Virus record (IMG/VR): IMGVR_UViG_3300020188_000031
Span: 1-32,291 of that record
Length of the DNA: 32,291 nt
Reading direction: 5' to 3' (one strand)
DNA from: a virus
In this document: piece after piece, positions 1-32,291 of the stretch
How the letters are laid out: each line of letters begins with the position of its first letter
How positions within the stretch are numbered: position 1 is the first letter of the stretch
The notes under the pieces: model-generated
What the model was told of the DNA's origin: nothing
Databases searched by the model: none
Seen by the model: only the letters and a program-made list of their open reading frames with translations
Program-made: the position numbers and the translations under genes

Positions 1-2
1 TT

Positions 3-371
3 GACTTGTATAAGAAGAACGAAGAAATCATGTGGTATCCAGTTGAGACTGCTGAAAACGCAGCTGCAACATGGAATGAAGGTTCCGGTGAGGATTTATT
101 CTTACCAGAAGTAGAAAGCACTGCTAAAGAGATTGTGAAGTTAAAAGATCAGATTAAAAAGTCTGAACAAAAACTTAGCAAGCTACAAGCCAGTGTAATG
201 GAAAAGATGCGCGATGCTGAATACGCAACAGCTGGTAAGTATCGTGTTATTTGGAAGAGTGTAAACCGTAAAGAAACTCCGGAAAGAATCATCCCGGCTA
301 AGCCAGCTTACACTTATCGTATGAAAACCCTAACTATAAAGGAAACTAAAGATGAGTCAGGAACTGTATGA
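3..371 (+). CDS. YqaJ-type phage exonuclease, C-terminal part (cut by window edge)
   Basis: The reading frame is open to the left edge, so only the last ~122 codons are present; the first codon in the window is GAC at 3-5 and the real start lies outside. The visible part matches the tail of YqaJ/lambda-Exo-like viral recombinases: a Trp-rich segment near residues 10-25, a coiled-coil helix (about residues 40-75, rich in K/E/L), then the terminal module with 'KYRVIWKSVNRKE' and 'YRMKTLTIKE', which in this family follows the nuclease core. The catalytic Asp/Glu/Lys residues would lie upstream and cannot be checked. The known role of the family is 5'-3' resection of dsDNA to give ssDNA for an annealing protein, and such a protein lies two genes downstream, which supports the call. 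The remaining uncertainty is that only the non-catalytic end is seen. Confidence 0.72.
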   Translation, partial: DLYKKNEEIMWYPVETAENAAATWNEGSGEDLFLPEVESTAKEIVKLKDQIKKSEQKLSKLQASVMEKMRDAEYATAGKYRVIWKSVNRKETPERIIPAKPAYTYRMKTLTIKETKDESGTV

Positions 372-549
372 AACCGTAATTAGACAAGAAGAATACGAAG
401 AAGACATGAAACGACGCAACAAAGAAATGGACGACTTCGAGTTCTTATCAATTATTAATCGACGTATCAAAGACAAAAGACGTCGCAACCTTTTATTAAC
501 AACTTATTTTGGAGATGATTATGACGGACAAAACTTTGGCGATTGCTGA
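352..549 (+). CDS. Small charged protein of unknown function
   Basis: A 65-residue protein that is very rich in Arg, Lys, Asp and Glu and probably helical, with no recognisable domain or membrane segment. The ATG at 352 has AAGGA 8 nt upstream. The gene overlaps the end of the exonuclease gene by 20 nt and the start of the annealing-protein gene by about 29 nt, so it is embedded in the recombination operon. The position between an exonuclease and its annealing partner suggests a role in or near recombination, but that is only context. The overlapping downstream start could also mean that its translation helps couple expression of the next gene. Confidence 0.6.
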   Translation: MSQELYETVIRQEEYEEDMKRRNKEMDDFEFLSIINRRIKDKRRRNLLLTTYFGDDYDGQNFGDC

Positions 550-1219
550 GAAATATGAAGAGCTACGCAAGATTGATGTACACAAGCTCGGTATTGTAGA
601 AAAGAAAAAGACTGGCTTCAAAGATCTGGACTATATCTCATGGGCAAATGCATTAGATCTTCTAAAGACACATGACCCAAATACAACATTTACTTATGAT
701 ACAGATAAGGAAAAGTTTTATCCTGATGGCACAATGATGGTTCAAGTCACACTACATGCTTTAGGTACAGTGCAGACTGAGATCATGCCAGTGATTGCCA
801 ATGGCAACAAGGCAATTCAAAATCCTAACTCGCATCAAATCAATACAGCATACAAACGATGCTTAGCTAAATGTATTAGTACTACAACAGGGCTGGGTAT
901 TAGTTTATATGCCGGTGATCTAGGTATCAATGAGGAAGAGGATCAGAAGAAGTCAGTGATCCCGGACAAAACTACATTCACTTTGACTGTGAAGCAAAAG
1001 TCTACGATGTATAAATCATCACAAGATTTTACTGATGCATACATGAAAGTGATTGAACAGATCATGGAATACGATGCAAAAGATTCTTCTAAGTTAGCTA
1101 AGATTAAAGAAATACATGGCGAGCATGCAGACGTCATTAATCGATTAGAAAAAGAGCATCGCGCTCACATATCTAAAAAGATTGGTGGCATCTATGTACA
1201 ACTAGAAAGTAAGAGTTAA
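521..1219 (+). CDS. Single-strand DNA annealing protein, DUF1071 (Sak/ERF-like) type
   Basis: A 232-residue protein whose first ~140 residues carry the DUF1071 pattern: 'LDYISWANALDLLK' near the N-terminus, 'DGTMMVQVTLHALG', 'MPVIANGNKAIQNP', then 'INTAYKRCLAKCIS' and 'GLGISLYAGDLG'. Members of this family are phage ssDNA-annealing proteins related to Sak/ERF (RAD52-like). They coat resected ends and promote annealing, normally as partners of an exonuclease, which here lies just upstream. The C-terminal ~80 residues are charged and helical, with no known domain. I chose ATG 521 because GGAG (511-514) lies 6 nt upstream; an in-frame TTG at 509 and ATG at 515 are too close to this ribosome site. 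Its role would be recombination-dependent replication or repair, and formation of mosaic genomes. Confidence 0.85.
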   Translation: MTDKTLAIAEKYEELRKIDVHKLGIVEKKKTGFKDLDYISWANALDLLKTHDPNTTFTYDTDKEKFYPDGTMMVQVTLHALGTVQTEIMPVIANGNKAIQNPNSHQINTAYKRCLAKCISTTTGLGISLYAGDLGINEEEDQKKSVIPDKTTFTLTVKQKSTMYKSSQDFTDAYMKVIEQIMEYDAKDSSKLAKIKEIHGEHADVINRLEKEHRAHISKKIGGIYVQLESKS

Positions 1220-1221
1220 TT

Positions 1222-1572
1222 ATGGATACTGCAAAAGACCCTCTATACATAGCATTACATAACAAAAGTTATTGTGATAATGACTGGCGCGGAAAAGTAC
1301 TATTGGCTATTTTGCAAGTAGCGGTTGACGACTTTCTTAACCCAAAGTCATCGCTTGTTATCAAGAAGCAAGCAGAACATTTCATTTTTAACAGCGATGG
1401 CAACATGATGTTTAACTTATGTATGGCAGTGTTGGGTACTACTCCGGAAGTTTTCCGGAATCGTATCCGACACATGAAAGATAACAATTTACGATTAAGG
1501 AAATACAGTGAAAGAAAAACTCCTAACTATAATATGTCTGAGTCTGACCTTGAGTTTAGCACAGGCTTGTGA
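1222..1572 (+). CDS. Hypothetical phage protein, 116 aa
   Basis: Starts two bases after the stop of the annealing-protein gene (TAATTATG), so it is part of the same + strand operon. The N-terminal ~90 residues look like a folded helical domain with conserved-looking segments 'DWRGKVLLAILQVAVDDFL' and 'FRNRIRHMKD'. The C-terminal ~25 residues are polar and probably disordered. There is no signal peptide, membrane segment or catalytic motif that I recognise. The last 65 nt are shared, in another frame, with the start of the secreted peptide gene at 1508. A helical DNA- or protein-binding role is possible but not shown. Confidence 0.7.
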   Translation: MDTAKDPLYIALHNKSYCDNDWRGKVLLAILQVAVDDFLNPKSSLVIKKQAEHFIFNSDGNMMFNLCMAVLGTTPEVFRNRIRHMKDNNLRLRKYSERKTPNYNMSESDLEFSTGL

Positions 1573-1648
1573 AACGATAACTATATCTGGTGCAGATGGA
1601 AGTATTCAAGTATGTACCGTATGTCCGGATACAATAGTGTGTGTTTAA
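1508..1648 (+). CDS. Short secreted Cys-rich peptide (46 aa)
   Basis: GTG at 1508 is preceded by AAGGAA (1497-1502), a strong ribosome site 5-6 nt away. The product is 46 residues with a textbook signal peptide: 'MKEKLL' charged start, a hydrophobic core 'TIICLSLTLSLA', then 'AQA' before C21, which suits signal peptidase I cleavage after Ala20. A lipoprotein reading with C21 as the lipidated residue is less likely because Gln is at -2. The mature ~26-residue part has C21, C36, C39 and C45 and ends in 'CPDTIVCV', which suggests one or two disulfides in the periplasm. It overlaps the 116-aa gene by 65 nt in a different frame and ends at the 5' edge of the terminator stem. Function is unknown; a periplasmic modulator of lysis, superinfection or host envelope is a guess. 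Confidence 0.72.
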   Translation: MKEKLLTIICLSLTLSLAQACETITISGADGSIQVCTVCPDTIVCV

Positions 1649-1675
1649 GATAGGGGCGAAAGCCCCTTATCTTTT
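1647..1675 (+). terminator. Rho-independent terminator of the + strand recombination operon
   Basis: The stem AAGATAGGGGC (1647-1657) closes over a GAAA tetraloop (1658-1661) with GCCCC-TTATCTT (1662-1673). It has 11 pairs with a single bulged T, and is followed by TTTT. The C(GAAA)G loop and GC-rich core make it strong on the + strand. In the opposite direction the same hairpin lies 15 nt beyond the pqqA stop, so it may also end the - strand transcript, although the U-tract on that side is poor. It sits exactly between the two convergent transcription units. Confidence 0.88.
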
Positions 1676-1690
1676 ATACCTAAACAATAA

Positions 1691-1762
1691 TTACTTATTG
1701 CAAACGTACATGGTTACTTCGAAACCAAAACGCATTTCAGTAGCTGCTGGTTTTGTCCACAT
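1691..1762 (-). CDS. pqqA: PqqA: precursor peptide of pyrroloquinoline quinone (auxiliary metabolic gene)
   Basis: A 23-residue peptide that starts '[11 protein letters not shown]' and continues '[12 protein letters not shown]'. This is the PqqA pattern over its whole length: the N-terminal MWxKP, and the Glu-Val-Thr-x-Tyr core with Glu15 and Tyr19. In known PqqA these are the two residues joined by the radical-SAM enzyme PqqE (with the PqqD chaperone) and turned into PQQ after proteolysis and the PqqB and PqqC steps. A consensus AAGGAG (1769-1774) lies 6 nt before the ATG. Length and the spacing of the cross-linked pair are normal; Cys21 is less usual. No pqqB-E gene is nearby, so host enzymes must process it. 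It is the last gene of the - strand, with its own candidate promoter and tandem palindromes upstream and a terminator hairpin after it. A chance open frame with this match is very unlikely. Confidence 0.93.
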
Positions 1763-1790
1763 AATGTTCTCCTTAGTTAGTTGAATACCC

Positions 1791-1819
1791 ATTATGAACC
1801 TGTATTACATGTATTACAG
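1791..1819 (-). promoter_or_regulatory. Candidate promoter of pqqA
   Basis: On the - strand CATAAT (1791-1796, 5 of 6 to TATAAT) lies 17 bp from CTGTAA (1814-1819, a weak -35, 3 of 6). Transcription would start around 1784, leaving a leader of about 20 nt that contains the AAGGAG site. The poor -35 overlaps the tandem palindromes, which would fit a regulated promoter. This is pattern matching only. Confidence 0.42.
1801..1818. repeat. Two tandem 9-bp palindromes upstream of pqqA (possible operator)
   Basis: TGTATTACA occurs twice with no gap (1801-1809 and 1810-1818). Each copy is itself a palindrome with a central T (TGTA-T-TACA). The pair lies 39 bp upstream of the pqqA start codon and covers the spacer and -35 region of the candidate promoter. 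Back-to-back dyads of this kind are typical binding sites for dimeric regulators, phage- or host-encoded. No protein can be assigned from the sequence. Confidence 0.5.
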
Positions 1820-1828
1820 TGCTAAAAA

Positions 1829-2002
1829 CTAGGATATACGCCTAAGGCTTTTCATGAGAGTCGCTGTTACACGATCGGTATTTTTTGATACCTTACCATA
1901 GGTTACATTGAGATCGTGCAATACAGAGCGATTGTGGAGGTCGTTTTTAGTGAGTGACTGTTGGTTTTTCTTTAACGATGTATAAATCCATACCTTCGGC
2001 AT
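1829..2002 (-). CDS. Possible overlapping small gene, 57 codons
   Basis: An open frame from ATG 2002 to TAG 1829 starts inside the last 56 nt of the 73-aa gene in another frame. It covers most of the otherwise empty stretch between that gene and pqqA. Its product would be basic and polar, with segments 'SLTKNDLHNRSVLHDLNV' and 'NTDRVTATLMKSLRRIS' that look like ordinary coding composition. Against it: no Shine-Dalgarno precedes the ATG, so it may instead be reached by a frameshift from the 73-aa frame, be translated by coupling, or be a decayed extension. The same DNA also holds nested inverted repeats. It is listed as tentative. Confidence 0.35.
   Translation of the reverse strand: MPKVWIYTSLKKNQQSLTKNDLHNRSVLHDLNVTYGKVSKNTDRVTATLMKSLRRIS
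1870..1918 (-). other. Nested inverted repeats between the 73-aa gene and pqqA
   Basis: CACGATC (1870-1876) and GATCGTG (1912-1918) form a 7-bp outer stem enclosing a 5-bp hairpin GGTAT/ATACC (1877-1881 with 1888-1892) and a weak 3-bp pair ACC/GGT (1895-1897 with 1901-1903). Folded as RNA this would be a small three-way junction, and it could protect or process the transcript ahead of pqqA. It lies inside the tentative 57-codon frame, so the structure could be incidental. At 49 nt it is too short for a tRNA. Confidence 0.3.
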
Positions 2003-2168
2003 GAATAAGAAGATAATCGCCTTCTTCCTCAGAAAATTCTATCTTCACCATGGATTGTTCACCGTCTTCTAAGATTTCAATGTTCCAAATTTTCTTTCCG
2101 ATGAGTTCATCAACAGCGCGAGCTTGTTCAGAATCCAGCTCAGAGATTATACTATCTTCCTTATCCAT
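1947..2168 (-). CDS. Small acidic protein of unknown function
   Basis: A 73-residue, strongly acidic protein (many Glu and Asp) with a plausible mixed fold: 'ARAVDELIGKKIWNIEI' then two beta-like segments 'MVKIEFSEEEGDYLLIHAEGMDLYIV'. The ATG at 2168 follows GAGG by 7 nt and overlaps the end of the phosphoesterase gene by 22 nt, so the two are co-translated. No family is recognised. Small acidic phage proteins often bind and inhibit host nucleic-acid enzymes, but nothing here shows that. Confidence 0.72.
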   Translation of the reverse strand: MDKEDSIISELDSEQARAVDELIGKKIWNIEILEDGEQSMVKIEFSEEEGDYLLIHAEGMDLYIVKEKPTVTH

Positions 2169-2851
2169 TTACCGTCCTCGTTAAGTACCATAGGCATCAA
2201 TTTTGGTTGCCCTTCTATGATCATACCACAGCCAACGATAAATCTATTCTTAAAATTCTTTGCATAATCAAATGCCATAGACTTTTGTGAAGTCAAGCAT
2301 CCAACTTGCATTGACCAGATCAGTGCATCTGGATTACTAAAGTATCCAATACTAAATTTAGAATGATAGTGACCTTGAATTACATGACACCCCATCTGCA
2401 TTGAGAGCCGGAGTACATCGGCGGACATGCCATGAGTAAAGAAAGCACGTGTGCCATCAGACAATGTAATACGTAAATCATCCACCCACTTCCACTTTTG
2501 ACTGACGTTGAGATACTCATTATATGAACGAAGATAATCAACAGGTAGTCCATGTTTTAATGCACGTCGGTACACCAAGGATGAATGATTAGAATGTACT
2601 AGAGTCATCTCCGGGAAGATTTTTTCTAACTCTTTAATGTATCTTTTAGAACAACGTAATTCATCGCCAGCTGACATCAAGTCAGGATTGCTATCATGAA
2701 AACTGAGTGCGTGCTGATCTAATTCATCGCCGATATTTACAACTAAGTCTGGCTTGTATTTCTTTTTCAATGCTGTAAGAAAATCAAACGCATCAGGATG
2801 ATGATACGGAATATGTAAATCTGAAATGACTAGGACTGATTTGTACTTCAT
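2147..2851 (-). CDS. Calcineurin-like metallophosphoesterase
   Basis: A 234-residue protein with the full set of metallophosphoesterase motifs in order: D11-L-H13 (DxH), G41-D42-E43, N88-H89, T139-H140-G141 and G160-H-Y-H163 (GHxH). These residues bind two metal ions and hydrolyse phosphoesters. The substrate (nucleotide, nucleic acid or protein) cannot be told. There is no signal peptide, so the protein is cytoplasmic. The start codon at 2851 follows CGGAGG by a normal spacing, and a candidate promoter lies just upstream (2876-2903), so this gene, the acidic protein and perhaps pqqA may form a unit expressed apart from the late genes. Comparable enzymes are common in phage accessory regions. 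Confidence 0.88.
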   Translation of the reverse strand: MKYKSVLVISDLHIPYHHPDAFDFLTALKKKYKPDLVVNIGDELDQHALSFHDSNPDLMSAGDELRCSKRYIKELEKIFPEMTLVHSNHSSLVYRRALKHGLPVDYLRSYNEYLNVSQKWKWVDDLRITLSDGTRAFFTHGMSADVLRLSMQMGCHVIQGHYHSKFSIGYFSNPDALIWSMQVGCLTSQKSMAFDYAKNFKNRFIVGCGMIIEGQPKLMPMVLNEDGKWIRKIV

Positions 2852-2875
2852 AAGTTCCTCCGGTGTATATCTCTC

Positions 2876-2903
2876 AGTTTACCAAAAGATATATCTAGGT
2901 CAA
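2876..2903 (-). promoter_or_regulatory. Candidate promoter P2, upstream of the metallophosphoesterase gene
   Basis: On the - strand TTGACC (2898-2903, 5 of 6 to the -35 consensus), a 16-bp spacer and TAAACT (2876-2881, 4 of 6 to the -10). The spacer ends with ATATCTTTTG (2883-2892), and AGATAT follows the -10 by 3 nt. Both features recur at the candidate promoter at 31053-31080. The -35 overlaps the stop of the M15 peptidase gene. The predicted start near 2869 leaves a short leader containing CGGAGG. Confidence 0.55.
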
Positions 2904-3337
2904 CTCCGGGTGCGAACTCCATACTTATCAATGATGAGTACTTGTCGACGAGCGTCTTCTTCTTTAATTGGAAATGAAATATGAATCCACGATTGATGTT
3001 CTAAAATCAATTGATCAAAAGGGATAGATGACTCAGCGATAACCTCAAATACCCGATCAACGTGAGCATAACGATCACAAGTAAAATCACAAGCAAGACC
3101 AAGGATATGCTGACTGGTTCTTTTTGATCCCAGTTTATCATTGAGATCTTCACACCTAAAACCACTACTAACAATAATAGGCATACTATCAAGCTGAGTC
3201 CTAACAAGTTCCATTCCCTTCGCTAAAATTTTTAAGTTCTCTAACTGCATGTCATTTGGTTTGTTATCAATACCATGACGTGCCGCTAATTGTGACCTTG
3301 TCATTTCTAACAAGGAAAAATTCTGTGACAGTTTCAC
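2900..3337 (-). CDS. Peptidoglycan peptidase of the M15 family (endolysin)
   Basis: A 145-residue protein with the M15A signature: 'SSGFRCEDLND' (residues 57-67), 'SQHILGLACDF' with zinc ligands H77 and D84, catalytic E113, and third ligand H119 in 'SWIHISF'. This family cleaves peptide cross-links or D-Ala ends of peptidoglycan, and in phages it acts as the lysis enzyme. There is no signal peptide, so release across the membrane would need the holin encoded immediately upstream. The start is GTG at 3337, overlapping the holin stop as GTGA. The length is typical of single-domain phage M15 endolysins. Confidence 0.9.
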   Translation of the reverse strand: MKLSQNFSLLEMTRSQLAARHGIDNKPNDMQLENLKILAKGMELVRTQLDSMPIIVSSGFRCEDLNDKLGSKRTSQHILGLACDFTCDRYAHVDRVFEVIAESSIPFDQLILEHQSWIHISFPIKEEDARRQVLIIDKYGVRTRS

Positions 3338-3729
3338 TTCGTTAAGCCCTTAGACTTTTCCCAACTGCGCAACCCGGATAAACCTAGTAATGCTATTGTT
3401 AATTCCATCATCACATCAGTATGTAATACAGGTAATACTATATGAATGCCAAGTAATGCACACACCCACTGAGCCACTGGGGCGATAACAAACACCCAAG
3501 CAAAACCAAAACCAGCGACCCAGCCAAGGAAAGGACGCCAACCAGCAACCCAAATAGAGCGATGGCTAGCTTCAATCTTATTTGTCTCAGCCTGAGCAAG
3601 ATTAATCTTCGATGCATTATCGATGAGAGCTTTCTCAATATCAGCTTTTGCTTTAGCTTTTGCATTGTTGTCAGGAATAACTTTATCAAGTACATCCCCT
3701 ATTATACCTACAATTGGCGCCCAAATCAT
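3334..3729 (-). CDS. Holin, three-transmembrane (GTA_holin_3TM-like) family
   Basis: A 131-residue protein. The N-terminal half is a charged helix ('AKAKADIEKAL...KINLAQAETNKIEASH') followed by 'SIWVAGWRPFLGWVAGFGFAW', a hydrophobic segment, a second one ('APVAQWVCALLGIHIVLPVL') and a C-terminal 'ELTIALLGLSGLRSWEKSKG'. This is the layout of the 3TM holin family first noted in gene-transfer agents and phages; it opens the inner membrane to let the endolysin out. I chose ATG 3729 because it overlaps the upstream stop as ATGA and has GGAGAG 4 nt before it; an in-frame ATG at 3741 lacks a ribosome site. The M15 peptidase follows directly. Confidence 0.85.
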   Translation of the reverse strand: MIWAPIVGIIGDVLDKVIPDNNAKAKAKADIEKALIDNASKINLAQAETNKIEASHRSIWVAGWRPFLGWVAGFGFAWVFVIAPVAQWVCALLGIHIVLPVLHTDVMMELTIALLGLSGLRSWEKSKGLTK

Positions 3730-4073
3730 TTGTCTCTCCATACACTACTCATTGCTAAACATAGTAGACCAGCACCAATGCCTGTTACACATGCTTCTGT
3801 TGATGGTCCACCGAAACCTGATGGATGTAACAAGAAGTCTGCAACAGCTGTGAAGAAGCCAATGGTACCAGCCATAGCAAACTTGCTTTGAGTAATGTGT
3901 TCTTTATCAATAATAATAAATAGTATGGTAGCGAGTGCTGCTACTGTACCGACCTGTAATGCTTTAGTCCAATGACCGAGTGTCATAATGATAAGGTTAC
4001 CTTGAGTCATGGCAACCATACATGCAATTGTTGCTTCGCTTAGTCTTTTAGAAAAGATAGCAAAAAATTTCAT
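3726..4073 (-). CDS. Multi-spanning membrane protein of the lysis cassette
   Basis: A 115-residue protein with about four hydrophobic segments ('EATIACMVAMTQGNLIIMTL', 'VGTVAALATILFIII', 'MAGTIGFFTAVADFLL', 'GIGAGLLCLAMSSV'), a basic N-terminus and a basic C-terminal end. It resembles holin or antiholin proteins in size and topology, but I do not recognise a named family. It starts as ATGA on the stop of the 44-aa membrane protein gene and ends as ATGA on the 3TM holin start. Two holin-like proteins in one cassette suggest a holin/antiholin pair, which is an inference. Confidence 0.7.
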   Translation of the reverse strand: MKFFAIFSKRLSEATIACMVAMTQGNLIIMTLGHWTKALQVGTVAALATILFIIIDKEHITQSKFAMAGTIGFFTAVADFLLHPSGFGGPSTEACVTGIGAGLLCLAMSSVWRDK

Positions 4074-4204
4074 TTAGATGCAATCGCCTTCAGTAAGTCG
4101 CTCAATTTTATAAGGACATTCTTGCTTTTGTTTATTACTGGCTTTCGGATAACTTCGTAAGCCACGAGTATCAAGATAACTATGAGTATATAGATCATCC
4201 ACAT
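4070..4204 (-). CDS. 44-aa single-pass membrane protein in the lysis cassette
   Basis: ATG 4204 has AAGGGG about 8 nt upstream. The product starts 'MWMIYILIVILILVAYEV', a clear membrane helix with the N-terminus outside or buried, followed by a basic cytoplasmic-type tail ('RKPVINKSKNVLIKLS'). It ends as ATGA on the next gene, so it is firmly part of the lysis operon. Its form suits a pinholin-like or holin-regulating peptide, or a minimal inner-membrane spanin part, but there is no motif that decides. Confidence 0.68.
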   Translation of the reverse strand: MWMIYILIVILILVAYEVIRKPVINKSKNVLIKLSDLLKAIASK

Positions 4205-4246
4205 TTTGTATTCCCCTTCTTAACATTTGACATAGTCGAGATAACA

Positions 4247-4414
4247 TTAGATGTTATGGCTGATCACAGTGACAACGATTGCACCGAATCCAACCAATGC
4301 TCCCCAGATTAGTTTATTGAGCATACCTTCAATACGATCAAGGCGTTTGTGTATTGTGCTGTATCGTTCAGCACATAGTTTCTCGTGGGCAAGTAGTTCT
4401 TCGTGTGGTGTCAT
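4247..4414 (-). CDS. 55-aa XhlA-like tail-anchored protein
   Basis: The ATG at 4414 shares its A with the stop of the upstream tail-protein gene (TAATG). The first ~33 residues form an amphipathic, charged helix ('MTPHEELLAHEKLCAERYST', 'HKRLDRIEGMLNK'), and the last ~22 are a membrane anchor ('LIWGALVGFGAIVVTVI'). A coiled coil followed by one C-terminal membrane helix is the layout of XhlA-type haemolysin/holin-accessory proteins, and the lysis context fits. It was assigned by topology and position, not by a strong sequence match. Confidence 0.68.
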   Translation of the reverse strand: MTPHEELLAHEKLCAERYSTIHKRLDRIEGMLNKLIWGALVGFGAIVVTVISHNI

Positions 4415-4971
4415 TATACGCTTACTAGTGCTGCTGAAAATTTAGATTCTATACCATTACTAATATATGCTGTGTTATGATTAGTTTGAAAATAAACTTC
4501 AATATAATCTGATGAACCATTCATATAAACTAAATCACTAACATTAACAGAACCGTATGGTTGTCCATTTGCATCTCTGTTATAATGTCCATTGTAAGCA
4601 GTTCCATTTTTATAAATTCTAACCCATACAAAATCACCAGCTGCTCCTGAATAACTTGCTCGTACTGAAGCATTTGCTTGATAATAACCAGCAACTGTTG
4701 GTGTAAAACGATAGTTAGTAGCATTATCATAATTAGAATTAGTATCAAATTCTTCTGTATCAAACGGTACTTTAGTCCATGTACTAACTGAAACACCTAA
4801 GTCAGAATTTATAGAAGCTCTAAATGCTGGACCACTAGGTAATGGTGATGATCCTGTTACTGTTAAGTCATTTGCAATAGCAATATTCCCACTGCCGTCA
4901 ACAGTTAGGATGGTGCTACCATTCTGTTCAATCGTTGATCCTGATGCTGTGGGTTTTATCGCTATAGTCAT
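4414..4971 (-). CDS. C1q-like tail protein 1 (receptor-binding candidate)
   Basis: A 185-residue protein. The N-terminal ~45 residues are the 'GSTILTVDGSGNIAIANDLTVTG' type of low-complexity linker found at the base of phage fibre modules. The rest is a C1q/TNF-like jelly-roll: 'STWTKVPFDTEEFDTNSN', 'NYRFTPTVAGYYQANASVR', 'VRIYKNGTAYN', 'YMNGSSDYIEVYFQT'. These trimeric beta domains sit at the tips of many fibres and bind cell-surface sugars or proteins. It is one of three related copies in this window and the last gene before the lysis cassette, with which it overlaps by one base. Confidence 0.82.
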   Translation of the reverse strand: MTIAIKPTASGSTIEQNGSTILTVDGSGNIAIANDLTVTGSSPLPSGPAFRASINSDLGVSVSTWTKVPFDTEEFDTNSNYDNATNYRFTPTVAGYYQANASVRASYSGAAGDFVWVRIYKNGTAYNGHYNRDANGQPYGSVNVSDLVYMNGSSDYIEVYFQTNHNTAYISNGIESKFSAALVSV

Positions 4972-4974
4972 TAG

Positions 4975-5178
4975 TTATACTCCGTCTATTTCTGCCTGTG
5001 TTGGTTGAGTTTCTGTTGCGTGATTCCATGTATGAATGTAATCGTTACCGACTGCTACCTTACCAGCTGGTGGTGTAGTTGCATCGTTTTGCAATACGAT
5101 TGTGCCTGTATCAGGTGCAAAGTCATCTGCTGTTAAGTTTGTTTTTACTAATAAAATCTTGTCATATAATGTTGCCAT
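4975..5178 (-). CDS. Small fibre-region protein, 67 aa
   Basis: ATG 5178 is preceded by AAGGAG. The protein has a short N-terminal helix and then beta-rich polar sequence ('TGTIVLQNDATTPPAGKVAVGNDYIHTW') ending 'QPTQAEIDGV'. It has no membrane segment and no enzyme motif. It lies between two C1q-like tail genes with only a few bases on either side, so it is probably a virion or fibre-assembly component. No family is recognised. Confidence 0.68.
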   Translation of the reverse strand: MATLYDKILLVKTNLTADDFAPDTGTIVLQNDATTPPAGKVAVGNDYIHTWNHATETQPTQAEIDGV

Positions 5179-5188
5179 TGTTTTCTCC

Positions 5189-5785
5189 TTAAGCTTGTGC
5201 TATTAAAATTCCGTTAAAGTAACTCAGTGATGGTCCAGCAGATACATTTCGAGAACTACCACTAGATTGATATGCGTATAGTTCTATATAATCTGTTGAA
5301 CCATTCATATATACCACACTTGATACTAATACATTTTGTTCATATGCAGTGCCAACGATTTGATTTCTACCCCCACTTTTATGTTGAGAACCATTTTTGT
5401 ATATAGCACATATAAACAACTGGTTTACCTGACTAAATCTAACTACTCCATTAATTTGATAATATCCAGCTACAGTTGGAGTAAAGCGATAGTTTGTAGT
5501 GCTATCAAAATTTGAATTAGTATCATAAGTTTCAGTGTCAAGTGCAATTTTAGTCCAAGTACCATGAGATACACTTTGGGCTGATCCATTATATACATCA
5601 AATGCTACAGGTTGTTGTGGCTTATATCCATTAGTATTAAACTGACCTACCTCTGTAGGACTATCTGCATTACCGACACCAATCCTTAATGTTCCATCAG
5701 GTGTTGCTGGCTGATAGATAGTAAAGTTATTAGATGCACTAGCATCTGTTCCGACTTGTAGTTTCTTTGATTTTACTGTACTCAT
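5189..5785 (-). CDS. C1q-like tail protein 2 (receptor-binding candidate)
   Basis: A 198-residue protein with an N-terminal base of about 70 residues ('STVKSKKLQVGTDASASNN') and then a C1q-like domain: 'GTWTKIALDTETYDTNSNF', 'NYRFTPTVAGYYQINGVVR', 'CAIYKNGSQHKSGG', 'YMNGSTDYIELYAY', 'YFNGILIAQA'. The core 'NYRFTPTVAGYYQ' is identical to that of tail protein 1, while the loops and C-terminus differ, as expected of a duplicated module under selection for new receptors. It starts as ATGA on the stop of the upstream paralogue. Confidence 0.84.
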   Translation of the reverse strand: MSTVKSKKLQVGTDASASNNFTIYQPATPDGTLRIGVGNADSPTEVGQFNTNGYKPQQPVAFDVYNGSAQSVSHGTWTKIALDTETYDTNSNFDSTTNYRFTPTVAGYYQINGVVRFSQVNQLFICAIYKNGSQHKSGGRNQIVGTAYEQNVLVSSVVYMNGSTDYIELYAYQSSGSSRNVSAGPSLSYFNGILIAQA

Positions 5786-6264
5786 ACTGCCCTCACTAAA
5801 ACTGCTTGAAATACTGTTCTATTAGAATTATTGTATGTATTGCCTGATGAAAATGTCCAACCATACATTTTAATATTATTTGTAGTCCCATTAAAATAAA
5901 GTAGAGCAGAACCAGCTAAACCTCTTATATTAGTTCCTTCAATATCAGAAAATCTTTTAACACTTACATCTGATTCATTTCTTATTTCACATATTGCTCT
6001 ACTTCCAGAAGTTGCCGGTGCAAAAATACAATTAATAAAATAATATCCAGCTACTGTTGGTTGAAATGTATTTGTTGATGTATCAAACATACTACCAACA
6101 TTATATTCAGTAGAATCAAAATCCATCAAAGTCCATGTACCAGCTGATAATGCTTGAGCAGATGATTGATAAACACTAAACGCTGGTGCATCTGTGACTA
6201 TCTTAGGTACATCAATGTTACCACCGAATGTACTTGTATCATTTCCTTTTATTGATGTGACCAT
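5782..6264 (-). CDS. C1q-like tail protein 3 (receptor-binding candidate)
   Basis: A 160-residue protein: a ~25-residue N-terminal linker ('STFGGNIDVPKIVTDAPAFS') and then the C1q-like fold ('GTWTLMDFDSTEYNV', 'FQPTVAGYYFINCIF', 'YFNGTTNNIKMYGWTFSSG', 'TVFQAVLVRAV'). It is the most divergent of the three copies. I chose ATG 6264, which shares an A with the upstream stop (TAATG), over an in-frame ATG at 6279 that lies inside the previous gene. It overlaps the next copy by ATGA. Its role would be host recognition at the tail tip. Confidence 0.82.
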   Translation of the reverse strand: MVTSIKGNDTSTFGGNIDVPKIVTDAPAFSVYQSSAQALSAGTWTLMDFDSTEYNVGSMFDTSTNTFQPTVAGYYFINCIFAPATSGSRAICEIRNESDVSVKRFSDIEGTNIRGLAGSALLYFNGTTNNIKMYGWTFSSGNTYNNSNRTVFQAVLVRAV

Positions 6265-6428
6265 TAGACTACACTCCATGTTGCACCATCACCGACAGTG
6301 ATCGTGATACCATCTGCTACAGTTACAGGACCAGCAGTCATAGCATTACGATTGTCTGCTAGTGTGTAGCTTGTATCTAGTGTGGTACTGTTTTCTACGA
6401 AACCTATGCCATTAATTGTTATGCTCAT
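6264..6428 (-). CDS. 54-aa fibre-region protein
   Basis: ATG 6428 follows AGGAGG by 4 nt and overlaps the upstream stop as ATGA. The product runs 'MSITINGIGFVENSTTLDTS' and then 'NRNAMTAGPVTVADGITITV' and ends 'DGATWSVV'. This is a small beta-rich module seen in many marine phage tail regions, where 'MTAGPVTVADGVTVTVGDGxxWxVV' also occurs as the N-terminal or C-terminal unit of fibres. It is probably a structural or attachment piece of the receptor-binding apparatus. The role is inferred from context. Confidence 0.75.
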   Translation of the reverse strand: MSITINGIGFVENSTTLDTSYTLADNRNAMTAGPVTVADGITITVGDGATWSVV

Positions 6429-6595
6429 TCTGCCTCCTCTGGTGTATTACCTTCTGCAACCCATTCTAGGTATTCTTGGTAGTCTGTATTAGCTTCGTCA
6501 AATGGTATAGATACTATTCTATTATTTTCTATTTTATTAACACAAGATGTTGTGTTGGTAATTGGATTGTTTACTAATTTATATTGTATTGTCAT
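6425..6595 (-). CDS. Small phage protein, 56 aa (tail-fibre-associated)
   Basis: I chose ATG 6595: GGAG lies 7 nt upstream, and the start falls one base after the stop of the 389-aa fibre gene. The protein starts 'MTIQYKLVNNPITNTTSCVN' and ends 'DYQEYLEWVAEGNTPEEAE'. The terminal pattern 'Y..YL.WVAEGNTPEPA' is widespread in small proteins beside phage tail-fibre genes and at the ends of some fibre-assembly proteins. The function is not established; a chaperone or assembly role is likely. Confidence 0.75.
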   Translation of the reverse strand: MTIQYKLVNNPITNTTSCVNKIENNRIVSIPFDEANTDYQEYLEWVAEGNTPEEAE

Positions 6596-6596
6596 A

Positions 6597-7766
6597 TTAT
6601 AACTCCGCACTAAATCCTATATATGCCGCAGTATTATTTGTTATAACCATACCAGCATATCCTTGTGTAACAGAAAGATTAGTATTAACAAATAATCCTA
6701 CAGAATTAATATTACTTTGTCCCCATAAATTAAGATTGTTAAAATTATCTCCAATATTATTTGAAAGACTTCTGTAATAATCTGTTCCAGTAACATGGTC
6801 TAGTGATGGTGTTGTTCTCATTGTTACTGGCAAATCCATAAATACATAAGTTGTGGTTGATGTATAGTTATTAGATATTCCTAGAAATTTATTACTTCCT
6901 TCACACCATGTTATATAATACCTCTGACATCTTGCTAACTCCATATCGTATGGTCTGTGTTCAAATGGTGTAGCTGTGTCACCTACTTCTAGTTGGACAC
7001 CTGTGATGTTGATGTAGTTAGATGTAGAGTCTGCTAGGTTGACTGTAAGTCCAGCCGCTAGATCTGTAGTATCTGTGGCTTCCCAAGATGTTGGCACTGA
7101 ACCTGTATTATAATCACTTCCAGAAGCCAAAAACCAAGCCATACGAATTGAGTCATTATTATCATTATCAAAAGCACCTGTAGTATCACCAGCAAATGTC
7201 AATATTTTCTTTTCCCATGTATCAGCAGAATCTATAGTGTAAGTTGAACTAATCATTCTGGTATTATCTCTATCTTGTATATTAACTTGATATGTGCCAG
7301 TTTTGTTTGATTTTATCCAAAACGATAATGTAACTGATTCAGCATTTGATGTGCCTTTTTTTAAATGTTGTAAGTGTTGACCTTCAAATCTATAGTGTAG
7401 CTGAAAACTAGAACTCGCACTTAAACTAGCATTGGCTGTTGTACAAGCCATTTTTAAACTATTAGCAAATCCTTGTCCTGACGGAACATCTGTGTCTTGT
7501 GTAAATGTCCATGTACCAGCAGTTGAAAATACATGATTCCATCTGTCACAAGTATAATATCCTGATGTAGTTTTACCACTAACACTAGTTCCCCTCTGTG
7601 CTATCCTCATATCACCATTGATGATAAGATTGCGTACACCTAAAGCATTTTGTGTTGCTAGTGTCTGTGTCGTTGCTGGTAATGTCAGCGTATTGCTACC
7701 AGCTACACTCGGTGCTGATATGCTAATGCTTCCTGATGTATCGCCTTGTAAATTTATACTAGCCAC
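6597..7766 (-). CDS. Tail fibre / receptor-binding protein, 389 aa
   Basis: Starts at GTG 7766 after AAGGGG. The N-terminal ~45 residues are the beta-rich attachment motif 'SGSISISAPSVAGSNTLTLP' plus 'ATTQTLA', a common base of phage fibre modules. Then comes 'GVRNLIINGDMRIAQRGTS' and 'YYTCDRWNHVF', the start of a carbohydrate-binding-like beta sandwich seen in many fibre proteins; it ends near 'ITGVQLEVGDTATPFEHRPY' (about residue 270). The C-terminal ~120 residues are a separate beta-rich domain, probably the receptor tip. It lies in a run of fibre genes and is a main candidate for host-range determination. Confidence 0.85.
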   Translation of the reverse strand: MASINLQGDTSGSISISAPSVAGSNTLTLPATTQTLATQNALGVRNLIINGDMRIAQRGTSVSGKTTSGYYTCDRWNHVFSTAGTWTFTQDTDVPSGQGFANSLKMACTTANASLSASSSFQLHYRFEGQHLQHLKKGTSNAESVTLSFWIKSNKTGTYQVNIQDRDNTRMISSTYTIDSADTWEKKILTFAGDTTGAFDNDNNDSIRMAWFLASGSDYNTGSVPTSWEATDTTDLAAGLTVNLADSTSNYINITGVQLEVGDTATPFEHRPYDMELARCQRYYITWCEGSNKFLGISNNYTSTTTYVFMDLPVTMRTTPSLDHVTGTDYYRSLSNNIGDNFNNLNLWGQSNINSVGLFVNTNLSVTQGYAGMVITNNTAAYIGFSAEL

Positions 7767-7986
7767 ATGTAGCCCCTTTTAGTTCTTCTACAGTTGTCAT
7801 ACTGTCTACTTGGTTAGTAATATCACGAAGTCTTTGTTTCTCAGCAACAATAGCAGTTGTATCTGCATTTGTTTCTTGTGCTTTTTGAAACAATATATCT
7901 TGCTCTTCTAATAAAGGTTTTCGTTCTTCACGAAGTCTATCTTTAGTAATTTCTTTTGCTTTGGTTATGTTTACTTGTATACCCAT
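7759..7986 (-). CDS. Small helical protein, 75 aa (fibre region)
   Basis: ATG 7986 shares its A with the upstream stop (TAATG) and has GGAG upstream; an in-frame ATG at 8001 lies inside the previous gene. The protein is almost wholly helical and charged ('KAKEITKDRLREERKPLLEE', 'EKQRLRDITNQVDSM') and suggests a coiled coil. Proteins of this form beside tail fibres are usually fibre-assembly chaperones or minor tail parts. It overlaps the start of the 389-aa fibre gene by 8 nt. Confidence 0.72.
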   Translation of the reverse strand: MGIQVNITKAKEITKDRLREERKPLLEEQDILFQKAQETNADTTAIVAEKQRLRDITNQVDSMTTVEELKGATCG

Positions 7987-8180
7987 TATTGCCACTCCCA
8001 TGCGTTTCTAAAAGTTCTATCAGATGGAATATCTGATGCGTTTACAATATGATATTCTTTACCAGCTGGAACATCTTTTGCTGCTAGTTCTTCGATGGTG
8101 TGAGTTTCTAACCATTCTGCTGTTGGTATGATGATAGCGATAGTGCCGTCATCGTTTTTATATACTATTCTTTTTTCCAT
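7986..8180 (-). CDS. Conserved small tail-region protein, 64 aa
   Basis: The ATG at 8180 is preceded by AAGGA. The sequence 'RIVYKNDDGTIAIIIPTAEW' followed by 'EELAAKDVPAGKEYHIVNAS' and 'DIPSDRTFRNAWEW' matches a small protein type found in many phages beside tail-fibre genes. The same stretch also occurs as the C-terminal unit of some larger fibre-assembly proteins. No enzymatic motif is seen. It ends in Glu-Trp-Gln with a TAATG overlap, a junction repeated at 25386-25401. Confidence 0.8.
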   Translation of the reverse strand: MEKRIVYKNDDGTIAIIIPTAEWLETHTIEELAAKDVPAGKEYHIVNASDIPSDRTFRNAWEWQ

Positions 8181-8189
8181 ATTTTTTCC

Positions 8190-8756
8190 TTATCTAAATA
8201 CTGAAATACAAACTTGATAACAATCTTGATATGAGTTACCAGTTGCATCTGTTGTTGTAAATGGAAAACTGCCTGTAGATAAAACTTTTGGAGCAAAACT
8301 TATATTATCACTTGCGGCAATACCACTTTGTTCACTGCCACACCCACAAACAGTATAATTTGCATCAGGCATATTAGTTGTAAAATTTACTGTTGCTCTT
8401 CCTGTTCCCCCATCTGTAACAGATGAAATATTACCACTTGCTCTAATTGTAAATGTATCTGTTGTTATATTCAAAAATGCACGACAAGCATATACTGGAG
8501 CAGAACCACTAGCGTTAAATAATGATAAAGCATCGCTATCTGCATAAGAAGATACTCCAGTTAATGATGAACCATCAAGGGCTGGTAATGCACCTGTTAG
8601 TGCTGATGCTGGTAATGTCTTACCACTTGCCATTGTAATACCACTGCTATCTACTGTAGCAATGTCTGTACCAGCACTCTGTAGTTTTAACTCACCAGAT
8701 GTATCTGATGTTAATACTAATCCGTTGGTTGTATCTGCGTTTATATTTACTGACAT
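8190..8756 (-). CDS. Tail protein with fibre-base repeat, 188 aa
   Basis: The N-terminal ~60 residues have the pattern 'GLVLTSDTSGELKLQSAGTD' and 'ASGKTLPASALTGALPALDG', typical of marine phage fibre N-termini. The C-terminal ~115 residues form a beta-rich domain ('ACRAFLNITTDTFTIRASGN', 'GRATVNFTTNMPDANYTVCG', 'GNSYQDCYQVCISVFR') with several Cys. This type of C-terminal domain follows fibre bases in many phage proteins and is likely a receptor-facing module. It starts one base after the stop of the gp17-like gene. Confidence 0.8.
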   Translation of the reverse strand: MSVNINADTTNGLVLTSDTSGELKLQSAGTDIATVDSSGITMASGKTLPASALTGALPALDGSSLTGVSSYADSDALSLFNASGSAPVYACRAFLNITTDTFTIRASGNISSVTDGGTGRATVNFTTNMPDANYTVCGCGSEQSGIAASDNISFAPKVLSTGSFPFTTTDATGNSYQDCYQVCISVFR

Positions 8757-8757
8757 A

Positions 8758-10437
8758 TTATAATACCACCCATCTTTGTCCTGAAGGAACTGTGACTGAG
8801 AACCCGCTTGTAATTGTAATTGGTCCTACAGAGAAACCATTTGTTCCTGTTGTTAATGTATAGTCTTCACTGATGCTTGTACTATTCTCATAGATTACAC
8901 CACCAGCTGATGCTCCACCGCCACCACCGATTGCACCCCAAGCTGATCCATCATATCCTTCAAAGCTTGTCGATGTTGTATTGAATCGTAAGTAACCAGC
9001 ACTAGGTGAACCATCACGATCACCATCTGTACCACTTGGTAGTTCTGCTGATCCTGTTGCTGATGTCTTAGTCACTACACCATTGGTATCTACAACTGCA
9101 TCATTCCATGCTGAACCATCATAGACACGCATCTTATTAGTAGATGTATTGTAATATAGATCACCAGCATTGAGAGGATCACCATCGTTATCTACTGTTG
9201 GATCAGATGCTTTAGCACCTAGGTATGTATCATCAAAGTTATCAGCTGCGGCTTCAGCTGCGGCTTGTGCAGTCTGTGCTGCGGTTGCTGCATTACTTGC
9301 TGTAGTCGCTGAAGTAGATGCATTGTTTGAGTAGGTTAATGCATTACTTGCGTATGTTTGAGCAGTATTTGCACTTGTTGATGCATTAGTTGCACTCGTA
9401 GCTGCTGAAGTTGCACTTTGCGAAGATGCAGTTGCAAATGTACTTGCTTCATTTCTATAAGTTAATGCACTTGCTTCACTAGAATTTGCACTTGTAGCTG
9501 ATGATGCAGCAGCAGTTGCTGAAGTTGCTGCGTTTGTTTCACTTGTCGATGCATTGCTTGCAGATGTTGCAGCACTAGATGCAGAGCTTGCTGCGTTAGT
9601 CTCTGATGTAGATGCTGCACTTGCACTTGCTGCGGCATTAGTCTCTGCTGTTTCAGCGTTAGTCTCGGCTGTCTCCGCATTTGTCTCTGCTGTTTCTGCT
9701 GCTGCCTGTGCTGCTTCTGCGGCTGCTTGAGCAGCTTCTGCTGCGACCTGTGCTGTATTAGCTGATGCTGCATCAACGATTAAGTCCCACTTAGTATAGT
9801 CAGCATTAGTTGTTAGTGGTAATGAACCTGAAGAAGTGTGGGCAGTGACACATAGATAGATGTTAGCTGTTGTTGTGTCTTTCACCAAGTCACGTTTATT
9901 GTATGCTGTACCAGCTGCCCAATCACCACGATAGTCACCGATCTGTTCACCAATCACTGGGTTACCATTCGCATCAAACGCTAGTGTTTTGTTTGCTCGG
10001 TCTACATCATTTGGTAGAACCATATTAATATTGGAAGGATCTGTGTTAGGCGCACGTAATGCACGATCAGCTTGTTCTTGGACTTGTTGTACAAAGATAG
10101 TTTGGCTGTCAAACTCATCGTTTAATGTTTCGGCAAATAAAGGACCACCTGTAGTAAAGTCTGTTGTTCTTTCAATATCACGATCACCAACAATAGTAAT
10201 ACGATCAGATGCGGTAGGTGTGCTAGGAACATTAGTACCAACAACGATAGTAACACTACCAGTACCATCTGCATTAAGAGATACTGTATAGTCTGTTGTG
10301 AGTGTAAGTTCTGTATAATTAAAATATACAGCAACGTCAGTCTGAGCTAAGACTTCAAAGTTAAAGGCGTAAGGACCTGTACCAGCAGAGCCGGTATAAA
10401 CTATACGTCTAGTTGTGCTTGATATATCGATTGCCAT
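8758..10437 (-). CDS. T7 gp17-like tail fibre with Ala-rich coiled-coil shaft, 559 aa
   Basis: Residues 1-155 match the T7 gp17 N-terminal tail-binding domain ('YTGSAGTGPYAFNFEVL', 'FTTGGPLFAETLNDEFDSQT', 'QQVQEQADRALRAP'). Residues ~168-220 ('YRGDWAAGTAYNKRDLV', 'IYLCVTAHTSS') resemble a CBM5/12 chitin-binding-like module. Residues ~223-398 are an Ala/Ser/Thr/Asn repeat shaft that includes a perfect heptad, AETAETN, three times. The rest is a beta-rich tip of about 160 residues containing 'GDLYYNTSTNKMRVYDGSAW' and 'GYLRFNTTSTSFEGYDGSAW', a duplicated motif. It should anchor the fibre assembly to the tail, with the following small genes supplying tips. It lies directly after the internal virion genes, as gp17 does in T7. 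Confidence 0.9.
   Translation of the reverse strand: MAIDISSTTRRIVYTGSAGTGPYAFNFEVLAQTDVAVYFNYTELTLTTDYTVSLNADGTGSVTIVVGTNVPSTPTASDRITIVGDRDIERTTDFTTGGPLFAETLNDEFDSQTIFVQQVQEQADRALRAPNTDPSNINMVLPNDVDRANKTLAFDANGNPVIGEQIGDYRGDWAAGTAYNKRDLVKDTTTANIYLCVTAHTSSGSLPLTTNADYTKWDLIVDAASANTAQVAAEAAQAAAEAAQAAAETAETNAETAETNAETAETNAAASASAASTSETNAASSASSAATSASNASTSETNAATSATAAASSATSANSSEASALTYRNEASTFATASSQSATSAATSATNASTSANTAQTYASNALTYSNNASTSATTASNAATAAQTAQAAAEAAADNFDDTYLGAKASDPTVDNDGDPLNAGDLYYNTSTNKMRVYDGSAWNDAVVDTNGVVTKTSATGSAELPSGTDGDRDGSPSAGYLRFNTTSTSFEGYDGSAWGAIGGGGGASAGGVIYENSTSISEDYTLTTGTNGFSVGPITITSGFSVTVPSGQRWVVL
9637..9699 (-). repeat. Three tandem 21-bp repeats encoding AETAETN
   Basis: Residues 247-267 of the gp17-like fibre are three copies of the heptad AETAETN in imperfect 21-bp DNA repeats. 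They lie in the middle of the 9244-9771 Ala-rich shaft. Heptad periodicity fits a trimeric coiled coil, and the tandem DNA could change copy number by slippage and so change fibre length. Confidence 0.7.
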
Positions 10438-10471
10438 AAGTATCCTCTAATTTGTTTTTACCATAGTTTTT

Positions 10472-12943
10472 TTAATCTAACAACGTTTCTTCGCTTATTT
10501 CTGGCGCTCTTCTAGGAGTTCTTTCTCCCGGCGCCCACCAGAAATCTTGTCCTGTTTCACGCTGATATTTATTCATTTGTTTATTAAATCTAGATCTTGC
10601 TTTTGGATCAGCCCATTCTTCTAAGTTTTCTAGCGCCAATCTTCTAAATGCAAGATTTAAATACCAGATAGATTGTCCCGGTGTATATCTACCAGTAAAT
10701 CTAGTTATTTCTTTAATGAAGTTTGTATCATCACCTTGTATTAATTCTTGTATATTACCAGCAGATAAACGTAATAGATCTGATCCTAAACCAATCACTG
10801 GTCCAGCAAGTGTTTCACCTAAGCCACCACCATATCGATTTGTTGAACTTGTTAAGAAGTCACCAAAGATACCTAATGCACCGCCTTGTAATATTGATGC
10901 TCCAATAAAATCAGCAGTATCCATTTTCCTAGGATCACGTCCTTTAGATATTTCTTTTAACTGCACAGCTAAACCACCCATTAAGCTAGCACCAATAAAT
11001 AAATCCATCATATTGTTTGCACGGCTCATCTTACTTGATAGAACTAATCCTTGCTGTGCTTTAGAATATTCTTTAGCTTTGATGGTACGCATAATGTTGT
11101 TATGAAATAATGTTACTGAATAGTTCTTATACATTGCTGCAGATCTTACAACTTCACCCATAAATGTTCCCGGCTTAGTTGCTCCACCTAAGAATGCTTT
11201 ACCTCTAATACTTGTTGTAGGTACAGCAAAATCTGTTTCTCTATTAATCATCTCTAATACACGTAAAGATAAATCAGGGTCAGCTGCACGCATATCATCT
11301 GGTCTTAAGAATGATGAACCTTCATGTTCGTATAGTTTAGTTTTACGCATTTGATCCCAACGTGTATCCAGACCATATCTTGCTAATGTTGTTTGTAAAG
11401 GTTTATCAATCTGATCAAAGTTCTTACCAACGTTATCAGCTAAGTGACCCATAAATTCCATACCAAATGCAAATCGTCCAGCTTGTGTCCAGCCAGATAA
11501 TCCAGATAGCCTTAATACTTTATCAGTAATTAAACTACTAATTCCGGGAGCTGATACCTCACCAAAATAACGATGTTGAGTAGATGCTGTGCTGATATAA
11601 TTATCTGCAATCAAACCTAATCTAAGTGCAGCTTTAGTTGCATCTTCACCTCTAAATATATTGCTAACAATTCTAGTCATCAATTTAGTTACAGGAATGC
11701 CAGCCATCTTCGCTGCAATACGTTGTGTATTTAAGTCACCAATAGCAGATATAGCAGCTGCTCCCAATTGTGCAGCTTGTAAGATATTACGAGTCGCTTG
11801 TAAACTACGAGCTACTGGACCGTTCATTGGTGCCTGATCCTTACCTTCATAAATATCTAACATCTGTCTAAACTGTCGTAACTGAGATTCCAATTGCTCA
11901 CGTCCGCTTTTACCTAATGTGCTAGATTTATTCTTAACAGTATTCTCAATAAATTGAACTGTAGCGTTAGGGTTTGGTCCAAATGTTTCTAATAAAGCAA
12001 TTTGACGAGACATTCTTTCCAAGTGATTCATCATATTATTAAATGCATTAGGATCACCAAACTTTGTCTGATAATCCATCCAAGAATCCGCATCCTTAAA
12101 TACCAAGAATCGATGATCTAAATGACGATTAGCTAATGATCTTCCACGTATGGCTGCGCTAGGTTCTATCGTCGACCAACCTTCACTACGAATAGTATCA
12201 AATGTTTCTTTTAATGCATCTTTTAATTCTTCACCTTTTAGTAGCTGACCTGTTCTTTCGCTATACATTTTCTTATGATCAAGACGATCTACTATAAAGT
12301 CATACCAATCATCAAAGCCAACTCTTTCTAATGCATATGGATCATGTATCTGACTTAATCCCCAATCAGATCTTTTAGGTATCTGCCCACCCATCTTGTT
12401 AAATAATGTTCTTGCTAACTCACTAGCTTCTTTCCATGCTTGTGATAATTGTACAGCTGCAGCATCTTCAACTTCTTCACCAAATAATGCTTTGATCATT
12501 TGACGCTGTAATGGTTGATTCCCTTGTACACCTAATACACCTTTTTTACCAAACTGTAAGATTGCTTCTTCCATCTTGTTAAGTAAAATACCATGATAAG
12601 ATTTTTGTCTATATTGAAGACTGGTGTAGTTTGATATCTCATCCTGTTCGACTAATGCTTGCATTGCTTTGGCTGGAGTTGTACCGTCACCATACTCATC
12701 CATATACTTCATTATATTGCGCTGTACAACTGCTTGTCTAATTACTCGATTCTCAGCATTTGCTTGCATTTGTTTCAGCATATCCATAGTTACTTCTGTA
12801 GCAGTTTGCTCAGCTTCAACTTCAGGCATCTGAGTTTTGTAATATCTTAAGTTCTTTTTATACAACTCATCAGCTTGCTTTGCATACTTTTCTGATATGC
12901 TCTTATTTTTCTTGGCTGCTAAAATACAACTATTAAGACCCAC
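10472..12943 (-). CDS. Internal virion protein (gp16-position), 823 aa
   Basis: The start is GTG 12943 with AAAGG 7 nt upstream; the frame upstream is closed by a stop. The N-terminal half is charged and helical. The C-terminal third has hydrophobic, Gly/Ala-rich helices ('MMDLFIGASLMGGLAVQL', 'FIGASILQGGALGIFGDFL', 'GPVIGLGSDLLRL') that could insert into the host membrane. By position (third large protein after the tail tube and just before the gp17-like fibre) it corresponds to T7 gp16, which forms part of the ejected trans-envelope channel. I see no transglycosylase motif. Related long proteins are common in marine podoviruses. The gene overlaps the upstream virion gene by 11 nt. Confidence 0.75.
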   Translation of the reverse strand: MGLNSCILAAKKNKSISEKYAKQADELYKKNLRYYKTQMPEVEAEQTATEVTMDMLKQMQANAENRVIRQAVVQRNIMKYMDEYGDGTTPAKAMQALVEQDEISNYTSLQYRQKSYHGILLNKMEEAILQFGKKGVLGVQGNQPLQRQMIKALFGEEVEDAAAVQLSQAWKEASELARTLFNKMGGQIPKRSDWGLSQIHDPYALERVGFDDWYDFIVDRLDHKKMYSERTGQLLKGEELKDALKETFDTIRSEGWSTIEPSAAIRGRSLANRHLDHRFLVFKDADSWMDYQTKFGDPNAFNNMMNHLERMSRQIALLETFGPNPNATVQFIENTVKNKSSTLGKSGREQLESQLRQFRQMLDIYEGKDQAPMNGPVARSLQATRNILQAAQLGAAAISAIGDLNTQRIAAKMAGIPVTKLMTRIVSNIFRGEDATKAALRLGLIADNYISTASTQHRYFGEVSAPGISSLITDKVLRLSGLSGWTQAGRFAFGMEFMGHLADNVGKNFDQIDKPLQTTLARYGLDTRWDQMRKTKLYEHEGSSFLRPDDMRAADPDLSLRVLEMINRETDFAVPTTSIRGKAFLGGATKPGTFMGEVVRSAAMYKNYSVTLFHNNIMRTIKAKEYSKAQQGLVLSSKMSRANNMMDLFIGASLMGGLAVQLKEISKGRDPRKMDTADFIGASILQGGALGIFGDFLTSSTNRYGGGLGETLAGPVIGLGSDLLRLSAGNIQELIQGDDTNFIKEITRFTGRYTPGQSIWYLNLAFRRLALENLEEWADPKARSRFNKQMNKYQRETGQDFWWAPGERTPRRAPEISEETLLD

Positions 12944-15320
12944 GTGAACACCTTTCTAGCACGCTAAAATCTTTTGCTCCGGAATCAACTTCGTCTAACA
13001 AATCTTTTAGTGCTACAGATCTAGTAATAACATTACCATCAACATCTATATCATCAACAGTAACAAACGCATCTAATACTTTAGGTTCTGCATTTAATTG
13101 TTCACGTATAGCTTTTGTGGCTGCAATCTTTTCTGATGGATTCTCAGGATTAAAGTTATCTAAGTTTCCGTCAAGTTCTTCATCGCCAGTAGATCTCCCC
13201 TTCGTAGTGCTTGAATTGACGATGTCAGTGCCATCTGGTAACCCAGCATAATCTCTTTGTTCAATTCTTCCTCTGACATCTTCGGCGAGTTCTCTTGAGA
13301 CTTTGTCGAAGTTTCTGTTGTTAAGTCGTTTTGCTGCGTTTGTAATTGCTTCTGCAATTTGTCCTGATTGGAACGCATTGTTGTAGATGATTTGCGCGAT
13401 CTTGCCATAAGTCTCATTCCTTTTTAAGTTTTCAAGATTTAAAGATTTGTTTAATGCTTTCATTACATTCCGGTCATTAATAATCAACTGGACTGTTCGT
13501 TCTATTAATCTAGCCTTTTGTTTGTATAGATCATCTGGCAATACATCTTCACCAAATGTCTTCTTAAAATCCATTGTCTTTTTACCACGAGCTAGCACAT
13601 CTCTTACTATCGCTTCTGCTTGAGGTAATGTAGCTGGCTTTTTCTTCTTCAAGATATTTAATGCAATCTCTTGTAAGTTATCATCAGATATTAATCGACC
13701 AATAATCAATCCCTGATCTAATGGAATTTCTCCACCAGAAACACGCACATTAACTTTATCAGATAAGTTAAGTTTATATTGAACATTAGCAATTAATGTA
13801 GATGGTTTAGCTGGCATCTTAGATGCAATGTTAGCCATCTCTTTATATAGATCATCTAACTCTGCTTTAGTAATTGTTCCTTCTGCCAGATTTTTACCAG
13901 CTCCTCTAGCTTTAGCTTGCTCAGGAGTAATGCCATGATGCTCTTTTAATATGATTGCTGGCATCATAAACTTCTGCTTCTTATCTTTTGCTTTCATCTT
14001 TTTAGCTGCAGCTGCTCTTCGATGACCATCAACTACAACTCGAGTACCATCAGCATACTGATAGATCACTGCAGTGTTTGCTTTGCGCGGATCCCATCTA
14101 GATATTTCTAATGGCTTAGGTGCTTTCTTGGTACGTTTAGGTTGAAATAACTCCGGAGCTAAACCTACACTCGAAATATCAACTAGCTCTGTATTGGGTT
14201 GACGTAAATCATAATGAAATGGATTGTCATATGTCCTAGGAATAATAACGCTAGGCTCTGGTAATTGACTAAAGTCACCAGTAATTAACGCATTGTATGC
14301 TTTATTCTGTCGTGCAATGTGACTAATACCAAAGTCAAACTTCACTGGATTTTCTGCATCAATTTCTGTATGCAACTTAAAGTAATTAAACATTACCTCA
14401 GAATCTTTATCAGGATCATATGGCATCCCATTCATCTCTGCACGTTGTCTATCAATCTTTTCTAACGACTTACGTAACTTCTCTGAGATAAACTCAGCTC
14501 CACCTCCAAAAACTAAACCAGCTCCGCCAGCGACACCAACACGAGCCATAAAGTCTTTGTATGTGTAATCTAATCCTAATTCTTTATACCAGTCTTCAAC
14601 TGTAGTTTTCTGGATTACTCCTTCAGCTGCAGCACTGGCGACACCTTCACGTAATGCATTTTTAAACCAACCAGCAGCTGGTCTACGTGTAGCAATAATT
14701 GCAGCAACGTTGACTGGATCTGTTAAAACAGCTCCCATAGTTCCTACAAAGCTACCGACTACCCCAGTACCAGTTGCTTTTCTATATACATCTGATTGTT
14801 CTTGCATTGCTTGGTGTGTCAATTTAATCGCGTCATCTTTTATACGCTGACGATTGAACTCACCAATAACTGACTTTACATCTTCATTTTCTTTAACGTA
14901 GTTTTCAATCTCATTAAACATACGTTCAGCTGCATTTTCTTGTAGTTCATACTTTTGAATGCCAACCATATCTTGTGTTGGATTTTGTTTAGGTTGTATA
15001 TTTGGAGAGAACATTGTAAATGGATCATAGATCATTTGCTGCTCACCCATTGGTGTCATAAATTTAAGATTATCATCCTCAAGGACTCTTGTTCTAACTT
15101 TATCTAACGCATCTTCATGACCGGGAATGTTTTGTATCTCTTCCAGTAAGTTGTTCATTGCACGACTTTGTTGCAATACTTCTGAGTATGTTGTTTCTAA
15201 TGCTTGGTCTAATTTAAAACTAGCGACAAGATTATCCATGAAACCAGTTTCTTCACCACCAAAGGTCTTGGTTTCTCCTTCTCTTAGTCTTCCTGAGTCA
15301 TTAGAGTCAGTGTAAATCAT
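12933..15320 (-). CDS. Internal virion protein with an embedded ParB-like domain, 795 aa
   Basis: The N-terminal ~180 residues are helical and charged. Residues ~185-275 contain Gly/Ala-rich hydrophobic stretches ('GTGVVGSFVGTMGAVLT', 'GVAGGAGLVFGGGAEF'). Residues ~380-480 look like a ParB N-terminal/sulfiredoxin-type fold: a 'DISSVGLAPELFQP' segment, 'ISRWDPRKANTAVIYQYADG' and the hallmark 'VVVDGHRRAAAAKKM' (D431-G-H-R-R435). The C-terminal part is helical. ParB-like domains have been described in ejected 'polyvalent' phage proteins, where they may act on nucleic acids in the new host. Position between the gp15- and gp16-like genes supports an internal core or ejection role. The gene overlaps both neighbours by a few bases. 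Confidence 0.78.
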   Translation of the reverse strand: MIYTDSNDSGRLREGETKTFGGEETGFMDNLVASFKLDQALETTYSEVLQQSRAMNNLLEEIQNIPGHEDALDKVRTRVLEDDNLKFMTPMGEQQMIYDPFTMFSPNIQPKQNPTQDMVGIQKYELQENAAERMFNEIENYVKENEDVKSVIGEFNRQRIKDDAIKLTHQAMQEQSDVYRKATGTGVVGSFVGTMGAVLTDPVNVAAIIATRRPAAGWFKNALREGVASAAAEGVIQKTTVEDWYKELGLDYTYKDFMARVGVAGGAGLVFGGGAEFISEKLRKSLEKIDRQRAEMNGMPYDPDKDSEVMFNYFKLHTEIDAENPVKFDFGISHIARQNKAYNALITGDFSQLPEPSVIIPRTYDNPFHYDLRQPNTELVDISSVGLAPELFQPKRTKKAPKPLEISRWDPRKANTAVIYQYADGTRVVVDGHRRAAAAKKMKAKDKKQKFMMPAIILKEHHGITPEQAKARGAGKNLAEGTITKAELDDLYKEMANIASKMPAKPSTLIANVQYKLNLSDKVNVRVSGGEIPLDQGLIIGRLISDDNLQEIALNILKKKKPATLPQAEAIVRDVLARGKKTMDFKKTFGEDVLPDDLYKQKARLIERTVQLIINDRNVMKALNKSLNLENLKRNETYGKIAQIIYNNAFQSGQIAEAITNAAKRLNNRNFDKVSRELAEDVRGRIEQRDYAGLPDGTDIVNSSTTKGRSTGDEELDGNLDNFNPENPSEKIAATKAIREQLNAEPKVLDAFVTVDDIDVDGNVITRSVALKDLLDEVDSGAKDFSVLERCSRGS

Positions 15321-17779
15321 TTAGCTTTTTTCCTACGTTGCTCTTCTAATTTACGCGCTTTTCTGTCTATCTCATCTTGATTTAATATTGTTCCAGCTGG
15401 CAATGTATCTTTTCCAAGACGGAACTGACCAACTTTTTCCGCAGCTAAACGATCAATAGTTTCTAGATTTAACATGATCTTGTATGTTGGGTCCCAATCA
15501 GGAACATAATAATCACCGTCAATAGAAATATAAGCATGCTTATCTGATTCCATTTCTAACACACTATCTTTGATTCTATTCAAACTAAACTCTTGCTGAG
15601 TAATGCCATCTTGATAAGATTCTAATAATGGTTGATCGATTACAGTATCAGTTACAGACTCAACACCTGTTTCTGGATTATATGTATTGAGATAATATTT
15701 GCCATCAAGTTTAGTAAAAGCTGGTATATAAATATCTTTGCCTACTTTAATTGTCATAGCTTGAACAAAATCATCATAAGTAGCAGCTTCCATCTTGCCT
15801 TCAAATTCATCACGTTTAATACTAGTTGGCAATGCAGTCTTTTGACCATTGTAATCTATCACGCCACCATACACTGTACCATCTTCATCCATTTTGGCGC
15901 CAGATGATATTTCTAATGCCTTCTCATATAAGTCTTTATCAAACTTTGCATTGGTGCCTAACTCTTTATCATATGAACTTAATGTTTCATTTTTAGCTTG
16001 TAATAATCCAACATATATTACATTAGCTCCAGCAATGATATTATCTCTCATGTCTAAATGATTGTCATAAGCTGTGCCAAATTCTTTAGCAAATACACTT
16101 AATGCTTCTTTAGTATAAGGAGTAAATCCTTGCTTCATCGCTTCCATACCGTCTTCATAATATGTTCTAGATGATCCACTTAAATCACGGATAAGCAATT
16201 GTGCAAAATGTCCAATCTCTTTATTTTCTTTTGTAATTTGATTAAACACCTTGTATGCATCATCGCCAGTATTTTCAGCAACAAAGTTAATTAACTCAGT
16301 TCTTTCATCTTTGTTTGCTTTTAAGAACATTTGGTTAAACATCGCTACTTCTTCTTTACTCATGTAATTTGGAACACCAATATTATATTTACCAGAATGT
16401 TTCTTCATTAAGTATGTACGCTCTTTAAAGTCAGTTGCAAACTGTCTAGGATCGCTAAAATCTAATCGCTTATACTCTTTTTCATTACTTAATACAGTTA
16501 ATACTTGATCTTCTTTTAGACCCTTTTCTAAACCATTGCGATAATTCTCTAACAAGCTAATGGTATCTAATTCTTCATTTGTTGCTGTACCATCCTTAAT
16601 TCTATTATTGATATTTGTAATATCATCTTGAAGCTCGGTCATGTTCTTAGTACGATATATCTTTAAGTTCTTTTCAAACTTTAGGAAGTTTTGATATTGA
16701 GCATATTGAGCAGTGTTTGGTCTAATGGTAGATTCTATTTCAGCTTTTAATTGATCACTTAACTCACCGCCTTTACCTAAGATTGTTTCTGCACGTTTTA
16801 AACTTTGCGCAGTAATTAATGATTTAGCTGTAAGATCACTATTTTCGTTAGCTAAAAAACCTTTAAGCAAGCTTGTTAATTTTGCTTCATCGACTGCACT
16901 CTTAGATCTAAAATGATCTGCATCAACACTTTCATCTGATTCCAATGCAGTAAGAACTTCTTTAATGTTCTTGCCAGCATACTTCTTAGCTAATCGAGAT
17001 GCGACAAATGTATCTTCTTGATCATCTAATGTTTCTTCTATTTTATCGACAAGCTTTAATTGCTGACGACTCATGCTTAATGAATTATCAGTTGCAATTT
17101 GAATTTGCACACGCTTAAATTCTTCACGCATTGCAGCAGTTGCATTAGGATGTTGTTCTAAATAGTCACTAAATTTAACCGCAGAGTTTTCAATTGTCTT
17201 TAATGCTTTAATGTAATTCTCATCTTCTTGCCTTTGCTTGATAATTGCATCAGCTTTTAACAATGTACTACGTGCTGACATTGTAGATTGGCTACCATAT
17301 GAATTAGCAATGCTAGGATCAACATTAAGTAAGAATTCAACTTGACCTTGAATAGGCGAACTTAACTCTGTTAATATTTCTTCTGTTGAACTTAATTCAC
17401 CTCGAGTTACTCTATCTAATACGTTGGCTTGATGTTGTTGTAATTCTAAATCTAACTCACCAGATATTTGCTGACCTAATGTTTTTTTCATTGCATTGTT
17501 ATAATCAATGCCGCCAGTTGTATATTGTTCTACTAAATTACCGCCTGTATTTCTTGCGTCTTCAATTTGCTTTTTTGTAATTGGTTTTAAAATGGCATCT
17601 TTAATAGCAGCTTCTTGAGCATATTCTGACGCTACTGCGCCACTAAGCTCACTTACTTTATCTATAAATGTTTTAACACGCTGACTTTTAATCATTGCTT
17701 GACGCAATGGCTCTTGTGTTATGCTGCCACCTTCTTGGAATGTTTGACTGCTAGGTTTATATTCAGGTAAATCTGCCAT
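15317..17779 (-). CDS. Internal virion protein (gp15-position), 820 aa
   Basis: A long, mostly helical and charged protein with no membrane segment and no recognised domain. The C-terminal ~150 residues are richer in beta-type sequence ('VGKDIYIPAFTKLDGKYYLN', 'HAYISIDGDYYVPDWDPTYK') and end in a basic tail ('KARKLEEQRRKKAK'). By place and size it corresponds to T7 gp15, an ejected inner-core protein. It overlaps the gp14-like gene by one base and the ParB-domain gene by 4 nt, so the three internal proteins are made from one coupled transcript. Confidence 0.75.
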   Translation of the reverse strand: MADLPEYKPSSQTFQEGGSITQEPLRQAMIKSQRVKTFIDKVSELSGAVASEYAQEAAIKDAILKPITKKQIEDARNTGGNLVEQYTTGGIDYNNAMKKTLGQQISGELDLELQQHQANVLDRVTRGELSSTEEILTELSSPIQGQVEFLLNVDPSIANSYGSQSTMSARSTLLKADAIIKQRQEDENYIKALKTIENSAVKFSDYLEQHPNATAAMREEFKRVQIQIATDNSLSMSRQQLKLVDKIEETLDDQEDTFVASRLAKKYAGKNIKEVLTALESDESVDADHFRSKSAVDEAKLTSLLKGFLANENSDLTAKSLITAQSLKRAETILGKGGELSDQLKAEIESTIRPNTAQYAQYQNFLKFEKNLKIYRTKNMTELQDDITNINNRIKDGTATNEELDTISLLENYRNGLEKGLKEDQVLTVLSNEKEYKRLDFSDPRQFATDFKERTYLMKKHSGKYNIGVPNYMSKEEVAMFNQMFLKANKDERTELINFVAENTGDDAYKVFNQITKENKEIGHFAQLLIRDLSGSSRTYYEDGMEAMKQGFTPYTKEALSVFAKEFGTAYDNHLDMRDNIIAGANVIYVGLLQAKNETLSSYDKELGTNAKFDKDLYEKALEISSGAKMDEDGTVYGGVIDYNGQKTALPTSIKRDEFEGKMEAATYDDFVQAMTIKVGKDIYIPAFTKLDGKYYLNTYNPETGVESVTDTVIDQPLLESYQDGITQQEFSLNRIKDSVLEMESDKHAYISIDGDYYVPDWDPTYKIMLNLETIDRLAAEKVGQFRLGKDTLPAGTILNQDEIDRKARKLEEQRRKKAK

Positions 17780-18468
17780 TATGATGTCCTTGTTTTCTCA
17801 TACATATATGCTGCATTGCCCACATAAGATAATGCTTCAAACTTAGATCCAGTAATTGCTTCCTCCCTTGCAACGTTTAACATTGCAATATTTGCATCAG
17901 CAAATGTGCTAGATACGTTTTTATTGTATTCATTAGTTGCTAAATCTTTTGCATAATAATCTGCATTCTTTACTTGTCTAAATAATGCTGACCCATCAAA
18001 TGCATTAACTCCGCCAGCATAAGCATTAGCTATAACACTTGAGTTAGCTGTTAGATATTTACGTGTTAAATCATTTGCATTTTTAATAGCATTCAACCGA
18101 GCTACTTGTTTTTTGTTTTCTAGCTCCATTTGTTGAATCTTCATCATTTGATTATTGTATTCACCCATACGTAAAGAGTTATACGCGCCAACTAATTGCG
18201 TACCAACAGATACTGCAGTCATGTATGGTTTGACAGTTTCATATGCTGTCGATGCAGCTCTAAAGGCTGTGCCTAATGAACTAAAGAAACCTCCGCCAGC
18301 CATGCCGCCACCCATACTTGCAGCAGTAGTAAATAAAGATGGTGTTGCAATTGAAGTTAATGCAGACGTACTTAATACACTAGCTCCTGAACTGACTAGT
18401 GCGGCTGACCCCATAGATCCACCGGCAGATACTGCGGCTTGTGTAACTAATGGTGTGGCTGCTCCCAT
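17779..18468 (-). CDS. Internal virion protein (gp14-like), 229 aa
   Basis: The N-terminal ~75 residues are Gly/Ala/Ser-rich and hydrophobic ('GGSMGSAALVSSGASVL', 'AASMGGGMAGGGFFSSLGTA') and are followed by a helical segment with 'NNQMMKIQQMELENKKQVAR' and 'YLTANSSVIANAYAGGVNAF'. This pattern is typical of T7 gp14-type and similar virion-core proteins, which are ejected first and sit in the outer membrane. The gene starts 3 nt after the stop of the tail tube B gene. Confidence 0.8.
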   Translation of the reverse strand: MGAATPLVTQAAVSAGGSMGSAALVSSGASVLSTSALTSIATPSLFTTAASMGGGMAGGGFFSSLGTAFRAASTAYETVKPYMTAVSVGTQLVGAYNSLRMGEYNNQMMKIQQMELENKKQVARLNAIKNANDLTRKYLTANSSVIANAYAGGVNAFDGSALFRQVKNADYYAKDLATNEYNKNVSSTFADANIAMLNVAREEAITGSKFEALSYVGNAAYMYEKTRTS

Positions 18469-18471
18469 CTA

Positions 18472-20445
18472 TTAAACTCCTTGATGAACTGATACTTTAT
18501 ATTCTAAACCTAATAACGTTAGCTTCAATGGTGCATTTTGCGTAACTGTTATTTGCCCTTGATTGTTGTAACCTAGTATACCATGTAGTACCTTAGTTCC
18601 AGTAAAATCAGGCACTGGTGAATTTAAAGCTCCAGCCCCTAATGTACGTATTGGTACTAAGTTACCATTAATAACTATATTCTGTGTTTCATATAATATG
18701 GCATTGACTTCAACGATACGTTTTTTAAATCCTAATCTTGTGCCAGCTCGTATTGCTGGGTCAACTGGCATTGTTTTTATTTCAACACTAATTGGTAACC
18801 CGACTTCAGATGATGCAGTTGGAGGATTGGCAAAAGTCACTGCACTATCTGCTGTTTGATCTTGCTCTACTAATCCATCTGATAATACATTGACTGTCTG
18901 TCCATCTAGATGTGACGCATCTAAACTAGTTGCCGTAGTTCCGGTTACAGCGCTGTCTGTCAATCTCTCATCTTCAAACACTTCAACATAATATTTATCT
19001 GTGCCATTATCGTCTCGTTTAACTACTGTATAGATATCTGTAATATCCACACCAACATCGATATACTCTCCAGCTGTTGTAAACTCTGATGGTGCAATCA
19101 CGTTTTGCAATCTCATTAAAGAAAAGACTGCAATTGATCCATCGTCTTCATTAACAATCAATAACAAATCATTTTCATCTGTAGCTACCGCACGACGCAA
19201 TGCCATACGTTTTGGACCTTTTAATAAATGTCCAGCTAATAATGAGATCTTAGATGTAATGTAAGTCAATTGTGTATCAGAATATGCAATCTCAGATAAT
19301 GCTTTACCCTGTCTTTGTATAAATAAAATACCAGACTCTAATTGCTGTACTCGTATGCCTTCTCTTGATCCGTTACGTGATGTAGAAGATAAAAAGAAAT
19401 CAGTTGGGGTAATTGGGGTTAATCCTTCTTGCGGTACATAGAACTCACCACCTGTTGTAAAGACTTGCAAATCTCTACCACTAATAATATCGACGATAGC
19501 ATTAAAAGTATTAGTATCGAGAGTAGCTTCAACAGCATCATCATCCAATCCTTCCACTGGTTCAAAATCAAAATACAATCCAACTTTAGATCCCCATATA
19601 GTCGATGGTCTTGATTTACTACCGCCGAAAAATAAACGACCTTGATGGAATGTCACTGTTCTAGGATACCCTTTACTAGATGACCACACATCCTCATAAC
19701 CAGTCTCTAATTCCCAATCCGCATTAGCAATAGCAGATGTATCAAAAAATGGAAACTCAACTACTGCATTTACTCTTGTGGTATCAATACGCTCTACAAT
19801 TCTTGCTCGACCTTGTGGCTCTGCATTAACGTATTGACCAACATGAGCTGTTGTCCAAAATCCATGCTGTGTTGTTAAAGTTACCTTACCTGATACATCA
19901 CTAGGTGTTAATGTGCCAGCTGCTGATGTGTTAGCAATAGTTAATGTAAATGCATATTGTGGAATAGAGTCAAACGACACATTAGATATTGTCCATGATG
20001 AATCGTTAGCACCACGAACAATCTTTTTAGGAATCATATCTTCATGCACTACAATTAATGTATCTGCTGATTGTGTATAACACATTGCATCTAATTGAGC
20101 GCTTGCAATCGTTGTAGTAAGATAATCATTACCAGAGCCATTAATATTGGTTATTAAGGCTTTATCTTTAAATACATACATACGATTGTTGGTAAATGCC
20201 AACATATAGCTATCATCTACTGAGAATTCAAAATGTACTAAACGTACACCATTCGCCGGGCTACCACCTAGCTCTGTAATGTATTTAGATCCGGGTCTGC
20301 GTGTTACCCCACCTTGTGGCTGACAAATAACATTACGTGCTGTTTCTAATGCATTTTGATATGCTTTTAAATCTACTCTTGCACGAGCTAAGGGATCAAG
20401 CTCACCTGTAGTAAAGTTCGTTTGTACTGTAACAAACCGTGTCAT
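18472..20445 (-). CDS. Tail tubular protein B (nozzle), T7 gp12-like, 657 aa
   Basis: The N-terminus 'NFTTGELDPLARARVDLKAY' and 'ARNVICQPQGGVTRRPGSKY' is the signature of podovirus tail nozzle proteins of the marine T7-like group, followed by beta-propeller-like sequence ('HGFWTTAHVGQYVNAEP', 'GYPRTVTFHQGRLFFGGSKS', 'FFLSSTSRNGSREGIRVQQL'). It forms the distal tube through which DNA leaves. It directly follows tail tube A (one-base overlap), as in T7. The length is somewhat below that of T7 gp12 (794 aa). Confidence 0.9.
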   Translation of the reverse strand: MTRFVTVQTNFTTGELDPLARARVDLKAYQNALETARNVICQPQGGVTRRPGSKYITELGGSPANGVRLVHFEFSVDDSYMLAFTNNRMYVFKDKALITNINGSGNDYLTTTIASAQLDAMCYTQSADTLIVVHEDMIPKKIVRGANDSSWTISNVSFDSIPQYAFTLTIANTSAAGTLTPSDVSGKVTLTTQHGFWTTAHVGQYVNAEPQGRARIVERIDTTRVNAVVEFPFFDTSAIANADWELETGYEDVWSSSKGYPRTVTFHQGRLFFGGSKSRPSTIWGSKVGLYFDFEPVEGLDDDAVEATLDTNTFNAIVDIISGRDLQVFTTGGEFYVPQEGLTPITPTDFFLSSTSRNGSREGIRVQQLESGILFIQRQGKALSEIAYSDTQLTYITSKISLLAGHLLKGPKRMALRRAVATDENDLLLIVNEDDGSIAVFSLMRLQNVIAPSEFTTAGEYIDVGVDITDIYTVVKRDDNGTDKYYVEVFEDERLTDSAVTGTTATSLDASHLDGQTVNVLSDGLVEQDQTADSAVTFANPPTASSEVGLPISVEIKTMPVDPAIRAGTRLGFKKRIVEVNAILYETQNIVINGNLVPIRTLGAGALNSPVPDFTGTKVLHGILGYNNQGQITVTQNAPLKLTLLGLEYKVSVHQGV

Positions 20446-21059
20446 TAGTACCTCACATTAATTAATGAGAAGTCTTGAATTGCATTTGTTGGTTTACCTT
20501 GACCATCAATATTCATTGCCAATCTCATATAACCACCACGTCCATTCTCTCCCGGTGTGCCTGTTGCAATCTGTCTCCAGTAGTCAGAACGATCTAACTG
20601 GTCAGTAATCGGCATTGCTAAATGCCATGCTAATTGATACTTAAGTAACTGAACAAAATAATGTGGCATTGCATATTCAGGAACATCATATTGATAATCC
20701 ACATATACTTCTTCATAGTCTGTTAATAATTTGCTGCCTAGTAATCGATACTCTCTACGTCGAGGTGCGCCTACCTCATCAGCATCATACACAGCATTTG
20801 GAACTCCTAGCATGTCACTAGGAAGTTGATATTCATACTTATATTCTGTAGTTGGTGTAGTCACTAATCTAGCTAACTGCACTTTTTTAAATGAAAACGA
20901 CCATGGATAGGTCGCAATTGTTTGTCTTTTAATATCCTCATATAAGCTACTACATATGTTTGATTCGTCTGTACCTTCTGTAAAAGACGATATTGGATTT
21001 GCACCTAACATTAATAGTGCATCAGAACATATTTTAATATCGGTATCACCTGTAGCCAT
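20445..21059 (-). CDS. Tail tubular protein A (adaptor), T7 gp11-like, 204 aa
   Basis: The pattern 'DIKICSDALLMLGANPISSF' at the N-terminus, 'TYPWSFSFKKVQLARL' in the middle and 'YEYQLPSDMLGVP' is characteristic of the gp11/gatekeeper family, which forms a ring joining the portal to the nozzle. The length of 204 residues matches the family (about 200). It lies at the head of the tail module, downstream of the hairpin at 21084-21107, and overlaps the tail tube B gene by one base. Confidence 0.92.
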   Translation of the reverse strand: MATGDTDIKICSDALLMLGANPISSFTEGTDESNICSSLYEDIKRQTIATYPWSFSFKKVQLARLVTTPTTEYKYEYQLPSDMLGVPNAVYDADEVGAPRRREYRLLGSKLLTDYEEVYVDYQYDVPEYAMPHYFVQLLKYQLAWHLAMPITDQLDRSDYWRQIATGTPGENGRGGYMRLAMNIDGQGKPTNAIQDFSLINVRY

Positions 21060-21083
21060 CTTATATCCTTTAAATGTGCAAAT

Positions 21084-21107
21084 AGGTAGGCACCGAAGTA
21101 CCTACCT
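21084..21107 (-). terminator. Hairpin with C(UUCG)G loop between head and tail genes
   Basis: On the - strand AGGTAGGTAC pairs with GTGCCTACCT (10 pairs, one G-U) around a UUCG loop, the very stable C(UUCG)G form. It lies between the 93-aa gene and tail tube A. A run of ATTT follows, but there is no strong U-tract, so it may be a weak or partial terminator that sets the ratio of capsid to tail transcripts, or a stabilising 3' end for processed capsid mRNA. Confidence 0.65.
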
Positions 21108-21124
21108 GATCTGCATTAAACAAC

Positions 21125-21406
21125 TTAGTCAGCGTCTGCGACTGATAATGCTGTACCGTCAGATACGTCAACAACACCAGAAGCATTAGAAAGCACAGTA
21201 ACTAATGTAGATGTAGGAACAGAAGCGTCCCATACATGAATTAAGTCACCTACTTTTAATACTGTTGATGCATCGTTGAAGTAACCAGCAGTGTTGATAA
21301 TAGCAATAGTATCAGTACCCGGTGCTGTATAACTCCACATTTGAGGAGCGTTACCAGCTTTAGACTGACCACCGATTGGTTGTAAATTGTCTTTTGTATA
21401 AGCCAT
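21125..21406 (-). CDS. Small head protein downstream of the capsid gene, 93 aa
   Basis: The ATG at 21406 is preceded by AAGGAG. The product is beta-rich, polar and slightly acidic ('MAYTKDNLQPIGGQSKAGNA', 'APGTDTIAIINTAGYFND', 'VLKVGDLIHVWDAS'). Proteins of this kind often follow the major capsid gene in marine podoviruses and are probably capsid decoration or stabilising proteins. The position between capsid and hairpin supports high co-expression with the capsid. The role is inferred. Confidence 0.78.
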   Translation of the reverse strand: MAYTKDNLQPIGGQSKAGNAPQMWSYTAPGTDTIAIINTAGYFNDASTVLKVGDLIHVWDASVPTSTLVTVLSNASGVVDVSDGTALSVADAD

Positions 21407-21421
21407 TAGTTATTCTCCTTA

Positions 21422-22264
21422 TTAAGCTTCACGACATGTGATGTCAACAATACCTTCAGCATCAATCGCTACAGCACCAGCTGAGAACATAGCATTCACT
21501 AAGAATGATGTTTTTTCTGGAACGTAGTTGATTTCTGTTTTAGGACCCATACCTTCTGCATAACCAATTGCATCTTTGTGGAATGCCATAACAGTTCTAT
21601 CATTAGAACCATCAACAGTTAATCCACCTTCAGTTCTGTCACCTAGCACATGGAATTGGAAACCAAGATAAGTATTCAATTCACCAGATACTAAAGCTTT
21701 AACAGTGTTGAAGTCAGAAGATGTTACTGCTGTTTCTGAAAGAAGAGCAGATAAGTTATTAGCATGTAGAACAATGTGACGATCTTGTGGAGGTACATTG
21801 TTAGCATCTAATAGTTTTTTAGCTTCACGTAATTTAGCTACGTTTAAGTTTGAAGCTGCGCCACCAATTGAATTAGCAACTGTCAATGAAGTTGAAGAAC
21901 CTTCTAGTGCATCAATAATTAACTGATCTTGACGACGACCGATAGCATTAGCCACTACTTGCACTAATTCTTGTCTTTCGTCAAAATTAACTTTTTGTTG
22001 CATGAAGATGTCAGAATACTCTGCAGCATTCCAATCTTGCATTGTTGCTGTGACTTGTGAAAAGTCTACATTCAATGGTGTTACGTCTGTTTGTGGTACA
22101 CGTAATGTAGCCACGCCTTTTCCTACTTTAGGAAATTTTGCAGTTGAACCTTCAACGCCGCGTCTTTGTCTAGTAGCACCAACAAGCTCAGCTTTAGCTT
22201 GATAAGCTTGTTTAACCTCGGCATCAAATAAGGTAACAAAAGCATTAGATAATCCAATAGCCAT
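21422..22264 (-). CDS. Major capsid protein, T7 gp10A-like, 280 aa
   Basis: An HK97-fold capsid protein as judged by size, position and sequence: 'VKQAYQAKAELVGATRQRRG', 'PQTDVTPLNVDFSQVTATMQ', 'DIFMQQKVNFDERQELVQVV', 'ANAIGRRQDQLIIDAL', and C-terminal 'TEINYVPEKTSFLVNAMFSA' and 'AVAIDAEGIVDI'. The run 'RQEL...A.AIGRR.D...I.AL' is typical of T7-like/marine podovirus capsids. AAGGAG lies 6-7 nt before ATG 22264. The scaffold gene lies upstream across a structured gap (22265-22448), which is the longest untranslated stretch in the late region. Confidence 0.92.
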   Translation of the reverse strand: MAIGLSNAFVTLFDAEVKQAYQAKAELVGATRQRRGVEGSTAKFPKVGKGVATLRVPQTDVTPLNVDFSQVTATMQDWNAAEYSDIFMQQKVNFDERQELVQVVANAIGRRQDQLIIDALEGSSTSLTVANSIGGAASNLNVAKLREAKKLLDANNVPPQDRHIVLHANNLSALLSETAVTSSDFNTVKALVSGELNTYLGFQFHVLGDRTEGGLTVDGSNDRTVMAFHKDAIGYAEGMGPKTEINYVPEKTSFLVNAMFSAGAVAIDAEGIVDITCREA

Positions 22265-22316
22265 GATTGACTCCTTATTATAATTAATAAAAAATATGTA
22301 TTAATCGTTTTAGTAT

Positions 22317-22437
22317 GCCAGTGAAACTGGGCTAGAACTTGCTATTTACGATAGCCAGTCGACAAGGTTACTTGCGTTAAGGGTTGCTAGAGAAAGCAAT
22401 AAGCCTTAACTCCGTTTTTACTATAGAATCAAGGCTT
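22317..22437 (-). other. Cluster of hairpins in the scaffold-capsid gap
   Basis: Several inverted repeats lie in a row: CCAGT/ACTGG (22318-22322 with 22326-22330), GCTAT/ATAGC (22341-22345 with 22351-22355), CAAG/CTTG (22363-22366 with 22371-22374), and a long two-part stem GTTAAGG/CCTTAAC (22376-22382 with 22404-22410) around TTGCT/AGCAA (22384-22388 with 22395-22399). AAGCCTT (22401-22407) can instead pair with AAGGCTT (22431-22437), so two long stems exclude each other. The capsid ribosome site itself is in a single-stranded AT-rich stretch. This looks like a transcript-processing, stability or attenuation element for high capsid expression. Confidence 0.6.
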
Positions 22438-22448
22438 ATGCAAGTATT

Positions 22449-23270
22449 TTAAGAAAAGTTTTGTTGAAATGCTCTTTCGACTTTTTGTCGATAAGATGGG
22501 TCAGTCTGATATCTTTCATCAGCAACCATCTGATATAGCTCTTCTTTGGTTGGTGCGCCATCTACCGGAGCTGATTCCACCGGAATACGACCTTCATATG
22601 AACCACGAAGCTTCTCAAGTGCAGCGATACCTCTTGCGGTACCACCCATCACTTTAAACTCATCGTAGTCAGCTTCTGTCCATACACCTTTTTGCACTAA
22701 ACCAGCACCCCATTTAGCGATACTGTTAATACGTGCGTCTGCATTTGGACCTAATGCTTTCTTTTCGTCAGCGATGTTTTGCTCAACTTGAGTAGCATTA
22801 TTCACATTCATGTCGACTACTTGACCAACTAAGTCATCTAATGCTGCTTGACTTACACCATAGTCTTTTGCCCAGTTCATTACATGATTTCGTAATGGAT
22901 CATCTTCTGGGGTATCACCAAAAACAGCTGTATCATACTTGCCATCTTCTGGTGCTTTATGTTTACCTTGAGATATTTGTTTACGAAGATCAGACCATGA
23001 TTTTGCCAACTTCTCAATATCAGGCATACTCTTTTCTTCGTTCCAAAAGTTTTGTGGATACCAGTCTGGTCTCTCAAACTCATCATCATCTTCTTCACCT
23101 TTTTCAAACTCTTCTTTTGCTTTGAGTTCTTCAGGATCACGATGTTCAATTTCTACTTCTTGTGGATTCTCAGTACTAGCTTCCTCGGGTTCTGGAGATG
23201 TTCCATCGAGTAAGCCAGTGCTTTCTGATGTTACTTCTTCAGTAACACTAGGCTCGAGTGTTTCTTCCAT
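22449..23270 (-). CDS. Scaffold (capsid assembly) protein, 273 aa
   Basis: The N-terminal ~80 residues are extremely acidic and disordered ('PEPEEASTENPQEVEIEH', 'EFEKGEEDDDEFERPDWYP'). Then comes a helical core ('MPDIEKLAKSWSDLRKQISQ', 'LRNHVMNWAKDYGVSQAALD') and a C-terminal helix ending 'SYRQKVERAFQQNFS'. The acidic N-terminus and 'FDRPDWYPEKFW...' type segment are typical of podovirus scaffolds placed between portal and capsid, as with T7 gp9. It is expected to be absent from the mature virion. Confidence 0.87.
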   Translation of the reverse strand: MEETLEPSVTEEVTSESTGLLDGTSPEPEEASTENPQEVEIEHRDPEELKAKEEFEKGEEDDDEFERPDWYPQNFWNEEKSMPDIEKLAKSWSDLRKQISQGKHKAPEDGKYDTAVFGDTPEDDPLRNHVMNWAKDYGVSQAALDDLVGQVVDMNVNNATQVEQNIADEKKALGPNADARINSIAKWGAGLVQKGVWTEADYDEFKVMGGTARGIAALEKLRGSYEGRIPVESAPVDGAPTKEELYQMVADERYQTDPSYRQKVERAFQQNFS

Positions 23271-23533
23271 TATAATTTCCTTGCTCTAATTAACCTTGCT
23301 TCTAGATCCTTAACTATACTGTTTTGTCCTTCACGGTAAAATGCATAACTAGGGTCGCTTCCCGGCAAGGCAACGGGTTGCTCAACGACTGCATCGCGCA
23401 GCCATTTCATTAACTTCTCGCCGTCCTCACCCCCTAGGACTCTAAGACAGAGACGATCTAAATCATCTCGTTGTTGATTGTGATCTCTTACATCAAGCGG
23501 CAATGCTTGTTCTAAATCTTCCCATCCAGCCAT
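23270..23533 (-). CDS. Bbp19-like small head-region protein, 87 aa
   Basis: The pattern 'LCLRVLGGEDGEKLMKWLRD' followed by an aromatic/Gly segment 'DPSYAFYREGQNSIVKDLEA' resembles the Bbp19-type small phage domain, found near portal and scaffold genes in many podoviruses. It is helical and soluble. It sits between portal and scaffold with minimal spacing. No catalytic residues are evident; a role in head assembly is inferred from position. Confidence 0.72.
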   Translation of the reverse strand: MAGWEDLEQALPLDVRDHNQQRDDLDRLCLRVLGGEDGEKLMKWLRDAVVEQPVALPGSDPSYAFYREGQNSIVKDLEARLIRARKL

Positions 23534-23536
23534 AAC

Positions 23537-25114
23537 TTATCCTTGTTGTGCTGCTTCTTGTGCTAACTGTTGTGCTACCTCTGGTGTTTGTTGTGCCATT
23601 TGTGCGGCAGCTGCTTCTGCTTGTTTTTGCATCATCATACGTTCTTGTGCAGTTGTAATCATTGCTGATGGTACTGATAATTTCTCAGCAATAATATTTA
23701 ACATCTCATCCACTTTTAACATTTGTTGACCTACTGGACCAGCTCCCTGTGCAATCTGTGCAAACTGTAGAATGTTTTGTACATCCTCCATATTCTGTGC
23801 CATTGCTAATGGTGCGACTGGACTGATCTTAATCTCTAATCCATTTACTTTTAATGGTAGATCAATAATGCCACGATCATCCATGACTTGTAATATTTTA
23901 GATACTAATGGAACCATAGTCTCATTAATGAGTCGACCAAATGCAGATCCTAAGTTTTGTGATAGTTCTTTCATACGCTCTACCACTTCTGTTGCTGATC
24001 GAGCTGACATGTTATCTGGTGGTAATGACTCATCTAATAAGATACGTTTGATATTCATACGTAGATCATTCATTACAATATTAGATACGTTAAAGTCACC
24101 AGCGCGTGGTAATGGTCTAAGTGATTCACCTTGTGGTCCGCCATTACGTGCTACAGGAATGATGGCTCCCGGCATAATTTTCACTGTGTTAGGATTTAAG
24201 ACACCATCATCAGCAGCTGTATAGACACCACTAATAGATAATGATGCATTTTTCAACACAAGCTCTAATGTTTTATTTAATGTTTTAACATCTGGCAATG
24301 CAGTAATAAGTGGTCCACGACCATAGATCTCACCAGCAACTTTGGCATAACGAGATACAATCCAAGGACTATGATCCATGCGACGATAAACTAATTCTTT
24401 TTTAGATTCTTTATGGATGACATGATAACAATAGTCGCCACGTTTTTGGTCAAAGATAGTTGCTTCTACTAGCTCTACATCATCTGTAGGTTTGTCATCA
24501 ATCTTACGTTGTAATTCTGGTGGAATCTCTGCATCTGTCCATTGACGCTGTATTGCTTCACCCTTCATACGAATACGTCTATATACATTGTCAACTTGAC
24601 CATCAGCTCCTTCTTCAAAAGAAACTAAGTATTGTGGTACAGATACAAAATTGATTGGATTAACTTCATCTCCCGGCTGGACTAACATTACTGCGGTACC
24701 AACACAAAGATCAAGTAAGAATTCACCAATCGCAATATCAAAGTTAGATTGTTTTAATGTATCAAATAATTTATCGTTATATAGATCTAATGCTGCTTGC
24801 GCTGCTTGTTTCTGTTCTGTTGGAATATCTGATCCCGGCTCTAGTCTGCACCATTTACGTTGTGGAGGAAAGATACCAGACTGCATGCGGTTGGCAAATC
24901 GTTGGGTAGAGTTTATGGCAGTAGAATCAAAGACACGATTCATTTTCTTTGTACCACCCACTTTACCGTCATAATGACCGTCATATAAATTACGTTGTGG
25001 CAAAGCAAACTCATATGCTTCTTCATATAAGTTTCTAAAATCTTCTTTTTTAATTAAAGCTTTCTCATGTCTTTTTAAAACATCTTCAGCTTTTAACCTC
25101 ATCATATCTACCAT
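23537..25114 (-). CDS. Portal (head-tail connector), T7 gp8-like, 525 aa
   Basis: Matches the podovirus head-tail connector family: N-terminal 'RNLYEEAYEFALPQRNLYDG', 'RVFDSTAINSTQRFANRMQS' followed by 'GIFPPQRKWCRLEPG', 'FLLDLCVGTAVMLVQPGD', 'SRYAKVAGEIYGRGPLITAL' and 'DVKTLNKTLELVLKNASLSI', then 'PDNMSARSATEVVERMKELS'. The C-terminus is Gln/Ala-rich ('AQQTPEVAQQLAQEAAQQG'). The length is close to T7 gp8 (536 aa). It forms the dodecameric ring that serves packaging and ejection. AAGG precedes ATG 25114, which begins just after the DUF6321-like gene. Confidence 0.94.
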   Translation of the reverse strand: MVDMMRLKAEDVLKRHEKALIKKEDFRNLYEEAYEFALPQRNLYDGHYDGKVGGTKKMNRVFDSTAINSTQRFANRMQSGIFPPQRKWCRLEPGSDIPTEQKQAAQAALDLYNDKLFDTLKQSNFDIAIGEFLLDLCVGTAVMLVQPGDEVNPINFVSVPQYLVSFEEGADGQVDNVYRRIRMKGEAIQRQWTDAEIPPELQRKIDDKPTDDVELVEATIFDQKRGDYCYHVIHKESKKELVYRRMDHSPWIVSRYAKVAGEIYGRGPLITALPDVKTLNKTLELVLKNASLSISGVYTAADDGVLNPNTVKIMPGAIIPVARNGGPQGESLRPLPRAGDFNVSNIVMNDLRMNIKRILLDESLPPDNMSARSATEVVERMKELSQNLGSAFGRLINETMVPLVSKILQVMDDRGIIDLPLKVNGLEIKISPVAPLAMAQNMEDVQNILQFAQIAQGAGPVGQQMLKVDEMLNIIAEKLSVPSAMITTAQERMMMQKQAEAAAAQMAQQTPEVAQQLAQEAAQQG

Positions 25115-25116
25115 AA

Positions 25117-25389
25117 CTATGCCTTTTTATTCTTATTAGCAAAAGCTCTTGCTTCTGCTTTGTCTTTAAAACCCCACTTTTTTAATGCTAACTTCAATCT
25201 AGTTGGTCTTCCTTTATCATCTTTTAGAGGACCATCCATCCCACTAAACCGTGCAGCAAAGCTGACACGACGACCATCTTTGCCAGAGCTTTGTGGTTTC
25301 TTAAGATTAGATCCATCTTTGTTTTTAAAGTATTTACGTCCAGCGTCATTTAAACCACCTTCAGGATTTTGATATTTCTTTGCTACCAT
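25117..25389 (-). CDS. DUF6321-like basic phage protein, 90 aa
   Basis: ATG 25389 shares its A with the upstream stop (TAATG) and is preceded by GGAG; an in-frame ATG at 25398 is inside the previous gene. The sequence 'GGLNDAGRKYFKNKDGSNLK', 'RRVSFAARFSGMDGPLKD' and 'GRPTRLKLALKKWGFK' is the pattern of a small basic protein widespread in phages next to terminase and portal genes. Its function is unknown. It is highly basic, so binding to DNA or to the capsid interior is possible. Confidence 0.82.
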   Translation of the reverse strand: MVAKKYQNPEGGLNDAGRKYFKNKDGSNLKKPQSSGKDGRRVSFAARFSGMDGPLKDDKGRPTRLKLALKKWGFKDKAEARAFANKNKKA

Positions 25390-25523
25390 TATTGCCACTC
25401 CGCTTTTTGTATTCTTAATGGACCAAGATTAATTAAAAAGTATTCCACTGGAAACTCATCAATCTCACCCTCATAAAACTCAAAGCCTATATTAAATCCC
25501 CAATATAAATGAAAAGACCACAT
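25389..25523 (-). CDS. 44-aa aromatic-rich small protein
   Basis: ATG 25523 overlaps the upstream stop (TAATG), and the stop overlaps the next start in the same way. The product begins 'MWSFHLYWGFNIGFEFYEGE' and continues 'EFPVEYFLINLGPLRIQKA'. This Trp/Phe/Tyr-rich beta-type miniprotein, with the start 'MW.FHLYWG...GFEF', occurs in many phage structural regions. Its function is unknown. Coupling on both sides makes it a real gene despite its size. Confidence 0.78.
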   Translation of the reverse strand: MWSFHLYWGFNIGFEFYEGEIDEFPVEYFLINLGPLRIQKAEWQ

Positions 25524-25657
25524 TAAGCTTTTTTCTTTTTAGGAAATCCGGCTAACATATTTTTATACGCTTTAGGAGAGATTGTAGAGTCTTCTTTAGA
25601 ACGACTAGTCCCTTCCTTCTTGCGCTTATTCATGTTGTGATATAAACCTTTTTTCAT
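25523..25657 (-). CDS. 44-aa basic small protein (MKKGLY type)
   Basis: ATG 25657 follows AGGAG and overlaps the upstream stop as ATGA. The product 'MKKGLYHNMNKRKKEGTSRS' with 'STISPKAYKNMLAGFPKKKK' is a strongly basic miniprotein of a type very common next to portal or terminase genes of tailed phages. Probable roles are DNA or protein binding in head assembly; none is proven. It ends as TAATG on the next gene. Confidence 0.82.
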   Translation of the reverse strand: MKKGLYHNMNKRKKEGTSRSKEDSTISPKAYKNMLAGFPKKKKA

Positions 25658-26346
25658 AACTTACTCTCCTGACCTAACATTGTTCCAGTCAAACCTAAAC
25701 CACCTTCACCAAGTTTAGGTAACCCAGTTGCTATTCCTTCACCAATCACTGCTTTTGCTAATAAACCACCCGTACCTCTACGAAGTTTTTTAGATGAAGC
25801 TTTTTTAGATTCTGTTTCTGACTTAAGTTTTTTAGCTGCTGCTTTAGCCATATTTTCAATATCAGATAATTCACCAGCAGTATAATCTTCACGTTTACCA
25901 AAAACATCAAAGTCTCTTGATGTGTATTGTTTTTCTCTCGTGCGTGGATCGACAGTAAATACTGCACCTTCTGGTGCTTTGTAACTGACTGATGTTCTAG
26001 CAACTACTCCACCACCATAGCCAAAGACAGGATGATATGATGGTTGATATGGCATACCAAATGAACCTGTCATTGGAGAAAACTGTCCCATAATTGTACG
26101 ACCATAAGTTGTGCTAACTTGTCGCTTACCCGGTTGATATTCACCTGATGGCATCAAGAACTCTTTATCTTGTCGCTCTACAGTACGATAACCTGTATCA
26201 ATTTGTTTATCGACTTGCTTATTCCACCAATCTTCAGATTTGAATATATTACGACCACCAGCAAGATTAATTAAATCTTTCTGTGCTTTTTCTGATTTAG
26301 GCAGCATTCCTCTAGACAATGCCATACCAAAGTCTAGCGCAGCCAT
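25654..26346 (-). CDS. Unknown head-region protein, 230 aa
   Basis: A Gly-, Lys- and Ser-rich protein. Its middle part has a Tyr/Pro/Gly-rich patch ('GQFSPMTGSFGMPYQPSYHP', 'VFGYGGGVVARTSVSYKAPE'), then a charged helix ('IENMAKAAAKKLKSETESKK') and a Gly/Leu-rich C-terminus. There is no membrane segment or enzyme motif. It lies between the gp13-like and portal genes with no gap, so it is probably a virion or assembly protein. No family is recognised. Confidence 0.72.
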   Translation of the reverse strand: MAALDFGMALSRGMLPKSEKAQKDLINLAGGRNIFKSEDWWNKQVDKQIDTGYRTVERQDKEFLMPSGEYQPGKRQVSTTYGRTIMGQFSPMTGSFGMPYQPSYHPVFGYGGGVVARTSVSYKAPEGAVFTVDPRTREKQYTSRDFDVFGKREDYTAGELSDIENMAKAAAKKLKSETESKKASSKKLRRGTGGLLAKAVIGEGIATGLPKLGEGGLGLTGTMLGQESKL

Positions 26347-26586
26347 TTATGCTCCTAATTTTTCATCTTCATCAAGACCAGTTTCAGGTGTTAATCTTGA
26401 TTCAGACAATAACATACGTTTTCCACCATAACGTCTTGCTCTACGTTTAGATGCCATTTCTTCTTGTAAGTCACGCTTTTCTTCTTCAGCTGCTTTTCTT
26501 GCACGCGCAGTTTCTTCACGTTGCATCTTTAATGATTCTTCTGCCGCTGATGTGTCTGGCTTTCCGCCGCCAAATGCACCACCCAT
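26347..26586 (-). CDS. Small charged helical protein, 79 aa
   Basis: Starts 'MGGAFGGGKPDTSAAEESLK', then a long charged helix ('EETARARKAAEEEKRDLQEE', 'MASKRRARRYGGKRMLL') and a short C-terminal tail. The 'MGG.FGG.KP' start followed by a coiled coil is common in small proteins between terminase and portal in podoviruses. It abuts the neighbouring genes on both sides by a base or so. Its role is unknown and probably structural. Confidence 0.76.
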   Translation of the reverse strand: MGGAFGGGKPDTSAAEESLKMQREETARARKAAEEEKRDLQEEMASKRRARRYGGKRMLLSESRLTPETGLDEDEKLGA

Positions 26587-27089
26587 TACAATCTCCTCAT
26601 CATGTAATAATCTTCTTGATCTGCGCTATATTTTTCTAAAGTACCTTCAGTTTCAAACTTTAAACACTTTGCCCATTTTATAGCACGCTTATCACTCTTT
26701 TTAACAGTTATTTGTATTCTATGCAAGTTATATGATCGAATACATGTATTAAAAAATACACGCGCTCCTTTTGTCATAGCAACGGGATATCTTCTTGCAT
26801 TGTCTGCAAACAACGCCCATGCTTCTCCCATCCCCTTCCATACCATGACGCATCCAAATATAGCGACTGGCTTACCGTATACAAAAGCTGTAATCGTTGG
26901 TCCCACTTGTGCTTGAAAAGATATCGCAGCTTTACGCTGATCAAAGGTTAGATCTTTACCACCATATTCTTTAATACCACTAAAACGATCCAAATGATCT
27001 GGATGAAACGGTAAGTAGTAACCGCCATGATATTGTGGCATATCATCTTTTAGAAATAACGGATCAATTGAAAACATCGAAGTCGGCAT
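26586..27089 (-). CDS. T7 gp13-like (DUF2833) GNAT-fold protein, 167 aa
   Basis: The core 'ITAFVYGKPVAIFGCVMVWK' plus 'GEAWALFADNARRYPVAMTK' and 'RIQITVKKSDKRAIKWAKCL' with 'KFETEGTLEKYSADQEDYYM' fits the DUF2833/gp13 type, which has an acetyltransferase (GNAT)-like fold and lies next to the terminase or internal proteins. In T7 gp13 is needed for virion assembly, and catalytic activity is not established. It overlaps the end of the terminase gene by 26 nt. Confidence 0.8.
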   Translation of the reverse strand: MPTSMFSIDPLFLKDDMPQYHGGYYLPFHPDHLDRFSGIKEYGGKDLTFDQRKAAISFQAQVGPTITAFVYGKPVAIFGCVMVWKGMGEAWALFADNARRYPVAMTKGARVFFNTCIRSYNLHRIQITVKKSDKRAIKWAKCLKFETEGTLEKYSADQEDYYMMRRL

Positions 27090-28620
27090 TTACTACGGTT
27101 TGTGATATTAAGGTGTTTTGTTGCATCGGTGATTTAGTCAAACGTTTATGCTCACCACCACCAAGTAACATGTATCCAAATGCATCACCAATGTGTGAGT
27201 GTTCATTTTTATTCGGACTATCTTTAAATCGTTCTTGTCCAGCGCCAATAGCTAATCGTTTAAAATGATAACCACCAGCTAAAGACTTACGTAACATCTT
27301 ACATTCTTTACTGATAAGCAGTCCGGGTTTGCCAGCAATCAGTCGTTGCATAGGTGCCGCAGCTGCTTCACGTCTTACTTTAAAATTGTTTGATGCTGTC
27401 GGTTGAGCTTTTAATCCTAAGGTACGCAAGTAATCAAATGCGGTGACTTCATAGATCGCATCACGTTGCATACCAGCTGGGTCACCCCATACATTTAGTT
27501 GTGCTTTTGGAAAGCGTGCATTGATCTCAGCTAACAACTGTTGACCAAAACGTTCTAGCCCCATGTCTTCAGTCACAATCTCATGCAAGACTATCCATCG
27601 TCCATTAGGTAATCGTTGACCAATGGCTGCAGCTGGTGTCAAACCAAAGTCTAATCCAATATGTAATGGTTCTGTAGGATCATAATTTACTTCCGCTGAA
27701 CTCATGAGTTGATCATCATACTCTTGCCATACCGGTTTGCCTTCCTGAACGTAAGTATATTTACCTTCAGCATAACAACGTATCCAGTCTAAATTCTTAC
27801 CCCCTAACATCTGCATGTAATATCCAGACGGTAAGTTAGAAACGTTCTCAGCTTTTGGGTTCATCTTGAACCAACGTCCGCCAGAAAAGATATGATCATT
27901 TGCTTCTGGATGGTCTGGTAAATCTTCCGGGTCTACCTCAATCACACCGCCCGGTTGTTTAAAAAACTGCCAAGCATATTTACCGGTCAGCTTTTCTTTT
28001 TCACTTAACCTGAACCACCAATGGTCGTCATCCATTGGGTTAGTATCCATCCAAACTCCATGCCAAGTTGGTCCGCCGTCTTTTTGTGTAGGATAACGCC
28101 CAACCCGATGAGTGAGACCATCAATAACAGCTTTTGGTAATTCTCGTGCTTCATTGACCCATGCTCCTGTAAGTTCTAATGATAATAGTTTACGTACATC
28201 TTTAGGTTGGTCCAATGCTAAAAAGATCACTTCACAGTCGATGCCAGCGGCATCACCTCGGGAGGGAAGGCGTATATGGTGAGTGATTGGAGGTGTATAT
28301 AACATCGGACCAAAAGTGTTTTCAGGAAATAACTCTTGCCATGTCTTAATAGTTGTTGTCTTTAATTCAGGGTAAGAGTTCCTGACAATTACAAATCTGG
28401 TATAACGAATACCATCTTGTGGGGATGGCTTTTGCCGGACGGCACGCATCATGATCTCAGCAGCGCACGCATATGATTTACCGGAACCAACTGGTCCCAT
28501 AAGTCCGCGAACAAACGCATCAGATTGGAGAAACTGATACGTGGTACGCGCGCTACTGAAATCTAGATCAATGCCCGGACCATGTAACGATTTTTTACTA
28601 CGATCTTTTTTATTGCTCAT
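27064..28620 (-). CDS. terL: Terminase large subunit, 518 aa
   Basis: The packaging motor. The ATPase half has Walker A 'GPVGSGKS' (residues 42-49), Walker B-type 'TGAWVNEARE' with E157, and a coupling motif 'DTNP' (192-195). The nuclease half has D324 in 'IGLDFGLTPA', D380 in 'WGDPAG' and a late Asp in 'HIGDAFGYML'. This set of acidic residues cuts concatemeric DNA. The N-terminal layout and 'NADFDVFN' end are similar to those of T7-like marine phages. ATG 28620 overlaps the 53-aa gene by 11 nt. Ends generated (terminal repeats or headful) cannot be read from sequence alone. Confidence 0.95.
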   Translation of the reverse strand: MSNKKDRSKKSLHGPGIDLDFSSARTTYQFLQSDAFVRGLMGPVGSGKSYACAAEIMMRAVRQKPSPQDGIRYTRFVIVRNSYPELKTTTIKTWQELFPENTFGPMLYTPPITHHIRLPSRGDAAGIDCEVIFLALDQPKDVRKLLSLELTGAWVNEARELPKAVIDGLTHRVGRYPTQKDGGPTWHGVWMDTNPMDDDHWWFRLSEKEKLTGKYAWQFFKQPGGVIEVDPEDLPDHPEANDHIFSGGRWFKMNPKAENVSNLPSGYYMQMLGGKNLDWIRCYAEGKYTYVQEGKPVWQEYDDQLMSSAEVNYDPTEPLHIGLDFGLTPAAAIGQRLPNGRWIVLHEIVTEDMGLERFGQQLLAEINARFPKAQLNVWGDPAGMQRDAIYEVTAFDYLRTLGLKAQPTASNNFKVRREAAAAPMQRLIAGKPGLLISKECKMLRKSLAGGYHFKRLAIGAGQERFKDSPNKNEHSHIGDAFGYMLLGGGEHKRLTKSPMQQNTLISQTVVNADFDVFN

Positions 28621-28771
28621 CGTCGATGTCTTTGAACTTCATTGATATCAGACGTTCGAGTTCTTGATTTCTTCTGTATAAAGCATCAATAATTTCCATA
28701 ACTCGGCTATTATTAAGCTTTGCCATCTCAAACTCTTCACGCAACTGATCGATCTTTGGTTTCATGTCCAT
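28610..28771 (-). CDS. 53-aa helical protein upstream of terL
   Basis: ATG 28771 has GAGG 7 nt upstream. The product 'MDMKPKIDQLREEFEMAKLN' continues 'NNSRVMEIIDALYRRNQELE' and ends 'RLISMKFKDIDDEQ'; it is one long amphipathic helix or coiled coil. It overlaps the end of the DUF3310 gene and the start of terL in other frames, so its translation is likely to be coupled to terL. The role is unknown; small helical packaging partners are plausible. Confidence 0.72.
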   Translation of the reverse strand: MDMKPKIDQLREEFEMAKLNNSRVMEIIDALYRRNQELERLISMKFKDIDDEQ

Positions 28772-28994
28772 CACGTTCCCTCACTTTCTTGCGAAGTCGT
28801 TGTAAGTAATAATCTGCTTTATCTAAATCTTCCACCCCATTTTTTAGAGCAAATCTCCAAACATACTTAATCACGTTTGCTACACAAACCGCAATTATCC
28901 CCACCAGACCCATAGTTGCAGATTCGATTGCGTCAATACACTCTACCTTACCTTGGGTATAGTGCTTGGGTCGATTAACGTTATCATTCTGCAT
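28737..28994 (-). CDS. DUF3310 protein, 85 aa
   Basis: Recognised by 'NVNRPKHYTQGKVECIDAIE' at the N-terminus and 'NVIKYVWRFALKNGVEDLDK' followed by 'ADYYLQRL'. This is the complete pattern of the phage DUF3310 family (about 60-80 residues), found near replication and nucleotide-metabolism genes. Some members are annotated as nucleotide kinase-like, but no activity can be derived here. ATG 28994 overlaps the upstream small gene as ATGCAGAATGA. Confidence 0.88.
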   Translation of the reverse strand: MQNDNVNRPKHYTQGKVECIDAIESATMGLVGIIAVCVANVIKYVWRFALKNGVEDLDKADYYLQRLRKKVRERDGHETKDRSVA

Positions 28995-29157
28995 CTTTTT
29001 TTCCTATGTTCTTTTTCGCATCTTCTGCCATTTGTATTGCGATTTCATACTTCTGTGGCACTTCGCCATTCAATACCTTGTCAATCCACGCTCTCGGATC
29101 CTTCTTGTTCTTGATGATCTCCTGTACCAATTCCTTCATCTCTTCCCGTTTCATCAT
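28984..29157 (-). CDS. 57-aa helical protein between terS and the DUF3310 gene
   Basis: ATG 29157 is preceded by GGAG 7 nt upstream. The product 'MMKREEMKELVQEIIKNKKD' with 'PRAWIDKVLNGEVPQKYEIA' and a Lys/Glu-rich C-terminus is a small helical protein. It overlaps the terS end by 77 nt in another frame and the DUF3310 start by 11 nt. A similar short helical protein sits beside terminase genes in several marine podoviruses; its function is unknown. Confidence 0.68.
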   Translation of the reverse strand: MMKREEMKELVQEIIKNKKDPRAWIDKVLNGEVPQKYEIAIQMAEDAKKNIGKKDAE

Positions 29158-29557
29158 CGATTATCTCCGGCGCTTTAATGTTAATACCAATTACAGATGG
29201 TTTATCTGTTTGTTCTGGTGCATCTAATAACCCAGCAGCTTTTGCCATGATTCTTAATACACCTACCTTATCCCATAATTCTACTTCAGCTGATCCATCT
29301 TTGTTTATTTTTATTTTCTTTACCGCACGCATTGCTTCATCCGGTATTTCATCAGCTGGCTTTAATCTGACACTGCCATTCTCGTCCCATGTAATAATGT
29401 CTGTAATCTTTGTATTACTAACACATAAAAGATTCCATGCCACAGTTTCTTTGTTCATAGCTAATGTCGTAGATGATTGGAGGTCTCTCTTTATGTCTCT
29501 CACCCCACCATATCCAGAGAGACGCTCTATCATCGAACTGTTTTTCTTTCTAGTCAT
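29081..29557 (-). CDS. terS: Terminase small subunit (probable), 158 aa
   Basis: An N-terminal helical segment ('DIKRDLQSSTTLAMNKETVA'), a middle part 'CVSNTKITDIITWDENGSVR' with 'PADEIPDEAMRAVKKIKINK', then 'GSAEVELWDKVGVLRIMAKA'. This is the arrangement of Terminase_2-like small subunits, in which a 'D...DY..WD..G.V.L.....L' segment is followed by 'KL.LHDK..AL..L...LG'. The C-terminus is acidic and disordered. It lies upstream of terL with small genes between. It would recognise the packaging site and regulate TerL. ATG 29557 overlaps the SSB-like stop as TAATG. Confidence 0.78.
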   Translation of the reverse strand: MTRKKNSSMIERLSGYGGVRDIKRDLQSSTTLAMNKETVAWNLLCVSNTKITDIITWDENGSVRLKPADEIPDEAMRAVKKIKINKDGSAEVELWDKVGVLRIMAKAAGLLDAPEQTDKPSVIGINIKAPEIIDDETGRDEGIGTGDHQEQEGSESVD

Positions 29558-29844
29558 TAGAAGGGGAGATCGTCTTCCATTTCCATAACCTGACCAGCTT
29601 GGTTCTGATTTTGTACTGGTGCTTGTGTCCCGGCAGTGCCGTCTTGATTAAGATCACTAACCGAGATGTTGAAGTACACATTGCCTGTTTTTTGACTAGC
29701 ATTTCTCCATGCAGCGAGCCGACGCACTGTTCCATCTTGTAAGACAATACGACCAGTCATATCTGGTGCTTTCTCGTTTGTTTTCTTTTCCGGGTTTATA
29801 AATAAACGTCCGGTGTCTGGTTTATCCTCATAATTCTGAGCCAT
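29557..29844 (-). CDS. SSB-like protein with acidic DDLPF tail, 95 aa
   Basis: The N-terminal part resembles a minimal OB-fold ('GRLFINPEKKTNEKAPDMTG', 'RIVLQDGTVRRLAAWRN', 'GNVYFNISVSD'), then comes a Gln/Asn-rich linker (residues 66-86) and the C-terminal tip 'EMEDDLPF'. Bacterial SSBs end in the same kind of tip (D-D-x-P-F), which recruits repair and replication enzymes. This small protein would thus bind ssDNA and perhaps host SSB partners. AAGGAG precedes ATG 29844. It is shorter than classical SSBs, so a related OB-fold family (DUF736-like) is the alternative. Confidence 0.72.
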   Translation of the reverse strand: MAQNYEDKPDTGRLFINPEKKTNEKAPDMTGRIVLQDGTVRRLAAWRNASQKTGNVYFNISVSDLNQDGTAGTQAPVQNQNQAGQVMEMEDDLPF

Positions 29845-30064
29845 TGCTTTTCTCCTTAATGTATTTCATTTTACCTTGGTAACACGCTCCACACATCCAT
29901 CTGCGACTATTGCCTGAGACTGCTACCTTCCACTTACCGTCCACTGTCTTTCTATGGCGATTGCAAGAACTGCAAAACTTACTATCACTTTCAAGAACAG
30001 CGTCAATGTAACGTGTTCTATCAGGGCGCATATTCGTATATATGTACGACTGACTGCCCTCCAT
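29828..30064 (-). CDS. Small zinc-finger protein
   Basis: A product of ~78 residues (83 if GTG 30079 is the start) with two CxxC pairs, C36-x2-C39 and C63-x2-C66 (numbered from GTG), spaced by 23 residues. This is a zinc-ribbon-like layout: 'KFCSSCNRHRKTVDGKWKVA' and 'SRRWMCGACYQGKMKY'. ATG 30064 has GGAG 9 nt upstream and is my choice. It overlaps the end of the RusA gene and the start of the SSB-like gene. The probable function is nucleic-acid binding near recombination or replication. Confidence 0.7.
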   Translation of the reverse strand: MEGSQSYIYTNMRPDRTRYIDAVLESDSKFCSSCNRHRKTVDGKWKVAVSGNSRRWMCGACYQGKMKYIKEKSNGSEL

Positions 30065-30383
30065 CGACGAATTCTCCACGAGCTATTTCAATAAACTCGA
30101 TCTGTGAGTCATCATCATACATCCCAGCTTTCATTAGAGCATCCAGTATTGCTTTCAAGGTATTGTCTAAATCAAACTTTCTTTTGCTTCGAGGATGGAT
30201 CATGATACTCATTGCCACTAACTTGTCACCGAATCTAATACTACCAGACTCATTGACAATTTTTTTTACTGCATCTGCAAACTCGACGCCCTCCTTACTA
30301 ATGTATCGTCTCTTACCATTAGCGCGCCAGTATGTATTCACAGATGGTGGATACGGTAATGTCAGTTTAACTGTCGGTGTCAT
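30021..30383 (-). CDS. rusA: RusA-family Holliday junction resolvase, 120 aa
   Basis: A complete RusA-type endonuclease: 'LPYPPSVNTYWRANGKRRYI' at the N-terminus, then 'RKFDLDNTLKAILDAL' with D71 and D73 and Lys77, and 'AGMYDDDSQI' with the third acidic cluster D90-D92. These residues form the metal-dependent site that cuts four-way junctions. In phages it resolves branched replication or recombination intermediates before packaging, which fits the exonuclease/annealing system at the left of the window. The length equals that of E. coli RusA (120 aa). Confidence 0.93.
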   Translation of the reverse strand: MTPTVKLTLPYPPSVNTYWRANGKRRYISKEGVEFADAVKKIVNESGSIRFGDKLVAMSIMIHPRSKRKFDLDNTLKAILDALMKAGMYDDDSQIEFIEIARGEFVDGGQSVVHIYEYAP

Positions 30384-30513
30384 TCTCTGCGTACTTCAAT
30401 ACCGCATTATTTATAATTAATGCTTTGGGTATTCCTAATTCTTTTTTTAATTTATCTAACGCTTGTACAGTGTCTGGAGTCAAGCGCACTAAGAATGGTT
30501 TTAGATCACTCAT
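30367..30513 (-). CDS. Ribbon-helix-helix (CopG/Arc-like) protein, 48 aa
   Basis: ATG 30513 with GGAG 6 nt upstream. The product 'MSDLKPFLVRLTPDTVQALD' continues 'KLKKELGIPKALIINNAVLK'. A beta strand ('FLVRLTP') followed by two helices with the turn at 'LGIPK' is the ribbon-helix-helix pattern. Such dimeric proteins bind palindromic operators, usually as repressors. It overlaps the AT-hook gene and the RusA gene. Its target may be a phage promoter; the tandem palindromes before pqqA are one possibility, without evidence. Confidence 0.75.
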   Translation of the reverse strand: MSDLKPFLVRLTPDTVQALDKLKKELGIPKALIINNAVLKYAENDTDS

Positions 30514-30766
30514 TTGTATCTCCTACATATTTAGTGTGGACCTTCTTCGGGCGCCCACGTCCCCGTGTTGCTTTTCTCATTTCTTTATCTGCCGTCATCA
30601 TCTCGAAAATTTTTAAATATTGAGATGCAGATATCTCTTTCATACCATGACCGGTAAATCCTTTTGTCATTTTCCAGTAACCATTTTTATCTGTAAACTT
30701 ATAGTCTAATGGTTTGCCATCGTTAAACTCTTTAATGACTATATTGTAGAACTCACGTAATGTCAT
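30506..30766 (-). CDS. Small AT-hook protein, 86 aa
   Basis: The N-terminal ~60 residues are a folded-looking helical domain ('MTLREFYNIVIKEFNDGKPL', 'SASQYLKIFEMMTADK'). Residues 68-75 'RGRGRPKK' are a classic AT-hook that inserts in the minor groove of AT-rich DNA, followed by a short tail. It is likely a DNA-binding accessory in replication or regulation. ATG 30766 overlaps the preceding 33-aa gene as ATGA, and its stop overlaps the ribbon-helix-helix gene. Confidence 0.75.
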   Translation of the reverse strand: MTLREFYNIVIKEFNDGKPLDYKFTDKNGYWKMTKGFTGHGMKEISASQYLKIFEMMTADKEMRKATRGRGRPKKVHTKYVGDTNE

Positions 30767-30864
30767 TTCTTTTTCTTTTCATCTCCAAAAATACGTTTAA
30801 ATCCTTCATCCCACTTCTTAGGATCTACAGGTCTTGGGATACTTCCTTTACCGCCATCGCTCAT
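30763..30864 (-). CDS. 33-aa charged miniprotein
   Basis: ATG 30864 is preceded by AAGGAAATCAA and overlaps the upstream stop as ATGA. The product 'MSDGGKGSIPRPVDPKKWDE' ends 'GFKRIFGDEKKKK'. The 'DKGSxPRPxxxxKWxExFxxIFG' motif recurs in miniproteins of many phages with small genomes. It ends as ATGA on the AT-hook gene start. The function is unknown; the length is normal for this type. Confidence 0.72.
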   Translation of the reverse strand: MSDGGKGSIPRPVDPKKWDEGFKRIFGDEKKKK

Positions 30865-31046
30865 TTGATTTCCTTCTTTAAAAAGTCTTTAGGTAAAAAC
30901 ATATAGTCTTCATGTAGGCACGTTGTATACTCTGCATCTGCATAATGTTCTTTAACATGATCATTGGCTGCTGCACAACTCGTGAACGATCCCACATATT
31001 GTGGATTATCCATCTGCATATATACCACTAAGATGTATTCATACAT
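30861..31046 (-). CDS. Small phage protein, 61 aa
   Basis: Starts 'MYEYILVVYMQMDNPQYVGS', then 'CAAANDHVKEHYADAEYTTC' and ends 'FLPKDFLKKEIK'. Two Cys and the compact size suggest a small alpha/beta protein; no family is recognised. It is the first well-supported gene after the candidate promoter P1. The predicted transcript start falls at about the ATG itself, so the mRNA would be leaderless or start slightly upstream; only a weak AAAGA precedes the ATG. Confidence 0.68.
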   Translation of the reverse strand: MYEYILVVYMQMDNPQYVGSFTSCAAANDHVKEHYADAEYTTCLHEDYMFLPKDFLKKEIK

Positions 31047-31052
31047 ATCTTT

Positions 31053-31080
31053 ATTCTATCAAAAGATATCTTCTTGTCTA
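31053..31080 (-). promoter_or_regulatory. Candidate promoter P1 for the right-hand - strand genes
   Basis: On the - strand TAGACA (31075-31080, 5 of 6 to the -35), a 16-bp spacer and TAGAAT (31053-31058, 5 of 6 to the -10). The spacer ends with ATATCTTTTG (31060-31069), and AGATAT follows the -10 by 2 nt. The same two elements occur at the candidate promoter at 2876-2903. The good match to the bacterial sigma-70 pattern suggests use of host RNA polymerase. Confidence 0.6.
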
Positions 31081-31099
31081 CTATTGATTTAATACATGG

Positions 31100-31300
31100 T
31101 TATGATAATATAAATGTAACGGGGCTATGACCCAGCCCACCCGTCGGTAGATAGCGACCAAGGGTATAAACGTGTTTAACGACAGAGGTCTTCTTATTAC
31201 TAGGTTTACTTAGGTAAACATAAAAGGAACAGGAACCGCGGAAGTCGGCGCTTAGCATACTAGATAAACGAGAGCTATCCATCTTATGATGTTTTCCCAT
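31100..31300 (-). CDS. Questionable 66-aa frame
   Basis: The ATG at 31300 follows AAGGA with a short spacer. The product ('MGKHHKMDSSRLSSMLSADF', 'SNKKTSVVKHVYTLGRYLP') is basic and Ser-rich, lacks a recognisable fold, and contains both hairpins of this region. It may be a small gene or chance open sequence in a control region. Confidence 0.3.
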   Translation of the reverse strand: MGKHHKMDSSRLSSMLSADFRGSCSFYVYLSKPSNKKTSVVKHVYTLGRYLPTGGLGHSPVTFILS

Positions 31301-31381
31301 AGATCCTTTTTTTCTACGGGTTTGGTGTTCTATTTGCCCATCACATGCTGATTAGCTGCTGATGTGCTTGATTCTCGATAC

Positions 31382-31397
31382 GCAACGTATATGTTGC
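31382..31397. promoter_or_regulatory. Palindrome upstream of the DUF1289 gene
   Basis: GCAAC (31382-31386) and GTTGC (31393-31397) flank 6 bp, 20 bp before ATG 31418. A weak promoter-like pair TTGATT (31368-31373) and TATGTT (31390-31395) straddles it. This would suit a repressor site controlling the isolated + strand gene. The support is only sequence symmetry. Confidence 0.35.
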
Positions 31398-31417
31398 TTT
31401 TAGTTTATAAAAATAAT

Positions 31418-31600
31418 ATGAATGATTCTCCATGTATATATGAATGTAGGCTTATCCCCTATGACAACACAGAAGTTTGCCAAGCTTGCGGACGTCTGAT
31501 TGACGAGATACGCTCATGGAAAGACATGGATATCGATGACAAAGAACGCATATTTAAGACAGCCAATGAGCGTTTACTACAAAAACTGGCAAAAAATTGA
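31418..31600 (+). CDS. DUF1289 zinc-binding-type protein, 60 aa
   Basis: Recognised by C6-x3-C10 ('SPCIYECRL') and C21-x2-C24 ('EVCQACGRLIDEIRSW') with W34 and a following 'DKERIFKTANERL'. This is the DUF1289 pattern of small Cys-rich bacterial proteins, which occur in many Proteobacteria and some phages. The four Cys should bind a metal. I chose ATG 31418 because the DUF1289 domain begins there; the longer frame to 31364 adds unrelated residues. No clear Shine-Dalgarno is present. It is the only + strand gene in the right part of the window, which marks it as a separately controlled, possibly acquired gene. Confidence 0.8.
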   Translation: MNDSPCIYECRLIPYDNTEVCQACGRLIDEIRSWKDMDIDDKERIFKTANERLLQKLAKN

Positions 31601-31645
31601 GTGAAAGGGATATACATACAAGGGGTAGGGTAGAGGGGGTAAAGG

Positions 31646-32290
31646 TTAGTTCTCTTGAAAGCCTTTGATATCAACTAATTCAGCTGGTTTAATGCCTTGC
31701 TTAAGCTGTTCATACATTCTCTTGATGTCATAACCATTCTGAAGCATTCGTTCTAGCTGTAGAATCTCATGTTCTTCAGTCACATATTCAAGAACTAGTT
31801 CAAATGTAATAATATTATCTTGTGTTTTATCAACCTTATAAACTTGATCTTCATTATCTAACTTATTAACTTTATTGATTAATTGATTAGCTTTTAATCG
31901 TTCAGCAATATCCTTATTTAATACCTCAGTTTTATCTTGCGCTATCTTTTGAACTTCTTCTTCTGTGGCATTTAAATCAAATAATACTCTGATAGAGTTC
32001 CCTTTTATTCCCGGATAGTAGTTTCTTTTCATTGTGATCAGCCCGGCTTTTTTTAACTTCTTTATATGTTCATTAATGGCTTGCGCTGATACGCCGAGCT
32101 GTTCGCCATAAAACCGCTGAGATGCATACGCCAAGCCGGCGCGGTTCGCTGATGCGCATATAATAGCTAATACTCTTAAGTTTTCGCCGGTTATATTCTT
32201 ATTCTTTATGGCATGTAATGGTAAAACCGCATATTTTCTTAGGTCTTCAGTTTCATACAATGCTAGGGGCTTTAATTTCGGCTTTTTTAG
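31646..32290 (-). CDS. Winged-helix DNA-binding protein, N-terminus cut by window edge
   Basis: The frame is open to the right edge; the first in-window start-like codon is TTG at about 32260, but coding sequence ('KKPKLKPLAL') continues upstream, so the true start is probably outside. Residues ~15-85 of the visible part form a winged helix-turn-helix: 'LPLHAIKNKNITGENLRVLA', 'ASQRFYGEQLGVSAQAINEH', 'IKKLKKAGLITMKRNYYPG'. The C-terminal half is helical and Asn/Lys/Glu-rich. This resembles phage replication-initiation or regulatory proteins of the MarR/DnaD-like layout. A role in early gene control or origin binding is likely but not proven. Confidence 0.72.
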   Translation of the reverse strand, partial: LKKPKLKPLALYETEDLRKYAVLPLHAIKNKNITGENLRVLAIICASANRAGLAYASQRFYGEQLGVSAQAINEHIKKLKKAGLITMKRNYYPGIKGNSIRVLFDLNATEEEVQKIAQDKTEVLNKDIAERLKANQLINKVNKLDNEDQVYKVDKTQDNIITFELVLEYVTEEHEILQLERMLQNGYDIKRMYEQLKQGIKPAELVDIKGFQEN

Positions 32291-32291
32291 T

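Follow-up and report, generated by a model that had tools for sequence, protein, structure and literature searches.

The window, a 32.3-kb virus record analysed over its whole length of 32,291 nucleotides, carries a gene for PqqA, the peptide that is spent in the synthesis of the cofactor PQQ. We consider it likely that this pqqA is a functional, substrate-only auxiliary metabolic gene (AMG), the phage providing the peptide and host enzymes making PQQ for methanol dehydrogenase. The reading rests on the gene itself, on its conservation in about 170 phage copies, and on its distribution among phages of methylotrophic bacteria.

The pqqA reading frame and its surroundings

The complete pqqA ORF lies on the minus strand at 1762-1691, from an ATG at 1762-1760 to a TAA at 1693-1691 (23 codons plus the stop); the plus strand at 1691-1762 contains no gene when read in that direction. 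The preliminary description had reported a 23-residue match to PqqA over its full length, a Glu15/Tyr19 pair at the spacing used by PqqE for cross-linking and a consensus AAGGAG 6 nt upstream, and had proposed a PqqA profile search; each of these observations was confirmed for the minus-strand gene. The search with Pfam PF08042 (PqqA) gave a significant match of 42.4 bits (E 6.3e-11, for a cut-off of 21.1 bits) covering profile positions 1-19 of 19, and a six-frame PqqA search of the whole record returned this ORF as its single match (E 2.2e-11). AAGGAG stands upstream of the pqqA ATG with a 6-nt spacer (AAGGAGAACATT followed by ATG), and the product has the form shared by the PqqA family, a short free peptide (23 aa) with its own start and ribosome-binding site. 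An ATG further upstream, at 1792, would give a 33-aa product; this start was discarded, since it is the inner ATG that follows the ribosome-binding site and agrees with the start of the profile. In Methylorubrum PqqA, PqqE joins Glu16 and Tyr20 while PqqD holds the leader (PMC10906245). The window peptide keeps this E-x-x-x-Y arrangement, E15 and Y19 being spaced like Glu16/Tyr20. A chance match is excluded by the profile score together with the existence of ~170 phage homologues subject to purifying selection, and on sequence grounds the ORF is an intact PqqA-encoding gene.

Table 1 Features of the window discussed in the text (positions on the 32,291-nt stretch)
Feature	Position	Strand	Evidence
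Phage ORF, 116 aa, convergent with pqqA	1222-1572	+	no Pfam or PHROG match
Terminator-like hairpin, core 1652-1667	1648-1671	.	1 found vs 0.2 expected; T-rich tail on + strand
pqqA, Glu15/Tyr19 = predicted cross-linked pair	1691-1762	-	translation; PF08042; only six-frame match
Ribosome-binding site, AAGGAG + 6-nt spacer	1763-1774	-	sequence; Shine-Dalgarno-like 4-mer in 170/170 phage copies
Leader/intergenic region, 184 nt, before pqqA	1763-1946	-	sequence
Phage metallophosphoesterase upstream of pqqA	2147-2851	-	PF00149 E 8.8e-7; phrog_221 E 3e-61
Head-tail connector	23537-25114	-	PF12236 E 1.9e-93; 84.8% identical to MEP301 connector

The record also encodes terminase, connector, major head protein, tail, holin, peptidase and Sak recombination genes. 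The surrounding phage genes support the phage context that had been claimed for pqqA, which lies among viral genes and not in mis-binned host DNA, and which is also present in complete phage genomes. After the connector of Methylophilales phage MEP301, the next best match to the window connector was that of a Pelagibacter phage (36%), and the window phage is, as judged from this protein, a podovirus related to the OM43 (Methylophilales) phage MEP301. Because the two connectors are 84.8% identical, its host is probably a methylotrophic OM43-type bacterium or a relative; OM43 strain HTCC2181 is the culture used in PMC8024684. The methanol-using host suggested earlier is supported by the MEP301-like connector and by the presence of pqqA in 185/187 genomes of the host family. 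Among the methanol, alcohol and glucose dehydrogenases then proposed as beneficiaries, only the methanol enzyme fits the likely host.

pqqA stands behind a gene pair, the metallophosphoesterase gene and a 73-aa gene, from which it is separated by the 184-nt leader. A nested inverted repeat in the leader at ~1870-1922 (CACGATC...GATCGTG around GGTAT-AAAAAA-ATACC) could be an operator, or a terminator serving the gene upstream. We also considered that the leader holds a regulatory RNA, an idea that was dropped since the Rfam search of the leader gave no match and RNA folding gave a z of only -1.7. A sigma-70-type promoter upstream of pqqA was also dropped, such sites being no commoner there than expected by chance. 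On the other side, the terminator-like hairpin sits between pqqA and the convergent gene, and the minus-strand RNA fold of this hairpin has an energy of -16.2 kcal/mol (z -3.4). In 19 of the loci compared, the gene next to pqqA on its upstream side belongs to the family of the convergent ORF. The window pqqA is predicted to stand alone as a gene unit.

Occurrence of pqqA in phages and in host genomes

When the pqqA region was used as a DNA query, six methylophage or methylophage-like records were retrieved, of which five matched via the pqqA stretch. When read, each contained a pqqA ORF, always with a Shine-Dalgarno sequence and never annotated as pqqA; because pqqA itself had helped to find these records, the 6/6 tally is circular and not usable as a frequency. 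Searching 50,697 phage records at the peptide level identified PqqA-like ORFs in ten methylophage or methylophage-like genomes, namely MEP301, MEP401, MEP402, P19250A, Venkman, four Melnitz strains and the spring-water podovirus ctXG6705. The sole further matches were two contigs filed as Acinetobacter phage MD-2021a. This entry was rejected as a phage example: of its two contigs one was inspected, and it is a piece of bacterial chromosome that carries pqqBCDE, fur and ppk; CAKLQF020000010.1 (144 kb, 'Acinetobacter phage MD-2021a') has these genes in the stretch read and is likely mislabelled. Queries with Pseudomonas-, Methylobacterium- and Gluconobacter-type PqqA found no additional phages in the collection. 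The carriers are deeply different phages, comprising podoviruses, a siphovirus and members of the Zobellviridae and Kyanoviridae (T4-like). HTVC008M, a Pelagibacter (SAR11) phage placed in Melnitz's family by PMC9004378, gave no PqqA match at E<=10 in the collection, which fits an acquisition that would be tied to the methylotroph host. pqqA occurs in every methylophage isolate genome found, that is, in those located mostly via searches able to favour pqqA carriers, with MEP431-434 and Venkman EXVC038S among the isolates outside this set.

The preliminary description had anticipated unannotated copies in related phages, and this was borne out by the ten genomes, in which the ORF is not labelled pqqA. 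In P19250A (KX815270.1) it lies unannotated at 28153-28082 inside a convergent intergenic gap. In Melnitz (MZ577097.1) a hypothetical gene is annotated over pqqA on the opposite strand, immediately before a tRNA-Leu gene, and in ctXG6705, as in Melnitz, an annotated hypothetical gene runs opposite pqqA. A gene of 72 nt falls below gene-calling limits and was missed in published genomes.

We then analysed the ~170 phage copies recovered by IMG/VR pattern scans, which returned at least 119 contigs per pattern. E15 and Y19 were invariant (170/170), and all 55 copies first found by the pattern that leaves both codons free keep Glu15 and Tyr19. Over 149 distinct pqqA DNA sequences, pS was 0.59 and pN 0.076 (pN/pS 0.13), the low pN being partly imposed by the search pattern; for codons 15-23, which are free in the second pattern, pS was 0.72 and pN 0.077. 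The ratio of 0.13 over so many distinct sequences indicates that the constraint is on the peptide and not on the RNA. By this substitution pattern, many unrelated methylophages keep pqqA through purifying selection that acts on its peptide. It resembles an AMG in being a homologue of a host metabolic gene (185/187 hosts) and in being maintained by selection (pN/pS 0.13). A Shine-Dalgarno-like 4-mer lies upstream of all copies, and a terminator-like hairpin was found within 80 nt downstream in 70/166, compared with 3.6 in shuffled sequence.

No pqqBCDE genes were found in the flanks of the viral loci from the first scan, and no PqqE above the family cut-off in 37 whole carrier records, window included; a complete phage PQQ pathway, with PqqB, C, D and E also encoded, is not what these phages have. 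We counted 86 distinct neighbour pairs among 153 pqqA loci, indicating that the gene occupies many genomic places. Its neighbours are phage genes, encoding major head proteins (capsid), SSB, endolysin, a nucleotide kinase-like protein and HNH endonuclease. The HNH endonuclease gene is directly downstream of pqqA in four IMG/VR contigs, and an adjoining endonuclease of this type possibly aids the mobility of pqqA between phage positions.

Frequency within the window's own lineage was estimated with the neighbouring metallophosphoesterase as marker for presence or absence, in place of the circular 6/6 tally. A connector-based search yielded mostly fragments ending short of the pqqA region. pqqA was nearby in 48/68 phosphoesterase loci with at least 2 kb downstream (offsets -845 to ~+4,690 nt), and whole-record searches found it in three more of the records without pqqA nearby. 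Among records of this lineage longer than 30 kb, window included, 9/11 have pqqA. It was absent from two near-complete records (34-36 kb) of a diverged branch whose phosphoesterase is 66-68% identical; a different host would explain this.

In the Methylophilaceae, 185/187 genomes have pqqA in 1 to 12 copies, usually several, and the small genomes of 1.2-1.3 Mb commonly have three. Stand-alone pqqA copies besides the pqqABCDE operon have been described in methanol-grown PQQ producers, with five in one strain (PMC9851590). The dispersed host copies, up to twelve, are often far from pqqBCDE, and some of them could stem from prophages or phages. Hosts and phages alike show both Lys and Thr at position 4. 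A change of Lys4 to Thr or Ser (MWTTP, MWTSP) was considered as a phage signature and dropped, such forms being present in 109/187 host genomes. Taking phages and hosts together, it is more probable than its converse, though by no means settled, that pqqA is near-universal and overlooked in methylotroph phages, and that many unrelated lineages separately acquired or repeatedly exchanged the substrate gene only, with the host supplying the enzymes.

Proposed role of the phage peptide and competing explanations

Under the proposed AMG role, the phage would transcribe pqqA as a stand-alone unit upon infection. Host PqqD would present the peptide to host PqqE, which would join Glu15 to Tyr19, and PQQ would be completed by a host protease, PqqB and PqqC. 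PqqA would be spent at one molecule per PQQ while the enzymes would be reused, and this stoichiometry is probably why only pqqA is carried. As host gene expression falls, a 72-nt substrate gene would be the cheapest means to keep PQQ flowing. Freshly synthesised methanol dehydrogenase, of the XoxF type and in some cases encoded by the phage, would be loaded with this PQQ, and methanol oxidation, the carbon and energy input of the host, would be sustained through the burst. Infected cells would then have more PQQ and more respiration.

One carrier, the 72-kb IMGVR_UViG_3300025120_009955, encodes pqqA together with a XoxF-type methanol dehydrogenase and a formate dehydrogenase alpha subunit, and it is on this basis that we group pqqA with methanol-oxidation genes. 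The methanol dehydrogenase is full-length, with a signal-peptide-like N-terminus, CC at 128 and WDYDG at 355, the last of which we take to be the lanthanide-type (XoxF) motif. The XoxF gene adjoins that of the 946-aa formate dehydrogenase alpha subunit at ~33989-38783 of the contig, and pqqA lies elsewhere on it; the contig also encodes a CsgG-like curli gene. A methanol dehydrogenase of their own was found in only 1/50 carrier records, many of which are fragments, and the peptide seems to be all that most carriers contribute. In acetic acid bacteria the PQQ level rises when pqqAB or single pqq genes are increased; pqqAB on its own had a modest effect in A. pasteurianus, at +29% PQQ (PMC7936290). 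PqqA may not be limiting in the hosts considered here because they already have several pqqA copies.

The same data bear on three other explanations. Near-identical host pqqA copies are many and dispersed, offering ample donor DNA for a tiny gene, and a host pqqA fragment could have been acquired by chance without benefit to the phage. We judge this passive carriage highly improbable: it is at odds with a pN/pS of 0.13 over 149 distinct sequences, with a Glu15/Tyr19 pair that is invariant also where the search did not impose it, with a ribosome-binding site in 170/170 copies and enriched terminators, and with the presence of pqqA in every methylophage isolate genome located and in 9/11 lineage records above 30 kb. 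This explanation is largely refuted. The reacting residues also weigh against interference, in which the phage peptide would be a decoy on PqqD/PqqE that lowers PQQ and, for instance, curbs host metabolism or competing infections. PqqA must bind both proteins (PMC10906245) and an excess of peptide could in principle titrate them; yet Glu15 and Tyr19, dispensable for a decoy, never vary, one pqqA phage also has methanol and formate dehydrogenases, pointing to methanol oxidation being promoted, and in an acetic acid bacterium PQQ goes up with extra pqqAB (PMC7936290). Such a decoy therefore appears very unlikely.

It is somewhat less improbable, but still unlikely, that PQQ is made and that the benefit lies elsewhere, with PQQ serving as antioxidant, as signal or as cofactor of another dehydrogenase. 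Sequence data do not separate the uses of PQQ. The association with methylotroph phages is strict, however, pqqA being absent from those phages of the collection that infect other PQQ users, and methanol dehydrogenase co-occurs with pqqA in one contig and in a Lake Baikal phage (PMC7678222); both points count against such other uses.

Implications and comparison with known systems

In coastal seas and lakes, OM43 and Methylopumilus bacteria consume methanol to an important extent. Should their phages regularly supply the PQQ pathway, methanol oxidation may be prolonged by infection instead of stopped, and substrate-only metabolic hijacking, if true, could affect how methanol is turned over in seawater and lakes. 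The system is also a clean test case for auxiliary genes, with one 23-residue peptide, one cofactor and one main enzyme, and cultured pairs exist (MEP301/HTCC2181, Venkman and Melnitz/H5P1, MEP401 and MEP402/FZCC0133, P19250A/IMCC19250).

Phage PqqA as such is not new, PMC7678222 being the precedent. In that work the Lake Baikal T4-like phage population VP_266 encodes PqqA and methanol dehydrogenase, and the same benefit was proposed (Coutinho et al. 2020, PMC7678222). As in the window phage, the encoded PqqA is predicted to support methanol dehydrogenase in Methylophilaceae. VP_266 is a single large T4-like population that itself encodes a methanol dehydrogenase, whereas the window is a 32-kb podovirus with pqqA alone, and beyond VP_266 we find pqqA across unrelated phage types, cultured isolates included. 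Among these is P19250A, which was said to have none of the reported AMGs (PMC7678222) and which, contrary to that statement, does carry pqqA. A 2026 survey (PMC13188868) lists viral pqqA, pqqD and pqqE on contigs from reservoir sediments among phosphorus-cycling AMGs; there pqqA is a catalogue entry, read as phosphate solubilisation, and the passages on it make no link to methylotrophs. pqqA goes unmentioned in the OM43 phage papers checked, and literature text searches, with most subscription papers outside their scope, returned no further report of phage pqqA. What is new here is the breadth across lineages, the cultured phages (one published as being without pqqA), the evidence for selection and the contig combining pqqA, XoxF and formate dehydrogenase.

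Compared with the PqqA of Methylophilaceae (PF08042), the phage copies are of equal length and share a common core, some peptides being identical, and stand-alone extra pqqA copies are normal in these hosts as they are in phages. Unlike bacterial pqqA loci, the phages examined have no PqqE gene and their flanks are without pqqBCDE. A further parallel is cyanophage psbA (photosystem II D1), an auxiliary metabolic gene. In both cases the phage would replace a high-turnover component of the host energy machinery, a protein subunit for psbA and the consumed peptide substrate of a cofactor for pqqA.

Follow-up and report, generated by a model that had tools for sequence, protein, structure and literature searches.

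Single phage genes that carry their own promoter and terminator and occupy many genome positions are known as morons, while tandem short palindromic or repeated boxes, such as the met boxes of MetJ and the heptads of the omega repressors, serve as sites for dimers of ribbon-helix-helix (RHH) proteins. A phage-encoded PqqA has already been reported as an auxiliary metabolic gene in Lake Baikal VP_266 (PMC7678222, in part), and the LuxR-type regulator AgmR/ErbR activates the PQQ genes in Pseudomonas (PMC12997753, in part). Within open-access PMC text, searches on pqqA promoters, binding sites and palindromes returned only work on Pseudomonas and Hyphomicrobium. A term search found 'pqq' absent from the main text of the papers on MEP301, MEP401/402 and Venkman, and in the Melnitz paper PQQ occurs a single time, as an ingredient of the medium.

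The window (the whole 32,291-nt stretch of DNA analysed here) derives from an IMG/VR virus record. Its closest phage record is OM43 phage MEP301, with 74% identity across ~5 kb of structural genes, the best among phage records. The window has a pqqA gene preceded by a PQQ box at host spacing and by a tandem repeat that is associated with pqqA in phages (Table 1).

Table 1. Positions of the features discussed; coordinates are those of the window unless a locus is named.
Feature	Position	Strand	Remarks
Terminator hairpin	1647..1673	possibly two-way	3' of pqqA
pqqA	1691..1762	-	23-aa PQQ precursor peptide with E-x3-Y pair; translation and family matches
Shine-Dalgarno AGGAG	1769..1773	-	similar in nearly all relatives listed
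-10 element CATAAT	1791..1796	-	same place in relatives; no fitting -35
Tandem dyad TGTATTACA x2 (TGTAATACA x2 on pqqA strand), proposed operator	1801..1818		~-34 to -17
PQQ box CTCATGAAAAGCCTTAG	1842..1858	-	2 mismatches to CTMATGANNNTCATKAG; centre ~-66
Same-strand ORF, 73 aa	1947..2168	-	5' of pqqA, 184-nt gap
RHH protein, 48 aa	30367..30513	-	beside RusA (30021-30383); phrog_3887
Candidate RNA leader, upstream of pqqA	L044 811-849, L092 3033-3071, L124 5177-5214, L231, others	+ for L044, L092, L124	

The phage pqqA gene and its surroundings

The ORF at 1762-1691 is a genuine PqqA gene, with the E-x3-Y pair and with matches above the curated cut-off to PF08042 (E 6.3e-11) and TIGR02107 (E 5.8e-12). 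The peptide was located by tblastn in 12 phage records, including Venkman, P19250A, MEP301, MEP401, MEP402 and the Melnitz group; the first five of these (L004-L008) have no gene annotated at pqqA. Two of the 12 records are named Acinetobacter phage. The one that was opened, Acinetobacter phage MD-2021a (L010, CAKLQF020000010.1), has ppk, pqqA and the adjoining pqqB and pqqC, and probably represents a bacterial contig. For a broader set of phage loci, a degenerate-pattern search of IMG/VR gave at least 120 stretches and the neighbouring phosphoesterase gave 80; 173 pqqA ORFs were read from these, with 114 distinct upstreams after de-duplication. Many different gene neighbourhoods contain phage pqqA, which follows a capsid-like gene in some cases and the phosphoesterase in others. 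In L104, L105, L109, L119, L057, L089 and others it lies 3' of a gene ending ..SFGWSDPLGMWGSPGA or similar; the gene with this ending, which precedes pqqA in many phages, we take to be capsid-like.

The hairpin at 1647-1673 was scored on the + strand only by the terminator search, and has a folding z of -3.4 on the minus strand. Upstream of pqqA, family searches with the 73-aa ORF (1947-2168) returned nothing above a cut-off. The minus-strand region 5' of the PQQ box, 1859-1946, starts near CACTAAAAACGACC, which is common to L159 and L026, and may be structured.

A candidate promoter with CATAAT as its -10 had been proposed in front of pqqA by a sequence-only reading of the window. The -10 stands as placed, but no -35 hexamer fits: a sigma-70 consensus scan (at least 9 of 12 bases, 16-18 spacing) found no promoter at the pqqA site; its only minus-strand hit, at 1609-1580, lies elsewhere. 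The absence of a -35 fits activator dependence. An alternative -10, TGTAAT inside the repeat, was rejected, as relatives with the T form of the repeat lose TGTAAT while CATAAT stays.

Many pqqA leaders fold better than mononucleotide shuffles, with z below -1.5 in 35/46 phage and 58/79 host leaders; the hairpins are short, differ in sequence and immediately follow the presumed start. One candidate structured leader (CTCAAG-NNRGA-CYTG..CTC-TCYNN-YGATCTG) lies between promoter and pqqA in 11 phages and 5 host MAGs, and its 6-bp helix is 96.9% paired, with 21 cells changed on both sides vs. 6.1 when shuffled. The leader model also matches upstream of pqqA in OM43 LSUCC0665 (44 bits), a sequence that was not used in building the model and that matches no Rfam family at its cut-off. 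The candidate leader was not found in the window, in which an Rfam search gave no gathering-level match. Freshwater-2 RNA was considered for the leader of other phages and discarded (14.4-14.6 bits vs. a cut-off of 49.9; no match in 18 records). Matches to the ROSE_3 RNA thermometer in L078 (4506-4572, 51.7 bits, cut-off 43) and, more weakly, in L049 (797-858, 28.8 bits) are directly 5' of a gene, presumably one for a small heat-shock protein.

A host PQQ box and its phage form

The upstreams of host pqqA genes (128 ORFs, mostly from Methylophilaceae contigs) share a palindrome, cTCATGAwwwTCATkAG, located ~59 nt before a -10-like hexamer and often followed by TTCATGA 23 nt further on. The pattern CTMATGANNNTCATKAG is exact in 49 of 60 Methylophilaceae genomes (1/60 for a reversed-pattern control), with 1-5 exact places per genome where present. 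Of thirty box places, each retrieved from a different genome, 27 lie within 260 nt of pqqA, 1 has pqqB instead and 2 have neither gene. The only two box places at ≤1 mismatch in OM43 LSUCC0665 are before pqqA and pqqB. The same search returned nothing in one of four other genomes, and the remaining three additionally had places within genes or ahead of other genes.

Allowing ≤3 mismatches within 200 nt upstream, the box occurs in 89/109 distinct host upstreams (4.8 expected) and 37/114 distinct phage upstreams (5.6 expected), and the phage form is looser (TTTCATGGTTTTACTGATG, 36 nt before the -10). The distance from box to -10 peaks at 59 (40/109) and 36 (23/109) in hosts and at 36 (30/114) in phages, with ~2.4 expected per distance; the host peaks overall are 59, 36, 50 and 60. 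We define a host-type PQQ-box promoter as CTMATGANNNTCATKAG upstream of pqqA with [CA]ATG[AG] 59-60 or 36-37 nt before the -10. The window has both the box and the spacing, as the [C]ATGA of its box (1858-1842) starts 60 nt before CATAAT, a host distance. Chance would produce roughly one match with 2 mismatches in each window (1.03); the case for the window box rests on its position and on relatives, several of which have boxes with 3-5 mismatches (25/40 at ≤3). Closer to the promoter, CCTAGTTTTTAGCACTG was considered as a further PQQ box of the window and dismissed by eye as having too many mismatches.

Activator sites near -66 and -42 are typical of class I and class II activators, respectively. 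CATAAT together with an upstream box at host spacing supports the earlier proposal that pqqA is separate from the late operon and has a promoter region of its own. A host regulator, which had also been suggested, is likely, although its site would be CTCATGAAAAGCCTTAG at 1858-1842 and not TGTATTACA. Three OM43 genomes encode 2 GerE-domain (LuxR-type) proteins each, and such proteins are a lead only as regulators acting on the box.

The tandem repeat beside pqqA

The window reads TGTATTACATGTATTACA at 1801-1818, with tandem TGTAATACATGTAATACA on the minus strand (1818-1801), and the two adjacent copies described in the sequence-only reading are indeed exact head-to-tail repeats of TGTATTACA (1801-1809 and 1810-1818). 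The description of each copy as a perfect dyad holds for the arms (4-1-4) but not for the centre, an odd base in each copy; both copies plus one flanking base per side form a palindrome with 12-nt arms, 92% complementary. CATAAT (1796-1791, minus strand) begins 4 nt downstream of the repeat, which overlaps the -35/spacer as had been claimed. The tandem repeat is real and beyond chance: when the window was simulated 60 times with a second-order Markov model, neither the pair nor any tandemly duplicated 9-mer 4-1-4 dyad arose (0/60 for each). At ≤3 mismatches the tandem pattern occurs in the window at 1801-1818 and 3422-3439 only, and single near-matches are not enriched there (22 observed vs. 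17.8 expected).

Searching IMG/VR for exact matches to TGTAWTACATGTAWTACA returned 90 stretches, 89 of which were re-read. Forty of the 89 tandem places (17 distinct at 90%) have a pqqA gene no more than 59 nt away, with 20 of the sites upstream (site start 43-59 nt before the ATG) and 20 downstream (2-13 nt past the stop); the remaining 49 are elsewhere, many resembling by eye a single repeated coding stretch. Among distinct phage loci, single TGTAWTACA is 44-fold denser around pqqA (20/28.6 kb vs. 14/887 kb). Most pqqA-bearing phages are without the repeat. Close relatives of the window retain the tandem pair, and the dyad centre base is T or A while the arms are constant, as expected for a dyad-binding protein.

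In L169, L065 and the clade of the window, the upstream repeat is between the PQQ box and the -10, and in L169 it fits exactly in the box-to-CATAAT interval. L390, L396 and L397 have the element as a perfect palindrome, placed between the promoter and the Shine-Dalgarno sequence, and in L152 and L157 the repeat is 3' of the -10, one base off. Downstream copies number none (L008), one (L137) or two (L064, L382), a variation that also fits slippage. Read on the pqqA strand, most upstream repeats have the T,T form and most downstream repeats the A,A form, with few independent lineages.

The idea that TGTATTACA is a host site, to be recognised by searching host genomes, did not survive that search: the exact pair is present in 0/120 Methylophilaceae genomes, and no exact single TGTAWTACA was found among those listed of the 128 host pqqA upstreams. 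The repeat is thus phage-specific, not a host operator, and a protein acting on it would probably be phage-coded. This distribution indicates that the tandem repeat is a phage element tied to pqqA and common to several different phages of methylotrophs.

Proposed control of the phage gene and its known counterparts

The explanation that we favour, by a narrow balance of probability, is that pqqA forms an autonomous cassette that obeys the PQQ control of the host and whose promoter has gained a phage operator. Phage pqqA would be a self-contained transcription unit (host-type promoter, gene and terminator), and its promoter, lacking a -35, would be activated by a host protein on the PQQ box at 1858-1842, as before host pqqA and pqqB. 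During infection, phage pqqA would be expressed under the conditions in which the host PQQ genes are, and the phage could benefit from additional precursor peptide that would supply the PqqB-E enzymes of the host and its PQQ-dependent methanol dehydrogenase. Between box and -10, the two TGTATTACA copies may be a two-dimer operator that keeps the promoter off at some stage, as RNA polymerase would be obstructed by a protein bound at -34 to -17; the copies found downstream could serve as a roadblock. Speaking against the operator model, the 20 of 40 pqqA-linked repeats that are just past the stop codon are unexpected for an operator that blocks a promoter. A broader proposal, which we regard as possible but on balance doubtful, is that in several Methylophilaceae phage lineages one and the same tandem operator, exclusive to phages, independently came to lie next to a host PQQ promoter that had been captured, before or after pqqA, such that one phage regulator would override the host PQQ switch in infection.

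The RHH protein at 30367-30513 had been put forward as the binder of the repeat, and it could occupy the tandem dyads side by side, like MetJ or the omega repressors. It belongs to the RHH fold family (PF12651, E 5e-5, over the cut-off), tandem 9-bp dyads suit RHH dimers, and the dyads recur at a fixed period (9, two copies). However, the presence of the gene does not track that of the site: homologues are present in 6/16 records with the exact site at pqqA vs. 7/13 without, they are absent from 62-kb and 26-kb records that carry the site, and no tandem pair (≤3 mismatches) precedes the RHH gene itself in the window. As many of the records are fragments, these counts weaken the idea rather than exclude it, and we consider it unlikely. 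There is similarly little probability that the repeat works through nucleic-acid structure, as a hairpin at the 5' or 3' end that stabilises or terminates the short pqqA mRNA, like other hairpins of these leaders. While both host and phage leaders often fold better than shuffles, and L390, L396 and L397 have the perfect palindrome between promoter and Shine-Dalgarno sequence, the repeat precedes the -10 in the window and its clade and is hence outside the RNA, the window leader does not fold (z -0.2), and 37 of the 40 copies linked to pqqA have a direct A,A or T,T form, mismatched as a hairpin.

The presence of repeats on either side of pqqA (20 upstream, 20 downstream) and the many gene neighbourhoods of this gene would also suit a cassette border or recombination site, with pqqA cassettes moving among phages at TGTAWTACA-rich edges and hence flanked by the repeat. 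This appears improbable given that the exact pair is on both sides in 0/40 loci, that no insertion duplication was seen, and that the repeat fits the box-to--10 spacing in the window clade and L169. It is very improbable that pqqA is only read through from upstream minus-strand genes, with the promoter a mere decoration; a same-strand ORF does end 184 nt upstream in the window and a consensus -35 is absent, but the box and its spacing to the -10 are kept in phages and hosts, and the longest ORF within 450 nt upstream of pqqA faces the opposite way in 42/104 distinct phage loci, which precludes read-through from that ORF into pqqA there.

With host control and an added phage operator as the favoured explanation, an unannotated 23-aa phage gene becomes a testable case of a host regulatory site borrowed along with a metabolic gene, and CTMATGANNNTCATKAG becomes a candidate box of the host PQQ regulon in methylotrophs, a group in which little is known of regulation. 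Lake Baikal VP_266, like the window, represents a Methylophilaceae phage encoding the PqqA precursor; the consulted part of that report names the gene and mentions neither promoter nor operator (PMC7678222). AgmR/ErbR, as described in the consulted part of its report, resembles the regulator proposed here in being a dedicated activator of PQQ synthesis genes, though in another organism, Pseudomonas (PMC12997753). The window repeat is like the MetJ and omega sites in having tandem boxes, with a unit of 9 bp rather than 8 or 7. Like a moron, the window pqqA is one gene between its own promoter and a terminator, as judged from sequence only; unlike morons, its cassette has a host regulon box.
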